Positions 1 to 64,000 of a stretch of DNA of 64,000 nucleotides are shown here, in pieces. This DNA is from Bradyrhizobium sp. AUGA SZCCT0176 (GTDB lineage Bacteria; Pseudomonadota; Alphaproteobacteria; Rhizobiales; Xanthobacteraceae): contig NZ_JAFCMB010000019.1 of assembly GCF_018130145.1 (NCBI RefSeq), forward strand, positions 1-64,000. The letters run 5' to 3'. Under the pieces are notes generated by a model. That model worked only from the letters and a program-made list of their open reading frames with translations, was not told where the DNA came from and did no database searches. Positions within the stretch are counted from its first letter, which is position 1, and each line of letters opens with the position of its first letter. The position numbers and the translations under genes were made by a program.

Positions 1-384
1 GTAAACAAGCGTCCACCGCAACCCGTCCAACGTCCGTGACGACGGCCGACGCCCTTCTGAGTAGGACGGGATGGGCAAAGATATGCACCTGATTTGCCTT
101 CTGGTAAACAGAAATATTTTTTATTTTGGGGCCTGACACGATTTCCGTAAATCAGAACTGATTTGCCCGTCGGGTTGCTTTGTCGCAGCCAACCGTCATT
201 GCAAGCGGAACATTCGCCACTCGAATTTCGAGGCCTGCAAGCGCGCTCACATGAAAAAAACACACAAACACATCAGATTAAGAACACACAAACAAATCAG
301 ATTGCACTTGCCAACGAAAATGCGGCGGGAACAATCCGGTCCTGTCGGCATTATTGTCAACGCTTCGAATTCCGGGAGACTTCC
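1..384. other. Intergenic region, no gene recognised
   Basis: No convincing reading frame was seen here. A long open frame enters from position 163 and runs into the gene at 385, but it lacks a ribosome site and its residues look non-coding, so I read it as chance. The stretch is AT-richer than the rest of the window around 108-130 and holds a 24-bp-period direct repeat at 259-303. Confidence 0.5.
259..303. repeat. Two direct copies of a 21-bp AT-rich unit
   Basis: Positions 259-279 and 283-303 are the same 21 bases except for one C/A difference, separated by 3 bases. They begin AACACACAAACA and end ATCAGATT. They lie about 80-125 bases upstream of the secreted protein gene at 385 and could be a regulator binding pair or a replication slippage product. 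Confidence 0.75.
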
Positions 385-708
385 ATGAAAACGGCAAAGA
401 TCATGCTGGCTGGACTGGCCGCCCTCACCCTCGTTTCAGCGGCCTCAGCCCAGCAAGCGATGACGGGAACGGTCACGCGAATTGACCGGACCGACGGGAC
501 GATCGCAATCCAGTTGCACCGGACTCCAACGCAGAGCGGCACCGTCGGCGCCAACACCGACGGCGCTAAAACAGAGGGTCCTGCCGAAGAGCTCAAGACC
601 AAGATCCAGGGCAATCTGTTGAACGTCCTGCACGCCGGCGACCGGGTCAAGTTTACGCTCACCGACGCGGGGGGGAGCAAAACCATCACCAACGTCGAGC
701 GACCGTAA
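385..708 (+). CDS. Small secreted protein with CusF-like fold resemblance
   Basis: A 107-residue protein with a signal peptide (MKTAKIMLAGLAALTLVSAA, cleavage near SAQQA) and a short beta-rich mature part. The pattern TGTVTRID...GTIAIQ and GDRVKFTLTDAGG resembles CusF-type periplasmic copper-binding domains. The His/Trp/Met ligands of true CusF are not visible, so metal binding is doubtful. The ATG at 385 is preceded by GGGAGA at about 374-379. The gene is convergent with the next one and they share a hairpin terminator. Confidence 0.7.
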   Translation: MKTAKIMLAGLAALTLVSAASAQQAMTGTVTRIDRTDGTIAIQLHRTPTQSGTVGANTDGAKTEGPAEELKTKIQGNLLNVLHAGDRVKFTLTDAGGSKTITNVERP

Positions 709-741
709 CTGACGGGCACGCACAGCCAAATCGAAACGCAA

Positions 742-770
742 AAAGGGCCGCGGCAAAACCGCGGCCCTTT
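742..770. terminator. Bidirectional rho-independent terminator
   Basis: A 12-bp perfect stem, AAAGGGCCGCGG at 742-753 pairing with CCGCGGCCCTTT at 759-770, around a 5-base loop, with A/T runs on both flanks. It lies between the convergent genes ending at 708 and 790 and can serve both. Confidence 0.85.
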
Positions 771-789
771 CTCCTGGAAGGGTCTGTCG

Positions 790-1017
790 TTACTCCGTGC
801 AGACCTTGGTCGTCTTCATGCCGGTTTCGGCCTCCGTCTTGGTCTTGTAGATGCCGTTGTCGACGACGACGGTGGTCGTGCTGACCGGCTTGGTTTCGAC
901 CACGGTGCACTTCTTCGTGGTGCTGTCGCGAACGACGTAATATTCGGCAGCCATCGCGGTCCCGGCTACGCTCGTTGCGGCAAACGCCAGTGCGCCGATC
1001 ATCAGAAATTTCTTCAA
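790..1017 (-). CDS. Small secreted hypothetical protein, TTG start
   Basis: A 75-residue protein: signal peptide KKFLMIGALAFAATSVAG with cleavage near TAMAA, then a short mature part with two cysteines, repeated Lys/Thr/Val and the ending KVCTE. No family function known to me. I chose the TTG at 1017 because a strong GGAGGAGG lies 5 bases upstream (1023-1030). The longer open frame back to 1113 would have to translate through that ribosome site. Confidence 0.7.
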   Translation of the reverse strand: MKKFLMIGALAFAATSVAGTAMAAEYYVVRDSTTKKCTVVETKPVSTTTVVVDNGIYKTKTEAETGMKTTKVCTE

Positions 1018-1265
1018 GGTATCCTCCTCCGATTTTAGTGATGCCATCAGCAACCCGCGGAGAAACCGGATGTTCCACTTTTTCCCGAATGGTTTGCACT
1101 TCCCGGATTCCATCCTGGCCTATGCGCAGCGAGCCGGCTCGGTAACAGATCGGGAATAGTCAGCAATACCGCCCACTAAAGACCTCGGTCTTTCCGGCGA
1201 GCGGAACAAACATATGGCCGGGAACTTATAGACGTAGTCGCAATCATGCGATGGAGGACGACTGC

Positions 1266-1502
1266 ATGAGACGCATTGCATTGATTGGCTGCGCACTGCT
1301 GCTGGCAATGACCGCATCCGCTTCCGCCAGGCTGGGAGTTGCGCCGCTTACCGTGCCGGATGACGGAGTGACCCAGGTCAAGCACGGACGTGGGCACGGT
1401 CACGGACATCGCATGGGCCGCGGTGGCCGGGGCCATCATCACGGTTGGGGCCGGGGTCGCGGGCACCATTACGGCTGGCGCCATCACCGTCGTCACTATT
1501 GA
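1266..1502 (+). CDS. Histidine/glycine-rich secreted protein
   Basis: A 78-residue protein with a signal peptide (MRRIALIGCALLLAMTASAS) and a C-terminal half made of His-, Gly- and Arg-rich repeats such as GHGHGHRMGRGG and ending HHRRHY. Such tails can bind metal ions, but that is inference. The ATG at 1266 has GGAGG at 1253-1257 upstream; the upstream ATG at 1251 would overlap that site. No operon partner: the next gene is on the opposite strand. Confidence 0.7.
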   Translation: MRRIALIGCALLLAMTASASARLGVAPLTVPDDGVTQVKHGRGHGHGHRMGRGGRGHHHGWGRGRGHHYGWRHHRRHY

Positions 1503-1612
1503 AACGCTCGCCCGGTGCTGCTTTCATCGATCCATTGCCCCGACGAAAGCAGGCACCGGCGGTATGGACGGTCGCGCCGACAGGCGCGGCCCGTTCAGTT
1601 TCCTGACGCCGG

Positions 1613-2257
1613 TCAGCCCAGCTCCATCTCGACGGCGATCCGGATCAAGTCGGAATGGTTCTTGGCGCCGAGTTTCTGCTTCAGCAGCGAGGTGGTGTTG
1701 GCCACGGTCTTGTAGGAAATATCGAGCGCGTCGGCGACTTCGACGATTTTGTCGCCGCGGCCCAGCAAGCGCAGGATTTCCAATTCGCGCGCGGTCATTT
1801 GCGAGGCCGGATTGGCCTTGATGGAAGCGCCCGAGAACGTCACTGCCTCCGCCAGTTGCGGCGAGATGAAATTTTCTCCCGAAGCCACCTTACGAACGGC
1901 CTTTACCAGCGTCCGCGGATCGTCGCCCTTGGCGACGTAACCCTGCGCGCCCATTTCCACCGCGCGAACCACGAAGGCAGGGTCGTCATTCATGCTGAAC
2001 ATGATGATTTTCGCGTCCGGATCCTCCTTGCGGATCCGGCGCATCAGCTCAAACCCCGAGACGTCGGGAAGTTTGATATCGATGATTGTGACATCCGGTC
2101 GTCGCGTCATAAAGGCCTTGTGACCGGATTTTGCGTCCGCGGCCTCGTCAATTTTCACCGTCGCGTCCGAAGCGAACAGCGAACGGCATCCGGAAACGAC
2201 CACGGGATGGTCGTCGACGATCAGGATCCTGGTTGCCGATTTGGCGATGTTCTGCAT
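1613..2257 (-). CDS. NarL/FixJ-family response regulator
   Basis: A 214-residue two-component regulator. The receiver domain covers roughly residues 9-125, with acidic pair D15-D16, phospho-acceptor D60 in TIIDIKLPD and a conserved lysine in YVAKGD. A LuxR-type helix-turn-helix follows at about 148-210 (MTARELEILRLLGRG). It is divergent from the histidine kinase at 2341 with about 80 bases between, so the two very likely form a pair and share a regulatory region. Target genes cannot be told from the sequence. Confidence 0.9.
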   Translation of the reverse strand: MQNIAKSATRILIVDDHPVVVSGCRSLFASDATVKIDEAADAKSGHKAFMTRRPDVTIIDIKLPDVSGFELMRRIRKEDPDAKIIMFSMNDDPAFVVRAVEMGAQGYVAKGDDPRTLVKAVRKVASGENFISPQLAEAVTFSGASIKANPASQMTARELEILRLLGRGDKIVEVADALDISYKTVANTTSLLKQKLGAKNHSDLIRIAVEMELG

Positions 2258-2340
2258 CCTTGCAGCCCCTTTTGGGATAAATAGGCATTTCGCGATAATT
2301 GAAAAGAGAAACCTGCGCTACGGGAGTTAGAATAGTCCGA

Positions 2341-3660
2341 ATGTGGCAGAATCTTTCCCTTCGCATGCGGCTAATTCTCCCGCTCGGCACCATGTTCGTG
2401 GCCGCGCTGCTGCTCGGGGCGGTCTCGCTGCAGCTTTTCGCGCCGGCCCAACTGGTGGATGAAAGCGAGCCGGCATCGCGATCGGCAAAGGTGGTCGCCG
2501 AGGCGCTCAACAGCGCGCTGCTGACGTCCGCCAACCCGCAGCAAACGCTCGATGCATTTGTGCAGGCGCTGGGCACATCCGAGGCCATCCGCTTCCGCCG
2601 TACCGGTATCGAGACGGCGACGCCGTTGCCGGCGGAGATACGCACCCCGCTTGGACGCGTGCCGCACTGGTTCGTCGATCTTCTCGGCCTGCCGGAGATC
2701 GGCGCCTCGTTTCCGGTGAGGATCGATGGAAAGCAGGTCGGCGACATCCTGTCTTCGCCCGATCTTTCAGCCGACATCTACGAGAAATGGGTCGGCTTTC
2801 TCGCCCTCGTTTCATCCGTCATCGCCCTGATGCTGGTGACCGGAATTATCGCCTATTTGACCGCAGGAACCGTGGTCGATGCGCTGCGGAATCTGGGTGA
2901 AGGCCTGACCCGGATGCGGACGGGGGACTACCAGCACCTGATCGCGGCGACGGGTCCGCCGGAGATTCGCAAGAGTTCCGAATTGGCCAATGAACTCGCA
3001 CGCACGCTGAACCAACTGAGCCAGGACAATCGCAGCCTGCTGCGGAAGATCGTCTCGCTGCAGGACGATGAGCGCCGCGACATCGCGCGCGACCTTCATG
3101 ACGAACTCGGGCCCTTGCTGTTCGGGATCCGGGCCAACGCGGTGGCGCTGCAGGATGGCGCGGCACAGGATGGGAAACTCGGCGCTGCGGTCGAGGCGAT
3201 GCTTGAATCGGTGGAGGCACTGCAGCTCGCGAATCGCCGTATCCTCGACCGGTTGCGGCCGCTCCATATCCAGGAATTGGGGCTCGAGAAGAGTGTCCAG
3301 ACACTGCTGCAATATGCGCGATCGCAGGCGCCCGGTCTCAAGCTAGCGGTGCGGATCGATCCCTGTCTGAACGACACCGACGGGTTGCTTTCCCAGACCA
3401 TCTACCGGGTTATCCAGGAAGGCGTGACCAATGTCCTCAGGCACGCCAATGCCGGCGCGATCAGCGTCGAGGCGATGATCGAAGGAAACCAGGTATTGGT
3501 GGAAATTTCCGACGATGGCGTTGGATTTACACCGGACCAGCGCTTTGGCCGTGGATTGACGGGAATGCACGAGCGCGTCCGGGCCCTGAGCGGGACATTC
3601 GAATTCAAGCGGCAGAACGGCCGGACCTATGTCCGGTGCCGTTTGCCGGCTGGCGTGTGA
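2341..3660 (+). CDS. Sensor histidine kinase, HisKA_3 (NarX/UhpB) type
   Basis: A 439-residue membrane kinase. It has an N-terminal transmembrane helix (about 9-31), a periplasmic sensor loop of about 110 residues without a known motif, a second helix (about 148-172), a HAMP-like linker, and a HisKA_3 domain with phospho-acceptor H253 in RDIARDLHDELG. A HATPase domain follows (N box near VIQEGVTNVLRHA, G box DDGVGF). The ATG at 2341 starts right before the first helix; an upstream in-frame start at 2299 is possible. The partner is the divergent response regulator. Confidence 0.9.
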   Translation: MWQNLSLRMRLILPLGTMFVAALLLGAVSLQLFAPAQLVDESEPASRSAKVVAEALNSALLTSANPQQTLDAFVQALGTSEAIRFRRTGIETATPLPAEIRTPLGRVPHWFVDLLGLPEIGASFPVRIDGKQVGDILSSPDLSADIYEKWVGFLALVSSVIALMLVTGIIAYLTAGTVVDALRNLGEGLTRMRTGDYQHLIAATGPPEIRKSSELANELARTLNQLSQDNRSLLRKIVSLQDDERRDIARDLHDELGPLLFGIRANAVALQDGAAQDGKLGAAVEAMLESVEALQLANRRILDRLRPLHIQELGLEKSVQTLLQYARSQAPGLKLAVRIDPCLNDTDGLLSQTIYRVIQEGVTNVLRHANAGAISVEAMIEGNQVLVEISDDGVGFTPDQRFGRGLTGMHERVRALSGTFEFKRQNGRTYVRCRLPAGV

Positions 3661-3742
3661 GGCGCACCGCTGGCCCAAGGATGCAGCGAAGGATGCAGCG
3701 CGAAAGAACATCAGGTTGAAAACTGGAGTGGCGACCGCGTCG

Positions 3743-4192
3743 TCACCAGGCGCGATCCGGCACACCAGCGACATCCGGCGCGGTTGCCGGCGCGAACGGG
3801 GCGCAGCGGGTTTGCAGAATCTTCCCGGCCGCGTCGAACGTGAAGACAATGCGAACGGGCCTGCCTTCGGAGTTCAGGTAATCGAGCATGACCCCGTCGG
3901 CAGACGGCGTGATCTCTTCCAGTCCGAAGGCATTGGGCGAGAACGCCTCGAGCCGGGGCCGCCAATATGATTCAAGCGCAGCCCGGCCCGCATAGGTGTT
4001 TCCGCCGTCGCAGCCACATTCGAGCCTTGCTTCGGACGCGTACAGGTCGAGCAGCGGACCAAGCTCATGTCGCCGGCAGGCATCGAGCCAATCGACGACA
4101 ACAGCCACCTGATCGATATCGTTCGCGATATCCTTGGCGTTATCCTTGGCAATTTCCTTGGCAGTATTCTTGGGCAGGTTCGACATGTCCAT
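3743..4192 (-). CDS. NTF2/SnoaL-like protein with a repeat-rich N-terminus
   Basis: About 149 residues from the ATG at 4192; a GTG at 4258 would give 171. The body (WLDACRRHELGPLLDLYASEARLEC ... GRAALESYWRPRLEAF) has the look of the cone-shaped NTF2/SnoaL fold, a family of cofactor-free enzymes and binding proteins. The N-terminus contains a four-residue periodic stretch, AKEIAKDNAKDIANDID, encoded by 12-bp tandem repeats. Function unknown. The repeat may have expanded recently. Confidence 0.6.
   Translation of the reverse strand: MDMSNLPKNTAKEIAKDNAKDIANDIDQVAVVVDWLDACRRHELGPLLDLYASEARLECGCDGGNTYAGRAALESYWRPRLEAFSPNAFGLEEITPSADGVMLDYLNSEGRPVRIVFTFDAAGKILQTRCAPFAPATAPDVAGVPDRAW
4121..4168. 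repeat. Four 12-bp tandem units inside a coding region
   Basis: Units start near 4121, 4133, 4145 and 4157, most reading CTTGGC followed by six variable bases. They encode degenerate AKxx units on the minus strand and keep the reading frame of the NTF2-like gene. Confidence 0.65.
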
Positions 4193-4592
4193 TGGCTGCA
4201 CCTGGCTCGATGGGTCGAGAAAGGCAACGGAGTTAAGGCGATCGTCGTGAACGGGCACTGAACCACCGGTTACCCGCGCAATTCAGTTTGAAACCAAAAA
4301 CAATTTGGGTCCACGGAAGTTCCAGGCGCGATCAGCGGATTCAAGACAACCGTACTTTCGAACCAGCAATCTCTGGTAGCGGCAATCCGTATAAACGGTG
4401 AGCACGCGGATTCAGGCGTGGCAGCGCGTTTGCACCTTGCAGCCACACACTGCATGCGTCGCGCGTCTGCCTACGCCACAATGCGGATTGACTAGCCTCC
4501 GACGCCGCGCCCATAATCCCGATGCAAGGGGCTTTCTGCACGTACCGACCACAAGAGTCGTGACAGTCTGGTGCAAAGGCGGGGTAACGGGC
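4193..4592. other. Intergenic region upstream of the ABC importer
   Basis: About 400 bases with no convincing gene. Short frames exist on both strands but lack ribosome sites and recognisable sequence. It should hold the promoters for the NTF2-like gene and the importer operon; I could not place them. Confidence 0.4.
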
Positions 4593-5486
4593 TTGTCGGC
4601 ATCGCGGCGTCCAATGTTCGGCGAGCAACAGCGGTTCATGCTGTTTCTCATTGCGCCGGCGGCACTCCTGATGCTGCTGTTTCAGGTGCTGCCGATCGTG
4701 ATCGGCGCCAATGCCAGCTTCCGCGATTGGGCGCTCTATAACCCGAAGAAGATCTGGGTCGGCTTTAGCCACTATTACGCGGTGCTGTCGGATCCGGCGT
4801 TTCTCTACACGGTGCTGCCGAACACCTTCCTGTTCATGATCCTGAGCGTGGCCGGGGCGCTGGTGGCGGGACTGGCGCTGGCGCTGCTGCTCAACCGCCC
4901 GTTTCGTGGGCAAAAGCTGGTGCAGACGATCCTGCTGGTGCCGCTGATGGTGGCGCCGGTCGTCGCCGCGATCATGATCCGCTGGATGTTCAACGACCAG
5001 TTCGGCATCGTCAACACGGTGCTGGAGGCTATCGGGCTGGAGGGCCAGCCCTGGCTGGTGCAGCGCTGGAGCGCCTTCGGCATCATCCTGCTCACCGACA
5101 TCTGGCTGTGGACGCCGTGGTTCACGCTGCTGCTGCTCGCGGGATTACAGAGCCTGCCGAAGGAGCCGTTCGAGGCGGCCGCGATCGACGGCACCACGAC
5201 CTGGCGCGTGTTCAGATTCCTGACCCTGCCGATGCTGCGCCCGGTCATCGTGGTGTGCGTGGTGATCCGCGCCATCGACGCCTTTCGCACCTTCGACATC
5301 GTGTGGACGCTGACCGGCGGCGGGCCGGGCCGCTCGACCGAGCTGTTCAGCCTCTATGCCTATGTGCACGCGTTCCTCAACCTCGATCTCGGCCGCGGCT
5401 CGGCGGCGGCGATCATCGGCGGGCTCATCATCCTCGTGATCGGCGTGGTGCTGTACCGCCTCGTCGACCGCATCGCAAAGGCATAA
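4593..5486 (+). CDS. ABC transporter permease, MalF/UgpA type
   Basis: An inner-membrane permease of a carbohydrate-type (family 1) ABC importer. Several hydrophobic helices start at FMLFLIAPAALLMLLF, and the cytoplasmic EAA loop reads EPFEAAAIDGTTTWRVFRF, where the ATPase docks. Start uncertain: TTG at 4593 follows a GGCGGGG stretch with good spacing; ATG at 4614 is the other choice. The much earlier ATG at 4398 looks non-coding. The second permease starts 4 bases after this stop, so the two are translated together. Confidence 0.85.
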   Translation: MSASRRPMFGEQQRFMLFLIAPAALLMLLFQVLPIVIGANASFRDWALYNPKKIWVGFSHYYAVLSDPAFLYTVLPNTFLFMILSVAGALVAGLALALLLNRPFRGQKLVQTILLVPLMVAPVVAAIMIRWMFNDQFGIVNTVLEAIGLEGQPWLVQRWSAFGIILLTDIWLWTPWFTLLLLAGLQSLPKEPFEAAAIDGTTTWRVFRFLTLPMLRPVIVVCVVIRAIDAFRTFDIVWTLTGGGPGRSTELFSLYAYVHAFLNLDLGRGSAAAIIGGLIILVIGVVLYRLVDRIAKA

Positions 5487-5490
5487 TCAG

Positions 5491-6327
5491 ATGCCGATCG
5501 TAAGCCGCCCCGATTTCCTGCCGGGATTGCCGAAATGGAGCCGCAAGACGCTGTTCGCGCTGGCGCTGTTCGGCATCTGCTTTGCGTTCGCGTTTCCGGT
5601 GTTGTGGCTGATCCTGACCTCGCTGCGGCCAGAATCCGGCGTCTATTACGTCCATCGTGGCACCGAATTCACACTGGCCAGCTTTGCCGAGGTGCTGACC
5701 GACGACCGCATCGTGTCGGCCTTCCTCAACAGCGCGCTGATCTCGACGCTGGCGACCATCTTCTCGCTGCTGGTCACCGTCTCCAGCGGCTACATGCTGT
5801 CGCGCTTCACCGGGCCGGCGTCGCGGATCTGGTTCGGGACCATCTATGTGTTCCGCTGCATCCCCTATATTTCCTGGGTGCTGCCGCTGTATTTCGTGAC
5901 CCAGAGCTGGGGCCTCTACGACACCTATACCGGGCTGCTGCTGCCGCACGTCGCGGTGCATATCTGCTTCTTCTCGTGGCTGATGAAGGGGTTTTTCGAC
6001 GGCATCGATCCCAGCATGGAATATGCCGCGATGATCGACGGCTGCACGCGGTGGGGCGCCTTCATCCGCGTCGCCATACCGTCGGCGCTGCCGGCGATCT
6101 CGGCGCTCGCGGTGCTGTGCTGGCTGTTCACCTGGAACGAATTCCTGTTCGCGCTGATCCTGACCGGCAACCGCGTGCCGATGATCACGGTTGTCATGGC
6201 GCAGTTCGTCACCGAGATGGGGCTGCGCTGGAATTTGATGGCGGCGACCGCCGTGATGGCGCTGGTGCCAGCGTTCCTGGTCGCGCTGTTCGGGCAGAAA
6301 TATGTGATCCGGGGACTGCGTATCTAG
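5491..6327 (+). CDS. ABC transporter permease, MalG/UgpE type
   Basis: The 278-residue partner permease. It begins with a cytoplasmic segment, then a helix FALALFGICFAFAFPVLWL, and carries the EAA loop in MEYAAMIDGCTRWGAFIRVA. With the preceding permease it forms the heterodimeric channel. It starts 4 bases after the first permease and is followed 59 bases later by the binding protein, whose own ribosome site GGGAGGG suggests separate, stronger translation. Confidence 0.88.
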   Translation: MPIVSRPDFLPGLPKWSRKTLFALALFGICFAFAFPVLWLILTSLRPESGVYYVHRGTEFTLASFAEVLTDDRIVSAFLNSALISTLATIFSLLVTVSSGYMLSRFTGPASRIWFGTIYVFRCIPYISWVLPLYFVTQSWGLYDTYTGLLLPHVAVHICFFSWLMKGFFDGIDPSMEYAAMIDGCTRWGAFIRVAIPSALPAISALAVLCWLFTWNEFLFALILTGNRVPMITVVMAQFVTEMGLRWNLMAATAVMALVPAFLVALFGQKYVIRGLRI

Positions 6328-6386
6328 AAACGACGGGGACGCTGAATACGACGAGGAAACAACACCAAAAAAGAGGGAGGGAAGCG

Positions 6387-7673
6387 ATGAAGCAACTGAC
6401 AAAACTGGCTGTCGCAACGACGGTGGCCCTGTGGGCGGCCGCAGGAAGCGCGAGCGCCCAGGTGACCGAACTGCGGATCGGCTACCAGCCGAGCCCGATC
6501 CAGGACAATTCGATTGCGATGTTCGAGGCCTGGGGCGCCAAGAATGGCGTCAAGATCGTCAAGGTGCCGAACTCCTACGGCGTCTATGTCGAGAAGATGA
6601 CGGCGTCGCTGACGTCGAACTCCGATCAGTACGACGTGATCTGGCACAATGACGATTGGGGCCAGACCTGGGCGCATCTGCTCGAGCCGATGGATGACGT
6701 CGAAGCCAACAAATTTGCTTCCAAGTGGAGCATGTCACCGATCGTGTTCGGCAACGACAAGGGCCAGAACACCGTCGTGCCGATGGGCCAGACCTTCAGC
6801 GTGTTCTTCTACCGCTCCGACCTCGTCAAGCCCGAGGAAGTGCCGAAGACGCTGGATGAACTCGTCACCGTGAGCAAGAAGCTGCAGGCTGACGGCAAGG
6901 TGAAGTTCGGCTATGTCGCCGGCGCTTCGATGAACAACTCCTGGTTCACCTGGTTCTGGTCGATGTGGGGCAACAATTGCGACGTGCTGCTGCCGCCCTA
7001 CGAGCGCGACAACAAGAAGCTCGCCGCGGCAGGATGGAAGTCGGGCATGACCGAGCCCTGCATGCAGAAGAACGTCGAATATTGGTGGGATGCGATCAAT
7101 ACCCACAAGATCGTGCCGCGCGGCATGCCGGCCTATGACCGCAACGAAGCCAACGCCGTGTTCATGGCCGGCGATGCCGCGTTCACGGTGGCGGACTCGC
7201 TGTGGTGGGGCACGTTCAACGATCCCGCCAAGTCGAAGATCGTTGGCAAGGTGGCTGCGACGCGTTTCCCGCTCGGTCCCGACCGCGCCAAGCCGTTCGC
7301 CTGGGACGACATCTGGGGCTGGGCGATCCCGAAGTCGATCTCGCCGGAGCGTAAGAAGAAGGCCAAGGAAATGCTTAACGCGATGATGCTGGACAAGGAA
7401 GGCCAGAAGAAGCTGTTCAAGGCGACCGGCGCGCCGCCGCCCAACACCGAGTTCTGGGCGGAGATCGCGGCGGAAGATGCGTTCATGAAGCTCTTGAAGG
7501 AATCGGTGCTGGATTCCCCGGACAAGGTGCGCGGCGCCTATTACTTCCCGCAATGGCCCGCCGTGCACAAGGCGTTCAACGACACCGTCACCAAGGCCGT
7601 CACCGGCAAGCGCGAGGACATCGCAAAGGTGCTGGCCGAAGGCGCGCCGCTGGTCAGCAAGGCGGCGCAATAA
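6387..7673 (+). CDS. Extracellular solute-binding protein, family 1
   Basis: A 428-residue periplasmic binding protein of the importer. Signal peptide MKQLTKLAVATTVALWAAAG with cleavage near ASAQV; no lipobox cysteine, so it should be soluble. The mature part has the layout of family-1 sugar or polyol binders (YDVIWHNDDWGQTW near the first lobe, AGDAAFTVADSLWWG further on). Many tryptophans suggest a sugar-like ligand, but the substrate cannot be named. ATG at 6387 follows GAGGGAGGGAAGCG. A strong hairpin directly follows the gene. Confidence 0.88.
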   Translation: MKQLTKLAVATTVALWAAAGSASAQVTELRIGYQPSPIQDNSIAMFEAWGAKNGVKIVKVPNSYGVYVEKMTASLTSNSDQYDVIWHNDDWGQTWAHLLEPMDDVEANKFASKWSMSPIVFGNDKGQNTVVPMGQTFSVFFYRSDLVKPEEVPKTLDELVTVSKKLQADGKVKFGYVAGASMNNSWFTWFWSMWGNNCDVLLPPYERDNKKLAAAGWKSGMTEPCMQKNVEYWWDAINTHKIVPRGMPAYDRNEANAVFMAGDAAFTVADSLWWGTFNDPAKSKIVGKVAATRFPLGPDRAKPFAWDDIWGWAIPKSISPERKKKAKEMLNAMMLDKEGQKKLFKATGAPPPNTEFWAEIAAEDAFMKLLKESVLDSPDKVRGAYYFPQWPAVHKAFNDTVTKAVTGKREDIAKVLAEGAPLVSKAAQ

Positions 7674-7685
7674 GTCGAAAGCAAT

Positions 7686-7719
7686 ATCCCGCCGCGGGAA
7701 ATCGCGGCGGGATTGTTTT
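7686..7719 (+). terminator. Terminator between binding protein and ATPase
   Basis: An 11-bp stem, ATCCCGCCGCG at 7686-7696 with CGCGGCGGGAT at 7703-7713, followed by TGTTTTG. It lies 12 bases after the binding-protein stop. In importer operons such hairpins protect the abundant binding-protein message and reduce read-through to the ATPase. Confidence 0.75.
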
Positions 7720-7740
7720 GGGTCAACATGATCTTTATCT

Positions 7741-7789
7741 TGACGCGTTTTCTTCACGCGAACCGGTATCCACTTCGCTCGAAAACGCT
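7741..7789. repeat. 49-bp imperfect palindromic repeat, copy 1
   Basis: Matches 60304-60352 at 48 of 49 positions. The element is an imperfect inverted repeat: a GCGTTTTC arm and a GAAAACGC arm around a centre with ACCGGTATCC. Both copies lie upstream of a plus-strand gene start. Elements of this form recur between genes in Bradyrhizobium and relatives. Confidence 0.85.
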
Positions 7790-7811
7790 CTAGTACAGTA
7801 ACGGCGGGTAA

Positions 7812-8909
7812 ATGGCAGCGATTTCACTCAGCAAGCTCAACAAGCATTATGGCTCGCTGTTCCACGCCGTAAAGGACGTCGATCTCGAGATCTCCGACAA
7901 GGAGTTCGTGGCGCTGGTCGGCCCGTCCGGCTGCGGCAAGTCGACGACGCTGCGCATGATCGCGGGGCTGGAGGACATCAGTAGCGGTGACATCCGCATC
8001 GGCAACCGGGTCGTCAACGACCTGCCGCCGCGCGACCGCGACATCGCGATGGTGTTCCAGAATTACGCGCTCTATCAGCACATGAGCGTCTACGACAATC
8101 TTGCCTTCGGCCTGCGCAACAAGAAGACTTCGGAAGCCGAGATCAAGGCCGCGATCGACCGCGCGGCAAACATGCTCGGACTGCACGAATTGCTGGCGCG
8201 CAAGCCGAAGCAATTATCCGGCGGCCAGCAGCAGCGCGTGGCGCTCGGCCGCTGCATCGTGCGCAATCCGGAAGTGTTTTTGTTCGACGAGCCGCTGTCG
8301 AACCTGGATGCCAAGCTGCGCGCGCAGATGCGGATCGAGATCAAGCGCCTGCACGCCGCCATTCCGACCACGTCTGTTTTCGTGACCCACGACCAGGTCG
8401 AGGCCATGACGCTGGGCGACCGGGTCGTGATCATGCGCGACGGCCGGGTGCAGCAGGTCGGCACGCCGCTGCAGGTCTACGGCAAGCCCGCCAACAAGTT
8501 CGTCGCCGGTTTCATCGGCGCGCCCGCGATGAATTTTGTCAGCGTCACCGTGCGCAGCGATGGCGGCGCGACGACGGTCGAGGCTGATGGCCTCAAGCTG
8601 GCGGTCGGCGGCGCGGATGCGCGTGCGCTCGCGGCCTATCATGACAAGCCCGTGATCATGGGGGCGCGGCCCGAACATCTCGCCCTCGGCGAGGGCGCGC
8701 CGGGCGCAAGCTTTGACGCCCATGTCGAGGTCGTCGAGCAGCTCGGCTCCGAGATCCTGCTCGAAACCCGCGTGGGGAGCCACGGCATCACGGTGGCCCG
8801 GGTGCCAGCGGAAACGGTGATCGCGCGTGGCGATCAGGTCCGCGTCTCGGCCCAGCCCGGCCGGCTGCATTTCTTCGATCCGGAAACGGAATTGCCGATT
8901 ACGGGTTGA
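7812..8909 (+). CDS. ABC transporter ATPase, MalK/UgpC type
   Basis: The 365-residue ATPase that powers the importer. Walker A GPSGCGKST at 37-45, signature LSGGQQQR, Walker B with FLFDEPLSNLDAKLR, and the H-loop VTHDQVEAM. The C-terminal part from about 240 is the TOBE/MalK regulatory domain (MGARPEHLALGEG). The D-loop lysine-arginine pattern fits the carbohydrate-uptake CUT1 group. It is separated from the binding protein by a terminator and a repeat element, so it may have its own promoter. Confidence 0.93.
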   Translation: MAAISLSKLNKHYGSLFHAVKDVDLEISDKEFVALVGPSGCGKSTTLRMIAGLEDISSGDIRIGNRVVNDLPPRDRDIAMVFQNYALYQHMSVYDNLAFGLRNKKTSEAEIKAAIDRAANMLGLHELLARKPKQLSGGQQQRVALGRCIVRNPEVFLFDEPLSNLDAKLRAQMRIEIKRLHAAIPTTSVFVTHDQVEAMTLGDRVVIMRDGRVQQVGTPLQVYGKPANKFVAGFIGAPAMNFVSVTVRSDGGATTVEADGLKLAVGGADARALAAYHDKPVIMGARPEHLALGEGAPGASFDAHVEVVEQLGSEILLETRVGSHGITVARVPAETVIARGDQVRVSAQPGRLHFFDPETELPITG

Positions 8910-8921
8910 TTCCTCCCTCTC

Positions 8922-9013
8922 CGTCATGGCCGGGCTTGACCCGGCCATCCACGTCTTAACTCGGACGAATGAGAAGAAAGTCGTGGATGCCCGGGACAAG
9001 CCCGGGCATGACG
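8922..9013. repeat. Intergenic inverted repeat (GGCCGGGCTTGACCC type)
   Basis: Left arm from CGTCATGGCCGGGCTTGACC and right arm GACAAGCCCGGGCATGACG are mirror images about 90 bases apart, lying between the convergent ATPase and oxidoreductase genes. This type recurs in bradyrhizobial genomes and may also end transcription. Confidence 0.75.
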
Positions 9014-9026
9014 AAGAAAGAACCCC

Positions 9027-10211
9027 TCACCGCTTCACGGCGCCGGTCGGGCTGGCAAACCCTTCCATGGTCCGGATCCGCTTTTCCAACCACCAGCCAT
9101 ATTCGGGCGCCCAGTCCTCGAACTTGCGGTTGATGCCGAGATCATGGGCCCAGTGATGGGCGATGTTGGGGTTGTACTGCGATTGCCGGCCGACCGCGAT
9201 CAGATCGGCCTGGCCTTTTTCGAGCACCGCTTCGGCCTGCTCGGCCTCGAGGATGATGCCGACCGCCATGGTCGCGATATCGACTTCCTTGCGGACTCTT
9301 TCAGCATAAGGCACCTGGAAACCGAGGCCGCGCGGCACCTGCGCGGCCGTCGCCGAGCCGGAAATGCCGCCGGAGGAACAGTCGACCACGTCGACACCGC
9401 GCGCTTTCAATTCATGCGCCAGCGCCACCGTGTCATCCATGTTCCAGCCGTTCTGCGCGCCGTCGACCGAGGACACGCGTACGAACAGCGGCATCGTATC
9501 AGGCATTTCGCGCCGTACCGCCTCGACGATGTCGAGCGGCAGCCGCATCCGCCCGTTGCGGTCGCCGCCATACTCGTCGTTGCGGGTATTTGAAATCGGC
9601 GACAGGAACGAGGCCAGCAGATAGCCATGGGCCATATGAACCTCGATCACGTCGAAGCCCGCCTTGACCGCGTTTTTCGCGGCGTGCGCCCAGGTCTTCA
9701 CCATGGCGCGGCAGTCTTCGGTCGTGAGCTGGCGCGGCGTCAGCCATCCCGGCGCCACCGGCTCGCTGGTCGGACCGACCGGCTGCCATAATTTGGCGCC
9801 GGCCTTGATCTCTTCCGGCGTCAGCGGGCCCATGCCGTCCATCGCCTTTTGCGAGGACGATTTGCGGCCGCCATGCGCGAGCTGAAGACCGATCGCGGTG
9901 TTCTCCCGCCTCATGAATGATATCAGCGGCTTGAAACTTTCGACCTGGGCCTCGTTCCAGATGCCGAGATCGAACTCGTTGATCAGGCCGATTTCCTCGA
10001 CGCCGGTAGCTTCGACAAACACCAGACCAAAACCGCCGAGCGCGTAACGACCGAGATGCACCTGATGAAACATGCCGCAGGTCGCCCCGGGATCGGCGCG
10101 GTAATGCACCATCGGTGGCACCACCAGGCGGTTCTTCAGCGTCAGATCGCGGATTTTGAACGGCTGGAACAGCAGGGGGCGTGCGGGATCGGCGGAGGGC
10201 GCGTCGGACAT
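9027..10211 (-). CDS. NADH:flavin oxidoreductase, Old Yellow Enzyme family
   Basis: A 394-residue FMN-dependent TIM-barrel enzyme of the YqjM/xenobiotic reductase branch, expected to reduce activated C=C bonds with NAD(P)H. Visible features: N-terminal LLFQPFKIRDLTLKNRLVVPPM, substrate/FMN motif QLAHGGRKSS, the HMAHGYLLASFLSP segment, and a C-terminal phosphate-binding region VGRQSQYNPN. I start it at ATG 10211 (MSDAPSADPARP); the extension to 10337 has no family resemblance. The threonine deaminase lies upstream on the same strand, 103 bases away. Confidence 0.9.
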   Translation of the reverse strand: MSDAPSADPARPLLFQPFKIRDLTLKNRLVVPPMVHYRADPGATCGMFHQVHLGRYALGGFGLVFVEATGVEEIGLINEFDLGIWNEAQVESFKPLISFMRRENTAIGLQLAHGGRKSSSQKAMDGMGPLTPEEIKAGAKLWQPVGPTSEPVAPGWLTPRQLTTEDCRAMVKTWAHAAKNAVKAGFDVIEVHMAHGYLLASFLSPISNTRNDEYGGDRNGRMRLPLDIVEAVRREMPDTMPLFVRVSSVDGAQNGWNMDDTVALAHELKARGVDVVDCSSGGISGSATAAQVPRGLGFQVPYAERVRKEVDIATMAVGIILEAEQAEAVLEKGQADLIAVGRQSQYNPNIAHHWAHDLGINRKFEDWAPEYGWWLEKRIRTMEGFASPTGAVKR

Positions 10212-10314
10212 CGGTGGCCTGTGGCGTGAACTGCGGGTAGCGAATGATCCATCATTTGAAATCCACGGTCCAGCCAGCCCTTGCATGTCATGCATGCAGC
10301 GACGCTTCGGCCCC

Positions 10315-11556
10315 CTAGTCGCCACCGACATCGACATCGAGGCTGGCGGCCTTCAGTGAGGCGATGGTCGCCTCAAGATGGGTCCGGTCTCGGGTTTCGA
10401 TGACAACCTCAAGGACCACCGCCTTGGCTGGCAGGTCGGTGAAGATGCGTTGATGCGACACCTCGACGATATTGGCGCCTGCCTTGGCCAGGACGGCGAC
10501 AACCGTGCCGAGCTGTCCGGGCCGATCCACGATGTCGAACTTCAGCTTCGAAAGCCGACCTTCCCTTGCGAGTTGACGCGTCAGCACGCCGGAAAGGAGC
10601 CGCGTGTCGATATTGCCTCCGCTCAGCACCAGGCCGAGCGAACGGCCCTTGAAGCGGGCCTGATCGGCGAGCACGGCCGCCAGGCCCGCCGCCCCCGCAC
10701 CCTCGGTCACCGACTTCTCGATGGTGATGAAAAGGCTCAACGCGTGCTCAATCTGCTGTTCGGTGACGAGCACGATATCATCGACGAGCGCGCGCACGAT
10801 CTTCGACGTGATCTGACCGGGCGCCTTGACGGCAATGCCCTCCGCGAGCGTATCACCGCGCATCGCAAGATGTTCCCCCTTGATGAGGTTGTACATCGAG
10901 GGATAAAGCGCGGCCTGAACGCCGACGATCTCGATATCCGGCTTGAGGGTCTTGGCTGCAACGGCCATGCCGGATATCAGGCCGCCGCCCCCGATTGGAA
11001 CGATCAGGACATCGAGATCGGGCACCGAAGCCAGCATCTCGAGCGCGATGGTACCTTGACCCGCGATGATCAACGGATCGTCATAGGGATGGATATACGT
11101 CAAACCCTGTTTTCGACCGTAGTCGGTGGCGAGGGTGGCGGTATCCTCCAGCGTCGCCCCACCCTCGATCACGGTCGCACCGTGCCGGCGCGTGTTCTCG
11201 ATCTTCACAGTTGGAGTTCCCACCGGCATGAAGATGGTTGCAGGGATCGAGAGGCAGGCCGCGTGATAGGCCACGCCCTGTGCGTGGTTGCCCGCCGAGG
11301 CGGCTGTCACACCGCGCCGCCGTTCGTCGGCCGATAACGCAGACAGCCGATTGAGCGCGCCGCGCTCCTTGAACGTCGCCGTAAACTGCAGGTTTTCGAA
11401 TTTCAGCCATATGTTCGCGCCCGTGATGTCGGACAACGTACGACTAGGCTCGAAGCTCGTCCGCTTCACGAAGCCGGCGAGCACGCCTGCCGCCGCCTCG
11501 ATATCGCGAAGGGTAACCGGCAGGTGCGCGAGGGAAGCTTTCAACGTCTCGGTCAT
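10315..11556 (-). CDS. ilvA: Threonine ammonia-lyase with C-terminal ACT domain
   Basis: A 413-residue PLP enzyme converting threonine to 2-oxobutanoate, the entry to isoleucine. PLP lysine K63 lies in FTATFKERGA; the SAGNHAQGV loop and the glycine-rich PIGGGGLISG phosphate cradle are present. The last 75 residues form an ACT domain (DIVDRPGQLGTVVAVLAKAGANIVEVSHQR). One short ACT domain fits the catabolic/short form rather than the long two-ACT IlvA. Start at ATG 11556. Confidence 0.9.
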   Translation of the reverse strand: MTETLKASLAHLPVTLRDIEAAAGVLAGFVKRTSFEPSRTLSDITGANIWLKFENLQFTATFKERGALNRLSALSADERRRGVTAASAGNHAQGVAYHAACLSIPATIFMPVGTPTVKIENTRRHGATVIEGGATLEDTATLATDYGRKQGLTYIHPYDDPLIIAGQGTIALEMLASVPDLDVLIVPIGGGGLISGMAVAAKTLKPDIEIVGVQAALYPSMYNLIKGEHLAMRGDTLAEGIAVKAPGQITSKIVRALVDDIVLVTEQQIEHALSLFITIEKSVTEGAGAAGLAAVLADQARFKGRSLGLVLSGGNIDTRLLSGVLTRQLAREGRLSKLKFDIVDRPGQLGTVVAVLAKAGANIVEVSHQRIFTDLPAKAVVLEVVIETRDRTHLEATIASLKAASLDVDVGGD

Positions 11557-11610
11557 GGCTATCGAATCTCTGCCGACACGTTCCACGCAGTAAGGGCGAA
11601 GACGGAGACG

Positions 11611-11751
11611 GCGGGTTACGCTACCCAACCCACCCTATGAAGCTATTTCAAGAAAAAATACAGTGGCTTCGTAGGGTGGGTTAGCCGAAGGCGTAACCCA
11701 CCGAGTAAGGGACGAGGATGGTGGGTTACGCTTCGCTAACCCACCCTACGA
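11611..11751. repeat. Intergenic repeat cluster (GTAGGGTGGGTTA type)
   Basis: Several inverted and direct copies of GTAGGGTGGGTTA and TAACCCACC lie in a row (near 11611-11636, 11669-11701 and 11720-11751). They fill the gap between SURF1 and threonine deaminase. A related element, with GGGTGGGCAAAG, occurs at 36784-36874. Confidence 0.8.
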
Positions 11752-11761
11752 CACCAAGAAG

Positions 11762-12538
11762 CTACGAAGCTGCGCTCCGCCTTTGCGCGCGCCACCACAC
11801 GCCGAATGCGATCACGACGGCGGCCGCCAGGCTGAACCAGGTGATGGCGTATTGCATGTGGTCGTCCTTGAGATGGACATTGAGCGGCCCCGGTTTCGGA
11901 ATGCCGCTCTCGGGCACCGGTGATTCCAGATCGATATAAAACGGCGCGACATTCTTGCCGCCCTCGCCCCAGCCGAGCGCGCGCGCCATCGCAAGATGAT
12001 CGCGGATGAACCAGAGCCGCTTGGCGATGTTTTCCGACGGCGTCAGCGTGCCGGCGGCTTCCGGAAAGCGGAGATAGCCGGTGAATTTGACCGGCTGGCC
12101 GGTGACGAGACGGCCGACCGCGCGATCCTGCTGGGCGCGATCCTGCATCGTGTTCTGCACGAAGCCGGTATTGACCGCGACGATTGCCCCATCGGCGGTT
12201 TGCGCCGGCAGGAACGCCCAGGTGCCGGGGCCGGACACGTCGTTACGGACCGAAGAGCCGGAGCTATAGACCATCACATCGGGAAGCCGCGCGTAAGCTC
12301 CGGTGAAACTGACGCGGCGGAATTCGTCTTTGGCCGGTGTCAGCGTGCCCCACTGCGCCTGTTCCGGCAGCGCCTTGGGCGCATCGGCCAGCCTTTCGTT
12401 CAGGGCGGCGATCAGCGCGTGCTTCTGGTCGCGCCGCTGCAATTGCCAGATCCCAAGGCTCAGGCAGGTCACGATCATCACGAGCGTGAAGATGGCAAAG
12501 CCGAGCGTACCACGCCGCCGCGCAACGACGCCGGTCAT
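11762..12538 (-). CDS. SURF1-family cytochrome oxidase assembly protein
   Basis: A 258-residue inner-membrane protein that helps insert heme a into the aa3 oxidase. Two membrane helices frame a periplasmic domain: FAIFTLVMIVTCLSLGIWQ near the N-terminus (followed by the SURF1-typical WQLQRRDQK) and YAITWFSLAAAVVIAFGVWW at the C-terminus. The family signatures GPGTWAFLPA and KDDHMQYAITWF are clear. Its ATG overlaps the DUF983 stop by 4 bases, so it is translationally coupled to that gene. Confidence 0.93.
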   Translation of the reverse strand: MTGVVARRRGTLGFAIFTLVMIVTCLSLGIWQLQRRDQKHALIAALNERLADAPKALPEQAQWGTLTPAKDEFRRVSFTGAYARLPDVMVYSSGSSVRNDVSGPGTWAFLPAQTADGAIVAVNTGFVQNTMQDRAQQDRAVGRLVTGQPVKFTGYLRFPEAAGTLTPSENIAKRLWFIRDHLAMARALGWGEGGKNVAPFYIDLESPVPESGIPKPGPLNVHLKDDHMQYAITWFSLAAAVVIAFGVWWRAQRRSAAS

Positions 12539-12927
12539 TTCGGCTCGCGGTCGATCAGGCGGCCGGGTGCGGCCTTGTGATGGTATTGCAGCGCGATCAG
12601 CAGCGACTTCATCGAGCGCAGCGGCAACAGCGTGGTCGCCAGAATCAGCGGCAGCCACAGCGCCGCATGCAGCCAGAACGGCGGCTGGTATTTTATCTCC
12701 ACGATCAAGGCCGATCCGACCACGATCGCACCGGCGATCATGATGATGAAAATCGCCGGCCCGTCGCCGGCATCGATGAAGGCGTAATCGAGCCCGCAGG
12801 CCTCGCAGTTCGGCCGCAAATCGATGAAGCCCGCGTAGAGCTTGCCCTTGCCGCAGCGCGGGCAACGGCAGGCGATGCCGCGCAATGCGCTCTCGGTCAG
12901 CGTGGGAAGTGTCTCGTCCATTTGCAT
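12535..12927 (-). CDS. DUF983 family membrane protein
   Basis: About 130 residues with a zinc-ribbon-like N-terminus (CRCPRCGKGKLYAG and CEACGLDY) and two membrane helices (AIFIIMIAGAIVVGSALIVEI and a second after PPFWL). DUF983 proteins commonly sit with cytochrome oxidase assembly genes; their exact job is not established. Of two close ATGs, the second (12921) has the better distance from AAGAAGGA; I give the first. ATGA overlap with SURF1. In relatives this gene follows ctaE directly; here it is separated by about 3.3 kb. Confidence 0.88.
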   Translation of the reverse strand: MQMDETLPTLTESALRGIACRCPRCGKGKLYAGFIDLRPNCEACGLDYAFIDAGDGPAIFIIMIAGAIVVGSALIVEIKYQPPFWLHAALWLPLILATTLLPLRSMKSLLIALQYHHKAAPGRLIDREPK

Positions 12928-12933
12928 CCTTCT

Positions 12934-12988
12934 TCCCCTCTCCCCTTGTGGGAGAGGGTGCACTCGCGAAGCGAGGGCGGGTGAGGGG
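12934..12988. repeat. Intergenic repeat (CTCTCCCC...GGAGAGG type)
   Basis: A hairpin of CCCCTCTCCCC and GGGAGAGGGTG, then ACTCGCGAAGCGAGGGCGGGTGA. Same family as the elements at 54199-54330 and 62790-62922. It marks the left edge of the foreign-looking insert between DUF983 and ctaE. Confidence 0.75.
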
Positions 12989-13127
12989 TCTCTATCCGCG
13001 GCGACAGACCCGTCATTCGGTGCCCTGGCCGACGCGAAGCGTCGGCGTTCCAAGAAACGGCGGCCGGAGGCGGCCTACGCCACCTTCATATGTACCGCAA
13101 GCTACTTATTGGAGAGCCATTCGCGTA

Positions 13128-13375
13128 CTACTGGGTTGCCTCCACCTCAAGGCTCCCCGAGTGAATAATGGCCGTTTTGTTGCGCTGCCGCCAGTCCCAT
13201 GGCGCGATGATCGATCCGGACCACAGGCCCGCACGGTTCTCTCTCGCAGCGATCTCGTCGGCATCGTAAGCGTGGGAATAGCGGACGAACGACAATGCCC
13301 ACCCGATCGCACCATCCGCTTGCGCACTCCTCGCCTTCGACGAAGCAACTCGCGAGCGATCTCCGCATTCCCAAG
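13128..13375 (-). pseudogene. Frameshifted thermonuclease (SNase-like) remnant
   Basis: Reading the minus strand, three frames join into the C-terminal part of a staphylococcal-nuclease-like protein: RRSLASCFVEGEECASGW (13365-13312), MVRSG (13315-13301) and WALSFVRYSHAYDADEI, continuing through AARENRAGLWSG and APWDWRQRNK to a stop at 13128. The MVRSG/WALSF junction fits loss of one base from GGTTGG; a second shift lies about 12 bases before it. No N-terminal catalytic region was found. The gene is therefore broken and truncated. Confidence 0.6.
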
Positions 13376-13515
13376 CCTGTCTGCTGGAATGCCGGAATCA
13401 GTTTATGGCGGCCGCGACACCGCAGACCCATTTTTCCCAGCGCCTTCGAGGCGACTGCCCTAAGCGGCGCACAGGGAGGTGTGCGTGGCTTTAATGGATG
13501 GAAAGTTTGGAGAAC
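13376..13515. other. Short non-coding stretch beside the nuclease remnant
   Basis: Nothing recognised. The sequence just upstream of the nuclease scrap on the minus strand looks scrambled relative to a normal thermonuclease. Confidence 0.35.
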
Positions 13516-14373
13516 TCAGTACCTTGCAACGACGGGGCCACCAAACCGGTACGCTATTCCTATCATTCCAATGTGCGTGTTGAGTTTCAAATCCGTGGCT
13601 ACCGTTACAACTGAAACACCGGGGGATACCAGCACCAGCGAATTGCTCCAGGTTCCGAAGTCCGAGTAACGATACTCAGCACGAAGCATCCAGTTTGCGA
13701 AGATTTTCGCGTCGATGCCGACGCCGGCCGTCCAGCCCGTTCGGGTGGAGCTGTTGGTCGCCGTCGTAAGAAGGGGGATTGGCGTTGGTCCGCAAAGGGG
13801 ATCAGTAAAGCTGGTTTCGCAGGTTATCGAGTTGGAGAAGTTCTGGAACGCAATACCGCCAGTCCCATAGAGCAGAACATTGGGAGCTACCAGGTATCCG
13901 AGCCGCCCCCGCACATTCGCATCCCATCGAGCTTTCACGCTCGATACATTGGCGCCGGGGCCCGGGACACCCAGAATGCAGGTGACCGTGCAGCCGGGCG
14001 CGCCCACCGTCGTGACGGTACCATCAAAATACGCGGCATCGAGGACAATGCCGGCAACCCATTGAGGCGCGAACTGGTAGTCGTATCCTGCAAAGCCGCC
14101 GTAGCGACCGTTTGAGGGGCGAAAGCCTCTAGGCGAACTACCGTCTACCGTTGGGGGAGGAATTACAAAGCCCGGCGCGACAACGCCAATCGACGTCGTG
14201 GTCCAATCGGCGTTGGCCTGCTCGCCGCCGAGCGAGGCTCCAACATAAAAGCCTGTCCAGGTCGAAACCGCTGCTTCAGGCGCGTAGCGAGGGGCTTTCA
14301 CAGCCATGTCGGCAGCGGATGCGCCCATGGCGCTGGACGCGAGAACGGATATTGCCAAAGCAAGTTTTTTCAT
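13516..14373 (-). CDS. Outer-membrane beta-barrel protein
   Basis: A 285-residue protein with a signal peptide (KKLALAISVLASSAMGASA) and the rhizobial small-porin pattern: MAVKAPRYAPEA, then WTGFYVGASLGG, GGFAGYDYQFAPQWVAGI, GRLGYLVAPNVLLYGTGG and a closing AYRFGGPVVARY with a terminal aromatic residue, as barrel proteins need for assembly. It resembles the Omp25/Omp31-type family. ATG at 14373 is preceded by GGGGC. It belongs to the insert that separates ctaE from DUF983 and has no operon partner. Confidence 0.85.
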   Translation of the reverse strand: MKKLALAISVLASSAMGASAADMAVKAPRYAPEAAVSTWTGFYVGASLGGEQANADWTTTSIGVVAPGFVIPPPTVDGSSPRGFRPSNGRYGGFAGYDYQFAPQWVAGIVLDAAYFDGTVTTVGAPGCTVTCILGVPGPGANVSSVKARWDANVRGRLGYLVAPNVLLYGTGGIAFQNFSNSITCETSFTDPLCGPTPIPLLTTATNSSTRTGWTAGVGIDAKIFANWMLRAEYRYSDFGTWSNSLVLVSPGVSVVTVATDLKLNTHIGMIGIAYRFGGPVVARY

Positions 14374-14848
14374 AAAAAGCCCCAGCGCTCGGTGAATGGC
14401 CCGAACCAAAGCTTAAACGGGTTCATCGTGCCCAGATGTATCGTTCAGGCCACAGTCGCGACATTTCGGACGAACATGCGGAACCCTGTTCCGCTCTTGC
14501 CAACCCGTCCGCCGGCCTGGGACCGCCAATCGCTGACGATCGGCATCGTGGTGTAGCCGAGCAAGAGCGACGCCTCGTCAGCGAGCGCATCAACGCCGCG
14601 CTTGCAGCCGCCAAGGCCGTGCGGCTGCACCTCTTCCGGTAGATCAAGGCCTGCGCCGACATATCCGGAGGCTACGGATGATGGCGGTTTGCTGCCCGTG
14701 GTGGAGTGGCCACAGGACCAGCATCAGAGCCTTGAGGAGCAAATTTGAAGCAGCCTGGATGAAATTTCCAAGCAGCACGGCGCGACGCAGGGGCAGCGCC
14801 TCGCAAGGATCGGCCCCCGACGGTCAAGTCGAGCGTCATCCGATCATA
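14374..14848. other. Non-coding stretch with a recombinase scrap
   Basis: No intact gene was seen. The only recognisable coding trace is the serine recombinase fragment at 14553-14630. Overlapping open frames on both strands here have no family resemblance. Confidence 0.45.
14553..14630 (+). pseudogene. Fragment of a serine site-specific recombinase
   Basis: The plus-strand frame reads ERRLVSERINAALAAAKA, preceded by VAEQ. This closely follows the helix that ends the catalytic domain of resolvase/invertase-type recombinases, where the usual pattern is AEQER-x-ISERT-x-AALAAAKARG. The catalytic serine region and the DNA-binding domain are absent on either side. It is short, so chance cannot be ruled out, but its position inside the insert fits a decayed mobile element. 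Confidence 0.5.
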
Positions 14849-15958
14849 TCAACCGGTCGCTTTGCAAAAATCCCTCGCCGTGTAAAAAAACCGCCTTGCC
14901 CCGTGATACCACCACCCCACTCTTTGGAAAAGAAATCTGGATTCTCTTTTCGAAAGGTGAAGTATCTTCTCGTTGACAAAAACCTTGTGCGGATTTCTGG
15001 GGGCGCCGTCTGTTTCAACAGGAACAATTTCGGCATCATAAATTAGGCCATGCAATTCCGCGAAGATCATGGCTTCGATGACCAATATATCAATGAAGTA
15101 TTTTTTATGTTTATCATCACCACGAAATTTCGTGCTTTGCGGATGATACTTTCTGGTTGCCATCCACGCATAGATCGCTCCTGAATCAAACAGGAAAGCG
15201 GCGGCGGCTTCTATGCCGTCTTTGTCTTTTACCGCAAGCGCGAACGCTTTCTGACGACGGACGCCATTCTCGATGAGTGCCTCTGCAATGCTCAGCGGAG
15301 CATAGCTCTGCGCGCCATTACTGGTAAGATTGCTCTGATAAAACTTACAAAAGTCAGACGCTGAGATATCCTCTATTTTAGCTTGTTCCAATGCGGTTCG
15401 GTATCTAGTTCTTCCGTCTCTTGAAATGGTTTTCAGTACTTTTTCTCTGGCTTGCGCATACGCGTCACGCTCATAATTTTGTTTGCTGGGTGAACGGACG
15501 TATTTGGGTATTTTGATGCATTCAAACCCGGCCTTGATGAACGCATCGCGAATGATGCCGGAATCATCATCCAGGATGAATTGGCAGTAACCAATCGATC
15601 CAGGTAGCTGCTTTATAATATCGGCAATCGCACCTCGTTTCTCTTCATCACTGATGTGCTTGTCGAGAAAGACGAATGAGCTGAGCCGTCTCCAGTTATC
15701 TAAACTTGTTATCCTTGGAAAAATGCCCAGTACGTTTGTTTGGCAATACGGAAAAGCGCATATCAGCTTGCCGGCTCTGTTGAATGCTTTGGCTACCCGG
15801 TGCTCCTTCCTGTACGCGATATCTACGAACCAGGGCTGAGAAAAGATCGATACGTCGTCCGGGTGTGCGCCCGCGATCCAATCGCGCTTGCTACTCTTCG
15901 GCACGAGCGTCGCCGCCAAAAGGCGGCTCCTCCAATTTTCGAAATTCGCGATGTTCAA
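14849..15958 (-). CDS. FemAB/GNAT-like acyltransferase, horizontally acquired
   Basis: A 369-residue cytosolic protein. The central part (DGRTRYRTALEQAKIEDISASDFCKFY ... ALAVKDKDGIEAAAAFLFDSGAIYAWMATRKYHP) has the layout of GNAT/FemAB-like transferases often found in polysaccharide and cell-wall loci. Substrate unknown. Its base and codon use is clearly AT-richer than every neighbour (many AAA, TTT, ATA), pointing to recent transfer. No neighbour explains its role. The family call is from general pattern only. Confidence 0.55.
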   Translation of the reverse strand: MNIANFENWRSRLLAATLVPKSSKRDWIAGAHPDDVSIFSQPWFVDIAYRKEHRVAKAFNRAGKLICAFPYCQTNVLGIFPRITSLDNWRRLSSFVFLDKHISDEEKRGAIADIIKQLPGSIGYCQFILDDDSGIIRDAFIKAGFECIKIPKYVRSPSKQNYERDAYAQAREKVLKTISRDGRTRYRTALEQAKIEDISASDFCKFYQSNLTSNGAQSYAPLSIAEALIENGVRRQKAFALAVKDKDGIEAAAAFLFDSGAIYAWMATRKYHPQSTKFRGDDKHKKYFIDILVIEAMIFAELHGLIYDAEIVPVETDGAPRNPHKVFVNEKILHLSKRESRFLFQRVGWWYHGARRFFYTARDFCKATG

Positions 15959-16274
15959 TATCTTCCAGCGGTAATCGTTCAGTCTATCGGCACGCGCGGG
16001 AGCTCCCCCGACCGCCCGGTAGCCTGTTCAGAGTATTCGGGGGACGACGCAAGAGTGAGTGCGCAGAAGGATTACCCAAACCGGCAAGCCGCTCCGGCTA
16101 GCGCTGAACCGGTCTCCATGCTGTCACGATCCGAGACTTCACCCGTCGGTGACCGTGTCAGCATGAGGATGGTTAACGCCCGGCGATACACGCATCTCGA
16201 TCGTTAGCCCAAAAGGCAAACGAAAGAAAAAGGGCGGCCCTGCGGCCGCCCTCTTGTAACAAAATGATGCCAGA
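15959..16274. other. Intergenic region at the right edge of the insert
   Basis: No gene seen. It contains the ctaE terminator near its right end and probably the junction between native and foreign DNA; base composition rises again after about 15960. Confidence 0.4.
16225..16256 (-). terminator. Rho-independent terminator after ctaE
   Basis: Stem AGGGCGGCC at 16231-16239 pairs with GGCCGCCCT at 16244-16252; on the minus strand it is followed by a TTTTTC run. It ends the cta transcript before the insert, so DUF983 and SURF1 cannot be reached by read-through from ctaE without antitermination. Confidence 0.8.
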
Positions 16275-17171
16275 TCAATGCGCGGCGTGCCCGACAGCGT
16301 CAGCGCCGCGGAACCAGACATAGATGCAGATGAACAGGAACAGCCACACCACGTCGACGAAGTGCCAGTACCAGGCGGCGAATTCGAAGCCGAGATGCTG
16401 GGTCGGCGTGAAGTGTCCGGCATAGGCGCGGAACAGGCAGACCAGCAGGAACACGGTGCCGACCAGCACGTGGAAACCGTGGAAGCCGGTCGCCATGAAG
16501 AAGGTCGCGCCATACATGTTGCCGGAGAAGTGGAATGTGGCGTGGGCGTATTCATAGGCCTGCACGCAGGTGAACAACGCGCCGAGCACGACGGTGAGGA
16601 TCAGGCCGTATTTCAGACCCTTGCGATCGCCTTCCAGCAGCGCGTGGTGCGCCCAGGTCACCGTGGTGCCCGAGGTCAGCAGCAGCAGCGTATTGAGGAG
16701 CGGCAGATGCCAGGGGTCGAAGGTCTCGATGCCCTTCGGCGGCCAGGTGCCCGGCACGCTGCAGGCGCCCGCGGCCGTGCCGGCGCCACAGCCGAACACC
16801 GCGTCGCGGGTGGCGTGAATGGCATCGGCCGGGAACAGCGCGGAATTGAAGAAGGCCCAGAACCAGGCGACGAAGAACATCACCTCGGAGGCGATGAACA
16901 GGATCATGCCGTAACGGTGGCTGATCTGCACCACGCGGGTGTGGTCGCCCTTGAACTGGGCTTCGCGGATCACGTCGCCCCACCAGCTCGCCATGGTGTA
17001 GAGCACGCCGATGGTGCCGGCGCCGAACACGATCGGCGCCGCCGCATACATATGGTGCATCCAGCCGATCGCACCGACGGCCATGATGAAGGCCGAGATC
17101 GAGCCGACGACCGGCCACGGGCTCGGATCGACGAGGTGGTAGTCGTGGTGCTTCGCGTGCGCCGTAGCCAT
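16275..17171 (-). CDS. ctaE: Cytochrome c oxidase subunit III
   Basis: A 298-residue seven-helix subunit of the aa3 terminal oxidase. Typical stretches: HHDYHLVDPSPWPVVGSI, FFVAWFWAFFNSAL, GTTVTWAHHALLEGDR, TGFHGFHVLVGTVFL and a C-terminal WYWHFVDVVWLFLF. It stabilises subunit I and its proton uptake. Start at ATG 17171 (MATAHAKHH). Last gene of the ctaC-D-B-coxF-G-E run here; a terminator follows. Confidence 0.97.
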   Translation of the reverse strand: MATAHAKHHDYHLVDPSPWPVVGSISAFIMAVGAIGWMHHMYAAAPIVFGAGTIGVLYTMASWWGDVIREAQFKGDHTRVVQISHRYGMILFIASEVMFFVAWFWAFFNSALFPADAIHATRDAVFGCGAGTAAGACSVPGTWPPKGIETFDPWHLPLLNTLLLLTSGTTVTWAHHALLEGDRKGLKYGLILTVVLGALFTCVQAYEYAHATFHFSGNMYGATFFMATGFHGFHVLVGTVFLLVCLFRAYAGHFTPTQHLGFEFAAWYWHFVDVVWLFLFICIYVWFRGADAVGHAAH

Positions 17172-17265
17172 TGCGGTCTCTCCGTTAGCGGTGCCGGATC
17201 CTTCGGCACATCTTCGTCTCAAAAATTCAAAGTCCGGGAATTTCGAAAGGCCGAAATTCCCGGAG

Positions 17266-17907
17266 TTACAGGCTTCCCTTGCGCTTGTCCGGCTCGCCCG
17301 AAGCCACCGGCTTCGGCGCCGGATCGCGCACGGGATAGAAGGTGTAGGACAGCGTGATGGTGTTCAGCCCGTCATTCTCGCTGTCGGCGATCAGCGCCGG
17401 ATCGACGTAGAACACGACCGGCATCTCGCGCTTCTCGCCCGGCGCCATGGTCTGTTCGGTGAAGCAGAAGCAGTTGATCTTCTGGAAATACGCGCCGACC
17501 GTCAGCGGGGTTACATTGTAAGCGGCCTGGCCGACCGTGGGCCGCGCCGCCTGGTTGGTCACATGATAAAATACGGTGACGACCTCGCCGATCCTGACCT
17601 CGATCTCGTTCTGCTCCGGCTCGAACTTCCAGGGCAGGCCGGCGCCGACATTGGCATCGAACCGCACCGAGATTTTGCGAGCCAGCGGGCCTTGCGACGG
17701 CGCCGAGGTAGCGACCTGGGTGGTGCCGTTGAAGCCGGTGGCGCGGCAGAACCAGTTATAGAAGGGAACGGCGGCATAGGATGCGCCGACCATGAACACC
17801 ACGACGAAACCGCAGATCGAGGCCACCATCGCATCGCGCGTCAGGCCGCGGCGCGAAGCCTTGCGGCTTGCCTCCGTTTCCCCTCGCGCGATCGGTTGGT
17901 TTGCCAT
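17266..17907 (-). CDS. ctaG: Cytochrome c oxidase assembly protein Cox11/CtaG
   Basis: About 213 residues. One N-terminal membrane helix ([23 protein letters not shown]) anchors a periplasmic copper chaperone domain that delivers copper to CuB of subunit I. The copper-binding pair is in [10 protein letters not shown], the family hallmark. A GTG at 17916 with AGGTAGG upstream would add three residues. It follows coxF with 26 bases between and precedes ctaE. Confidence 0.96.
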
Positions 17908-17933
17908 CTCCACCACCTACCTACATTTCCAGT

Positions 17934-18098
17934 TTACATGGGCCGAACTAGAACGGCCGGCCCCTTGACCATGGTGACGGCGAAAAACAGCACGACGAGC
18001 ACGAGGAGCGCGAGCGCAATCGCGACCGACCGCTGCCGCCGGCTTCTTTTCTGCGCCTCGGTGAGGACGATTCCATCTGGCATCCGCTTGTCGTCCAT
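17934..18098 (-). CDS. coxF: Small membrane protein CoxF
   Basis: A 54-residue protein: a charged N-terminus ([20 protein letters not shown]) and one membrane helix ([20 protein letters not shown]). Size, topology and position between ctaB and ctaG match CoxF of bradyrhizobial oxidase operons, whose function is not well defined. The ATG at 18098 follows GGGACCGGA. It fits exactly into the gap between its neighbours (18 bases after ctaB, 26 before ctaG). Confidence 0.85.
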
Positions 18099-18116
18099 TC
18101 CGGTCCCATGCGCCCC

Positions 18117-19052
18117 CTACCCGATCAAAGCCATGACGCCGCGCACGACAACCTCGAGCAGCAGCGTGGCGAACAGCGCGAACAGGTAAAGGATCGAGAA
18201 AGCAAACAGCCGTCGGGTCGCGCGCAGCGCCGCGGTACCCTCGCGGCGGCGGTAGACGTTGATCGCCAGCGCCATCATTCCGGCGCCAAGCACCAGCGAG
18301 GTGATGCCATAGATCGCGTCGAAATAGCCGAGCGGCCAGGGGGCGACGGCGATCGCGACCAGTACGACCGTATAGAGCAGGATCTGCAGCCGGGTCGCGT
18401 CGGGGCCGGCGACGACCGGCAGCATCGGCACGCCGGCGCGGGCGTAATCGTCGCTGCGAAACAGCGCCAGCGCCCAGAAATGCGGCGGGGTCCAGAAGAA
18501 GATGATCAGGAACAGCAGCACCGGCTCCATCGACAGCGAGCCGGTCGCCGCGGCCCACGCCACCACAGGCGGCAGTGCGCCGGCGGCGCCGCCGATCACG
18601 ATGTTCTGCGCGGTCCAGCGCTTCAGGAGCATGGTGTAGATCACGACGTAGAAGAAGATCGTGAACGCCAGGAGGCCGCCCGCGAGCCAGTTGACGAGGA
18701 TGCCGAGCGTCATCACCGAGAAGAACGCCAGGATCAGCCCGAACGCGGTGGCTTCCTCGCGCGTGATGCGGCCGCGCGGGATCGGCCGGTTCGCGGTGCG
18801 CGACATCAACGCGTCGATATCGCCCTCATAGGCCATGTTCAGCGCACCGGAGGCGCCGGCGCCGACCGCGATGCAGAGGATGGAAGTGAACGCCAGGATC
18901 GGGTGGATATGCCCGGGCGCGATCACGAGGCCGACCAGCGCGGTGAAGATCACCAGCGACATCACCCGCGGCTTCAGCAGCGCGAGGTAGTCGCCGACCT
19001 CAGCCTCGGAAATCCGGGGCAACTCGATGGCGTTGTGATCGACGACCGACAA
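18117..19052 (-). CDS. ctaB: Protoheme IX farnesyltransferase (heme O synthase)
   Basis: A 311-residue polytopic membrane enzyme of the UbiA family that adds a farnesyl group to heme b, making heme O for the oxidase. The first Asp-rich motif is clear in [23 protein letters not shown], and the second region is near [26 protein letters not shown]. The start appears to be TTG at 19052; no ATG or GTG lies suitably upstream of the first helix, and the ribosome site is weak. Confidence 0.95.
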
Positions 19053-19115
19053 GATTGATCTCGCTTGGTTCTAAGCCGCGGCGCGCCCGAAGGAGCGCGC
19101 CGCGAATTATGAGGT

Positions 19116-21670
<2,555 letters not shown>

Positions 21671-22153
21671 GCCGCTCGCGCTCCCTTGATAAATCCCCAA
21701 AGCATCCCCGCCGGATGGCCGGAAATGCCGCACGATCCGCCCCTACAAACAGCCCGCCGGAGGTGGCTTGGATGCACACCTCAAAAGTACCGGGGCCAAA
21801 TCGCTAGAACGCTTCGAAATCCAGCCTCTCAAACCATAATTCGCAGGCTCTCGCAATGCAGTAGTGGGGACCAAAGCCATGCGTCACCGGCTAATCTCTG
21901 CATGTCAGGTTTTCCCGGTGAAACAGGCAAAACTCGCCTTTTTGTCCAGCTGCGCCGCTTGACAGGCGGATTACTGGATGTACGCAAAGGCAGGGTGCGC
22001 CGCGGGGACCTGATTCGCCGCCGAAGCGCCCTTCCGGCTTGGCATCGGGCTTGATATCGGGCTTGGGAATTGCTTCGAGATTTAGCGAAAGACCGCCTTC
22101 AAGGCGCCGTCATTACGTATCAGTCCGAGTAATCATTCAGAGGATCGACCCGG
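21671..22153. other. Divergent intergenic region between ctaC and the IalB-like gene
   Basis: About 480 bases with no gene recognised. It must hold the promoters of the cta genes (minus) and the IalB-like gene (plus). A TTGACA lies at 21959-21964, but I see no well-spaced partner and do not call a promoter. Confidence 0.4.
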
Positions 22154-22690
22154 ATGAGGCGTTCGAAACATCAGGCAGGACGCAAGCCAGGGCCAGGCCG
22201 CTGGCTGGGCGGACTGCTCGCCACCGCGCTCCTGCTCGGCCTGACGGAGGCTGCCAGCGCCCAGGGCGCGGTGCGCTCGGTCCATGGCGACTGGCAGATC
22301 CGCTGCGACACCCCGCCGGGCGCCCAGGGCGAGCAATGCGCCCTGATCCAGAGCGTGGTAGCCGAAGACCGCTCCAACGCCGGCCTCACCGTGATCGTGC
22401 TCAAGACCGCCGACCAGAAGAGCAAGCTGATGCGGGTAGTCGCCCCCTTGGGCGTGCTGCTGCCCTCCGGGCTCGGCCTGAAACTGGACAATCAGGACGT
22501 CGGCCGCGCCGGTTTTGTCCGCTGCCTGCCCAATGGCTGCGTTGCCGAGGTCGTGATGGACGAAAAACTGCTCGGCCAGCTTCGCACCGCCAAGACCGCG
22601 ACCTTCATTATCTTCGAGACCCCGGAAGAGGGCATCGGCTTTCCGCTGAGCCTGAACGGGATCGGCGAGGGGTATGACAAGCTGCCGTGA
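22154..22690 (+). CDS. Invasion-associated locus B (IalB) family protein
   Basis: A 178-residue periplasmic protein with a twin-positive N-terminus and signal helix (WLGGLLATALLLGLTEAASA). The mature part begins with the family pattern VRSVHGDWQIRCDTPPG and has two conserved cysteine pairs, including VRCLPNGC. IalB-like proteins are widespread in Rhizobiales; in Bartonella the founder affects erythrocyte invasion, but that role should not be carried over. AGGA at 22141 supports the ATG at 22154. Confidence 0.85.
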   Translation: MRRSKHQAGRKPGPGRWLGGLLATALLLGLTEAASAQGAVRSVHGDWQIRCDTPPGAQGEQCALIQSVVAEDRSNAGLTVIVLKTADQKSKLMRVVAPLGVLLPSGLGLKLDNQDVGRAGFVRCLPNGCVAEVVMDEKLLGQLRTAKTATFIIFETPEEGIGFPLSLNGIGEGYDKLP

Positions 22691-22723
22691 GGGGCCGGGC
22701 GCTCGCCTCAACGTCCGCTTCGC

Positions 22724-23335
22724 TTAGTCACGCGCGGCGCCGGCGTAGTAGTCGAACAACCGGCGCGCCTCGATCGAGAGCCAGTCCGCTTCACCCGTGA
22801 TGTAGCCTTCGACTTGCCCGGTGACGCCGAGCAGGAAGCTGATCGGCATGCCGTACAGCGCGAATGGCGTGTCGACACCGTCGCTGGCGCCGGCACGCCC
22901 CACCAGTCCACCGGGATCGAAACCGATTCCGAGGTGGCGAAGCTTCAGCTGCCGGACGAACGGCGCGACCACGGATCGATCGCGATCGGTGGTGATGGCG
23001 ACGACCATAAGGTCGGCGCGGCGGTTTTCCGCGAGTTGATCCAGTATCGGCAGTTCCGTGCGGCAGCCGGGGCACCAGGTTGCCCAGAAATTGACGAGCA
23101 CCACCTTGCCGCGGAAGGACGTCAGATCGAGCACACCTCCGCCGAGACGCGGGATCGGTACCGGCGGGACCGGCCGTGCGCCGCGAAGAAGCGTGAACTG
23201 ATGCCGGGCCGTTGCGAATGGCGGCGGCCCGCCGGCCGCGGCGCGGCCTGGCAGGGGCGGAATCGCAAGCGAGGCAGCCGCGCCCATTATCCCCGCGACA
23301 AAGCTGCGGCGGGTCGGGCCGCGAGGCGACGTCAT
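22724..23335 (-). CDS. TlpA-like thioredoxin-fold protein with Tat-type leader
   Basis: A 203-residue exported protein. The leader has a twin-arginine pattern (TRRSFVAG) and ends near GRAAAGG. The thioredoxin domain follows, with the active site C88-P-G-C91 in NFWATWCPGCRTE and a cis-proline in YGMPISFLL. It probably reduces periplasmic disulfides or carries electrons like TlpA/ResA. It shares strand and spacing with the DsrE and DoxX genes upstream. Start at ATG 23335, where the Tat motif begins. Confidence 0.85.
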   Translation of the reverse strand: MTSPRGPTRRSFVAGIMGAAASLAIPPLPGRAAAGGPPPFATARHQFTLLRGARPVPPVPIPRLGGGVLDLTSFRGKVVLVNFWATWCPGCRTELPILDQLAENRRADLMVVAITTDRDRSVVAPFVRQLKLRHLGIGFDPGGLVGRAGASDGVDTPFALYGMPISFLLGVTGQVEGYITGEADWLSIEARRLFDYYAGAARD

Positions 23336-23384
23336 GTCGGATACTCCGCTGTGCAGTTTTGCATCCAGGTTCTGAATCCAAATA

Positions 23385-23888
23385 TCACGATCGGATGTAG
23401 GACCAGCCGGCTTCCTGCAATTCGATGATGCGCCCCGGCCCGCTCGGCACCAGATCGACGCCATCGATCAGGGTGACCGGACGCCCCTCCTGGCGCTCCA
23501 TACCGAGCTTGGTGGCGTCGCAGACCACGAAGCGGATGTTCGAATTGACCGTCCTTAACACCCGCAGCATGTCCTTCACCGGCGAAGTGTCGGCGCGCAG
23601 CATGTGAACGCCGGCATTGTAGGCGACCACTTCGATCGTGAACGCTTCGTTCCGCTCCTGGTAGTATTTTGGAAGGTTGAGCGAGGTCGAGATCAGCGCC
23701 CGCATCGTGGTGGGATCATCGGTGTTGATCGGCAGCACCAGCCGATGCACGCCGACCGCAGCGGCCTTCGCCTGCGGCTTTGGGCTCGCCGCCTCCGATC
23801 CTGTCAGCAACAAGGTCACGGTCAGCGGCACCATGAAGGCCAGGATGAGCCCCGCGGCAATCGTCAATTCACGGCGAGAAAGGTGCAT
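23385..23888 (-). CDS. Exported DsrE/F-like protein
   Basis: A 167-residue protein with an N-terminal membrane helix or signal (LTIAAGLILAFMVPLTVTLLL) and a DsrE-like alpha/beta domain (HRLVLPINTDDPTTMRALI ... EVVAYNAGVHMLRAD ... RFVVCDATKLGM). DsrE proteins can carry persulfide sulfur on a cysteine; here the only mature cysteine is in VVCDATKLG, at the family position. Placed between TlpA-like and DoxX genes, which suggests a thiol or sulfur redox role. Confidence 0.75.
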   Translation of the reverse strand: MHLSRRELTIAAGLILAFMVPLTVTLLLTGSEAASPKPQAKAAAVGVHRLVLPINTDDPTTMRALISTSLNLPKYYQERNEAFTIEVVAYNAGVHMLRADTSPVKDMLRVLRTVNSNIRFVVCDATKLGMERQEGRPVTLIDGVDLVPSGPGRIIELQEAGWSYIRS

Positions 23889-23912
23889 GGCAGCAGCTTC
23901 ACAAATGCCTGT

Positions 23913-24305
23913 TCACAAATTCTTGGCAAGCGATGCGATCTGGTCGCGCTTCGCGTAGGCGACGATGGCGCTCAGTGCCAACAGCACCAGAGCAGGCACA
24001 GCCGAGCCGCCGATCACAAAGAGATGAGTGACGGTCGCGCCGATCATGATGCAGATCAGCAGCACGGCACCGAAGGCCGCCAGCGATGGCGCGAGGATCA
24101 GGATGGCCCCGAGCACTTCCAGCGCCCCGGTCAAATAGCGGAACCATTGACCAAGTCCGATGTGCTGAAATTCCTCAACCAGCATCGGCACGCCATAGAG
24201 CTTGGCGGCGCCTGCGCCTGCAAAGGCAAGGGCCAGTAATCCCCTGACGACCCAGAGACCGGCAGACTTCCAGCGCGGCGGCGCCGATGCGGCGGCAAGT
24301 GACAT
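23913..24305 (-). CDS. DoxX-family membrane protein
   Basis: A 130-residue protein with four predicted helices (LWVVRGLLALAFAGAGAAKL first, then a long glycine/alanine-rich run). DoxX-like proteins are linked to quinone-dependent thiol oxidation and to redox homeostasis in several bacteria. It is the first gene of the minus-strand set DoxX-DsrE-TlpA and lies divergent to an HxlR regulator 128 bases away, which probably controls it. Confidence 0.82.
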   Translation of the reverse strand: MSLAAASAPPRWKSAGLWVVRGLLALAFAGAGAAKLYGVPMLVEEFQHIGLGQWFRYLTGALEVLGAILILAPSLAAFGAVLLICIMIGATVTHLFVIGGSAVPALVLLALSAIVAYAKRDQIASLAKNL

Positions 24306-24433
24306 TGGTAGCTCCCGATATGTTCCAGCGGTTCAGACCGCGCGGCGCCGTGGCCGACGCGCCAAAGGCTTTCGACACACAAAATTCGGGAGTAAGATGA
24401 AAAGTACAAGTAGGATGCTTTTTGTGAGGTAGT

Positions 24434-24838
24434 ATGAAAAAGATGACTATTGCAGAAAGCAACGATATTGCCGCCGCGGAACCGTGCCAGCGCGGCGTGG
24501 TGGAGCAATTTCATCGTGCGCTGGGGGTCCTGGCCGGAAAATGGAAGGGCGAAATTCTCTGGCAATTGGTCCAGCGCAAGCACCGGTTCGGCGAATTGCG
24601 CCAATCGATCCCCGGCGTCACCCAGCACATGCTTACGACGCAGCTGCGCGACCTTGAGGCCAACGGACTCGTGAAGCGCACCGTCTATCCCGAGGTGCCG
24701 CCGCGCGTCGAATATGAGATCACGCCATCGGCAAGAGCCCTCAAACCGGTGTTCGATGAACTGTTTCGCTGGTCGCAGGAGCATGGCTTTCCGACCGCGG
24801 CGCAGCCCAAGGGTTCTTCCGCCGACAAGAAAGCGTAG
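24434..24838 (+). CDS. HxlR-family winged-helix regulator
   Basis: A 134-residue DNA-binding protein. The pattern GVVEQFHRALGVLAGKWKGEILWQLVQRKHRFGELR is the HxlR helix-turn-helix, followed by the wing MLTTQLRDLEANGLVKRTVYPEVPPRVEY. C18, just before the winged helix, sits where the redox-sensing cysteine of YodB/HypR-type members lies, so thiol sensing is plausible. ATG at 24434 has GAGGT at 24425-24429. It is divergent from the DoxX-DsrE-TlpA set. Confidence 0.88.
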   Translation: MKKMTIAESNDIAAAEPCQRGVVEQFHRALGVLAGKWKGEILWQLVQRKHRFGELRQSIPGVTQHMLTTQLRDLEANGLVKRTVYPEVPPRVEYEITPSARALKPVFDELFRWSQEHGFPTAAQPKGSSADKKA

Positions 24839-24854
24839 CCAAGGTAGATTCCCC

Positions 24855-24885
24855 CGTCATTGCGAGCCACCGGGTCGCAATGACG
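24855..24885. repeat. REP-like palindrome (CGTCATTGCGA)
   Basis: CGTCATTGCGA and TCGCAATGACG form a hairpin after the HxlR gene. Same family as 28349-28384 and 38164-38246. Confidence 0.8.
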
Positions 24886-24967
24886 CGGAACGACACAGTG
24901 ACCTCGCTCACAGCCGAGGCAACGGCAATCCTGCCAAGGTTTCCCCATCAACGCGGAGGAGACCGCC

Positions 24968-25144
24968 ATGACTGACGACCGTACGTTCGAGACCCGTGCA
25001 GACGCTGCGAAAAGCGAGCTGACCGGGGAGCAACTCAACATCGTATCCGGCGGCAAGTGGTTTGAAATCGTGCGCGTCGAGCACAGTGTGAAGTCCCCGC
25101 GAGACGCGGCGTCAGGATTGGCAACCGGGCGCCGCCAGCACTAA
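24968..25144 (+). CDS. 58-residue peptide with double-glycine leader-like motif
   Basis: The peptide starts MTDDRTFETRADAAKSELTG and continues EQLNIVSGGKWFEIVRVEHS to a basic C-terminus. The ELTGEQLNIVSGG segment matches the leader pattern of peptides processed by C39-type ABC exporters (acidic/hydrophobic residues, then GG); cleavage would leave a 28-residue product. A good ribosome site, GGAGGAG at about 24956-24962, precedes the ATG. No C39 peptidase or exporter lies in this window. Many similar short genes exist in Bradyrhizobium without known function. Confidence 0.65.
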   Translation: MTDDRTFETRADAAKSELTGEQLNIVSGGKWFEIVRVEHSVKSPRDAASGLATGRRQH

Positions 25145-25216
25145 CCCTGATCTGATTGGGCGTCGTCAGGTTTTCGCCGTCAGGTTTTTCCCGTCAGATT
25201 TTTCTTGGCCCTGCCG

Positions 25217-25711
25217 CTAGAACAGCAACCCCATCAAAATCAGGTTTTCGTAGCTGCCATCGACCAGGATGGCCTCGCGCTGCACGCCTTCGATCTCGAA
25301 GCCGACCTTCTTATAGAGCGCGATCGCGTTCACGTTGTTTTCCCGGACCGTCAGTTCGACCCGCTGCAGCCCGAAGGCCTGTGCGGCGCCCAGCGCCTGC
25401 GCGATCAGGCGCTTGCCGATGCCCCGCCCCCGGAATTGCGGCAAAAGGCCCATGCCGAGAACGCCGTTATGGGCATAAATCGGCCTTGGCTTCGGGGTCA
25501 CGTCGCACCAGCCGATGACTTCACCGCCCGACAGCGCGACAAATTGCGGATAACCCTGTTCGATGATGTCGAGAATGAACGCCCGCGTCGCTTCCAGCGG
25601 CGGGGCCTCCAGGAAGGACAGAAAGCGCCGCTCCCGCGCCACGATATCGAGGGTCCGGTGAAAGCTGTCGATATGGCCTTGCGTTATCGGAACAATTTCG
25701 ATCGTAGCCAT
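25217..25711 (-). CDS. GNAT-family N-acetyltransferase
   Basis: A 164-residue acetyl-CoA-dependent transferase. The CoA pyrophosphate loop is clear in LLPQFRGRGIGKRLIAQAL, followed by ELTVRENNVNAIALYKKVGFEIEG, the usual C-terminal GNAT motif. Substrate unknown; RimI/RimJ-like protein acetylation or small-molecule acetylation are both possible. It is convergent with the peptide gene and divergent from tldD. Confidence 0.88.
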   Translation of the reverse strand: MATIEIVPITQGHIDSFHRTLDIVARERRFLSFLEAPPLEATRAFILDIIEQGYPQFVALSGGEVIGWCDVTPKPRPIYAHNGVLGMGLLPQFRGRGIGKRLIAQALGAAQAFGLQRVELTVRENNVNAIALYKKVGFEIEGVQREAILVDGSYENLILMGLLF

Positions 25712-25800
25712 CGTGCCTGCAACGTGTTGATCCAGCCTCTCGCGAAACTACGAGGAAACAACTATCTTGGTTGCACCCCTCCGACAACGGACTGAATGTA

Positions 25801-27228
25801 ATGACCAACTCCCCCGCTACAACCTCCCTGATCGACCGCGCCAACCTCGACCGCGATTCCGTCCGCCGGGAGATCGCGCGCGGGCTCGAAGGCGCCGATG
25901 ACGGCGAATTGTTCCTGGAATATGGCCAGACCGAAGCGCTGATGTTCGACAATGGAAGGCTGAAGCAGGCGACCTATGACACTTCGCAGGGTTTTGGCCT
26001 GCGTGCGGTCAAGGACGACGCGGTCGGTTACGCGCATTCCTCCGACGTCTCGCTGCCGGCGCTGATCCGCGCCGCCAATGCGGTCGCAGCGGTCCGTGGC
26101 GGCTATTCCGGCAGCTTTTCCGCCGCCCCCGCTCACACCAATGTGAGACTCTATGGCGACGACAATCCGCTGGATGCGCCGGGTTTTGAGGCCAAGGTGA
26201 AGCTGCTCGCCGAAATCGACGCCTATGTGCGCGACAAGGACCCGCGCGTGCGGCAGGTGACGGCCAGCCTCAGCGCCACCTGGCAGGTGGTGGAAATCCT
26301 GCGGCCCGACGGTGAAAGCTACCGCGACATCCGCCCCCTGGTGCGGGTCAATGTTTCCGTGGTTGCCGGCCAGGGCGACCGGCAGGAAAGCGGCAGCAAG
26401 GGCTATGGCGGCCGCGAGGGCTATGCGCGCTTCATCGAGACCAAGGCCTGGCGCGATGCCGCCGACGGCGCGATCCGCGAAGCGCTGGTCAATCTGGAAT
26501 CGGTTCCCGCCCCCGCCGGCGAAATGGACGTGGTGCTGGGGGCCGGCTGGCCCGGCGTCATGCTGCATGAAGCGGTCGGCCACGGGCTCGAGGGTGATTT
26601 CAACCGCAAGCAGACCTCGGCCTTCGCAGGCCTGATGGGCAAGCAGGTCGCCGCCAAGGGCGTCACCGTGGTCGACGACGGCACCATGGCCTCGCGGCGC
26701 GGCTCACTGTCGATCGACGACGAGGGCACGCCGACCAACCGCACCGTGCTGATCGAGGACGGCATTCTGGTCGGCTACATGCAGGACCGCCAGAACGCCC
26801 GCCTGATGAACATGAAGCCGACCGGCAACGGACGGCGCCAGAGCTACGCCCATGTGCCGATGCCGCGCATGACCAACACCTACATGCTGTCGGGTGGGCG
26901 CGACCCCGCTGAAATCCTGGCCTCGGTAAAGAACGGCATCTATGCCGCGAATTTCGGCGGCGGCCAGGTCGACATCACCTCGGGCAAATACGTGTTCCAG
27001 TGCACCGAGGCCTACAAGATCGAGAACGGCAAGATCGGCGCGCCCCTGAAGGGCGCGATGCTGATCGGCAACGGCCCGACCGACCTGCATCGCATCACCA
27101 TGGTCGGCAACGACCTCTCGCTCGATACCGGGATCGGCACCTGCGGCAAGAACGGCCAGGGCGTGCCTGTTGGCGTCGGCCAGCCGACGCTGCGGATGGA
27201 GCGCATTACGGTCGGAGGAACCGGCTAG
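25801..27228 (+). CDS. tldD: Metalloprotease TldD
   Basis: A 475-residue cytosolic protease subunit of the TldD/TldE pair, which trims unfolded or leader peptides. The zinc motif is in HEAVGHGLEGDF, with H256, E257 and H260-261 by position, and conserved C-terminal GQVDITSGKYVFQCTEAY is present. TldE (PmbA) is not in the window, so it is encoded elsewhere. ATG 25801 is preferred; a TTG at 25771 is upstream. Its stop overlaps the signal-peptidase GTG start by one base. Confidence 0.95.
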   Translation: MTNSPATTSLIDRANLDRDSVRREIARGLEGADDGELFLEYGQTEALMFDNGRLKQATYDTSQGFGLRAVKDDAVGYAHSSDVSLPALIRAANAVAAVRGGYSGSFSAAPAHTNVRLYGDDNPLDAPGFEAKVKLLAEIDAYVRDKDPRVRQVTASLSATWQVVEILRPDGESYRDIRPLVRVNVSVVAGQGDRQESGSKGYGGREGYARFIETKAWRDAADGAIREALVNLESVPAPAGEMDVVLGAGWPGVMLHEAVGHGLEGDFNRKQTSAFAGLMGKQVAAKGVTVVDDGTMASRRGSLSIDDEGTPTNRTVLIEDGILVGYMQDRQNARLMNMKPTGNGRRQSYAHVPMPRMTNTYMLSGGRDPAEILASVKNGIYAANFGGGQVDITSGKYVFQCTEAYKIENGKIGAPLKGAMLIGNGPTDLHRITMVGNDLSLDTGIGTCGKNGQGVPVGVGQPTLRMERITVGGTG

Positions 27229-27998
27229 TGACCAGCGAAAACGAAACTGCGGGTGCCAAACCTTCGAGCTGGCGCGCGCAGCTAGCCCAGATCGCGGCCA
27301 TCGTGATGGTTGTGTTCGTCGCCAAGGGCGCCTTGGCCGAACCGTTTTACGTACCGTCCGGTTCGATGGAGCCGACGCTCCTGATCGGCGACGCGCTGCT
27401 GGCGTCAAAATTCCCCTATGGCTACGGCGCGGCGTCGCTGCCGATCCAGATCACGCTGCCGGAAACCGGCCGCCTGTTCGGCGAGACGCCCAAGCGCGGC
27501 GACGTCGTCGTGTTCCGCTGGCCCGGCGACCGCTCGCAGGCCTGGGTCAAGCGCGTGGTCGGGCTGCCCGGCGACCGCATCCAGATGCGGCAGGGCCAGC
27601 TCTTCATCAACGACCATGCTGCGACCTTGAAGCCGGATGGCGTGGGTGAAGCCGAAGACGACCGCGGCGGCAGCGAAAAGGCCTATCGCTATGTCGAGAC
27701 GCTGCCGAACGGGGTCACGCATGCGGTCTTCAAGATGCGCGACAACGGCCGGCTCGACAACACGCCAGAGGTAACGGTGCCGACGGGAAAACTGTTCGTG
27801 CTCGGCGACAACAGGGACAATTCCGCCGACAGCCGTGTCGCGGTGCGCGACGGCGGCGTCGGCCTGTTGCCGATCGACAATTTGATCGGCCGCGCCGACG
27901 CCGTGGTCGGCTCCTGGGATCTCGGCATCCGCAGCCAGCCGGTATGGACATGGCTCTCCGGCTTTCGCATGGCGCGGTTTTTCACGTCGGTGCATTGA
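27228..27998 (+). CDS. lepB: Signal peptidase I
   Basis: A 256-residue membrane-anchored serine protease that removes signal peptides. One N-terminal helix (QIAAIVMVVFVAKGAL), nucleophile S46 in PSGSMEPTL, general-base K108 in AWVKRVVGLPGDR, and the GDNRDNSADSR box. It begins with GTG at 27228 inside TAGTG of tldD, with GGAGGA 9 bases upstream, so translation is coupled. Bradyrhizobia carry more than one LepB paralogue; this copy is linked to tldD. Confidence 0.94.
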   Translation: MTSENETAGAKPSSWRAQLAQIAAIVMVVFVAKGALAEPFYVPSGSMEPTLLIGDALLASKFPYGYGAASLPIQITLPETGRLFGETPKRGDVVVFRWPGDRSQAWVKRVVGLPGDRIQMRQGQLFINDHAATLKPDGVGEAEDDRGGSEKAYRYVETLPNGVTHAVFKMRDNGRLDNTPEVTVPTGKLFVLGDNRDNSADSRVAVRDGGVGLLPIDNLIGRADAVVGSWDLGIRSQPVWTWLSGFRMARFFTSVH

Positions 27999-28004
27999 GA
28001 AAGC

Positions 28005-28343
28005 GTGACCTTCGACGACGTCAGGGAGTTCGCGCTGCTGTGGGACGAGGTCGAGGACGGCACGTCCTACGGCACACCGGCGCTGAAGGTGCGCAAGAAG
28101 CTGCTGGCGCGGCTCCGCGAAGACCATGACAGTCTTGTCGTGTTCGGCGTTCCCCATGGCGAGCGCGAGATGCTGGTCGAAAGCCAGCCAAAGCTGTTTT
28201 ACTTCACCGACCACTATCGCGATTATCCGATCGTGCTGATCCATCTCTCGAAGGCCAGGCGCGCCGTCGTCGAGCCGCTGCTGCGCCGGCACTGGCGCAC
28301 ACTGGCATCGAAGAAGGCGGTGAAGGAATACGACGAATCATAG
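28005..28343 (+). CDS. MmcQ/YjbR-family protein
   Basis: A 112-residue protein with the YjbR-like alpha/beta fold: VREFALLWDEVEDGTSYGTPALKVRKK, then LVVFGVPHGEREML and FYFTDHYRDYPIVLIHL. YjbR-like proteins resemble the TfoX C-terminal fold and may bind DNA; function unproven. GTG start at 28005, 6 bases after lepB, suggesting co-transcription. A REP hairpin follows. Confidence 0.82.
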   Translation: MTFDDVREFALLWDEVEDGTSYGTPALKVRKKLLARLREDHDSLVVFGVPHGEREMLVESQPKLFYFTDHYRDYPIVLIHLSKARRAVVEPLLRRHWRTLASKKAVKEYDES

Positions 28344-28348
28344 ATCAT

Positions 28349-28384
28349 TCCCGTCATTGCGAGCGAAGCGAAGCAATGACGGGA
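28349..28384. repeat. REP-like palindrome (CCCGTCATTGCGAG)
   Basis: TCCCGTCATTGC and GCAATGACGGGA form a 12-bp stem directly after the YjbR gene and about 10 bases before the next start. It could end the upstream transcript. Confidence 0.82.
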
Positions 28385-28394
28385 AAGAGCATCC

Positions 28395-28961
28395 ATGACC
28401 CAAGACGAATTCCTCGACCTTGCGCTGCGCAATCCCGCCAATCAAATCATCGCCGAAAAACTGTTCGAGCTCGCGCTGCCGGATGCCTGGATCGTGTCGG
28501 GATGCCTGGTGCAGACGGTGTGGAACATGCTGACCGGGCGTGATGTCGATTACGGCATCAACGATTACGACGTGTTCTATTTCGATCCCGATACATCCTG
28601 GACGGCCGAGGACGCCGTGATCCGCCGTCTGCACGGCGCGCTCGGCAAGCTCGACGCCAAAATCGAGGCGCGCAACCAGGCGCGCGTCCATCTCTGGTAC
28701 GGCGAAAAGCATGGCCTACCCTACCCGCCGCTGCGCTGCTCGACCGAAGGCATCGATCGCTTTCTTACGAGAAATACGCAAATCGGCATCCGCCGCACGC
28801 CGGATGGCTACGACGTCTACGCGCCCGATGGTTTCGACGATGCCGCCGGCCTGATCGTGCGACCCAATCCGGGCCCGAATTTTTTGCCCGAGAGTTATGC
28901 GGTGAAGGCGGCGCGATGGAAGGCGACGTGGCCGGAGGTGACTGTGCTGGCGGCGGAGTGA
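28395..28961 (+). CDS. Nucleotidyltransferase-like protein (NTP_transf_6)
   Basis: A 188-residue protein. The pattern PDAWIVSGCLVQTVWNML followed by YGINDYDVFYFD resembles the uncharacterised nucleotidyltransferase family with two metal-binding aspartates in the IxDxDVxYFD segment. The second half has the conserved HLWYGEKHGLPYPPL. Substrate unknown. It starts just after a REP hairpin, so it may be transcribed separately from lepB-YjbR. Confidence 0.8.
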   Translation: MTQDEFLDLALRNPANQIIAEKLFELALPDAWIVSGCLVQTVWNMLTGRDVDYGINDYDVFYFDPDTSWTAEDAVIRRLHGALGKLDAKIEARNQARVHLWYGEKHGLPYPPLRCSTEGIDRFLTRNTQIGIRRTPDGYDVYAPDGFDDAAGLIVRPNPGPNFLPESYAVKAARWKATWPEVTVLAAE

Positions 28962-28968
28962 CTCTGGT

Positions 28969-29110
28969 CGTCGTCCCGGCGAACGCCGGGACCCATAACC
29001 ACAGGGCATCATGAGTAGAGGAAGTCGTCGACCAGCACCCATAATCAGGACGGCCGCGGCGTATGGGTCCCGGATCGGCGCTCCCTGCGGTCGCTTGTCC
29101 GGGACGACGG
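28969..29110. repeat. Intergenic repeat (GTCCCGGCGAACGCCGGGAC type)
   Basis: Two mirror-image GTCCCGG hairpin arms flank about 100 bases, with CCCATA at the inner ends. The same family is at 32681-32800 and 34411-34529. It lies between convergent genes. Confidence 0.8.
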
Positions 29111-29119
29111 AGGACGGAG

Positions 29120-29674
29120 CTACCGCACCACGCCAGAGGTAAACCCGGCCTTGCGCCGCGGCGGCTTGATGTCTTTTTTCAGGAAGCAATGGCCTTCCGT
29201 GCCGGCATAGCCCGGCCGCGCATAGGTCCAGGCCCGGCACTTGTTGTCGGCGGTGCAGGCGGCCTTGCAGGCGTCGTCGCCGTCCTTGCTCTTGACGTCG
29301 AAATTCTTGTAGTCGCCGCCGAACCGGTCGATCGAGGTTTCGATCGCGCTGTTCCTCGGCTCGACCACGCCGGCGCCGCGCACGCCGGAGACGCAGCAAC
29401 TGTCCTGGACGCGCGCCGGGACGTTGCTCTTGAGCCAGCACACCGCGCCGCTGGTCAGGTCGGTCGGATAGTTGAAACTCCACGACCGGCAACGCTTGTC
29501 GCGTTCGCACACCAGCGCGCAGTCGGCCGGATCGCCCGAGATCACCGGCGAGTTCAGATAATCGCCGCCGGGGCGATCGAAATTGGCCTGCGCCGCGGCT
29601 GGGCGTGCGGGTGCTGCCGCCGCCAAAAAGGCGAGCGTCACCAAACACGCCCTGAGCAGGCGGCCTATCCCCAT
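29120..29674 (-). CDS. Secreted protein with two PAN/Apple domains
   Basis: A 184-residue exported protein: signal peptide (LLRACLVTLAFLAAAAPA), then two repeats of the PAN-like motif. First repeat: FDRPGGDYLN ... CALVCERDKRCRSWSFNYP ... CWLKSNVP; second: IDRFGGDYKN ... CKAACTADNKCRAWTYARPG ... CFLKKDIKPP. Cysteine spacing supports disulfide-bonded Apple folds, which bind protein or carbohydrate. The link between repeats has an extra DSCCVSG. A start at 29713 would add 13 residues. Confidence 0.85.
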   Translation of the reverse strand: MGIGRLLRACLVTLAFLAAAAPARPAAAQANFDRPGGDYLNSPVISGDPADCALVCERDKRCRSWSFNYPTDLTSGAVCWLKSNVPARVQDSCCVSGVRGAGVVEPRNSAIETSIDRFGGDYKNFDVKSKDGDDACKAACTADNKCRAWTYARPGYAGTEGHCFLKKDIKPPRRKAGFTSGVVR

Positions 29675-29770
29675 GTGATTGCTTTCGAATGCGCGCGTTC
29701 CGAAGGTTGCCATTGGAGCGGCATCAACCTGTACGGCGGATGAACGGCCCAGAAACGCGGCAACGAGCCG

Positions 29771-29792
29771 AGCGTGATGATCTCATCACGCT
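29771..29792. repeat. Perfect 10-bp inverted repeat with 2-base centre
   Basis: AGCGTGATGA at 29771-29780 and TCATCACGCT at 29783-29792. It lies about 100 bases upstream of the PAN-protein start and could be an operator for it or part of the repeat element that follows. Confidence 0.7.
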
Positions 29793-29806
29793 CTATGCTT
29801 TTGTTT

Positions 29807-29879
29807 GCGCATGATCTTTCTCGGAAAACCGGTACCCACCCCGCATCAAGTGCGGGGCATGCTTTACCGGATCATGCGC
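29807..29879. repeat. Intergenic palindrome (GCGCATGATC...GATCATGCGC)
   Basis: Perfect 10-bp outer arms, an inner AAAACCGGTACCCACC box and a nested CCCCGCATCAAGTGCGGGG hairpin. The centre resembles the 49-bp repeat at 7741 and 60304 (ACCGGTA-CCAC), so these may be related elements. It ends right at the glutamate-cysteine ligase stop. Confidence 0.78.
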
Positions 29880-31249
29880 TAGAAAGCGTATTCCTTGTAG
29901 GCCGGTTCCACGGAGCCGCCCCAGGCGCCGTTGAATTTCTCCAGCATCTCTTCGGCCGGCGTGCGGCCGGATTCGAGGATCCGCTCCAGCGGCTCGAGGT
30001 GACGGCTTTCGTCACGGCCGAGGTGATCGATGCGGCTGCGCCGCCGCAAGCCGGCATGCGACAGCTTCACGCATTCCCGCGCGATTTCGAACAGATAGCG
30101 GTCGCGGATCCGGGCCTTGAAGCCGAAGCGCGGCACGTCGTCGCGCAGCGCCTGACGCTCTGCCGCCGTCCAGTGCTTCACGAGATCCCATGCCGCGTCC
30201 AGCGTCGTGTCGTCGTACAAGAGACCGACCCAGAACGCCGGCAGCGCCGGCAAACGGCCCCACGGCACGCCATCGGCGCCGCGCATTTCCAGATAACGTT
30301 TCAACCGTACTTCCGGGAAAATCGTCGAGAGGTGATTGGCCCAATCCGACAGCGTCGGCCGCTCGCCGGGCAAGGAACTGTTCCTGCCGTCGAAAAAGGC
30401 GCGGAACGACGAGCCTGACACGTCGATATAGCTGTCGCCGCGCTTGACGAAATACATGGGAACGTCGAGCGCATAGTCGACCCAGCGCTCGAAACCCATC
30501 CCGTCCTCGAACGCCCAAGGGATCATGCCGGAACGCGCATTATCGGTATCGCGCCAGATTTCCGAGCGGAATGACAGGAAGCCGTTGGGCTTGCCTTCGG
30601 TGAACGGCGAATTGGCGAACAACGCGGTCGCGATCGGCTGCAGCGCCACCGATACCCGCAGCTTCTTGACCATGTCGGCTTCGGAGGAGAAGTCGAGATT
30701 GGTCTGCACGGTGCAGGTCCGGTACATCATGTCGAGGCCGTATTGGCCGACCTTCGGCATGTAATTGGTCATGATCTTGTAGCGGCCCTTGGGCATCAGC
30801 GGTACCTGCGACCGCGACCATGACGGCGTCATGCCGAGGCCGAGAAAACCGATCCCCAAAGGGGTCGCGATCTCGCGCACCTGCGCCAGATGCGCCATCA
30901 ATTCCGCCTGGGTCTGGTGCACGGTCTCGACCGGGGCGCCCGACAATTCGAACTGCCCGCCGGGCTCCAGCGAAATCGCGCCGCCGCCGGTGACGTCGTA
31001 CAGCCCGATGATGTTGCCGTGCTCCATGATCGGCTCCCAGCCGAGCAGAAGCTGCATGCCCTCCAGCAGCGCGCCGATGCCGCGCGCGCCTTCGTATGGC
31101 ACGGGGTGATAGCCCTCGAGCGTGAACGGGGTCTTCTCGTGCTCGGTGCCGATGCGGAATTCCGACGGCGGCTTCACGCCGGCCGCCAGCCACGCCACGA
31201 GTTCGTCGCGCGATTGCAACGGCGTCATATCGATTTGGTCACGCGCCAT
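29879..31249 (-). CDS. gshA: Glutamate-cysteine ligase
   Basis: A 456-residue ATP-dependent enzyme for the first step of glutathione synthesis, of the plant/alphaproteobacterial type. Conserved segments: FRIGTEHEKTPF, MEHGNIIGLYD, GGAISLEPGGQFELSGAP, TCTVQTNLDFSSE, FVKRGDSYIDVSGSSFRAFFDG and RGADGVPWGRLPALPAFWVG. Length fits the family. ATG 31249 chosen since family homology starts there. It lies near a MarR/glutathione S-transferase pair, a fitting neighbourhood for glutathione use. Confidence 0.93.
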   Translation of the reverse strand: MARDQIDMTPLQSRDELVAWLAAGVKPPSEFRIGTEHEKTPFTLEGYHPVPYEGARGIGALLEGMQLLLGWEPIMEHGNIIGLYDVTGGGAISLEPGGQFELSGAPVETVHQTQAELMAHLAQVREIATPLGIGFLGLGMTPSWSRSQVPLMPKGRYKIMTNYMPKVGQYGLDMMYRTCTVQTNLDFSSEADMVKKLRVSVALQPIATALFANSPFTEGKPNGFLSFRSEIWRDTDNARSGMIPWAFEDGMGFERWVDYALDVPMYFVKRGDSYIDVSGSSFRAFFDGRNSSLPGERPTLSDWANHLSTIFPEVRLKRYLEMRGADGVPWGRLPALPAFWVGLLYDDTTLDAAWDLVKHWTAAERQALRDDVPRFGFKARIRDRYLFEIARECVKLSHAGLRRRSRIDHLGRDESRHLEPLERILESGRTPAEEMLEKFNGAWGGSVEPAYKEYAF

Positions 31250-31345
31250 AAAAAATCCGGATCTTTGGCGATTCGACCGAACGCGCCGTGTGGCAGGGAG
31301 CATTGCGGACAGCGTTGTCCGCAAAAACGATAAGATGAAGGCGTA

Positions 31346-31855
31346 TCATCGGGCGGGAACGCCGTCTCGCGCGGCGACCGCCCTGACTTCGCTGCACGAG
31401 CAGCCCAGCCGGTCGAGCAGACCGCAGAGCTTGATGGCGTCGGTGTCGGACAGTTTCGAGCCGACGTGTTTTTCGATCGCGGCGGAATAGGCGCTCCACA
31501 TTTTCTTCTGCAGCTCGCGTCCCGTCTCCGTGATCTCGACGAACTGGCCGCGCTTGTCGATCTTGCATTCGCGCCGCGCCGCCAGCCCCTCGTCGACCAG
31601 ACGGTCGATCAGGCGCGAGGTCGAGTATTGCGGGATCAGCATCTGCTTCTCCAGCTCCACCGGGCGCATCTCGCCGGACGGCGCGCGCGACAATTCCAGC
31701 AGCGCGTCATACCAGGCGAGCGGCGGGAAGCCCGCCTTCTTCAAATCCTGCTCGACGGCGTCCAGCACCCGGCTCTGCACCCGCATCAGGCGGATCCAGG
31801 CGTTGGTCGCCTCGGTCGATGGTTTGCGTTTCATGGTCTGGTCCGTATCCGTCAC
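31346..31855 (-). CDS. MarR-family transcriptional regulator
   Basis: A winged-helix regulator of up to 169 residues: WIRLMRVQSRVLDAVEQDLKKAG, then PVELEKQMLIPQYSTSRLIDRLVDEGLAARRECKIDKRGQFVEITETG, the MarR recognition helix and wing. Cysteines near the end (CGLLDRLGCSC) might sense oxidants or electrophiles. GTG at 31855 lies in a 17-bp duplication; ATG at 31834 is the alternative. Divergent to a glutathione S-transferase; a paired operator lies between. Confidence 0.9.
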   Translation of the reverse strand: MTDTDQTMKRKPSTEATNAWIRLMRVQSRVLDAVEQDLKKAGFPPLAWYDALLELSRAPSGEMRPVELEKQMLIPQYSTSRLIDRLVDEGLAARRECKIDKRGQFVEITETGRELQKKMWSAYSAAIEKHVGSKLSDTDAIKLCGLLDRLGCSCSEVRAVAARDGVPAR

Positions 31856-31875
31856 AGGTCCGTGTCTGTCACAGG
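31842..31875. repeat. 17-bp tandem duplication at the MarR start
   Basis: 31842-31858 and 31859-31875 match at 15 of 17 bases (TCCGT..CTGTCACAGG type). It duplicates the GTG start region of the MarR gene, out of frame with itself, which makes the true start uncertain. Confidence 0.75.
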
Positions 31876-31887
31876 TTAGTGTACCGC

Positions 31888-31937
31888 ACTAAATGCAGCT
31901 GCATCAATCTTGACTATTACATGCAGATGCATTTAGT
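31888..31937. promoter_or_regulatory. Paired MarR operator between marR-type and GST genes
   Basis: ACTAAATGCAGCTGCAT at 31888-31904 is mirrored by ATGCAGATGCATTTAGT at 31921-31937 with one mismatch in 17. Each arm also contains its own near-palindrome (ATGCAGCTGCAT, ATGCAGATGCAT). A possible sigma-70 promoter toward the GST gene, TTGACT at 31910-31915 and TTTAGT at 31932-31937, overlaps the right arm, so binding would block it. Confidence 0.75.
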
Positions 31938-31997
31938 CGTTCCTCGGCCCCAAGCCAAGGTTTCCAAAGGCAAGAACTTCCAAAGGGAGAAAATCCA

Positions 31998-32612
31998 ATG
32001 AAATTGTACTATTCGCCAGGCGCCTGCTCGCTGTCTCCCCATATCGCGCTCCTGGAGGCCGGTCTCCCCTACGATCTGGTCAAGGTCGATTTGCGCGCCA
32101 AGAAGCTGGAAAACGGCGACGACTATCTGACGGTCAATCCGAAGGGCCAAGTGCCGGCGCTGGCGCTGGATTCCGGCGAACTGGTCACCGAAGGCCCGGT
32201 CATCGTCCAGATCATCGCCGATAAAGCCGCGGACAAGAATCTTGCCCCCAGCCGCGACCATGCCGATCGCTACAAGCTGCAGGCCTGGCTCACCTATATC
32301 AACAGTGAGCTGCACAAGAACCTCGGTCCGCAGTTCGCCCCGGCACTGTCAGACGATGCCAAGGCATTTTTCAAGGACCGTGTGATGGGCAAGTTCAGGT
32401 ATGTCGACGGCGAGCTCGCCGGAAAAGACTACCTGATGGGCAAGCAGTTTTCGGTCGCCGACGGTTACATGTTCACGATGCTGTCTTGGGCCGAACGGAT
32501 GAAATGGGATCTCGCTGATCTCTCCAATCTGATGGCCTACAAGGCCCGCGTCGGCGCCCGCCCGAAGGTGCAGGAAGCGCTGACCAAGGAAGGCCTGCTG
32601 AAGGCGGCGTGA
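31998..32612 (+). CDS. gst: Beta-class glutathione S-transferase
   Basis: A 204-residue cytosolic enzyme that conjugates glutathione to electrophiles. The N-terminal thioredoxin-like half begins MKLYYSPGACSLSPHIAL with C10, the beta-class signature, and contains NPKGQVPAL for glutathione. The C-terminal helical half includes FSVADGYMFTMLSWAERM. Very close in layout to bacterial GstA. ATG 31998 has AAAGGGAG upstream. Divergent from the MarR gene and followed by a strong terminator. Confidence 0.94.
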   Translation: MKLYYSPGACSLSPHIALLEAGLPYDLVKVDLRAKKLENGDDYLTVNPKGQVPALALDSGELVTEGPVIVQIIADKAADKNLAPSRDHADRYKLQAWLTYINSELHKNLGPQFAPALSDDAKAFFKDRVMGKFRYVDGELAGKDYLMGKQFSVADGYMFTMLSWAERMKWDLADLSNLMAYKARVGARPKVQEALTKEGLLKAA

Positions 32613-32639
32613 GTTTTTTCGGAGTGCGATAAGGCTTGA

Positions 32640-32672
32640 GGGCCGGATCGATGATCCGGCCCTTTTTGTTTT
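32640..32672 (+). terminator. Rho-independent terminator after GST
   Basis: GGGCCGGATC at 32640-32649 pairs with GATCCGGCCC at 32653-32662, then TTTTTGTTTT. It lies 27 bases after the stop. A near-identical stem ends the small gene at 34211. Confidence 0.92.
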
Positions 32673-32680
32673 ACCCCGCG

Positions 32681-32800
32681 TCGTCCCGGCGAAGGCCGGG
32701 ACCCATACTCCGTGACGCTGATTGTTGTAGAAGGTCTCTAACGCCGGCGCTCTTACCGATGGGCCGCGGCGCATGGGTCCCGGCCTTCGCCGGGACGACA
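32681..32800. repeat. Intergenic repeat (GTCCCGGCGAAGGCCGGGAC type)
   Basis: Mirror-image arms CGTCCCGGCGAAGGCCGGGA and its complement lie about 100 bases apart, each followed by CCCAT. Fills the gap between convergent GST and D-amino-acid dehydrogenase genes. Confidence 0.85.
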
Positions 32801-32832
32801 ACTTTTTTTACGCTGCAACCACAACAAGACGA

Positions 32833-34065
32833 TCAGTATCGCGCCGGACTGAACGCTGATGGGTCGGTGAATGTCGCCTCGCCGCTCATCATCTCGGCGA
32901 GCAGGCGGCCTGTGGTGGGGCCAAGAGTGTGGCCGTGATGACCATGCCCGAAATGCATCCACAGGCCTTTGTGCTTCGGTGCAGCCCCCACGACCGGCAG
33001 CATGTCGGGCATGCAGGGGCGGACCCCGCTCCAGGGTTCGGCCTCCACCGCGGTGCCGAGATCGACAAGCCGCCGCGCCGCCTGCTCCGCCCGTTCGAGC
33101 TGGCGCGACTGCGACGACCTTTCCGGTCCCATCAATTCGGCGCCCGACGTAATCCGCAATCCCTTCGCCATCGGCGCCATGGCGTATGCGAATTCGGGGT
33201 CGTGCAGCGGCAGATTGAGGCGGCCGCCGCCGGTGAAATGCCGATGGTAGCCACGCTTGCGCAGCATCGGAAAACGATAGTCAAACTTTTGCAACAGATC
33301 GGGAGACCACGGACCCAGCGATACCACGGCCGCCTCGGCGTCGATCGGGCCATCATCCGACTGAACCGTCCAGCCGGCAGGACTCGGCGCCAACGTGGTC
33401 GCATCCCCGTTGACGAAGGTGCCGCCTGCGCGTGTGAACAGATCGGCATAGGCGGATACGAGCCCGCCCGGGTCCGAGACCGTCCATGGGTCGCGCCAGT
33501 GAACAGCCCCCGCCCCGGTCTCGTTAAGCCCGGGTTCGGCCGCGGCAAGCTGTGCCGGGCTGATAATTTCCGATCGCACACCGAATTCGGCCGCCAGCAT
33601 CTCGGCGACCAGCGCCACTTCATCCAGCGCAGCCTGGGTGCGGCGCAGGGAATGATAGCCGCTTCGCTGCACCAGATTGTCCGCGCCGGCTTCCCGGATC
33701 AGCACATCATGCTCGCTTGTCGCCCGTGCGATGATCCGCGCGTAGGCCTGCGATATGTGCTGGTGCCGATCCGGAGCGGAATGCCACCAGTACCGCAGCA
33801 AAGGACCAAGATGCCGCGGCAGCCATTTTACGCGGTAATGGACATCGTTGGCGCGCCCTGTTGCGATCGCCGCCAGCGTCGCAAGATCGCGCGGCATCGG
33901 ATAGGGCCGCACCGCTTCGGCCTGGATGAAGCCGGCGTTGCCGTAGCTGGTCTCGCGGCCGGGCTGATTGCGATCAAGCAGCACGACCGACCAGCCGCGG
34001 CGCTGTAACTGCAGCGCGGTTGCGACCCCGACCATTCCGGCGCCGAGAACGATAACACTTGGCAT
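32833..34065 (-). CDS. FAD-dependent D-amino-acid dehydrogenase (DadA-like)
   Basis: A 410-residue flavoprotein of the DAO family. The FAD-binding Rossmann fingerprint is VIVLGAGMVGVATALQLQRRG at the N-terminus, with the ligand acid in LLDRNQPG. Conserved NAGFIQAE and the C-terminal VRPCMPDMLPVVGAAP and HFGHGHHGHTLGP match DadA-type enzymes that deaminate D-amino acids to keto acids and feed the respiratory chain. ATG 34065 is used; 34074 and a GTG at 34077 are possible. No alanine racemase is nearby. Confidence 0.85.
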   Translation of the reverse strand: MPSVIVLGAGMVGVATALQLQRRGWSVVLLDRNQPGRETSYGNAGFIQAEAVRPYPMPRDLATLAAIATGRANDVHYRVKWLPRHLGPLLRYWWHSAPDRHQHISQAYARIIARATSEHDVLIREAGADNLVQRSGYHSLRRTQAALDEVALVAEMLAAEFGVRSEIISPAQLAAAEPGLNETGAGAVHWRDPWTVSDPGGLVSAYADLFTRAGGTFVNGDATTLAPSPAGWTVQSDDGPIDAEAAVVSLGPWSPDLLQKFDYRFPMLRKRGYHRHFTGGGRLNLPLHDPEFAYAMAPMAKGLRITSGAELMGPERSSQSRQLERAEQAARRLVDLGTAVEAEPWSGVRPCMPDMLPVVGAAPKHKGLWMHFGHGHHGHTLGPTTGRLLAEMMSGEATFTDPSAFSPARY

Positions 34066-34210
34066 TGCGACCATCACCCTTGCATGGGTCCGGGACCGGT
34101 CAGGACCAGGCTTCCGCTAATCTCTGGGACCAGCTACATCAAATCGCGGCTGGGCAGTAGGCGGAATTGCGGATGGTGGCTCTGCCTTATATTGATTTGT
34201 CAGGATTTTG
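34066..34210. other. Intergenic region upstream of the DadA-like gene
   Basis: No feature recognised apart from being the likely promoter region for the minus-strand dehydrogenase and the small plus-strand gene. Confidence 0.35.
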
Positions 34211-34372
34211 ATGGCCGAGCGTGTTCGCGAAACACTCGACCTCCCTGACTGCGAGGTTGTGCTCTTGATTGGTCTTCCAACAAGCAGCACCGGTTTGCGT
34301 CAATGGCGATGGCTCTCTGAGATGGAGAGCTGCTTTGCACAAGCAAAGCTGAAAACCCTATTCACAAAATAA
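34211..34372 (+). CDS. Possible 53-residue hypothetical protein
   Basis: An open frame starting MAERVRETLDLPDCEVVLLI and ending with a basic tail KLKTLFTK. It has AGGA at 34202-34205 six bases before the ATG, and its stop runs directly into a textbook terminator at 34374. These two signals argue for a real transcript. No family recognised; the codon use is less GC-biased than the neighbours. It may be a remnant of a larger gene. Confidence 0.4.
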   Translation: MAERVRETLDLPDCEVVLLIGLPTSSTGLRQWRWLSEMESCFAQAKLKTLFTK

Positions 34373-34373
34373 A

Positions 34374-34402
34374 GGGCCGGATAAATGATCCGGCCCCTTT
34401 TG
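34374..34402 (+). terminator. Rho-independent terminator
   Basis: GGGCCGGAT at 34374-34382 pairs with ATCCGGCCC at 34388-34396, then CTTTTG. Closely similar in sequence to the GST terminator at 32640-32672, so one may be a copy of the other. Confidence 0.88.
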
Positions 34403-34410
34403 TTGGATGT

Positions 34411-34529
34411 CGTCCCGGCGAAGGCCGGGACCCATACCGCGTGATCTATCAATAAGACATTGCGGCTAACGGCATCTGCAACAATGAACGACGGTGGTTA
34501 TGGGTCCCGGCTCAAGGCCGGGACGACGA
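34411..34529. repeat. Intergenic repeat (GTCCCGGCGAAGGCCGGGAC type)
   Basis: Third member in this window, with mirror arms near 34411-34437 and 34501-34529. It lies just after a terminator, as at 32640-32800: terminator plus repeat seem to have been duplicated together. Confidence 0.82.
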
Positions 34530-34539
34530 TGGATTTGTG

Positions 34540-36756
34540 TTACGCCGCCGCCAGCTTCTTCGGCGGGAAGCGGCCATAGAACGTCTCGCCCTTGGCCGCC
34601 ATGTCCTCGAGCAGTTTCGGCGGCGTGAAGCGGGAGCCGTATTTGGCCTCGAGCTTGTGGCAGAGCTCGACGAACTTCCTGGTGCCCATGAAGTCGATGT
34701 AGGACAGCGTGCCGCCGGTGAACGGCGCAAAACCGAAGCCGAGGATCGAGCCGACGTCGGCCTCGCGCATGTCGGTGATGACGTGATCCTCCACCGTGCG
34801 CGCGGCTTCCACCGCCTGCACGACGAGAAAACGCTGCTTCAGTTCCTCGATGTCGAGCGTGTCGGGGTCGAGCTTCTTCGGCTGCAGATCGGCAAGTCCC
34901 GTCCACAGGCTCTTCTGGCCCTTGCCCTTCTCGGGATAGTCGTAAAAGCCCTTGCTGTTCTTGCGGCCGAGACGGCCCTGCTTCTCGACCAGTTCCACCA
35001 TCAGCTTCTTCTGATCGGGGTTGATCGAGTTCGGCCCGAGATCGGCCTCGGTCGCCTTCATCACCTTGAGCCCGAGGTCGAGCGCCACTTCATCGGAGAG
35101 CGACAGCGGGCCGACCGGCATGCCGGCCATCTTGGCGCAGTTCTCGATCATCGCCGGCGGCACGCCTTCCAGGAACATCTCGTTGCCTTCGGCGATGTAA
35201 CGGCCGACGCAGCGGTTGGCGTAGAAGCCTCTGCTGTCGTTGACGACAATGGGCGTCTTGCCGATCATCCGCGTGTAATCGAGCGCAGTGGCAAGCGCCG
35301 CATCGCCGGTGTTCTTGCCGACGATGATCTCGACCAGCATCATCTTCTCGACCGGCGAGAAGAAGTGGATGCCGATGAACTTGCCCTGGTCCTTGAATTC
35401 CTCGGCCAGCGAGTTGATCGGCAGCGTCGAGGTGTTGGAGGCGAAGATCGCGCCATCCTTCAGGAGCGGCTGCGCCTTGGCGTAGGTTTCGGCCTTTACT
35501 TTCCGGTCCTCGAACACGGCCTCGATGACGAGATCGCAGTCTTTCAGCACGCCATAGTCGGCGGTGGCGCTGATGCGCGACATCACGGCGTCGCGGTCGC
35601 TTTCCTTGGCGCGGCCCTTCTTGATGAGATCGTCGATCACGGTTTGGGCGTGGCCCTTGCCCTTGTCGGCGCTGGCCTGGTCGCGGTCGATCAAGACCAC
35701 GTCGATGCCGGCCCGCGCGGAGACATAGCCGACGCTGGCGCCCATGAAGCCGGCGCCGATCACGGCGAGCTTTTTCACTTTGGTCGGCGGCACGTTTGGC
35801 GGACGGCGCGCGCCCTTGTTCAGTTCCTGCATCGACAGGAACAGGCTGCGAATCATCGCGGCGGCTTCGTTGGAGCGCAGGATCTGCGTGAAGTAGCGCG
35901 ACTCGACGCGGAGCGCCGCATCGATCGGCAACTGCAGGCCTTCGTAGACGCAGCTCATGATGGCGCGCGCCGCCGGGTAATTGTCGTAGGTCTCGCGGCG
36001 GTAGATCGCATTGCCCGCCGGGAACATCTGCATGCCCATCTTGGAGAACACCGGTCCGCCGGGAAGCTTAAAGCCCTTCTCGTCCCAGGGCGCGATGGCC
36101 TTGCCGCCGCCCTTGATCCAGTCCTTGGCCGCCTTGATCATATCGGCCGCCGGGACGATCGCGTGAATGAGATTGAGCGCCTTGGCCCTGGCAAGGTTGA
36201 TCGCCTCGCCCTTCAGCAGCAGCTGCATCGCATCCTGCGGCGAGACGATACGCGGCACGCGCTGGGTGCCGCCGGCGCCGGGGAACAGGCCGACCTTCAC
36301 TTCGGGCAGACCGAGCCGGGTCTTCGGGTTGTCGGCGGCGACGCGGTAGTGACAGGCCAGCGTCAGTTCAAAACCGCCGCCGAGCGCGAGACCATTGATC
36401 GCGGCGACCCACGGCTTCCCTGAAATTTCGATGTTGCGATACACCTGCGAGAAGCGGCGGCTCTGGTCGAACAGCATCTGGTTGGCGGCCTCTTCGCCCT
36501 TGGCCTTGAGCAGATCGGCATATTGATGGGCCATGCCTTCGAGCATCGACAGATCAGCGCCGGCGCACAGCGCCTCCTTGCCCGAGGTGATGACGACGCC
36601 TTTGACGGCGGCGTCGGCGGTGGTCTGCTTGACGATCTCCTCGAGTTCGGTGGCCGAGGTCTCGTCGAGCACGTTCATCGAACGGCCGGGCGTGTCCCAG
36701 GTGACGAGCACGATGCCGTCGGCGTCGGTTTCCAGCTTGAAATTCTTGAAGGCCAT
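34540..36756 (-). CDS. fadB: Bifunctional enoyl-CoA hydratase / 3-hydroxyacyl-CoA dehydrogenase
   Basis: A 738-residue FadB/FadJ-type alpha subunit for the two middle steps of fatty acid beta-oxidation. The N-terminal crotonase domain (1 to about 190) has CAGADLSMLEG and the catalytic region GLALGGGFELTLACHYR with GLPEVKVGLFPGAGGT. The NAD-binding domain begins near KKLAVIGAGFMGASVGYV, and the dehydrogenase helical domain has GIHFFSPVEKMMLVEII and VVNDSRGFYANR. GGGAGCAAC precedes the ATG. Thiolase fadA lies directly upstream. Confidence 0.95.
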   Translation of the reverse strand: MAFKNFKLETDADGIVLVTWDTPGRSMNVLDETSATELEEIVKQTTADAAVKGVVITSGKEALCAGADLSMLEGMAHQYADLLKAKGEEAANQMLFDQSRRFSQVYRNIEISGKPWVAAINGLALGGGFELTLACHYRVAADNPKTRLGLPEVKVGLFPGAGGTQRVPRIVSPQDAMQLLLKGEAINLARAKALNLIHAIVPAADMIKAAKDWIKGGGKAIAPWDEKGFKLPGGPVFSKMGMQMFPAGNAIYRRETYDNYPAARAIMSCVYEGLQLPIDAALRVESRYFTQILRSNEAAAMIRSLFLSMQELNKGARRPPNVPPTKVKKLAVIGAGFMGASVGYVSARAGIDVVLIDRDQASADKGKGHAQTVIDDLIKKGRAKESDRDAVMSRISATADYGVLKDCDLVIEAVFEDRKVKAETYAKAQPLLKDGAIFASNTSTLPINSLAEEFKDQGKFIGIHFFSPVEKMMLVEIIVGKNTGDAALATALDYTRMIGKTPIVVNDSRGFYANRCVGRYIAEGNEMFLEGVPPAMIENCAKMAGMPVGPLSLSDEVALDLGLKVMKATEADLGPNSINPDQKKLMVELVEKQGRLGRKNSKGFYDYPEKGKGQKSLWTGLADLQPKKLDPDTLDIEELKQRFLVVQAVEAARTVEDHVITDMREADVGSILGFGFAPFTGGTLSYIDFMGTRKFVELCHKLEAKYGSRFTPPKLLEDMAAKGETFYGRFPPKKLAAA

Positions 36757-36783
36757 GTGTTGCTCCCAAATCGATTTCTGATC

Positions 36784-36874
36784 GTAGGGTGGGCAAAGGC
36801 GCGCTTCGCGCCGTGCCCACCATTTTGATCGAGGTGTTGGTCTTGGTGGGCACGCTTCGCTTTGCCCACCCTAC
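36784..36874. repeat. Intergenic inverted repeat (GTAGGGTGGGCAAAG type)
   Basis: GTAGGGTGGGCAAAG at the left and CTTTGCCCACCCTAC at the right are perfect mirror images, with an inner GGTGGGCAC/GTGCCCACC pair. It sits between fadA and fadB. Confidence 0.85.
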
Positions 36875-36884
36875 GGATTAAGCG

Positions 36885-38093
36885 TCAGACCCGCTCGATG
36901 ATGGTCGCGGTGCCCATGCCGCCGCCGATGCACAGCGTCACCAGCGCGGTCGACTTGTTGGTGCGCTCGAGTTCATCGAGCACGGTGCCCAGGATCATCG
37001 CACCTGTCGCACCCAGGGGATGGCCGAGCGCGATTGCGCCGCCATTGACGTTGATCTTGGAGCTGTCGATGTCGAAGGCCTGCATGTAGCGCAGCACCAC
37101 CGAGGCAAAGGCCTCGTTGAGTTCGAACAGGTCGATGTCCGACTTCTTCATGCCGGAGCGCTCGAACAGCTTTTCGGTGACGTCGACCGGGCCGGTCAGC
37201 ATCATCGCGGGCTCGGAGCCGATATTGGCAAAGGCGCGAATGCGCGCGCGGGCCTTCAGGCCATGCTTGGCGCCGGCTTCCTTGCTGCCGAGCAGCACGG
37301 CGCCCGCGCCGTCGACGATGCCGGAGGAGTTGCCGGCGTGATGCACGTAATTGATGCGCTCGACTTCGGGGTGCGACTGGATCGCGACCGCGTCGAAACC
37401 ACCCATCTGGCCCATCGCCACGAATGACGGCTGCAACTGACCGAGCGACTGCATCGTCGTTGAGGGGCGCATATGCTCATCCTTGGCGAGGATGGTGAGG
37501 CCGTTGATGTCCTTCACCGGCACCACGGAGTTCTTGAAGCGGCCCTCTTCCCAGGCTTTGGCGGCGCGCTGCTGGCTCTGCACCGCGTAGGCGTCGACGT
37601 CATCGCGCGAAAAGCCGTATTTGGTGGCGATCAGATCGGCGGAGACGCCCTGCGGCATGAAATAGGCCGGCACCGCCATCGAGGGATCCATCGGCCAGGC
37701 GCCGCCGGAGGCGCCGATACCGACGCGGCTCATGGATTCGGCGCCGCCGCCGATCACGAGCTCATGCTGGCCGGCCATGACCTGGGCGGCGGCAAAATTC
37801 ACGGCATCGAGGCCGGAAGCACAGAAGCGGCTGATCTGGACGCCGGGGACGGCCTGGCCGAGGCCGGCCTTGAGCGCCGCAAAGCGCGCGATGTCGGAGC
37901 CGGCCTCGCCGACTGGATCGACCACGCCGAGCACGACGTCGTCGACGACGTCGACGGCGAGATTGTTGCGCTCCTTCAACGCCCTTAGCGGCACCGTGGC
38001 CAGCGCCAGCGCGGTCACTTCATGCAGCGAGCCGTCGGCCTTGCCGCGGCCGCGCGGGGTGCGAACGTGATCGTAGATATATGCCTCAGGCAT
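36885..38093 (-). CDS. fadA: Acetyl-CoA acyltransferase (thiolase)
   Basis: A 402-residue thiolase, the beta subunit that cleaves 3-ketoacyl-CoA with CoA. Nucleophile C91 in [12 protein letters not shown], the [11 protein letters not shown] motif, [16 protein letters not shown] with the catalytic histidine, and C-terminal [15 protein letters not shown] with the second cysteine. GGGAGAAAACC precedes the ATG at 38093. It lies between the acyl-CoA dehydrogenase and fadB on the same strand, so the three form one pathway set. Confidence 0.95.
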
Positions 38094-38163
38094 GGTTTTC
38101 TCCCGTTTCGGTGCAGGCTCTGATCGAGCCAGACGAATTGCAGAACAGTCAGATCGTTAGGTC

Positions 38164-38246
38164 CGTCATTGCGAGGAGCGAAGCGACGAAGCAATCCATG
38201 CTTCCGTTGTGGGTCTATGGATTGCTTCGCTGCGCTCGCAATGACG
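38164..38246. repeat. REP-like paired element (CGTCATTGCGAG)
   Basis: CGTCATTGCGAGGAGCGAAG on the left and CTTCGCTGCGCTCGCAATGACG on the right, with an inner AATCCAT/ATGGATT pair. It lies between fadA and the acyl-CoA dehydrogenase. Confidence 0.85.
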
Positions 38247-38266
38247 ATAGAATTTTGCAGGACGCT

Positions 38267-40057
38267 TCAGAACGCTTCCGCCGCCAATTCCATGGTGGTC
38301 GCGCAGCCGGTCTGGATGCGCGCAAGGTGCACCGTCGTTTCCGGCAGCATCCGCTCCATGAAGAAGCGGCCGGTCACGAGCTTGGTGGTCAGATAGGGCG
38401 TGGCCCCGCCGGACGCAATCTTGTCCTGCGCCACCTTGGCCATCCGCGCCCACATATAGGCAAAGGTGACGAGGCCGAACAATTGCATGTAGTCGGTAGC
38501 GGCGGCGCCGGCATTGTCGGGCTTGGTCAGCGCGTTCTGCATCAGCCAGCCGGTGGCCTGTTGCAGATGGCCGAGCGCGGTCGAGAGCGGCGTCACGAAC
38601 GGCTTCATCGCCTCGTCGGCGCCGTGCTCCTTGGCGAAGGCTCCGACCTCGCCGAAGAACGCCATCACGGCGCGGCCGCCGTCGCGCGGCAATTTGCGCC
38701 CGACGAGATCGAGGGCCTGGATGCCGTTGGCGCCTTCATAGAGCATGGCGATGCGCGCATCGCGCACGAACTGCTCCATGCCGTGTTCGGCGATGTAGCC
38801 GTGGCCGCCATACATCTGCTGCGCCAGCACCGAATTCGAGAAGCCGACATCGGTCATCACGCCCTTCATGACCGGCGTCATCAGGCCCATGTGGTCATCG
38901 GCCTCCTGGCGATCCTTCGGGTCGCTTGAGCGGTGGGCGACGTCGCTCTTCAGCGCGGTCCACACCACCATGGCGCGGGCCGCCTCGTTGAAGGCGCGGA
39001 TCGTCAGCAGCACGCGGCGCACGTCGGGATGTACGATGATCGGATCGGCCGGCTTGTCCGGATCTTTGGCGCCCGTCAGCGACCGGCCCTGCAGGCGCTC
39101 GCGCGCATAATTGACCGCGTTCTGATAGGCGACCTCTGACTGTGCGAGGCCCTGCACGGCGACGCCGAGGCGGGCCTCGTTCATCATCACGAACATGCCC
39201 TGCATGCCCTTGTTCTCTTCGCCGATCAGCCAGCCGGTGGCGCTGTCGTAATTCATTACGCAGGTGGAATTGCCGTGAATGCCCATCTTGTGCTCGATCG
39301 AGCCGCAGGACACGCCGTTGCGTGCGCCGAGCGAGCCGTCGGCATTGACCAGCACCTTCGGCACCACGAACAGCGAGACGCCCTTGATGCCCGCGGGCGC
39401 GCCTTCGATGCGCGCCAGCACCAGATGGATGATGTTGTCGGCGAGATCATGCTCGCCGGCCGAGATGAATATCTTGGTGCCCGTGATCTTGTAGCTGCCG
39501 TCGGCCTGCTTGACGGCCTTGGTGCGGAGCAGACCGAGATCCGTGCCGCATTGCGGCTCGGTCAGGTTCATAGTGCCGGTCCACTCGCCGGCCACCATCT
39601 TCGGCACGAACATCTTCTTCTGCTCGGGCTTGCCGTGCACCATCAATGCCGCGGTCGCGCCCATGGTGAGGCCGCCATACATCGAAAACGCCATGTTGGC
39701 CGAGCTCTGGAATTCGGTCACGACCTGGCTCAGCGTGACCGGCAGCCCCTGCCCGCCATATTCTGAAGGCGCCGACAGCCCGAGCCAGCCGCCCTCGGCG
39801 ACCTGCTTGAAGGCTTCCTTGAAACCTTTCGGCGTGGTGACGCGGCCGTCATCGTGGCGGACGCAGCCTTCGAGATCGCCCACCCGGTTCAGCGGCTGCA
39901 GCACTTCTTCGGAAAGCTTGGCCGCTTCACCGAGGATCGCTTCGCGGACATCGGCTGACGCGTCGGTGAAGCCAGGGAGATTGTCGTAGCGGTCGATCTG
40001 GAACACGTCGTTGAGCAGGAAGGTGACGTCTTCAACAGGGGCTTTGTAAGTCGGCAT
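38267..40057 (-). CDS. Acyl-CoA dehydrogenase
   Basis: A 596-residue FAD enzyme for the first beta-oxidation step, of the long form with a C-terminal extension domain. Conserved parts: GGWLGLSAPSEYGGQGLP, MNLTEPQCGTDLGLL for FAD and substrate, GTKIFISAGEHDL, and MLYEGANGIQALDLVGRKL, where the glutamate is the expected catalytic base. It is the first gene of the fad set on this strand and has GGGAGAACACC before the ATG. Confidence 0.94.
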   Translation of the reverse strand: MPTYKAPVEDVTFLLNDVFQIDRYDNLPGFTDASADVREAILGEAAKLSEEVLQPLNRVGDLEGCVRHDDGRVTTPKGFKEAFKQVAEGGWLGLSAPSEYGGQGLPVTLSQVVTEFQSSANMAFSMYGGLTMGATAALMVHGKPEQKKMFVPKMVAGEWTGTMNLTEPQCGTDLGLLRTKAVKQADGSYKITGTKIFISAGEHDLADNIIHLVLARIEGAPAGIKGVSLFVVPKVLVNADGSLGARNGVSCGSIEHKMGIHGNSTCVMNYDSATGWLIGEENKGMQGMFVMMNEARLGVAVQGLAQSEVAYQNAVNYARERLQGRSLTGAKDPDKPADPIIVHPDVRRVLLTIRAFNEAARAMVVWTALKSDVAHRSSDPKDRQEADDHMGLMTPVMKGVMTDVGFSNSVLAQQMYGGHGYIAEHGMEQFVRDARIAMLYEGANGIQALDLVGRKLPRDGGRAVMAFFGEVGAFAKEHGADEAMKPFVTPLSTALGHLQQATGWLMQNALTKPDNAGAAATDYMQLFGLVTFAYMWARMAKVAQDKIASGGATPYLTTKLVTGRFFMERMLPETTVHLARIQTGCATTMELAAEAF

Positions 40058-40172
40058 GGTGTTCTCCCGGCAGGGCAGAATGAAATGGCTGATTACGTTT
40101 CAGGTGAAAGTCGGCAGGCCAGCAGGCGCTTTATTTAAAGGTGGACCTTATCCGGTTCCGGACGACACGGCC

Positions 40173-40556
40173 TCACCCTTTTGCGAGTTGCGCGCCCATC
40201 AATTGATGCAGCAGGTTCATCGCCTTGAGCGGCCGCACCATCACCTTGAAATGCGTGATCTTGCCATCCGCGAAGGTGATGATGTCGACGCCGTTGATCA
40301 CGATGCCGTCGATTTCTTTTTCGAATTCGAGCACGGCGCCATTGTCGCTGCGCCATTCGCCGACATATCTGAATCCCGGGCCGCCCAGGACTTTCTCGGC
40401 GCTCGATAGATATTTGAAGGTGATGTCACGCCCGCGCTGCGGGGTATGGACCACGGGACTCTCGAACACCGCGTCGGGATGCAGGAGATCCCACAGCGCC
40501 GTCTGGTCGTGCGACTTCATGTAGCCGTACCATTTGTCGAGTGCAGTCACGGTCAT
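40173..40556 (-). CDS. NTF2/SnoaL-like protein
   Basis: A 127-residue protein of the cone-shaped NTF2 fold: KWYGYMKSHDQTALWDLLHPDAVFESPVVHTPQRGRD, GGPGFRYVGEWRSDNGAVLEFE and GVDIITFADGKITHFKVMVRP. Members bind or isomerise small hydrophobic molecules; the role here is unknown. It precedes the fad genes on the same strand with 115 bases between and is divergent from the PadR gene, so it may be the first member of a PadR-controlled fatty acid unit. Confidence 0.82.
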   Translation of the reverse strand: MTVTALDKWYGYMKSHDQTALWDLLHPDAVFESPVVHTPQRGRDITFKYLSSAEKVLGGPGFRYVGEWRSDNGAVLEFEKEIDGIVINGVDIITFADGKITHFKVMVRPLKAMNLLHQLMGAQLAKG

Positions 40557-40595
40557 GATGCGTCTCCGATCGGCTCAAAACAGGTTCAGCCCAAT

Positions 40596-40640
40596 CTTTA
40601 TGCACGTTGACGCATATGCAACTTTATGCATAAAGTCAAC
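40596..40640. promoter_or_regulatory. Candidate PadR operator
   Basis: ACTTTATGCATAAAGT at 40621-40636 is a perfect 16-base palindrome. CTTTATGCA also occurs directly repeated at 40596-40604, and GTTGAC/GTCAAC flank the palindrome as an outer mirror pair. It lies between the divergent NTF2-like and PadR genes, in an AT-rich patch. Confidence 0.72.
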
Positions 40641-40717
40641 GCGGCAATTTGATCGTGAGACGGGCCCCTTCTACTTTGCATGGGGTTGTTTTCGCGATTT
40701 TTGGAAGGATCGGCGTA

Positions 40718-41308
40718 GTGGCGCTCGGTGACGCAATCCTTGCTTGTCTGACGGAGCGTCCGATGTCGGGCTATGAGCTCGCCAAGACGTTCGATTCCTC
40801 GATCGGGTTCTTCTGGAAGGCCGACCACCAGCAGATCTATCGCGAACTCTCAAAACTCAGGGACCGCGGCCATATCCAGGGCCACGAGGTGGTCCAGTCC
40901 GGCAAGCCCAACAAGCTGGTCTATACGCTGACACAAGAGGGCCGGGCCGCGCTGCGGCACTGGGGCGCCCGGCCGAGCAGCCCGCCAATGATGAAGGACG
41001 ATCTCCTGGTGCGGCTGTGCGCGCTCGACAGCTTCGACATCGAGCCCTTGCGCGCCGACCTGATGGCGCGGCTGGAACATCACCGCGACCGCTACGCGCG
41101 CTACGAGCGCATTCTGAACAAGCTGTTCCCGGACGGCAAAGCCACCTCCGTCGCCGATACCGGCAAGCTGCTGGGACTGCGCATCGGCCTGCGCCACGAA
41201 CAAGCCGTGGCGGAATGGTGCGAAGAGGCGATCGAGACCCTGGCCGCCGTCGCGAAACCTGCTCCCATCCTGCTGCTCGAAGACACCAGCCGCGAAAGCA
41301 ACGGCTGA
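40718..41308 (+). CDS. PadR-family transcriptional regulator
   Basis: A 196-residue winged-helix regulator. The DNA-binding half reads GDAILACLTERPMSGYELAKTFDSSIGFFWKADHQQIYRELSKLRDRGHI, the PadR hallmark; the C-terminal half is helical and likely mediates dimerisation (the PadR/AphA type). GTG at 40718 is preferred, with GGAAGG at 40703-40708 upstream; the open frame to 40649 crosses the operator. The divergent NTF2-fad genes are the likely target. Confidence 0.9.
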   Translation: MALGDAILACLTERPMSGYELAKTFDSSIGFFWKADHQQIYRELSKLRDRGHIQGHEVVQSGKPNKLVYTLTQEGRAALRHWGARPSSPPMMKDDLLVRLCALDSFDIEPLRADLMARLEHHRDRYARYERILNKLFPDGKATSVADTGKLLGLRIGLRHEQAVAEWCEEAIETLAAVAKPAPILLLEDTSRESNG

Positions 41309-41316
41309 GCAGCAGC

Positions 41317-41339
41317 GGAACCCGGCTGGTTCGGGTTCC
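41317..41339 (+). terminator. Weak hairpin after the PadR gene
   Basis: GGAACCCG at 41317-41324 pairs with CGGGTTCC at 41332-41339. No T run follows, so termination strength is uncertain. Confidence 0.45.
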
Positions 41340-41509
41340 AAGTTAACTTTCGGGCCGTCCGGCCCCATTCCTTAACCCGTTATTTACCGTAACGCGAAAA
41401 AGTCAGGTTCTGAGGCAGACGACCTGCGCAAAATTCGATTGTCTCCTGGTTGGGACGCGCGGGGAGGCTGAAGGCGCAGGAAGCGCCGGAGTCAGAACCG
41501 GACGAGAGC

Positions 41510-44500
41510 ATGAATTCGCGCGTATCGTGGAGTGTAGAGGGCATCGATCCATCGGTCCGCGAAAGGGCCGAGGCTGCCGCGCGGCGCGCTGGCATGTCGC
41601 TGAGCGACTGGCTCAATTCCACCATCGGTGATTCCGCCCCTCCGAATTTCCGTGCGTCCTATGACGAGCAGCCGGCGACGCCGAGCGCGGAGAGCCGCGA
41701 GGTTGCGGACATTCACCAGCGGCTCGATTCGATCACCCGGCAGATCGATCAGATTTCCCGCCCCGCCCCGCGGAGCGACGCGCCCCGAACCGAAGCGCCC
41801 CGCGCTGAGCCGACCGTCGCGCGGCAGCTGAACGACGCCATTTCGCGGCTCGATGCGCGGCTGTCGCAGATTTCAAACCACGCTCCCCGCCAGCCAACGA
41901 TGCAGGACAGGCAGCGCCAGACCGACCTGGTCGAGCGCGCCGCAGCCCAGGTTTATCGTCCCTCGCCGCCGCTGAGCCCGACGTCGTTTGATTCGGCGAT
42001 CGCCGAAATCGCCGCGCGCCAGAACGAACTGGACGGGGTGCCGTCCCGGCAGATGCCGCCGCGCAGCGCGCCGCCGATGGCGGCAGGTATGCCGCCGATG
42101 GCGCCGAGCGCCCCTGCCATGGCTTATGCGCCACCGATGCAGCCGCCTGCACCGGCGCCGGCACCTGCTCCCATGCCCGCCGGTCCGGATTTTTCGTCGC
42201 TGGAACGGCATCTGCTCAAGATCACGAGCCAGATCGAGGCGATGCAGCGCCCCGACAATGTCGAGCAGTCGATTGCGGCCTTCCGCACCGAGCTTGCCGA
42301 CATCCGCCGCGCCATTACCGAAGCGATGCCACGCCAGGCGATCGATTCGATCGAGAACGAAATCCGCTCGCTGTCGCGCCGGATCGACGAAACCCGCCAG
42401 AACGGCATGGACGCCAACGTGCTGGCCAACCTCGAGCGCGCGCTCGGCGAAATCTACGACGCGCTGCGCTCGCTGAAGCCGGCGGAGCAACTCGCGGGCT
42501 ATGACGATGCGATCCGCAACCTCGGCACCAAGCTCGACCTGATCCTGCGTACGAACGACGATCCGTCGACGGTGCGTCAGCTCGAAGACGCGATCTCGGC
42601 GATGCGCGCGATCGCCTCCAACGTTGCGTCCAACGATGCGCTGGCAAGGGTTTCCGACGATCTGCATGCGCTGTCGGCCAAGGTCGATCAATTGTCCCGC
42701 GCCGGCGACAACAGCGAGTCGCTGGCCAGCCTCGAACAGCGCATTGCCGCGCTGACCTCGTCGATCGAAACGCGCGAGCGGCCGGTCGCAAGCGACAATT
42801 CCGAATATATCGAAGGCGCGCTGCGCTCGCTGTCCGAACGCCTGGATCGGATCCCGGCCGGCAACGACAATGCTTCGGCATTCACCCATCTCGAACAGCG
42901 CGTGACCTATCTGCTGGAACGCCTGGAGACCTCCGGCAGCCAGGGCGGTTCTGGCGGCGGCAATCTCGGGCGCGTCGAGGAAGGGCTGCAGGACATCCTG
43001 CGCCATCTCGAACACCAGCACGCGAATTTGGCCAGGCTCGCCGACAACACCAGCAGCTATGCGGCACCGCAGTCGATGGATTCCGGCATCGTCGAAGCCG
43101 TCAAGCGTGAGCTGTCGGACATCCGTTTCAACCAGTCGGAAACCGACCGCCGCACCCAGGATTCGCTGGAGACGGTTCACAGCACGCTCGGCCATGTGGT
43201 CGATCGGCTGGCGATGATCGAAGGCGATTTGCGCGCGGTTCGCGCCGCACCGCCCGTGGCAGCGCCGGCCCCTGCTGCATACGAAGCCCGCGAAGAAGCG
43301 CCGCGCGCGATGATGCCGCCGCCGAGCTTTGCACCGCCGGCCTATGTCCCTCAGGCTCAGCCGCAGGCCTTTGCGCCGCAGCCGAAACCGGAATTGCCGA
43401 ATCCCGCAGCCTCCCAGGAGCATTTTACCGCCGCGCCGCGCGACTTCCATGCCGCGGAGCCGGTAGCGCCGCCGGCCATTCCGCCGATGACGCCGCGCGC
43501 CATCAGCGAAATCCTTGAGCCGCACGCAGCCCCGCCGCGCACCGCGATCGCGCCGGAATTGCCGCCGGATCATCCGCTGGAGCCGGGCACACGGCCGACC
43601 GCACGGGCGTCGTCGCCATCGGAGCGGATCGCCGCATCCGAAAGCGTGATCAACGAAATTTCCGCGGCCGCCAAGGAGCCGGTCAGTTCGTCGAGCTTCA
43701 TCGCCGCCGCCCGCCGTGCCGCGCAGGCTGCTGCCGCCGCGCCCGCCAACGAGAAGGCGGCCAAGGCCGCTGCGAAGGCCGCCTCGAAGGCTACTTCGAA
43801 GACCTCCGCCAAGGTTACGGCCATCGACAACGGCAAGACCGACGGCAAGGAGCCGTCGAACATCACTTCCAAGATCCGCTCGCTGCTGGTCGGCGCGAGC
43901 GTATTCGCGATCGTGCTTAGCACCTTCCAGCTGGCGATGACGCTGCTCGACACCGGCAGCGCGCCGCAAATACCGCAGATGGAATCCACCGATCCGGCGC
44001 CGGCCTCAAAGGCCCCGGCCGAGAACAGCGCCAAGCCCGCCATGCCGGCACCGGCTGGGCCCTCCATGATGTCGCCCGCCCCGATCGGACGGCAATCGAA
44101 CAACAGCTCCGCACCGAACACGCTGGATGGCGCGCAAGTCGCTATTCCCCAATCCACGATTCCTCAGGCCATAATTCCTCAAGCCGCTATTCCGCAGACC
44201 GCGATCCCGCCGCAGGCGGCGATGTCCATCCCGCCGCAGGCGGTGATGTCGCCGATCAATGCCGGCGATATCACCGGCGCGCTCCCGGCCCTGCCGGCCA
44301 ACGGCAAGCCTGGAATGGTGCAGGTGCCGCCGGGCGAGCAACTGCCCGATGGCATCGGCGGGCCGATGCTGCGCGCCGCTGCGCTGAAGGGCGATCCGAC
44401 CGCAGCCTATGAAGTCGGCGTGCGCTTTGCCGAGGGCAAGGGCGTGGCAGCCAATCTCGACGAAGCCGCGAAATGGTATGACCGCGCGGCGCAAGCCGGC

Positions 44501-45076
44501 GTGGTGCCCGCGATCTTCCGGCTCGGCACCTTCTACGAGAAGGGCATGAGCGTCAAAAAGGACGCCGATGTCGCGCGGCGTTACTATCTGCAGGCGGCCG
44601 AACGCGGCAACGCCAAGGCGATGCACAATCTGGCCGTTCTCGACGCCGATGGCGGCGGCAAGGGCGCCAACTACAAGGTCGCGTCGCAATGGTTCCGCAA
44701 GGCCGCCGATCGCGGCGTCGCCGACAGCCAGTTCAACCTCGGCATCCTCTATGCCCGCGGCATCGGGGTCGAGCAGAACCTCGCCGAATCCTTCAAATGG
44801 TTCAGCCTCGCCGCCGCGCAGGGCGATGCCGATTCCGGCCGCAAGCGTGACGATATCGCCAAGCGCCTCGACGCCCAGTCGCTGGCCGCGGCCAAGCTCG
44901 CGATCCAGACCTTTACGCCGGAGCCGCAGCCCGACGCCGCCGTGAATGTCGCAACCCCGGCCGGCGGCTGGGACCCGGCGCCTGCGCCCGCAGCTGCGAC
45001 CAAACCCGCCGCCAAGCAGGCTTCGACCAAGCGCGCCGCAGCCTCGGCGGCGGCGCCGCTGGCATCGACCCGATAA
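41510..45076 (+). CDS. PodJ-like polarity protein with Sel1 repeats
   Basis: A protein of 1188 residues. Cytoplasmic part (1 to about 790): an RHH-like start (SWSVEGIDPSVRERAEAAAR), long predicted coiled coils (for example IENEIRSLSRRIDETRQNGM and the many repeats of IxxLxxxL), and Pro/Ala-rich linkers. One membrane helix at about 791-813 (LLVGASVFAIVLSTFQLAM). Periplasmic part: Pro/Ile repeats, then three to four Sel1 units at about 963-1110. This order matches PodJ-type polar organisers of alphaproteobacteria. ATG 41510 chosen; 41450 is upstream. Confidence 0.82.
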   Translation: MNSRVSWSVEGIDPSVRERAEAAARRAGMSLSDWLNSTIGDSAPPNFRASYDEQPATPSAESREVADIHQRLDSITRQIDQISRPAPRSDAPRTEAPRAEPTVARQLNDAISRLDARLSQISNHAPRQPTMQDRQRQTDLVERAAAQVYRPSPPLSPTSFDSAIAEIAARQNELDGVPSRQMPPRSAPPMAAGMPPMAPSAPAMAYAPPMQPPAPAPAPAPMPAGPDFSSLERHLLKITSQIEAMQRPDNVEQSIAAFRTELADIRRAITEAMPRQAIDSIENEIRSLSRRIDETRQNGMDANVLANLERALGEIYDALRSLKPAEQLAGYDDAIRNLGTKLDLILRTNDDPSTVRQLEDAISAMRAIASNVASNDALARVSDDLHALSAKVDQLSRAGDNSESLASLEQRIAALTSSIETRERPVASDNSEYIEGALRSLSERLDRIPAGNDNASAFTHLEQRVTYLLERLETSGSQGGSGGGNLGRVEEGLQDILRHLEHQHANLARLADNTSSYAAPQSMDSGIVEAVKRELSDIRFNQSETDRRTQDSLETVHSTLGHVVDRLAMIEGDLRAVRAAPPVAAPAPAAYEAREEAPRAMMPPPSFAPPAYVPQAQPQAFAPQPKPELPNPAASQEHFTAAPRDFHAAEPVAPPAIPPMTPRAISEILEPHAAPPRTAIAPELPPDHPLEPGTRPTARASSPSERIAASESVINEISAAAKEPVSSSSFIAAARRAAQAAAAAPANEKAAKAAAKAASKATSKTSAKVTAIDNGKTDGKEPSNITSKIRSLLVGASVFAIVLSTFQLAMTLLDTGSAPQIPQMESTDPAPASKAPAENSAKPAMPAPAGPSMMSPAPIGRQSNNSSAPNTLDGAQVAIPQSTIPQAIIPQAAIPQTAIPPQAAMSIPPQAVMSPINAGDITGALPALPANGKPGMVQVPPGEQLPDGIGGPMLRAAALKGDPTAAYEVGVRFAEGKGVAANLDEAAKWYDRAAQAGVVPAIFRLGTFYEKGMSVKKDADVARRYYLQAAERGNAKAMHNLAVLDADGGGKGANYKVASQWFRKAADRGVADSQFNLGILYARGIGVEQNLAESFKWFSLAAAQGDADSGRKRDDIAKRLDAQSLAAAKLAIQTFTPEPQPDAAVNVATPAGGWDPAPAPAAATKPAAKQASTKRAAASAAAPLASTR

Positions 45077-45146
45077 TCCCTCCATATAAAGCCGTATGAT
45101 CTGACGGGGCCGGCGTGGCCTCGCGCGGCTTTGCAGTGAGGATCGA

Positions 45147-45989
45147 TTGTCTGCCGAAGATGGTCAGGACGGGGAAGGCCGTTTCCGAAGGTCGCCGACC
45201 GGGCCTTCGGTCGCGCCGCCGCGCAAGCCGGCCGAGCACTCCGCGCCTTCGCCGTGGCGATCTGCTCCGCTGCCGCCTCCTCCTCCGCAGCAACCGCAAA
45301 CGGTGCGGAGCCAATGGCCGCTCGGCTCCATTCTCATCTTCGTTCTTTTGCTTGCCGGCATCGCCATCCAGGCCTATCGCGACCTCTCGCGGCCCGATGC
45401 CTGGGATTACTGGAAGGACCAGTATGTCTCGCCGAGCCTGACCTCCTCGGTGGTCGCCAAACTCAATCTTGATGGCGCCGCGCGTGATCGGCGTGCCCTG
45501 TTCATCAAGGGAGAGATCGGACCCGGGGCCGCAAGATGGTTCCGCGAGAAACTGGACGAGGCCCAGCTTGCCGCCGGCGACGTGATCCTGATGTCTTCGC
45601 CCGGCGGCGATTTGAATCAGGCCGCGATCATTGGCGAGATCATTCGCTCGCGCGGACTGATCACGGCGGTCGGCACCGCCGATGCCGCGGGCCGCGTCAA
45701 ACCCTCCTATTGCGCCAGCGCCTGCGTGCTCGTCTATGCCGGCGGCAAGAGCCGCATCGGCGTGTTGGGTTCAGGCTTGGGCGTGCACCGGTTTACCACG
45801 ACAAAGCAAGTGGATGATCCGCTCGCCGAAGCCCAGAAGATATCAGGCGCGGTGCTGGGCTATATGACCAAAATGGGGGTTTCGTCGTCGGTCGTGCAGG
45901 CGATGTCCGAGACCAAGGACATCCGCTGGCTTGCGCCCAAGGAGGCGCTCGCCATGAACCTCGTCACCGATCCCCTCGGAAAGCCCTGA
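45147..45989 (+). CDS. Membrane-anchored ClpP-fold periplasmic protein
   Basis: A 280-residue protein: Pro-rich cytoplasmic head, one helix at about 57-76 (LGSILIFVLLLAGIAIQAY), then a ClpP/crotonase-like domain. Conserved MSSPGGDLNQAAIIGEI at about 148 and SYCASACVLVYAGG at about 187, where S191 could be a nucleophile. Similar proteins are common in Rhizobiales with no assigned substrate. TTG at 45147 follows TGAGGATCGA. It lies 70 bases after the PodJ-like gene. Confidence 0.75.
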   Translation: MSAEDGQDGEGRFRRSPTGPSVAPPRKPAEHSAPSPWRSAPLPPPPPQQPQTVRSQWPLGSILIFVLLLAGIAIQAYRDLSRPDAWDYWKDQYVSPSLTSSVVAKLNLDGAARDRRALFIKGEIGPGAARWFREKLDEAQLAAGDVILMSSPGGDLNQAAIIGEIIRSRGLITAVGTADAAGRVKPSYCASACVLVYAGGKSRIGVLGSGLGVHRFTTTKQVDDPLAEAQKISGAVLGYMTKMGVSSSVVQAMSETKDIRWLAPKEALAMNLVTDPLGKP

Positions 45990-46268
45990 ATCCGCCGGGC
46001 CCGGTCGGCCACGCAAATGTGATGCAGTGCATTCATCCGAATGTTTCACGCCGCCGTCGGAAGTGTGTGCAGGTGCGGCAAATAATTGCCTTCCGGGGCA
46101 TTCTTTAGTCCCCCCTGCCACTGATCTGGGTTATGCAAAGATGCGGCAACCGGTCCGCGTGCGCTGACCCTGCGCGCCAATCGGATTCCACTGCCGGCAA
46201 ATGCTCGAAACCATGCCCTGGGCGGCCGTTAGGCCAGGTCAACGGCAGACAACGAGAAGCAGACGCGC
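45990..46268. other. Intergenic region upstream of TauE
   Basis: Nothing recognised. It should carry the promoter of the TauE gene pair. Confidence 0.35.
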
Positions 46269-47195
46269 GTGCAGCTCTACCTTCCGATCGCAGACATTCC
46301 CGTCAATGTTTTCCTCATCCTGGCGATGGGCGCGGCGGTTGGTTTCGTCTCCGGCATGTTCGGCATCGGCGGCGGCTTCCTGATGACGCCGCTGTTGATC
46401 TTCGTCGGCATCGCGCCCGCGGTCGCCGTCGCCTCGGTCGCGAGCCACATCGCGGCTTCCTCCTTCTCGGGCGCGATATCCTATTGGAGGCGACGATCCA
46501 TCGATCCCATTCTGGCGTTGGTCTTGTTGACCGGCGGTACCGTCGGGACGGCGCTCGGGGTCTGGACGTTTACGCTGCTGCGCTCGCTCGGCCAGCTCGA
46601 TCTGTTGATCGCGACGTCCTACGTCATCCTGCTGACGACGGTCGGCGGGCTGATGTTTTGGGAAGGCCTGCGCGCGCTGCTGCGGACCCGCCGCGGCGGC
46701 GCGGCGACGATACGCCGCCCCGGCAGCCATGGCTGGATTCACGGCCTGCCGCTGAAGATGCGCTTCAAGCGCTCGAAGATCTACCTGTCCGTGATCCCCG
46801 TCGTCGTGATCGGCCTGATCATCGGCTTCATCGGCGCCGTCATGGGAATCGGCGGCGGCTTCATCCTGGTGCCGCTGATGATCTACGTGCTGCGGGTGCC
46901 GACTTCGACCGTGGTCGGCACCTCGATGGTGCTGACGCTGGTGACGATGATATTCGCCACCCTGCTGCATGCGGTGACCAATCATCTGGTCGACGCCGTG
47001 CTGGCGCTGATCCTGATGATCGGCGGCGTGACCGGCGCCCAGTTCGGCGCGCGCGCCGGCCAGAAGATCCGCGGTGAACATCTGCGGCTGCTGCTCGGGC
47101 TTCTGGTGCTCGCCGTCGGTATCCGCTTTGCCGTCGAACTGGTGATCCGGCCGGCCGATCTGTTCACGATCCGCGAAACGGGAGGCGGGGTATGA
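46269..47195 (+). CDS. TauE/SafE-family anion exporter
   Basis: A 308-residue membrane protein with about eight helices in two pseudo-symmetric halves, each with the family motif: MGAAVGFVSGMFGIGGGFLMTPLL and IGFIGAVMGIGGGFILVPLM. Members export sulfite, sulfoacetate or related organic anions; here the substrate is unknown. GTG start at 46269. Its stop overlaps the next gene by 4 bases (ATGA), so the two are translated together. Confidence 0.9.
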   Translation: MQLYLPIADIPVNVFLILAMGAAVGFVSGMFGIGGGFLMTPLLIFVGIAPAVAVASVASHIAASSFSGAISYWRRRSIDPILALVLLTGGTVGTALGVWTFTLLRSLGQLDLLIATSYVILLTTVGGLMFWEGLRALLRTRRGGAATIRRPGSHGWIHGLPLKMRFKRSKIYLSVIPVVVIGLIIGFIGAVMGIGGGFILVPLMIYVLRVPTSTVVGTSMVLTLVTMIFATLLHAVTNHLVDAVLALILMIGGVTGAQFGARAGQKIRGEHLRLLLGLLVLAVGIRFAVELVIRPADLFTIRETGGGV

Positions 47196-47977
47196 GCGCG
47201 CGCGCCTCGCTCATCGTGGCAAGTCTCGTGCTGGGTGCTGCGCTCGCCATTTCGCCGGCATGCGCCGAGCGGCTGATCGTGTCGGTGTCGAACCACCGCG
47301 TCACGGTGACGCCGAATTATTCCGGCGAGGAGCTGGTGCTGTTCGGCTCGGTCGAAAAGGACGCCCAGACGCCGGCCGGCCGCAACAATTACGATCTGGT
47401 CGTGACCGTCAGCGGACCGCGCGCCGACATGGTGACACGGCGCAAGGAGCGCAAGTTCGGCATCTGGATCAACACCGACTCCCGGCAATTCCTCAAAGTG
47501 CCGACCTATCTCGCGCTGTTTTCCAACCGGCCGTTCGACGCCATCGCCTCACCCGAAGTGCAGCGGCGGCAACAACTCGGGCTCAACAATGTCCTGCTGA
47601 CCCAGCGCGTCGGTCCTGATTTTGCCGACGTCGTGCCCAACGATCCGTTCCGCAGCGCGTTCGTGCGGCTGCGTACCCAGCACGGGCTTTATCGCGAGGA
47701 ACAATCGGCGGTGACGTTCCTGACGCCGACGCTGTTCCGCACCGGCATTCCGCTGCCGGGCGAGGTGCCGATCGGCACCTACGACGTCGAAATCAAGCTG
47801 TTCGCCGACGGCACGCTGGTCACGCGCACCGAAACCGCGTTCGAGATCGTCAAAGTCGGTTTCGAACAGTTCATCGCCAACGCCGCCCACAACAATGGTT
47901 TCGCCTACGGGCTGGTGACGGCCTTCATGGCGCTGATGACGGGCTGGATGGCGTCGATCGTGTTCCGGAAGGATTGA
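47192..47977 (+). CDS. Alph_Pro_TM (TIGR02186-type) protein
   Basis: A 261-residue exported protein with a signal peptide (SLIVASLVLGAALAISPACA) and a C-terminal membrane helix (GFAYGLVTAFMALMTGWMASIVF). The large periplasmic part begins RLIVSVSNHRVTVTPNYSGEELVLFGSVE and contains EVPIGTYDVEIKLFADG, both typical of this alphaproteobacterial family of unknown function. GGAGG at 47181-47185 and the ATGA overlap tie it to TauE; it may be a periplasmic partner of the exporter. Confidence 0.82.
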   Translation: MSARASLIVASLVLGAALAISPACAERLIVSVSNHRVTVTPNYSGEELVLFGSVEKDAQTPAGRNNYDLVVTVSGPRADMVTRRKERKFGIWINTDSRQFLKVPTYLALFSNRPFDAIASPEVQRRQQLGLNNVLLTQRVGPDFADVVPNDPFRSAFVRLRTQHGLYREEQSAVTFLTPTLFRTGIPLPGEVPIGTYDVEIKLFADGTLVTRTETAFEIVKVGFEQFIANAAHNNGFAYGLVTAFMALMTGWMASIVFRKD

Positions 47978-47984
47978 ATCCCGA

Positions 47985-48062
47985 CGTAGCCCGGATGAGC
48001 GAAGCGACATCCGGGGCAGTGTCGCGATGGCTCCCGGATATCGCTGCGCTCATCCGGGCTAC
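47985..48062. repeat. Intergenic inverted repeat (GTAGCCCGGATGAGCG type)
   Basis: CGTAGCCCGGATGAGCG on the left and CGCTCATCCGGGCTACG on the right, around about 45 bases, with a nested ATCCGGG/CCCGGAT pair. It separates convergent genes. Confidence 0.85.
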
Positions 48063-48099
48063 GGTCCATTTCACAACAGGCTGATTAGCATCGCCGCGT

Positions 48100-49017
48100 T
48101 CACGCAGCACCAGCGGCTCTGCTGGGCCGCGTCACCAGATAAATCCCGAGCGCCACCGGAATGATCCCGAGCAGGTCGCGGAATTCGACGTGCTCGCCCA
48201 GCACGAGGAAGGCGAACAGCATGCCGAGCGGCGGCATCAGGAAGTGATAGGCGCTCGCAGCGGTGGCGCCGCAGACCTTCAGCAGGTGAAACCACAGCAA
48301 ATAGGCCAGGATCGATCCGCCCAGCACCAGGAAGGCGAATGCGCCGAGCAGTCGCGCGCTCGGCACGATGTCGCCGACGCTGGAAAACGTGAAGGCGAAC
48401 GGCAGCAGCGCCAGGCCGCCGGCGAGATTCTGCACGCCGTTGCCGACCCACAGGCTGCCCTTCGGCGCCAGCACCTTGAACAGGATGGTGCCGACCACGA
48501 TCGAGGCGAGCGACGCCAGCGTGTAGACGATGCCGTCCATGCTGTCTGACCCAACCGACATGCGATGCCAGACGATAAAGCCGACGCCGGCGATGCCGAG
48601 TAAAAGTCCCATTACCTTGCGCCAGGTCAGCACCTCGCCGAGAAACACCGCCGCCGCGACAGCGGTGAACACCGGATTGGCGCTGACGATCAGCCCGCCG
48701 AGGCCGGCGGATACGGTCTTGAGGCCGGTGTAACCGAGCCCGAGATAGAGCGCGTTGTTGGCGACGCCGAGCACGGCAAACACGGCGGCGTCGCGCCAGC
48801 TGAGTTGCCAGCCTTCGTTGCGCAGTGCGGATATGCCGAGGATAAGCACGCCCGCGAGCGAAAACCGCGCCGTGAGCAGGATCAGCGGCGGACAATCGGT
48901 GACACCGATCTTGCCGGCGACGAAGGCAAAGCTCCAGAGCAGGCAGAACAGCGTGATCGTGAGCGGCAGCCAATTGAAACCGGTGCGGGGAACGGCAATC
49001 GAGGGCGCGAGCGACAT
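48100..49017 (-). CDS. EamA/DMT-family exporter
   Basis: A 305-residue membrane protein with ten predicted helices in two EamA repeats (LCLLWSFAFVAGKIG ... NPVFTAVAAAVFLGE, then GGSILAYLLWFHLLKVCGATAASAYHFLMPPLGMLFAFLVLGEH). Such proteins export amino acids or metabolites. ATG 49017 has GAAGGAGAC upstream. Divergent from a LysR gene 113 bases away, a common layout in which the regulator controls the exporter. Confidence 0.9.
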   Translation of the reverse strand: MSLAPSIAVPRTGFNWLPLTITLFCLLWSFAFVAGKIGVTDCPPLILLTARFSLAGVLILGISALRNEGWQLSWRDAAVFAVLGVANNALYLGLGYTGLKTVSAGLGGLIVSANPVFTAVAAAVFLGEVLTWRKVMGLLLGIAGVGFIVWHRMSVGSDSMDGIVYTLASLASIVVGTILFKVLAPKGSLWVGNGVQNLAGGLALLPFAFTFSSVGDIVPSARLLGAFAFLVLGGSILAYLLWFHLLKVCGATAASAYHFLMPPLGMLFAFLVLGEHVEFRDLLGIIPVALGIYLVTRPSRAAGAA

Positions 49018-49088
49018 GGAAAGTCTCCTTCGCCAATGATGTAGGCCCGCGCCTTGATATTTAGAAATTAAATGATAAACTGACACTC

Positions 49089-49110
49089 AGTGAATTTATG
49101 AATAGTCACT
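49089..49110. promoter_or_regulatory. Candidate LysR-type site
   Basis: AGTGA and TCACT mirror each other at the ends of a 22-base AT-rich segment in the gap between the exporter and LysR genes. LysR proteins usually bind such interrupted dyads in the divergent gap. Short arms, so only suggestive. Confidence 0.4.
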
Positions 49111-49130
49111 TCTGTGGAGTGAGACGAGCC

Positions 49131-50000
49131 ATGGCCATGCTCGATCTGGAACTGCTGCGCAGCTTCGTCTCGGTGGTGGATTCCGGCGGCTTCACCCGCG
49201 CCGGCGAGCGCGTCCACCGCACCCAGTCGACCGTCAGCCAGCAGATCAAGCGTCTGGAGGAGGACGTCGGCCAGCCGTTGCTGAACCGGAGCGGCAAGGA
49301 CGTCACGCCGACCGAGGCCGGCGAACGGTTGCTGTCCTATGCGCGGCGGCTGCTGTCGCTGGCGGAAGAGGCCCGCGATGTGCTGACGCGCCCCGGCAGT
49401 GAAGGCGCGATCCGGCTCGGCGTGCCCGAAGATTTTGCCGCCTACCGGCTGGCGAAATTGCTGGCGGCGTTTTCGCGCTCGCATCCGCAGCTGCGGATGG
49501 ATGTCCGCTCCGACCAGAGCACTTACCTGAAGCGCGACCTCGAACGCGGCGAACTCGATCTGGCGCTGTTCAAGCGCGCCGCCGGCGAGAAAATCGGCAT
49601 CGCGGTGTGGCCCGAACGGGTGCACTGGGTCACCAGCAAGAGCCGGCCCCGCGACACCAGCACTGGCTCGGTGCCGCTGATCGGCTTTCCCACCGGATGC
49701 CTCTATCGCTCGCGCGCGATCCACGCGCTGGAAAGCGCCGGCCGCGCCTGGCACATGGCCTACACGTCCTCCAGCCTCTCCGGCATCCAGGCCGCGGTTG
49801 CCGCCGGCATGGGCCTGAGCATTCTGTCCGAGATGGCGATCCAGGCCGACCATCGCGTGCTGACCGCGAAAGACGGTTTTGCGCCGATCGACCGCACCGA
49901 AGTCGCGCTGGTCGCCGCACCGGATGCCAGCCCCGCCACGTTGCGGCTCGCCGATCGGCTGGCGGAGTTTTGCAATACGGTGCAGGCGAAGGCGGCGTAG
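49131..50000 (+). CDS. LysR-family transcriptional regulator
   Basis: A 289-residue regulator. Winged helix-turn-helix in the first 65 residues (LDLELLRSFVSVVDSGGFTRAGERVHRTQSTVSQQIKRLE), then a periplasmic-binding-protein-like effector domain (AIRLGVPEDFAAYRLAKLLAAF onward). GGAG lies before the ATG at 49131; 49137 is also in frame. Likely controls the divergent EamA exporter. Confidence 0.92.
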   Translation: MAMLDLELLRSFVSVVDSGGFTRAGERVHRTQSTVSQQIKRLEEDVGQPLLNRSGKDVTPTEAGERLLSYARRLLSLAEEARDVLTRPGSEGAIRLGVPEDFAAYRLAKLLAAFSRSHPQLRMDVRSDQSTYLKRDLERGELDLALFKRAAGEKIGIAVWPERVHWVTSKSRPRDTSTGSVPLIGFPTGCLYRSRAIHALESAGRAWHMAYTSSSLSGIQAAVAAGMGLSILSEMAIQADHRVLTAKDGFAPIDRTEVALVAAPDASPATLRLADRLAEFCNTVQAKAA

Positions 50001-50088
50001 CTTGCGGCGAACTCGGCACGCCCCCTCTCCCGCTTGCGAGGGCTGGGGTGCGCACCAAGTAACGCATGCCGAATGGTGCGTCGGGGGA

Positions 50089-50478
50089 TCAGTTTACTTT
50101 CATGTTGCCGGCGCCATCGACATCGCTGGCAGGATTGTATCCGGAGTCGTGCAGGTTCTTGAGGTACACCCGCTGCGACGGGGCACCGGCCGGCGCAAAA
50201 CCCCCGGCCATGGAAGCGTTGGCGTCGTGGGGGTGGCGGCGCTGCGTTCCAGCCACCCTGGCTCCGGCCCGTGCATTGTACGCACCGTTTTCAAAATTCG
50301 CGGCGCTCGCACCTGCTGGGCCGCCCGGCTCCGCCATCATCTTGCTGGCGGGGGTCGGCGCGCCTTTGTTCAGGACATCGCGATCCGGATACATTGCGCA
50401 GTCCGTGCACTGCGCAAACGCTGCGGACGACAGAGCGACCGACATCAAGGATGCGGCAACGAGTGTTTTGTAGTTCAT
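50089..50478 (-). CDS. Small secreted hypothetical protein
   Basis: A 129-residue protein with a signal peptide (MNYKTLVAASLMSVALSSAAFA) and a mature part starting QCTDCAMYPDRDVLNKGAP with a CxxC pair. The remainder is Gly/Ala/Asn-rich and looks disordered. No family recognised. ATG at 50478, with the signal peptide defining the start; the longer frame to 50712 has no resemblance to coding sequence. Confidence 0.65.
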   Translation of the reverse strand: MNYKTLVAASLMSVALSSAAFAQCTDCAMYPDRDVLNKGAPTPASKMMAEPGGPAGASAANFENGAYNARAGARVAGTQRRHPHDANASMAGGFAPAGAPSQRVYLKNLHDSGYNPASDVDGAGNMKVN

Positions 50479-50861
50479 GGTATTTGCTCCATGGTTAAGC
50501 GAGTTACAGCTCGCTTTGTTTTGTAATTGGCCCGTTGTCCCGGAGGGACAACCCGGCTCTCCCGCCGAGGCCTGATGCGTTTTTCGAGGTAGTCGATGAA
50601 CCCCGTTGACGCATTGGAGTCGCGGCACGCATGGAGGACACCGACTCCCTTTCGGCCGTCGCCGAACTCCATGTGCCGTTGTCGATAGCTTGGCGCGGTG
50701 CTGTTGCGCCAATCAACAATGGCTCACCGCATAGTGAAACGGAGTTGACTCACAATTTCGAAATCTACCGATAGATTCGGTCGCAGACGCTGATGCGCGT
50801 TCGCTTGGCTTTGGCTCGTATCAGCTTTGGTTCGTATCAACGGTGAGCTGCGGTCGCTCTC
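50479..50861. other. Intergenic region with a short palindrome
   Basis: About 380 bases without a convincing gene. AATCTA and TAGATT mirror each other at 50762-50777 around four bases. The rest shows nothing I recognise. Confidence 0.4.
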
Positions 50862-51572
50862 TCAGTAACACCGCGACGCTGCGATCGCGTGCAGTCTGTT
50901 GTCGCCGAGCACGTGCGCCATCAGGCCCGGTGTCTGGAATATCTTTGCGAACGCCGGATCGCGGATGCTGAGGCCGCCGGTATAGGCGCCGAACGCCGGC
51001 ATTACCGCGCGTTCGCCGTCGCAGGCGAAGCAGCGCCGCTCCATCGCGCGGCCGCGCGTGGCGACGCGGGCCTTGGGGTGCAGATGGCCCGCGATCTCGC
51101 CTGACGCGCCCGTGGGCTCATGACGGAACGTGATGTTGCCGATCGCGACGTCACTGGCGACGACGCCGCCGAGATCGGACGGCAACGCCGGATCATGATT
51201 GCCCGCGATCCAGATCCAGTCGCGCCGCGCCTGCATCGCTGACAGCGCCTCGCGGTCGGGCGCGGACAGCCGCTCATGCGCATCGCGGTCGTGAAAACTG
51301 TCGCCGAGCGCGATCACCATGCGCGGGTCGTGCCGCGCGATCACGGCGGCAAGCCGGCTCAGCGTCGCCACCGTGTCGTAAGGCGGCAGCAGCACGCCGC
51401 GCGCGGCGAAGCTGGAGCCTTTTTCCAGATGCAGGTCGGAAACGACCAGCAGGCGCTGTTCCTGCCAGAACAGCGCGCCGGAGAGATCGGCGAGGAAAGT
51501 GACATCCGCAATCGCAACCTTCGAAACCCGCGCCATTTGATCATCGTCCGAAGATTGCGCCGATGCCGTCAC
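50862..51572 (-). CDS. pdeM: Ligase-associated DNA repair endonuclease PdeM
   Basis: A calcineurin-like metallophosphoesterase of up to 236 residues. Metal motifs: VVSDLHLEKG (D and H), GDSFHD, GNHD in WIAGNHDPALP, and GHLHPKAR. PdeM is the phosphodiesterase partner of the bacterial Lhr-ligase repair set. GTG at 51572 has AGGG six bases upstream; ATG at 51536 starts at the family core. It follows the helicase stop by 3 bases, so the two are one transcript. Confidence 0.88.
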   Translation of the reverse strand: MTASAQSSDDDQMARVSKVAIADVTFLADLSGALFWQEQRLLVVSDLHLEKGSSFAARGVLLPPYDTVATLSRLAAVIARHDPRMVIALGDSFHDRDAHERLSAPDREALSAMQARRDWIWIAGNHDPALPSDLGGVVASDVAIGNITFRHEPTGASGEIAGHLHPKARVATRGRAMERRCFACDGERAVMPAFGAYTGGLSIRDPAFAKIFQTPGLMAHVLGDNRLHAIAASRCY

Positions 51573-51575
51573 GTT

Positions 51576-54152
51576 CTACCCTGTCGCTTCCTTGACGAGT
51601 TCCTCGGCGGCTTCCGCCAGCAACTCGTCGGCTGCTTCGCCATAAACTGACTCGCGGCCGATTTCCAGCATCACCGGCACCGCCAGCGGCGAAACACGGT
51701 CGAGTTCCCGATGGATGATTCGGCCCTGAATACGCGACAGCATATCACCGAGCCGCTTGAGATCGAGCAGCCCGGTGGCGGCGTCGGCGCGCGCGGCGCG
51801 CAGCAGCACGTGGTCGGCCTGGTGTTTGCGCAGCACGTCGTAGATCAAATCGGTCGAGAACAGCACCTGGCGGCGGGATTTTTCCTCGCCGGTGAAGCGC
51901 CGCGCGATCAGGCCTGATATCACCGCGCAGGTGCGGAAGGTGCGCTTCATCAGTGCGGATTCGGCGAGCCACGCCTCGAGATCGTCGCCCAGCATGTCCG
52001 GATCGAACAGCGCGTTGAGATCGAGCTTGCCCTGGCGGATCATGAACGACATGTCGCCGAGCCCCCACACCGCGACCGCATATTCATTGGCGACAAAGCC
52101 GAGCGGCCGCACCCGCGCCCGCTCCATCCGCCGCGTCAGCAACATGCCGAGCGTCTGGTGCGCCAGCCGCCCCTCGAAGGGATAGCAGATCAAATAATGC
52201 TTGTTGCCGCGCGGGAAGGTTTCGATGAGCAATTCCCGCACCGCCGGCACGCGCGAAAAATGCCGTTGCAGCGACAGCCAGTCGCGCACCTGATCGGGCA
52301 GCGCGTTCCAGGCACGCTTGTCGTCGAGCAATTTACGCACGCGCTCGGCGAGATAGGTCGACAACGGAAACTTGCCGCCCATATAAGACGGCACCTTGGC
52401 ATCCGCGTCGTTGGCACGGGAGACGTAGACCTGATCTTCGGCGAGCGCCTCATAGCGCACCACCTCGCCGCCGAACACAAAGGTGTCGCCGACCACCAGT
52501 CCCTCGATGAAATATTCCTCGATCTCGCCGAGCATCCGCCCGCCGCGTCCAAGTGGGCCTGATGATCCCGAGCCGCCGCCGCGCGAACGCACCAGCCGGA
52601 CTTTGAGCATCGGTTCTTCGACGATGGTGCCGACGTTGAGGCGATAGCTCTGCCGCACGCGGGGATTGGCGACGCGCCAGCGGCCTTGCTTGTCCTGCTT
52701 GATGCGCGCGAAGCGCTCATAGGTTTTCAGCGCGTAACCGCCGGTGGCGACGAAATCGACCACGTCGTCGAAATCGGTTCGCGTCAAACCAGAGTAAGGC
52801 GCCGATGTCAGTACCTCCGCATAGAGCTCATCGGAAAGAAACGGCTCGCCGCAGGCGCACCCCAACACGTGCTGCGCCAGCACGTCGAGCGCGCCGATCC
52901 GTAACGGCGGGGTATCCTGCGCATTCTCCGCGATCGCATCGATCGCAACCGCGCATTCCAGCACCTCGAAGCGGTTGGCCGGCACCAGCACCGCGCGCGA
53001 GGGTTCGTCCAGTCGATGGTTGGCGCGGCCGATCCGCTGCATCAGCCGCGAGGACCCCTTCGGCGCGCCGACATTGATCACGAGGTCGATGTCGCCCCAG
53101 TCGATACCGAGATCGAGCGAGGAGGTGCAGACCACGCCGCGCAATTTGCCGGCCGCCATCGCGTCCTCGACCTTGCGGCGCTGCGCGACGTCGAGCGAGC
53201 CGTGATGCAGCGCAATGGCCAGGCCGTCGTCGTTCATGCGCCAGAAATCCTGGAACAGCATTTCGGCCTGGCTGCGGGTGTTGACGAACACCAGCGTGGT
53301 CTTGTTGCGCTTGATCAGCTCGTACATTTCGCCGAGCGCATGGCGGGCGCTATGCCCCGCCCATGGCAGACGTTCTTTGGTGTCGAGCATCTCGACCACG
53401 GGCGCCGCGGCGCCGCCGGCGACGACAATGTCGGCGGACTCGATTTTGCGGTCGCGCTGCGGCACCAAAAACCGCGCCAGCGATTCCGGCTCGGCCACCG
53501 TCGCCGACAATCCGATGCCGCGCATTTCGGGCGCCAGCCGCCACAGCCGCGCCAGCCCGAGCGACAGCAGGTCGCCGCGCTTGGACGTGACCAGCGCATG
53601 CAATTCGTCGAGCACGATGCGCTTCAACGAGCCGAACAAGAACGGCGCATCGTCGGACGACAGCAGCAGCGCCAGTTGCTCGGGCGTGGTGAGCAGAATG
53701 TCCGGCGGATAGCGCCGCTGCCGCTGCCGGCGCGACACCGGCGTGTCGCCGGTGCGGGTCTCGACCTTGATCGGGAGGCCCATCTCGGCGATCGGCGTCT
53801 CCAGGTTGCGCGCGATATCGACCGCGAGGGCCTTCAGGGGAGAAATGTAAAGCGTGTGTAGACCGCCGGTGCGTTGGACGCCGCGGCCGGTGGAGATGAC
53901 GTTCTTTGCGCCCTCCCCTGCACCCGGTGGCGGAGTAGACAGTTCCACCAGCGTCGGCAAAAAACCCGCCAGCGTTTTGCCGGCGCCGGTCGGCGCGATC
54001 AGCAGCGCCGAGCGATCTTCACGGGCCTTGGCCAGCAGTTCCAGCTGATGTTCACGCGGCGACCAGCTGCGCGACGCGAACCACCGAAGGAAGCGCTCGG
54101 GCAGCAGCGCGGCCGGCTCGGCCGATATGGCGGGTGAGGTCAGGGGCGGCAC
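51576..54152 (-). CDS. Ligase-associated Lhr-type DEXH helicase
   Basis: An 858-residue superfamily-2 DNA helicase. Walker A PTGAGKT at 54-60, DEXH box in IVLDELHALV, motif III GLSATVAEP, and C-terminal helicase motifs TSSLDLGIDWGDIDLVINVG and QRIGRANHR. The winged-helix and Lhr core C-terminus follows. Length and C-terminus fit the shorter ligase-associated Lhr form. PdeM is downstream; the exonuclease and ligase partners are about 3.4 kb away on the other strand. Confidence 0.93.
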   Translation of the reverse strand: MPPLTSPAISAEPAALLPERFLRWFASRSWSPREHQLELLAKAREDRSALLIAPTGAGKTLAGFLPTLVELSTPPPGAGEGAKNVISTGRGVQRTGGLHTLYISPLKALAVDIARNLETPIAEMGLPIKVETRTGDTPVSRRQRQRRYPPDILLTTPEQLALLLSSDDAPFLFGSLKRIVLDELHALVTSKRGDLLSLGLARLWRLAPEMRGIGLSATVAEPESLARFLVPQRDRKIESADIVVAGGAAAPVVEMLDTKERLPWAGHSARHALGEMYELIKRNKTTLVFVNTRSQAEMLFQDFWRMNDDGLAIALHHGSLDVAQRRKVEDAMAAGKLRGVVCTSSLDLGIDWGDIDLVINVGAPKGSSRLMQRIGRANHRLDEPSRAVLVPANRFEVLECAVAIDAIAENAQDTPPLRIGALDVLAQHVLGCACGEPFLSDELYAEVLTSAPYSGLTRTDFDDVVDFVATGGYALKTYERFARIKQDKQGRWRVANPRVRQSYRLNVGTIVEEPMLKVRLVRSRGGGSGSSGPLGRGGRMLGEIEEYFIEGLVVGDTFVFGGEVVRYEALAEDQVYVSRANDADAKVPSYMGGKFPLSTYLAERVRKLLDDKRAWNALPDQVRDWLSLQRHFSRVPAVRELLIETFPRGNKHYLICYPFEGRLAHQTLGMLLTRRMERARVRPLGFVANEYAVAVWGLGDMSFMIRQGKLDLNALFDPDMLGDDLEAWLAESALMKRTFRTCAVISGLIARRFTGEEKSRRQVLFSTDLIYDVLRKHQADHVLLRAARADAATGLLDLKRLGDMLSRIQGRIIHRELDRVSPLAVPVMLEIGRESVYGEAADELLAEAAEELVKEATG

Positions 54153-54198
54153 GGCTAAGAGGTAAGCCGTCAGGATCGCTACGTCGAGGGCTACTAAC

Positions 54199-54330
54199 CT
54201 CTCCCCGCCTGCGGGGAGAGGTCGTCGCGAAGCGTCGGGTGAGGGGGTACAGGTCTAACGTTTGACATCGATTTCGCGGAGACAGCCCCTCACCCCAACC
54301 CTCTCCCCGCAAGAGCGGGGCGAGGGAGAA
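54199..54330. repeat. Intergenic repeat (CCTCTCCCCGC...GCGGGGAGAGG type)
   Basis: Two hairpins, CCTCTCCCCGCCTGCGGGGA and CTCTCCCCGCAAGAGCGGGG, flank CGTCGGGTGAGGG and its complement CCCCTCACCC. The same composite is at 62790-62922. It lies between the helicase and the binding-protein gene. Confidence 0.85.
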
Positions 54331-54336
54331 GGTCCG

Positions 54337-55566
54337 CTACTCCGTCACGGGCTTGTCGGAAATATCCCAGTCCTTGCCGTTGAACTGCGAGATGAAGAGG
54401 GTCTTCATCGGCGTGTAGTCCTCCGGCGTGTAGCTGAAATTGACGCCGTCGAGGAAATACGGCGAGTGGAAGCCGGCCAGCGTCGTCGCTTGTTTCAACA
54501 CATTGGCGCGGGTGAGATCGTCGCCGCAGCGGCGCAGGATTTCCGCCATCGACGCCACCTGGCCGTAGCCGGCGAACGCGATGGTGTTGTCAGGATCCAC
54601 ATTGGGCAGATATTTCTTGCGCAGCGCCTCGAACGCCATCACGTCGGGATCCTTTTCCCAGCGCGGCACGCCGACTTCCTTGGCGTAGCGGATGGCGACG
54701 ATGCCGGTAGCGTTTTCGAAACCGGCGGCGCTGAGGATCGAACGTCCGGTCGAGCCTGCCGAGAGCAATTGCAGCGGCTTCCAGCCGAGTTCGACCACCT
54801 TGCGGATCGACTGCGACGACGCCTTGCCGGTCGAGATGTTGTAGAAGACGTCCGCGCCCGACTTGGAGAGATTGATCAGCTGCGAATCGATCGTCGGCTC
54901 GGTCAGATCGTAGCTCTGCTCCATGATCACCTTGGCGGTGCCGCCGGCTTCCTCCAGAACCTTCTTGAACGGCGCCAGGAAATCGCGGCCGAAATCGTCG
55001 TTCTGGTAGAGAATGCCGATTTTGGCGTTCGGCTTCGTGGCCACGACGTACTTGGCGAGGATGCGCGCTTCGGTCGGGTACAGCGGCAGGCCCGCCATGG
55101 TCCATTTGAAATTCTTCGGATCGTTCCATTTCGACGCGCCGGTATTGAGCATCAGCTGCGGCACGCCCTTGGAGTTGAGATATTTATGCACGGCGGTCTG
55201 CGGCGCGGTGCCGAGCGAGCCGAACAGCGCCAGCACTTCGTCATTCTCCACCAGCCGCCGCGTCGCTTCCACGCATTTCGGCGCGCTGTAGCCGTCGTCC
55301 ATGGTCAAGAACTTGACCTTGCGGCCGTTGATGCCGCCCTTTTCGTTCAGCATCTGGAAATAGGCCTCGCCGACCCGGCCGAGCACGCCGTAGAGCGAAC
55401 CCGGGCCGGAATGCGGCACGGTCTGCCCGAGCTTGATTTCGGTATCGGTCGCGCCCGGATCGTATTTTTTCTCGGCCGCCCACACGAACGGGGCGGGCAT
55501 GGCGGCGGCAGCGAGACCGGCAAGAGCGGTGGCACCGAATTGGCGCCGGGTCTGTTTGTTTTTCAT
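54337..55566 (-). CDS. Branched-chain-type ABC substrate-binding protein
   Basis: A 409-residue periplasmic binding protein of the LivJ/LivK (Peripla_BP_6) type. The leader has a twin-arginine look (QTRRQFGATALAGLAAAAMP). Mature signatures: IKLGQTVPHSGPGSLYG, INGRKVKFLTMDDGYSAPK and a lobe-2 segment around GILYQNDDFGRD. No permease or ATPase of the Liv type is adjacent, so it is an orphan or works with a distant transporter. AGGGAG precedes the ATG at 55566. A GntR gene lies upstream. Confidence 0.9.
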   Translation of the reverse strand: MKNKQTRRQFGATALAGLAAAAMPAPFVWAAEKKYDPGATDTEIKLGQTVPHSGPGSLYGVLGRVGEAYFQMLNEKGGINGRKVKFLTMDDGYSAPKCVEATRRLVENDEVLALFGSLGTAPQTAVHKYLNSKGVPQLMLNTGASKWNDPKNFKWTMAGLPLYPTEARILAKYVVATKPNAKIGILYQNDDFGRDFLAPFKKVLEEAGGTAKVIMEQSYDLTEPTIDSQLINLSKSGADVFYNISTGKASSQSIRKVVELGWKPLQLLSAGSTGRSILSAAGFENATGIVAIRYAKEVGVPRWEKDPDVMAFEALRKKYLPNVDPDNTIAFAGYGQVASMAEILRRCGDDLTRANVLKQATTLAGFHSPYFLDGVNFSYTPEDYTPMKTLFISQFNGKDWDISDKPVTE

Positions 55567-55694
55567 GCTGTTTACTCCCTTATAGTTGTTCTTCATTGGT
55601 TATTGTCTGAAACCTGAATGCAGTGATCTGTCCTTCAGTTCGTGCGGATCGAAATTGGCTTCGACTTGCGCTGCGTGAGCCGGTATTCCCGGCA

Positions 55695-56444
55695 TTACTG
55701 GTCCCGGCCTACCCATTGGTTGTGAGATTCCGGCTGCCCGTTTCCTTCCGCCAGTGCCCGAACTTCGTCGAATGCGGAATGGACATGCTTTTGCACCAAG
55801 GCCGCCGCCCGGGATTCGTTCCTGTCAGCAATGGCGGCCACGAACTCCTGATGATCACCCAGCGAACGGCGGCGAATGACAGGGGATGAGAAGTACTTCT
55901 GCCGCCACTGAAAGCTCATGAGAAACAAAGGCGTGAGCGTTCGAACGATGATGGCATTCTGGCTGGCCGCCGCCATTGCCAGATGAAACTCGACGTCTTC
56001 ATTGGCGACATTGAGTTCGGCCTGCACCCGACTGTAATAATTGGCGACCAACCCCCGCAACCTGTTGAGATCGGCATCCGTCCTGCGCGCGCATGCGAGG
56101 CGGATCGCATGGGTTTCAAATATGACGCGGGCCTCGCTCACATCGCGCATGGTGCGCTCGTCAAACGGCAAATCCAGATTGGCCTGGATGACCAGGGAAT
56201 CGAGCCCGCTGTCTTCGAGCGCGTTGCGCAGGAAAATACCGGACTTCGGCCGGCGCTCGGTCAGCCGCAGCGCATCAAGAACCGCCAACGCTTCCCGCAC
56301 CGAACTGCGGGTGACGCCAAAGCGATCTGACAGCTCGCGCTCTGACGGCAGCCGGTCGCCCTTCTGCAATCGGTGATGGCGGATGAACTCGATCGTCCGC
56401 TTGACCGCTCTCGATCCTTCGCCTGCCTGCTGCAGCACCGTCAT
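55695..56444 (-). CDS. GntR-family regulator (FadR/FCD subgroup)
   Basis: A 249-residue regulator. N-terminal winged helix IRHHRLQKGDRLPSERELSDRFGVTRSSVREALAVLDALRLTERR; C-terminal all-helical FCD domain with conserved D, H residues (VEFHLAMAAASQN, LGDHQEFVAAI) that usually hold a metal and an acid effector. An inverted repeat sits right upstream of its ATG. The binding-protein gene follows on the same strand 128 bases downstream, a likely target. Confidence 0.92.
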   Translation of the reverse strand: MTVLQQAGEGSRAVKRTIEFIRHHRLQKGDRLPSERELSDRFGVTRSSVREALAVLDALRLTERRPKSGIFLRNALEDSGLDSLVIQANLDLPFDERTMRDVSEARVIFETHAIRLACARRTDADLNRLRGLVANYYSRVQAELNVANEDVEFHLAMAAASQNAIIVRTLTPLFLMSFQWRQKYFSSPVIRRRSLGDHQEFVAAIADRNESRAAALVQKHVHSAFDEVRALAEGNGQPESHNQWVGRDQ

Positions 56445-56451
56445 CTGATCC

Positions 56452-56478
56452 TACCAATCTGGTAGGTCCAGATTGGTA
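56452..56478. promoter_or_regulatory. GntR autoregulatory operator
   Basis: TACCAATCTGG at 56452-56462 and CCAGATTGGTA at 56468-56478 are perfect 11-base mirror images around TAGGT. The site ends 8 bases before the GntR start codon. The inner TGGTAGGTCCA fits the TGGTNNNACCA-like sites bound by FCD-type GntR proteins, so binding would repress the gene itself. Confidence 0.85.
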
Positions 56479-56550
56479 TATCCCTATAGGTTTGTCCAGC
56501 CCGCCCCGCGGGGGGCTTCGGGTTCATTCCCCTAATAGCAATTCTGGCGG

Positions 56551-57477
56551 TCAGCCCTTGGCTGCGACCGCCACCAGGCCCGGTACCGGGATGCTGTCCT
56601 CAGTGCGCGCCGAGCGATCTTCGAGCACGGATAAATTCAGACCGGCCGCTTCCACCGCTTCGTGCACATGGGCTGCCGCGTGGGCATAGCGCAGCCCTGC
56701 GCCGAGAATGACGCCTTCGCCGGCATGCGTCTCGGTCGTGAAGGCGAACAGGCCGCCGGCGGCGAGCACGCGGCTTGATTCCGCCAGCACCGGCGCGAGA
56801 TCGGGGACATAGATCATCACGTCGGAGGCCAGGATGAGATCGGCGCTGCTGTCAGGCCTCGCGCGCAGACCTTGCACGATGTCGCCGACTTCAAGCTCCG
56901 CATAAAAGCCGGTCGAGCGGGCCTTCTCGATCATGCGCGGCGACAGATCGATGCCGATGAAATGATCGACCTCTTTGGCGAACGCCGTCGCGACGAGCCC
57001 GGTGCCGCAGCCGAGATCGATGGCGCGCTTGAAGAAGGCGGGCTTGCGGGCGGCCGCGCGCACCGACAGCACCGCCCTGAACAGCAGGTCCGGGCCGCGA
57101 TAACCGAGATCGTCCACCAGCGCGGAGTTGAACCGCCGCGCGTATTGATCGAACAGCACCTGCACATAGCCTTGCGGCATCGCGGCCAATGGTTCGGCGC
57201 CGAGCCGCATCAGCCGCAGGCGGGCGCCATGACGATCATCCGGATCGCCGTCCCACGCCTTGCGAAACGCCGTGATCGCCGCATCGCGCTCGCCGAGCGT
57301 TTCTCTGATATCGCCGAGCGTGAACCAGGCCGTAACGAAATTCGGCGCCAAATCCGTCGCCTGCAGCAACAGGTCGGCGGCGCCGGGCAGATCGCCCTTC
57401 ATTTGCAGGTCGCGCGCAAAATCATAACGGCGATCGGCCATCAGATCGCCGGAGGTCAGAAATATTCGCGTGGGCAT
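56551..57477 (-). CDS. TPR-containing SAM-dependent methyltransferase
   Basis: A 308-residue protein. Two TPR-like units near residues 10-90 (ADRRYDFARDLQMKGDLPGAADLLLQATDLAPNFVTAWFTLGDI), then a class I methyltransferase domain with motif I AIDLGCGTGLVATAF, motif II region HFIGIDLSPRMIEKA, and DLILASDVMIYV. Substrate unknown. ATG 57477 is chosen. It is divergent from the repair exonuclease, 51 bases away. Confidence 0.85.
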   Translation of the reverse strand: MPTRIFLTSGDLMADRRYDFARDLQMKGDLPGAADLLLQATDLAPNFVTAWFTLGDIRETLGERDAAITAFRKAWDGDPDDRHGARLRLMRLGAEPLAAMPQGYVQVLFDQYARRFNSALVDDLGYRGPDLLFRAVLSVRAAARKPAFFKRAIDLGCGTGLVATAFAKEVDHFIGIDLSPRMIEKARSTGFYAELEVGDIVQGLRARPDSSADLILASDVMIYVPDLAPVLAESSRVLAAGGLFAFTTETHAGEGVILGAGLRYAHAAAHVHEAVEAAGLNLSVLEDRSARTEDSIPVPGLVAVAAKG

Positions 57478-57528
57478 GGGCTCTATGGGGCAGGTAAAAA
57501 TCGGGGCAATACGCCCTATATAACTGAC

Positions 57529-58566
57529 ATGCGTCCACAAGACATCCTGCTGCCAGCTCCCGCCGGTTTGTGCTGCAAGCCGGGCGGCTTCCATATCGAC
57601 CCGGTTCGATCAGTGGAACGCGCCGTGATCACCCACGGCCATTCCGACCACGCCCGCCCAGGCCATGGCGCGGTTCTGGCGACGCAAGAGACGCTCGACA
57701 TGATGCGGCTGCGCTATGGCGAGAATTTCGCAGGCGCCACGCAGGCGATCGCCTATGGCGAGGAAATCAGGCTCGGCGACGTCACCGTCAAATTCCATCC
57801 CGCCGGTCACGTTCTGGGCTCAGCGCAAATTGCCGTCACCTGCAAGGACACCTGCATCGTCGCCTCGGGTGACTACAAGGACGCTTCGGATCCCACCTGT
57901 GCGCCGTTCGAAGTGGTGCCGTGCGACGTCTTCATCACCGAGGCGACGTTCGGCCTGCCGGTGTTTCGCCATGGCAACGCGGCGGATGAGGTAAAGAAGC
58001 TATTGGCTTCCGTGGCGCTGTTCCCGGAGCGCGCGCATCTGGTCGGCGCCTACTCGCTCGGCAAGGCGCAGCGCGTGATCGCGCTGCTCCGCGAGGCCGG
58101 TTACGACGCGCCGATCTATCTGCATGGCGCGATGGAAGCGATCACGCAATATTATCAAAGCCGCGGCGTTGCGCTCGGCGAGCTTCGTCCGGCCAAGGGC
58201 GTGAAGAAGGCCGACCTCGCCGGCACCATCACGCTGGCGCCGCCGTCGGCGACATCAGACATCTGGACGCGGCGCTTCCCAGATCCGGTCACCGCGTTCG
58301 CCTCGGGCTGGATGCGGGTGCGGGCCCGCGCCCGCCAGCGCGGCATCGAATTGCCGCTGGTGATTTCCGACCACGCCGACTGGGACGGGCTGACCACGAC
58401 CATCGAAGCCACCGGCGCCGGCGAAATCTGGGTCACCCACGGCCAGGAAGACGCGCTGGTGCATTGGTGCAAGACCAAGGGCCTCGCCGCGCGGCCGCTC
58501 GATCTGGTCGGCTACGGCGACGAGGCCGAGCACGAGCCGCCGCCCCCTGAAGGGGCCGAGGCATGA
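57529..58566 (+). CDS. Ligase-associated DNA repair exonuclease (MBL fold)
   Basis: A 345-residue metallo-beta-lactamase-fold nuclease of the ligase-associated family. Metal motif H36-G-H38-S-D40-H41 in THGHSDHARPG, then HPAGHVLGSAQI and SGDYKDASDPTC, and a C-terminal VISDHADWDGLTTTI with further ligands. It processes DNA ends for the ligase encoded next. The stop overlaps the ligase ATG by 4 bases (ATGA), so both are produced together. ATG at 57529. Confidence 0.92.
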   Translation: MRPQDILLPAPAGLCCKPGGFHIDPVRSVERAVITHGHSDHARPGHGAVLATQETLDMMRLRYGENFAGATQAIAYGEEIRLGDVTVKFHPAGHVLGSAQIAVTCKDTCIVASGDYKDASDPTCAPFEVVPCDVFITEATFGLPVFRHGNAADEVKKLLASVALFPERAHLVGAYSLGKAQRVIALLREAGYDAPIYLHGAMEAITQYYQSRGVALGELRPAKGVKKADLAGTITLAPPSATSDIWTRRFPDPVTAFASGWMRVRARARQRGIELPLVISDHADWDGLTTTIEATGAGEIWVTHGQEDALVHWCKTKGLAARPLDLVGYGDEAEHEPPPPEGAEA

Positions 58567-60236
58567 ACCGCTTCGCCGAATTGCTGGATCGCCTCGCCTA
58601 TGAGCCCGGCCGCAACAACAAGCTGCGGCTGCTCACGGCGTATTTTCGCGAGACTGATGATCCCGATCGCGGCTATGCGCTGGCGGCACTGACCGGCGCG
58701 CTGTCGTTCAAGCACGCCAAGGCCGGCCTGATCCGCGACCTGATCACCGACCGCGCCGACCCCGTGCTGTTCGGCCTGTCCTATGATTATGTCGGCGATC
58801 TCTCCGAGACGGTGGCGCTGATGTGGCCGAAGGCGGCGTTGCCTGGCCATAACAACCCGCCCCCGCCAACCCTTTCCGAAGTCGTCACCACGCTGCGCAC
58901 CCTCGGCAAGACCGAGCTGCCAAAACAGCTCGCGCGCTGGCTCGATGAGCTCGATGAAACCGGGCGCTGGGCGTTGCTAAAGCTCGTGACCGGCGCGATG
59001 CGGATCGGCATTTCGGCGCGGCTCGCCAAAACCGCCGCCGGCAATCTCGGGGGCAAGGACGCCCATGACGTCGAGCTGATGTGGCCGGGATTGAGCCCGC
59101 CCTATCTCGACCTGTTCGCCTGGCTGGAAGGGCGCAGCGAAAAGCCAGTAAATCGCGATCCGACACCATTCCGACCTGTCATGCTGGCGCATGCGATCGA
59201 GGATGCGGATTTTGCCAACCTCGATCCCGCCGACTTCATCGCCGAATGGAAATGGGACGGCATCCGCGTGCAGGCGGTGAGCGGCCGCGACGAGCGCGGC
59301 CACGTCCAGGCACGGCTTTATTCGCGCACCGGCGAGGACATCACCAAGAGTTTCCCGGACCTCGTGCCGGCGCTGCATCTGCAAGGATCTTCAAGTTTCG
59401 CCATCGACGGCGAATTGCTGGTTCTGCGCGAGGGCCGCGTGCAGACGTTCAACGTGCTGCAGCAGCGCCTCAACCGCAAAGTCGTCTCGCCAAAACTGAT
59501 CAAGGAGTATCCGATCCATCTGCGCGCCTATGACCTGCTCGGCGACGACGAGAACGATTTGCGCGAGCTGCCGTTCGTCGAGCGCCGCGCGCGGCTGGAG
59601 GCGTTCGTCAAAAAGCTTGACGATGCCAGGATCGATCTATCGCCGACGGTGACTTTCGACAGCTGGGACGCGCTGACGGCGGCGCGCGCGGATCCGGCCC
59701 AAGCCGGCGCGGGCGAGGATGCCGACGCCGTCGAGGGCGTGATGCTGAAACGCCGTGACGCGGCCTATCTGCCGGGCCGTCCCAAAGGCCAATGGTGGAA
59801 GTGGAAGCGCGACCCGCATCTGATCGACGCCGTGCTGATGTATGCGCAGCGCGGCCACGGCAAGCGGTCGTCCTATTATTCGGACTACACGTTCGGCGTC
59901 TGGACCTCGGGCGAGGACGGCGAACAGCTGGTGCCGGTCGGCAAGGCCTATTTCGGCTTCACCGACGAAGAATTGCTGGAGATCGACCGCTTCGTCCGCC
60001 GCAACACCACCGAAAAATTCGGGCCCGTGCGCCACGTCGTGCACGAGCCAGACCAGGGCCTGGTGCTGGAAGTCGCCTTCGAGGGGCTGGCGCGCTCGCC
60101 GCGGCACAAATCCGGCGTCGCGATGCGGTTTCCGCGCATCAGCCGGCTGCGCTGGGACAAGCCGCCGCGCGAGGCCGACCGGCTGGAAACGCTGGAGCGG
60201 ATGCTGAAGAGTGACGCCAGCATTACCGCAGCGTAA
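58563..60236 (+). CDS. ATP-dependent DNA ligase of the Lhr-ligase repair set
   Basis: A 557-residue ligase. The adenylation motif I is E-W-K230-W-D-G in AEWKWDGIRVQ; other motifs visible are IDGELLVLREG (III), VEGVMLKRRDAAYLPGR (IV) and WWKWKRDP (V). The N-terminal domain (1 to about 200) is the helical DNA-binding domain of LigB/LigC-type enzymes. Family members have been linked to repair of interstrand crosslinks. Translationally coupled to the exonuclease. Confidence 0.94.
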   Translation: MNRFAELLDRLAYEPGRNNKLRLLTAYFRETDDPDRGYALAALTGALSFKHAKAGLIRDLITDRADPVLFGLSYDYVGDLSETVALMWPKAALPGHNNPPPPTLSEVVTTLRTLGKTELPKQLARWLDELDETGRWALLKLVTGAMRIGISARLAKTAAGNLGGKDAHDVELMWPGLSPPYLDLFAWLEGRSEKPVNRDPTPFRPVMLAHAIEDADFANLDPADFIAEWKWDGIRVQAVSGRDERGHVQARLYSRTGEDITKSFPDLVPALHLQGSSSFAIDGELLVLREGRVQTFNVLQQRLNRKVVSPKLIKEYPIHLRAYDLLGDDENDLRELPFVERRARLEAFVKKLDDARIDLSPTVTFDSWDALTAARADPAQAGAGEDADAVEGVMLKRRDAAYLPGRPKGQWWKWKRDPHLIDAVLMYAQRGHGKRSSYYSDYTFGVWTSGEDGEQLVPVGKAYFGFTDEELLEIDRFVRRNTTEKFGPVRHVVHEPDQGLVLEVAFEGLARSPRHKSGVAMRFPRISRLRWDKPPREADRLETLERMLKSDASITAA

Positions 60237-60303
60237 TCCCGCAGCCCATTGACGTCTGAAGGCGGGTTCCCCATTTGCTGTCCGCTATAGTAGATACTTG
60301 TTT

Positions 60304-60352
60304 TGACGCGTTTTCTTCATGCGAACCGGTATCCACTTCGCTCGAAAACGCT
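60304..60352. repeat. 49-bp imperfect palindromic repeat, copy 2
   Basis: Differs from copy 1 (7741-7789) by one base in 49. As in copy 1 it lies upstream of a plus-strand gene start, here 35 bases before the small membrane-protein gene. Confidence 0.85.
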
Positions 60353-60386
60353 ACAATGCGCGGGCGTGACCCGCAGGAGAGCTGAG

Positions 60387-60689
60387 ATGCCCAACGACGT
60401 CAGGGATTTGCCGGCCAGCAATGATGGCCTCAACCGCTTTCTCGGCGGCTCGCCGCTGGCGGTGGCATTCCGGCTGATCCTGCTGTCGGTTCTGGTCGGC
60501 GTGGTTCTCGCCGCCGTTGGCTTCGATCCCTGGAATATCCTGCACAGCATGCGCATGCTGTTCCAGCGGCTCTGGGATCTCGGCTTTGACGCCGTCAACT
60601 GGTTGTGGCGCTACTTCCTGCTCGGCGCCGTGATCGTGATTCCGATCTGGCTGTTGTCGCGGCTGTTCGGCAGCCCGCGCGGGCGCTAA
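60387..60689 (+). CDS. Small membrane protein, DUF6460-like
   Basis: A 100-residue protein with two hydrophobic helices: VAFRLILLSVLVGVVLAAVGF and WRYFLLGAVIVIPIWLLSRLF, with a short amphipathic segment between. Function unknown; similar short proteins are common in Rhizobiales. AGGAGAG ends 4 bases before the ATG at 60387. The next gene starts 27 bases after its stop, so they are probably co-transcribed. Confidence 0.7.
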   Translation: MPNDVRDLPASNDGLNRFLGGSPLAVAFRLILLSVLVGVVLAAVGFDPWNILHSMRMLFQRLWDLGFDAVNWLWRYFLLGAVIVIPIWLLSRLFGSPRGR

Positions 60690-60715
60690 ATCTCCTCGCC
60701 AAGGGACCGCAGCCG

Positions 60716-61450
60716 ATGCAACTGCAATTTATCGGCTGCGGCGACGCACTGGGCTCCGGCGGACGCGCCAACACCTGCTTCCATGTCACCGGCGCCAGCG
60801 TCAATTTCCTGATCGATTGCGGCGCCTCGTCCCTGCCGGCGTTGAAGCGGCTCGGTGTCATCAGCGACGGCATCGACCTGATCCTGATCACGCATTTCCA
60901 CGCCGACCATTTTGGCGGATTGCCGTTCTTCCTGCTCGATACGCAGTTCACCCGCCGCACCCGTCCGCTCGTCATCGCCGGTCCGCAGGGAATCGAGACC
61001 CGGTTGACGCAATTGATGGAGGCGATGTTCGAGCATTCCTCAAAAACGAAGCAGCGCTTCGAACTCTCCGTCGTCGCGCTCGATCCCGAAGAAAGCCGCA
61101 GCTTCGGCGCGGTCAAGGTGACGCCCTATCCTGTCGTGCACGGCGAATCCGGTGGACCATTCCTGGCCTACCGCATCGAGGCCGAGGGCCGTGTCATCGC
61201 CTATAGCGCTGACACCGAGTGGACGGAGACGCTGATCCCGGCCGCGCGCGATTCCGACCTGTTCGTTGCCGAGGCGTACTATTACGACAGGGTTGTCAAA
61301 AACCACCTCAGCCTGAAAACGCTGGAAGCCCATCTGCCCGAGATCAACGCCAGGCGGCTGATCCTGACGCATATGAGCGACGACATGCTGGGACGGCTGG
61401 GTTCGCTTTCCTACTCCACCGCAAGCGACGGTCTGGTGGTCGAGCTGTAA
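60716..61450 (+). CDS. MBL-fold metallo-hydrolase (RNase Z-like)
   Basis: A 244-residue hydrolase. N-terminal MQLQFIGCGDALGSGGRANT, then the metal motif H60-F-H62-A-D64-H65 in ITHFHADHFGGLPF, further histidine ligand VVHGES and YSADTEW, and the closing LILTHMSDDML. This resembles the ElaC/RNase Z branch, but members act on diverse phosphodiesters and cyclic nucleotides, so the substrate is unclear. ATG 60716 has AAGGGA upstream. Confidence 0.88.
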   Translation: MQLQFIGCGDALGSGGRANTCFHVTGASVNFLIDCGASSLPALKRLGVISDGIDLILITHFHADHFGGLPFFLLDTQFTRRTRPLVIAGPQGIETRLTQLMEAMFEHSSKTKQRFELSVVALDPEESRSFGAVKVTPYPVVHGESGGPFLAYRIEAEGRVIAYSADTEWTETLIPAARDSDLFVAEAYYYDRVVKNHLSLKTLEAHLPEINARRLILTHMSDDMLGRLGSLSYSTASDGLVVEL

Positions 61451-61452
61451 GC

Positions 61453-62778
61453 ATGCATTCGCCGGCCGCTCCCTCGAAAGTCACGACGGCACAAATGTTT
61501 GCCATCGCGGGTCCCGCGATGATCGCGAACCTGACGACGCCGCTGATCGGCATCGTCTCGACCACGGCGATCGGGCGGCTCGGCGATGCCACGCTGCTCG
61601 GCGGCGTGGCGGTCGCCTCCGTGCTGTTCGACTGCCTGTTCTGGCTGTTCGGATTTCTGCGCATGAGCACGGTCGCGTTTACAGCGCAGTCGCTCGGCGC
61701 CGGCGACACCCAGGAATTACGCGCCATCCTGCTGCGCGGCTTCATCGCTGCAGGGCTGGTCGGCGCCGCGCTCATCCTGCTGCAGATCCCGCTCGCCAGC
61801 CTCCTGCTGGAGGCGATGGGCGGCAGCGAAGGCGTCACGCGCGCGGCGAAAACCTATTTCACGATCCGGATCTGGTCGGCGCCGCTGGCGCTCGGCAATT
61901 ATGTCATGCTGGGCTGGCTGATCGGACAGGCCCGCGCCAAACTGGCGCTCGGCACGCAGATCACCATCAACCTGATCAACGCGGCAGCGACCGCGCTCCT
62001 GGTGCTGGTGCTCGACCTCGGCATTGCCGGCGCGGCGATCGCGGCCGTGATCGCGGAAGCGGCCGGGCTCCTGCTCGGCATTATGATCGCGCGGCGTCTT
62101 TCCCATGGGCAACCGGCCATCTCGCGCGCGACGCTGCTTGACCGCACCAAACTGATGCGGTTGCTGGCGGTCAACCGTGACATCCTGATTCGCACCGCGG
62201 CGTTGATCGCGGCCTTCCTGTTCTTCACCGCGCAGGGAGCCCGCGCCGGCGACCTGACGCTCGCGGCCAATGCGGTGTTGAACAATTTCCTGATGATCAG
62301 CGCCTTCTTCCTCGACGGCCTTGCCAACGCCGCCGAACAGCTCTGCGGCCGCGCCTATGGCGCCCGCGACCGAAGCGGATTTGCCGGCGCGGTCAAACTG
62401 GTCGTGGTCTGGGGCTTTGGCTTTGCGCTCGCCGTCGCCGCCGTCTTCGCTCTGTTCGGCCCCTCCCTGATCGACATCATGACGGCGAGCGTCGACGTGC
62501 GGCGCATCGCGCGCGATTATCTGCCGTTCGTGATCTTCGCGCCGCTGCTCGGCGTGTTCGCCTTTGCCTTTGACGGGGTCTATATCGGCGCGACCTGGGC
62601 GCGCGACATGCGCAACCTGATGCTGCTGTCGCTCCTGATCTTCCTTGGCGCGTGGCTGGCGCTGCGTTCGTTCGGCAATGCCGGGCTGTGGGGCGCGCTA
62701 CTGGTGCATTACGCCGCCCGCGGCGGCCTGGAAGCGCTGCGTTATCCGGCGCTGTTGAAGAGGTCGTTCGAGGAGTGA
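61453..62778 (+). CDS. MATE-family efflux transporter (DinF-like)
   Basis: A 441-residue membrane protein with twelve predicted helices. Family features: IAGPAMIANLTTPLIGIVSTTAIGRLGD near the N-terminus and a second, related half beginning ILIRTAALIAAFLFFTAQGARAGD. DinF-type MATE pumps export drugs or metabolites by Na+ or H+ antiport. ATG 61453 follows the preceding stop by 2 bases, so it is likely translated with the MBL gene. Confidence 0.88.
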   Translation: MHSPAAPSKVTTAQMFAIAGPAMIANLTTPLIGIVSTTAIGRLGDATLLGGVAVASVLFDCLFWLFGFLRMSTVAFTAQSLGAGDTQELRAILLRGFIAAGLVGAALILLQIPLASLLLEAMGGSEGVTRAAKTYFTIRIWSAPLALGNYVMLGWLIGQARAKLALGTQITINLINAAATALLVLVLDLGIAGAAIAAVIAEAAGLLLGIMIARRLSHGQPAISRATLLDRTKLMRLLAVNRDILIRTAALIAAFLFFTAQGARAGDLTLAANAVLNNFLMISAFFLDGLANAAEQLCGRAYGARDRSGFAGAVKLVVVWGFGFALAVAAVFALFGPSLIDIMTASVDVRRIARDYLPFVIFAPLLGVFAFAFDGVYIGATWARDMRNLMLLSLLIFLGAWLALRSFGNAGLWGALLVHYAARGGLEALRYPALLKRSFEE

Positions 62779-62789
62779 GGTCTTTCTTC

Positions 62790-62922
62790 CCCCTCGCCCC
62801 GCTCTTGCGGGGAGAGGGTTGGGGTGAGGGGCTCTATCCACGAGTGAGGCCGACGATGGTCCGGTACCCCCTCACCCGGATCGCAAGTGCGATCCGACCT
62901 CTCCCCGCAAGCGGGGAGAGGT
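62790..62922. repeat. Intergenic repeat (CCTCGCCCCGC...GCGGGGAGAGG type)
   Basis: Same composite as 54199-54330: two CTCTCCCCGC-type hairpins around GTGAGGGG and its complement CCCCTCACCC. It separates the convergent MATE and pyrD genes and could act as a shared terminator. Confidence 0.85.
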
Positions 62923-62936
62923 AAAGAGAACGCCCG

Positions 62937-64000
62937 CTACTGCACCGGCCATTCCTCGGCGGTGATCGTGGCGGCATCGGCGCCGACGATTTCCGCCAGC
63001 GAGTCGCGGCCGGTGCGCAGCAAGGTCGAGGACAGATCGCTCTTGATGTCCTCGACCAGCCCGAGGCCCTTGTAGATCAGCGACGAGTAGAGCTGGATCA
63101 GGCTGGCACCGGCGCGGATCTTGGTCAGCGCGGCACCTCCGCTATCGATGCCGCCGACCCCGATCAGCGGGAAGGCGCCTTCGGCACGCACATACGTTTC
63201 CGCCACCATCCGCGTCGACAGCCGGAACAGCGGCCGCCCCGACAGACCGCCCTGCTCCTTGGCGCGGCCCGTTTCGCGTAAGCTCGAGGGCCGCGCCAGC
63301 GTGGTGTTGGCCACAACCATGCCGTCGACCCGGCGCGAGCGCGCGATGTGCACGACGTCGTCGAGTTCAGCCAGACTCAAATCCGGCGCGATCTTGAGCA
63401 GCACCGGGGAATCGCCGGCATTCTTGCGCACCCGCTCGCGCGCATCGATCACCCGGGCGAGGAGATCGTCGAGCGCGGCCGATTGCTGCAGATTGCGCAG
63501 ACCCGGCGTGTTCGGCGAGGAGACGTTTACGGTGAAATAGCTCGCGACCGGCGCAAAGGTCTCGATCAGCTTGACGTAATCGGCGGTACGGTCGGCCGAA
63601 TCCTTGTTGGCTCCGACATTGACGCCGACGATGCCGGCAAGATGCGCGCGCGAGGCGAGCCGCCGCAGCACAACTTCCGCCCCGTCATTGTTGAAGCCCA
63701 TCCGGTTGATCACAGCCTCGTCGCGCTCCATCCGGAACAGCCGCGGCCGCGGATTGCCGACTTGCGGTTTCGGCGTCACCGAGCCGATCTCGACGAATCC
63801 AAATCCCAGCCGCAGCAGCGCGTCGGGCGCCTCCGCGCTCTTGTCGAAGCCCGCGGCCATCCCGATCGGATTGGGAAAATTGAGGCCGAAGGCGCGCACC
63901 GCCAGCTTCGAATCGTCCGGCTTCGAACGGATCGGCGGCAGCAGCCGCAGGCCCTGGATGGCCATGCGATGCGCATCCTCCGGGTCGAACCAGCGCAGCA
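62937..64000 (-). CDS. pyrD: Dihydroorotate dehydrogenase (quinone), 5' end beyond window
   Basis: Class 2, membrane-associated DHODH of pyrimidine synthesis, oxidising dihydroorotate with quinone. The visible C-terminal ~354 residues include FPNPIGMAAGFDKSAEAPDAL, EIGSVTPKPQVGNPRPRLFR, NRMGFNNDG, FTVNVSSPNTPGLRNLQ (serine base typical of class 2) and VGGIDSGGAAL. At the right edge the frame still reads LLRWFDPEDAHRMAIQG, the usual class 2 N-terminal helix, so the gene continues past 64000; the methionine at 63965 is internal. Confidence 0.95.
   Translation of the reverse strand, partial: LRWFDPEDAHRMAIQGLRLLPPIRSKPDDSKLAVRAFGLNFPNPIGMAAGFDKSAEAPDALLRLGFGFVEIGSVTPKPQVGNPRPRLFRMERDEAVINRMGFNNDGAEVVLRRLASRAHLAGIVGVNVGANKDSADRTADYVKLIETFAPVASYFTVNVSSPNTPGLRNLQQSAALDDLLARVIDARERVRKNAGDSPVLLKIAPDLSLAELDDVVHIARSRRVDGMVVANTTLARPSSLRETGRAKEQGGLSGRPLFRLSTRMVAETYVRAEGAFPLIGVGGIDSGGAALTKIRAGASLIQLYSSLIYKGLGLVEDIKSDLSSTLLRTGRDSLAEIVGADAATITAEEWPVQ

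What the first reader, a model, noticed from the sequence alone, without database searches (positions are those of the whole stretch)
12928..16256. Foreign-looking insert splits the cta oxidase locus
In related Rhizobiales, DUF983 and SURF1 follow ctaE directly. Here about 3.3 kb separate them, holding a broken thermonuclease, a porin-like gene, a serine recombinase scrap and an AT-rich FemAB/GNAT-like gene. A terminator after ctaE now cuts DUF983-SURF1 from the cta transcript. A composite repeat sits at the left edge.
Basis: partly seen in the sequence, partly recalled or inferred. Interest (0 to 1): 0.62.

Follow-up and report, generated by a model that had tools for sequence, protein, structure and literature searches.

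The report
Island remnant inside cta oxidase locus
Three related soil bacteria carry the worn-down remains of a mobile DNA island between two genes of a respiratory-enzyme cluster, and the scar points to a family of integrases in this genus that insert islands into short palindromic repeats scattered over the chromosome.

Summary
The insert is real. In this Bradyrhizobium about 3.35 kb separate ctaE from DUF983-SURF1. Of 40 congeneric loci read, 38 have about 67-314 bp there; only the two nearest species share the insert, so it entered once in their common ancestor.

The 2.67 kb core encodes a FemX/GNAT-like protein and an outer-membrane barrel, both under purifying selection. The pair occurs in the same 7 of 265 congeneric genomes, at five sites.

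In the two sister species the DUF983 edge is a REP hairpin, then the leader and first ~14 codons of a tyrosine-integrase gene. This matches one end of islands elsewhere in the genus: in 21 of 30 loci of that integrase family the same hairpin lies 137-172 bp before the integrase; in the other 9 a second motif does. Three islands (17-66 kb) are bounded by 18-23 bp hairpin repeats, one with the empty arrangement in relatives.

So the insert is most likely the stump of a REP-targeted island. In the window itself the integrase stump is gone, replaced by ~350 bp with a thermonuclease scrap.

The parts
16275..17165 (-). ctaE, cytochrome c oxidase subunit III (start codon chosen by me at 17165)
   Evidence: PF00510 E 2.4e-95 on the longer ORF 16275-17222
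16228..16255 (-). ctaE terminator, ancestral to the genus
   Evidence: 12-pair stem with T-rich tail; counterpart in 36 of 40 loci by pattern, other 4 by eye
16102..16222 (.). right flank of the unit, found only in the three insert-bearing species; origin unknown
13436..16101 (-). unit of two genes with edges shared at the cta, uvrB-side (G237) and glmU-side (G054) sites
   Evidence: alignments stop at window 13435/13436 and 16097/16100 in L091 and L092
14849..15955 (-). FemX/GNAT-like protein gene
   Evidence: close homologues in 7 of 265 congeneric genomes; dN/dS 0.105 to G085; FemX top fold hits from a low-confidence model
14510..14650 (+). serine-recombinase (resolvase) gene scrap inside the unit, limits approximate
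13516..14376 (-). outer-membrane beta-barrel protein gene
   Evidence: PF13505 E 5.5e-17; same 7 of 265 genomes at E<=1e-60; dN/dS 0.14 to G085
13088..13435 (.). window-only segment with a thermonuclease-gene scrap at 13177-13341 (- strand); replaces the integrase stump seen in G085 and G012
12935..13087 (.). REP-type palindromic element, broken inside its terminal hairpin (CACCTTC then ATATG)
12538..12921 (-). DUF983 gene (stop codon at 12535-12537)
   Evidence: PF06170 E 5.4e-33
11762..12541 (-). SURF1-like gene (label recalled and taken from the finding; conserved position)
   Evidence: conserved next to DUF983 in 40 of 40 loci

Best explanation
The insert is the remnant of a genomic island that a tyrosine integrase placed into the terminal hairpin of a REP element in the ctaE-DUF983 gap, in the common ancestor of the window's species and its two nearest relatives. 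Shown: single clade-specific insertion; a REP hairpin, integrase leader and about 14 integrase codons at the DUF983 edge in both sister species; the same anatomy at one end of integrase-bearing islands elsewhere in the genus. Inferred: that the OMP-FemX pair was cargo of that island, that most of the island and integrase were then deleted, and that the window lineage later lost the stump to a ~350 bp replacement. The surviving pair is kept by selection; I infer that it modifies the envelope (FemX/GNAT-type transferase plus outer-membrane barrel). It probably does not change cta regulation, since the terminator is ancestral.
For: Insert at cta in 3 species only: 2 of the 40 fetched loci plus the window; 3 of 265 genomes for the GNAT-like gene at cta. 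Identity to the sisters inside the insert (90-96% in 300-bp steps) is like that of the flanks. The left segment of G085/G012 matches integrase leaders of G078, G071, G138 (65-68% for the G085 segment; with the full leader up to 83%, E 2e-52 in a small database, for G012 against G078), up to integrase codon 14. Integrase identity: PHROG integrase E 3e-21, XerC/XerA-like in PDB sequences, R238, K266, R330, H351, Y362 invariant in 17 of 17 (catalytic roles recalled). 21 of 30 integrase loci have the REP hairpin 137-172 bp before the gene, 9 of 30 another motif at 131-149 bp, split by one change on the tree; background 19 hairpin hits in 571 kb, both strands. One island with empty counterpart in relatives, two more by end repeats. 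The window's own REP is broken inside that hairpin. dN/dS 0.14 and 0.105.
Against: The window itself has no integrase leader; the case rests on the two sister species. The ctaE-side edge has no recognisable hairpin copy. At the other four sites of the pair no REP hairpin was found within 5 mismatches, except one 5-mismatch hit about 900 bp from the G017 copy, and no integrase leader, so this mechanism does not explain the pair's wider spread. tblastn of integrases finds only weak N-terminal matches to L032 (best E 0.010) and none to the window insert. PF00589 itself is below its cut-off. Hairpin patterns were written after seeing the sequences.
Confidence: 0.82

Rival explanations
1. The OMP-FemX unit is a small mobile unit of its own, with fixed ends, and jumped into an already decaying integrase island (into integrase codon ~14) at cta.
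For: The same edges at three sites with different neighbours; in G085 and G012 the integrase match stops where the unit begins.
Against: No clear terminal inverted repeat or target duplication seen by eye at the ends, and flank comparison at the cta site gave only short chance-level matches; no intact transposase in the unit, only a resolvase scrap; the rest of the integrase gene is not found beyond the unit.
Confidence: 0.3
2. Independent insertions or homologous-recombination transfer of the cta region between the three species after they split.
For: ctaE-ctaG of the window and G012 are nearly identical (98-99% over 16500-17700) while the insert is 92-96%, so some recombination of the cluster is likely.
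Against: The three share the right flank 16102-16222 and G085/G012 the left stump; insert divergence resembles the neighbouring genes.
Confidence: 0.08
3. The insert changes cta expression: it uncouples DUF983-SURF1 from the cta transcript.
For: About 3.3 kb and two co-oriented genes now separate the operon halves; some promoter-like sites, at about chance level (3 found, 1.8 expected).
Against: The terminator stands between ctaE and DUF983 in the relatives too.
Confidence: 0.12

Closest known systems
Tyrosine-integrase genomic islands (for example the dusA-targeting family, PMC4482086, seen as listing and abstract start only)
   Same: Integrase gene at one end, direct repeats of the target at both ends.
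   Different: The target is the hairpin of a dispersed, multi-copy REP element instead of one tRNA or protein gene, so many chromosomal places can serve.
Insertion sequences that target REP elements (Tobes and Pareja 2006, PMC1525189, passages read)
   Same: A REP palindrome is the landing site.
   Different: Those are IS elements (passages name IS1397, IS621, ISKpn1, ISPpu9/10); here large islands with a tyrosine integrase. 'Genomic island' and 'tyrosine' do not occur in that paper.
Br-REP1 and Br-REP2 of B. japonicum USDA 110 (PMC5082802, passages read)
   Same: Dispersed palindromic elements of Bradyrhizobium intergenic regions.
   Different: The printed consensus sequences differ from the hairpin seen here; 'integrase' does not occur in that paper.
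FemX-like aminoacyl transferases with GNAT fold (PDB 1ne9 and others)
   Same: The ten best Foldseek hits (E 1.5e-6 to 2.5e-5) are FemX entries and the Sbb17/Sba18 peptide synthases.
   Different: Model confidence is low (pLDDT 54.5), identity 7-16%, TM about 0.3.

Membership tests
Tyrosine-integrase genomic island (the cta insert) | Integrase gene at one end | tested here: inconclusive
   Leader plus about 14 codons in G085 and G012 only; none in the window
Tyrosine-integrase genomic island (the cta insert) | Direct repeats of the target at both ends | tested here: not met
   Hairpin at the DUF983 edge in G085/G012, no recognisable copy at the ctaE edge. Called a remnant, not a member
Tyrosine-integrase genomic island (G138, G053, G078 islands) | Integrase at one end and target repeats at both ends | tested here: met
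   Repeats of 20, 23 and 18 bp. For G138 relatives have the two flanking genes adjacent in 13 of 13 read, 5 of them with the hairpin. For G053 and G078 the far end is the next lone hairpin; no empty site was checked
Tyrosine recombinase | Conserved R-K-(H/Y)-R-(H/W)-Y residues | tested here: met
   R238, K266, Y327, R330, H351, Y362 invariant in 17 of 17 aligned; assignment of roles recalled. PHROG integrase E 3e-21
Transposon with terminal inverted repeats (the OMP-FemX unit) | Terminal inverted repeats, target duplication, transposase | tested here: not met
   None recognised by eye or in flank comparisons; only a resolvase scrap inside
FemAB/FemX family (GNAT-like protein) | Match to a family profile | tested here: not met
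   No Pfam match at E<=1 and only irrelevant NCBIfam/PHROG matches. Four distant relatives (23-26% identical) match PF13480 above cut-off
FemAB/FemX family (GNAT-like protein) | Double GNAT fold | tested here: inconclusive
   FemX entries lead the fold search, but the model is poor
FemAB/FemX family (GNAT-like protein) | Aminoacyl- or acyl-transferase activity | not testable with these tools
   needs biochemistry

The most novel reading that the evidence does not exclude
Bradyrhizobium holds a family of tyrosine integrases that use the terminal hairpin of dispersed REP elements as a multi-copy attB (CTTCTCCC-CTTGT-GGGAGAAG looks like an integrase core site with its inverted arms). REP elements would thus be landing pads that steer 17-66 kb islands into gaps between genes, and a sister clade has switched to a second motif. 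Two-gene stumps like the one at cta are what such islands leave behind.
Probability: 0.75. Interest if true: 0.62.

Novelty: new variant of a known kind. Interest (0 to 1): 0.5.

Why it matters
An odd 3.3-kb insert in a respiratory cluster turns out to be datable and mechanistically readable: it marks one entry by an integrase into a REP hairpin, followed by decay around a selected two-gene core. If the REP-as-attB reading holds, it gives dispersed REP elements a concrete role in island traffic by tyrosine integrases, predicts where islands can land, and offers an integrase with many natural sites per genome. The ten paper searches made here showed no listed paper that reports this; most subscription journals are not in that library.

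Tried and rejected
Rejected: the terminator as a product of the insert (ancestral). Rejected: the insert as plain junk; both genes are under purifying selection between window and G085 (46 changes in the barrel gene, 14 nonsynonymous; 79 in the GNAT-like gene, 24.5 nonsynonymous, where the test assumes 75% nonsynonymous under neutrality), although G012 has lost both genes by an inversion-deletion. Rejected as the source: phages and plasmids; no tblastn match for the GNAT-like protein in either collection.

No REP hairpin or integrase leader at the other four unit sites. PDB sequence search with the GNAT alignment gave nothing at E<=0.1. The glmU-side site of G054 and the uvrB-side site of G237 could not be resolved to an exact empty site; G237 has about 310-bp direct repeats (71%) on both sides of the unit. 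Outside the genus: a genome-contig scan found 4 loci, three of them Bradyrhizobium and one Portibacter at 22% identity; a family-wide search matched 3 of 296, the third only at E 9e-4.
Full report
Observation. ORFs and sequence place ctaE at 16275-17165 (-) and DUF983 at 12538-12921 (-), with about 3.35 kb between. I fetched 40 congeneric cta loci out of 117 genomes with a DUF983 match. All 40 keep ctaG-ctaE-DUF983-SURF1. The gap is 67-314 bp in 38 of 40, measured between tblastn alignment ends, and 1,845 and 2,930 bp in the two nearest species, G012 and G085. The insert is AT-richer than its surroundings.

Terminator. The hairpin with T-rich tail after ctaE is found in 36 of 40 gaps by a strict pattern, and the other four (L036, L044, L058, L067) show it by eye with a longer loop or one mismatch. 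It is ancestral, so the insert did not create a new transcript break.

One entry, in one clade. DNA of the insert searched in 265 congeneric genomes gave long matches in 7 of 265: the window's genome, G085 and G012 at cta, and G054, G237, G017 and G254 elsewhere. A further 28 of 265 had only short weak matches. Identity to the sisters inside the insert (90-96% in 300-bp steps) is like that of the flanks. In G012 a 483-bp piece is inverted and about 1.2 kb (13990-15195) is missing, so both genes are broken there. In G085 the GNAT-like frame has a TGA at residue 9, before the conserved part.

The two-gene unit. The barrel protein (E<=1e-60) and the GNAT-like protein (7 strong matches, plus 7 weak ones at E 1e-7 to 7e-4) occur in exactly the same 7 of 265 genomes. 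Alignments to L091 (G237, beside uvrB) and L092 (G054, beside a glmU-like gene) stop at the same places: window 13435/13436 on the left and 16097/16100 on the right. The G017 and G254 copies align over less (13480-15875 and 13516-15852). The flanks of the five sites share nothing beyond short matches; the best is 71 bp at 82% between G017 and G254, upstream of the GNAT-like gene. dN/dS between window and G085 is 0.14 (barrel) and 0.105 (GNAT-like); over all pairs it is 0.10-0.39. The window GNAT-like protein has no Pfam match, but four distant relatives match PF13480; the neighbours of one of them (L095) include WecG-type and epimerase genes for polysaccharides. A poor AlphaFold model (pLDDT 54.5) puts FemX and the related Sbb17/Sba18 entries in the first ten Foldseek places. 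The inferred role is envelope modification.

The left edge. The ~150 bp between DUF983 and the unit in G085 and G012 matched three other genomes, G078, G071 and G138, at 65-68%. There it is the leader of an integrase gene that directly follows a REP element. The alignment runs from the REP hairpin to integrase codon 14, where the unit begins; with full leaders the best match is 83%. In the window this stump is absent: the REP (12935-13087) breaks off inside its terminal hairpin and ~350 bp with a thermonuclease scrap follow. A REP-type hairpin by a simple pattern is present in 16 of 38 insert-free gaps, the full terminal hairpin in 6 of 38.

Integrases and REP hairpins. Relatives of the G138 integrase at E<=1e-60 occur in 45 of 265 genomes; 30 loci (30 of those 45 genomes, the best) were fetched. 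With a fixed core pattern at up to 2 mismatches, 19 of 30 have the hairpin 137-172 bp upstream of the integrase start, against 19 hits at up to 1 mismatch in 571 kb of other congeneric DNA on both strands. With corrected starts and wider patterns it is 21 of 30, and the other 9 of 30 have a second motif (TGCGC..GGGAAAATAA) at 131-149 bp. The two classes are separated by a single change on the tree (100/100 support), and the host sides share no flank except one 53-bp match; 3 of 30 flanks were too short to compare. These wider patterns were written after reading the sequences. In G138 an island of about 66 kb lies between two genes that are adjacent in 13 of 13 relatives read, 5 of which carry the hairpin there; a 20-bp hairpin repeat bounds it. 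In G053 and G078 the next lone hairpins give islands of about 17.0 and 19.5 kb with 23- and 18-bp repeats; their empty sites were not examined. The protein is a tyrosine recombinase by PHROG, PDB-sequence and residue evidence, though PF00589 is below its cut-off.

Reading. The simplest account is one integrase-mediated entry at the REP hairpin of the ctaE-DUF983 gap, loss of nearly all of the island, and retention of a selected OMP-FemX pair. Weak points: no hairpin at the ctaE edge, nothing of the integrase in the window itself, and no REP or leader at the other four sites of the pair, which leaves the pair's own mobility unexplained.

Literature. Passages of PMC5082802, PMC3733652, PMC7656271, PMC1525189 and PMC11476347 were read; other papers were seen as listings with the start of their abstracts. 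REPs as targets of IS elements are known (PMC1525189). Ten searches listed no report of tyrosine-integrase islands with a REP attB; absence from that library is not proof of novelty.

Noticed in passing
L184, L185, L186, L188, L193, L195-L198, upstream of the integrase: Nine integrases of a sister clade follow a different motif (TGCGC..GGGAAAATAA), in some loci the end of a longer palindromic element; possibly a second repeat-family target.
   Followed up: partly
L091:6225-6545 and 9246-9553: About 310-bp direct repeats (71% identical) lie on both sides of the OMP-FemX unit beside uvrB in G237, while G011 matches with one region.
   Followed up: partly
window 16500-17700: ctaE-ctaG region is 98-99% identical to G012 while the neighbouring insert and DUF983-SURF1 side are 92-96%, which suggests recombination in the cta cluster.
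   Followed up: no
L032:3404-5045 (G012): Inversion plus deletion inside the cta insert breaks both genes of the pair in this species.
   Followed up: partly
L094:2445-3608: Another Acetyltransf_6 gene (PF13480 E 7.6e-23) lies about 1.7 kb from the unit in G254.
   Followed up: no
L093:6879-6947 and L094:7795-7865: A 71-bp stretch upstream of the GNAT-like gene is 82% identical in G017 and G254, perhaps its promoter region.
   Followed up: no
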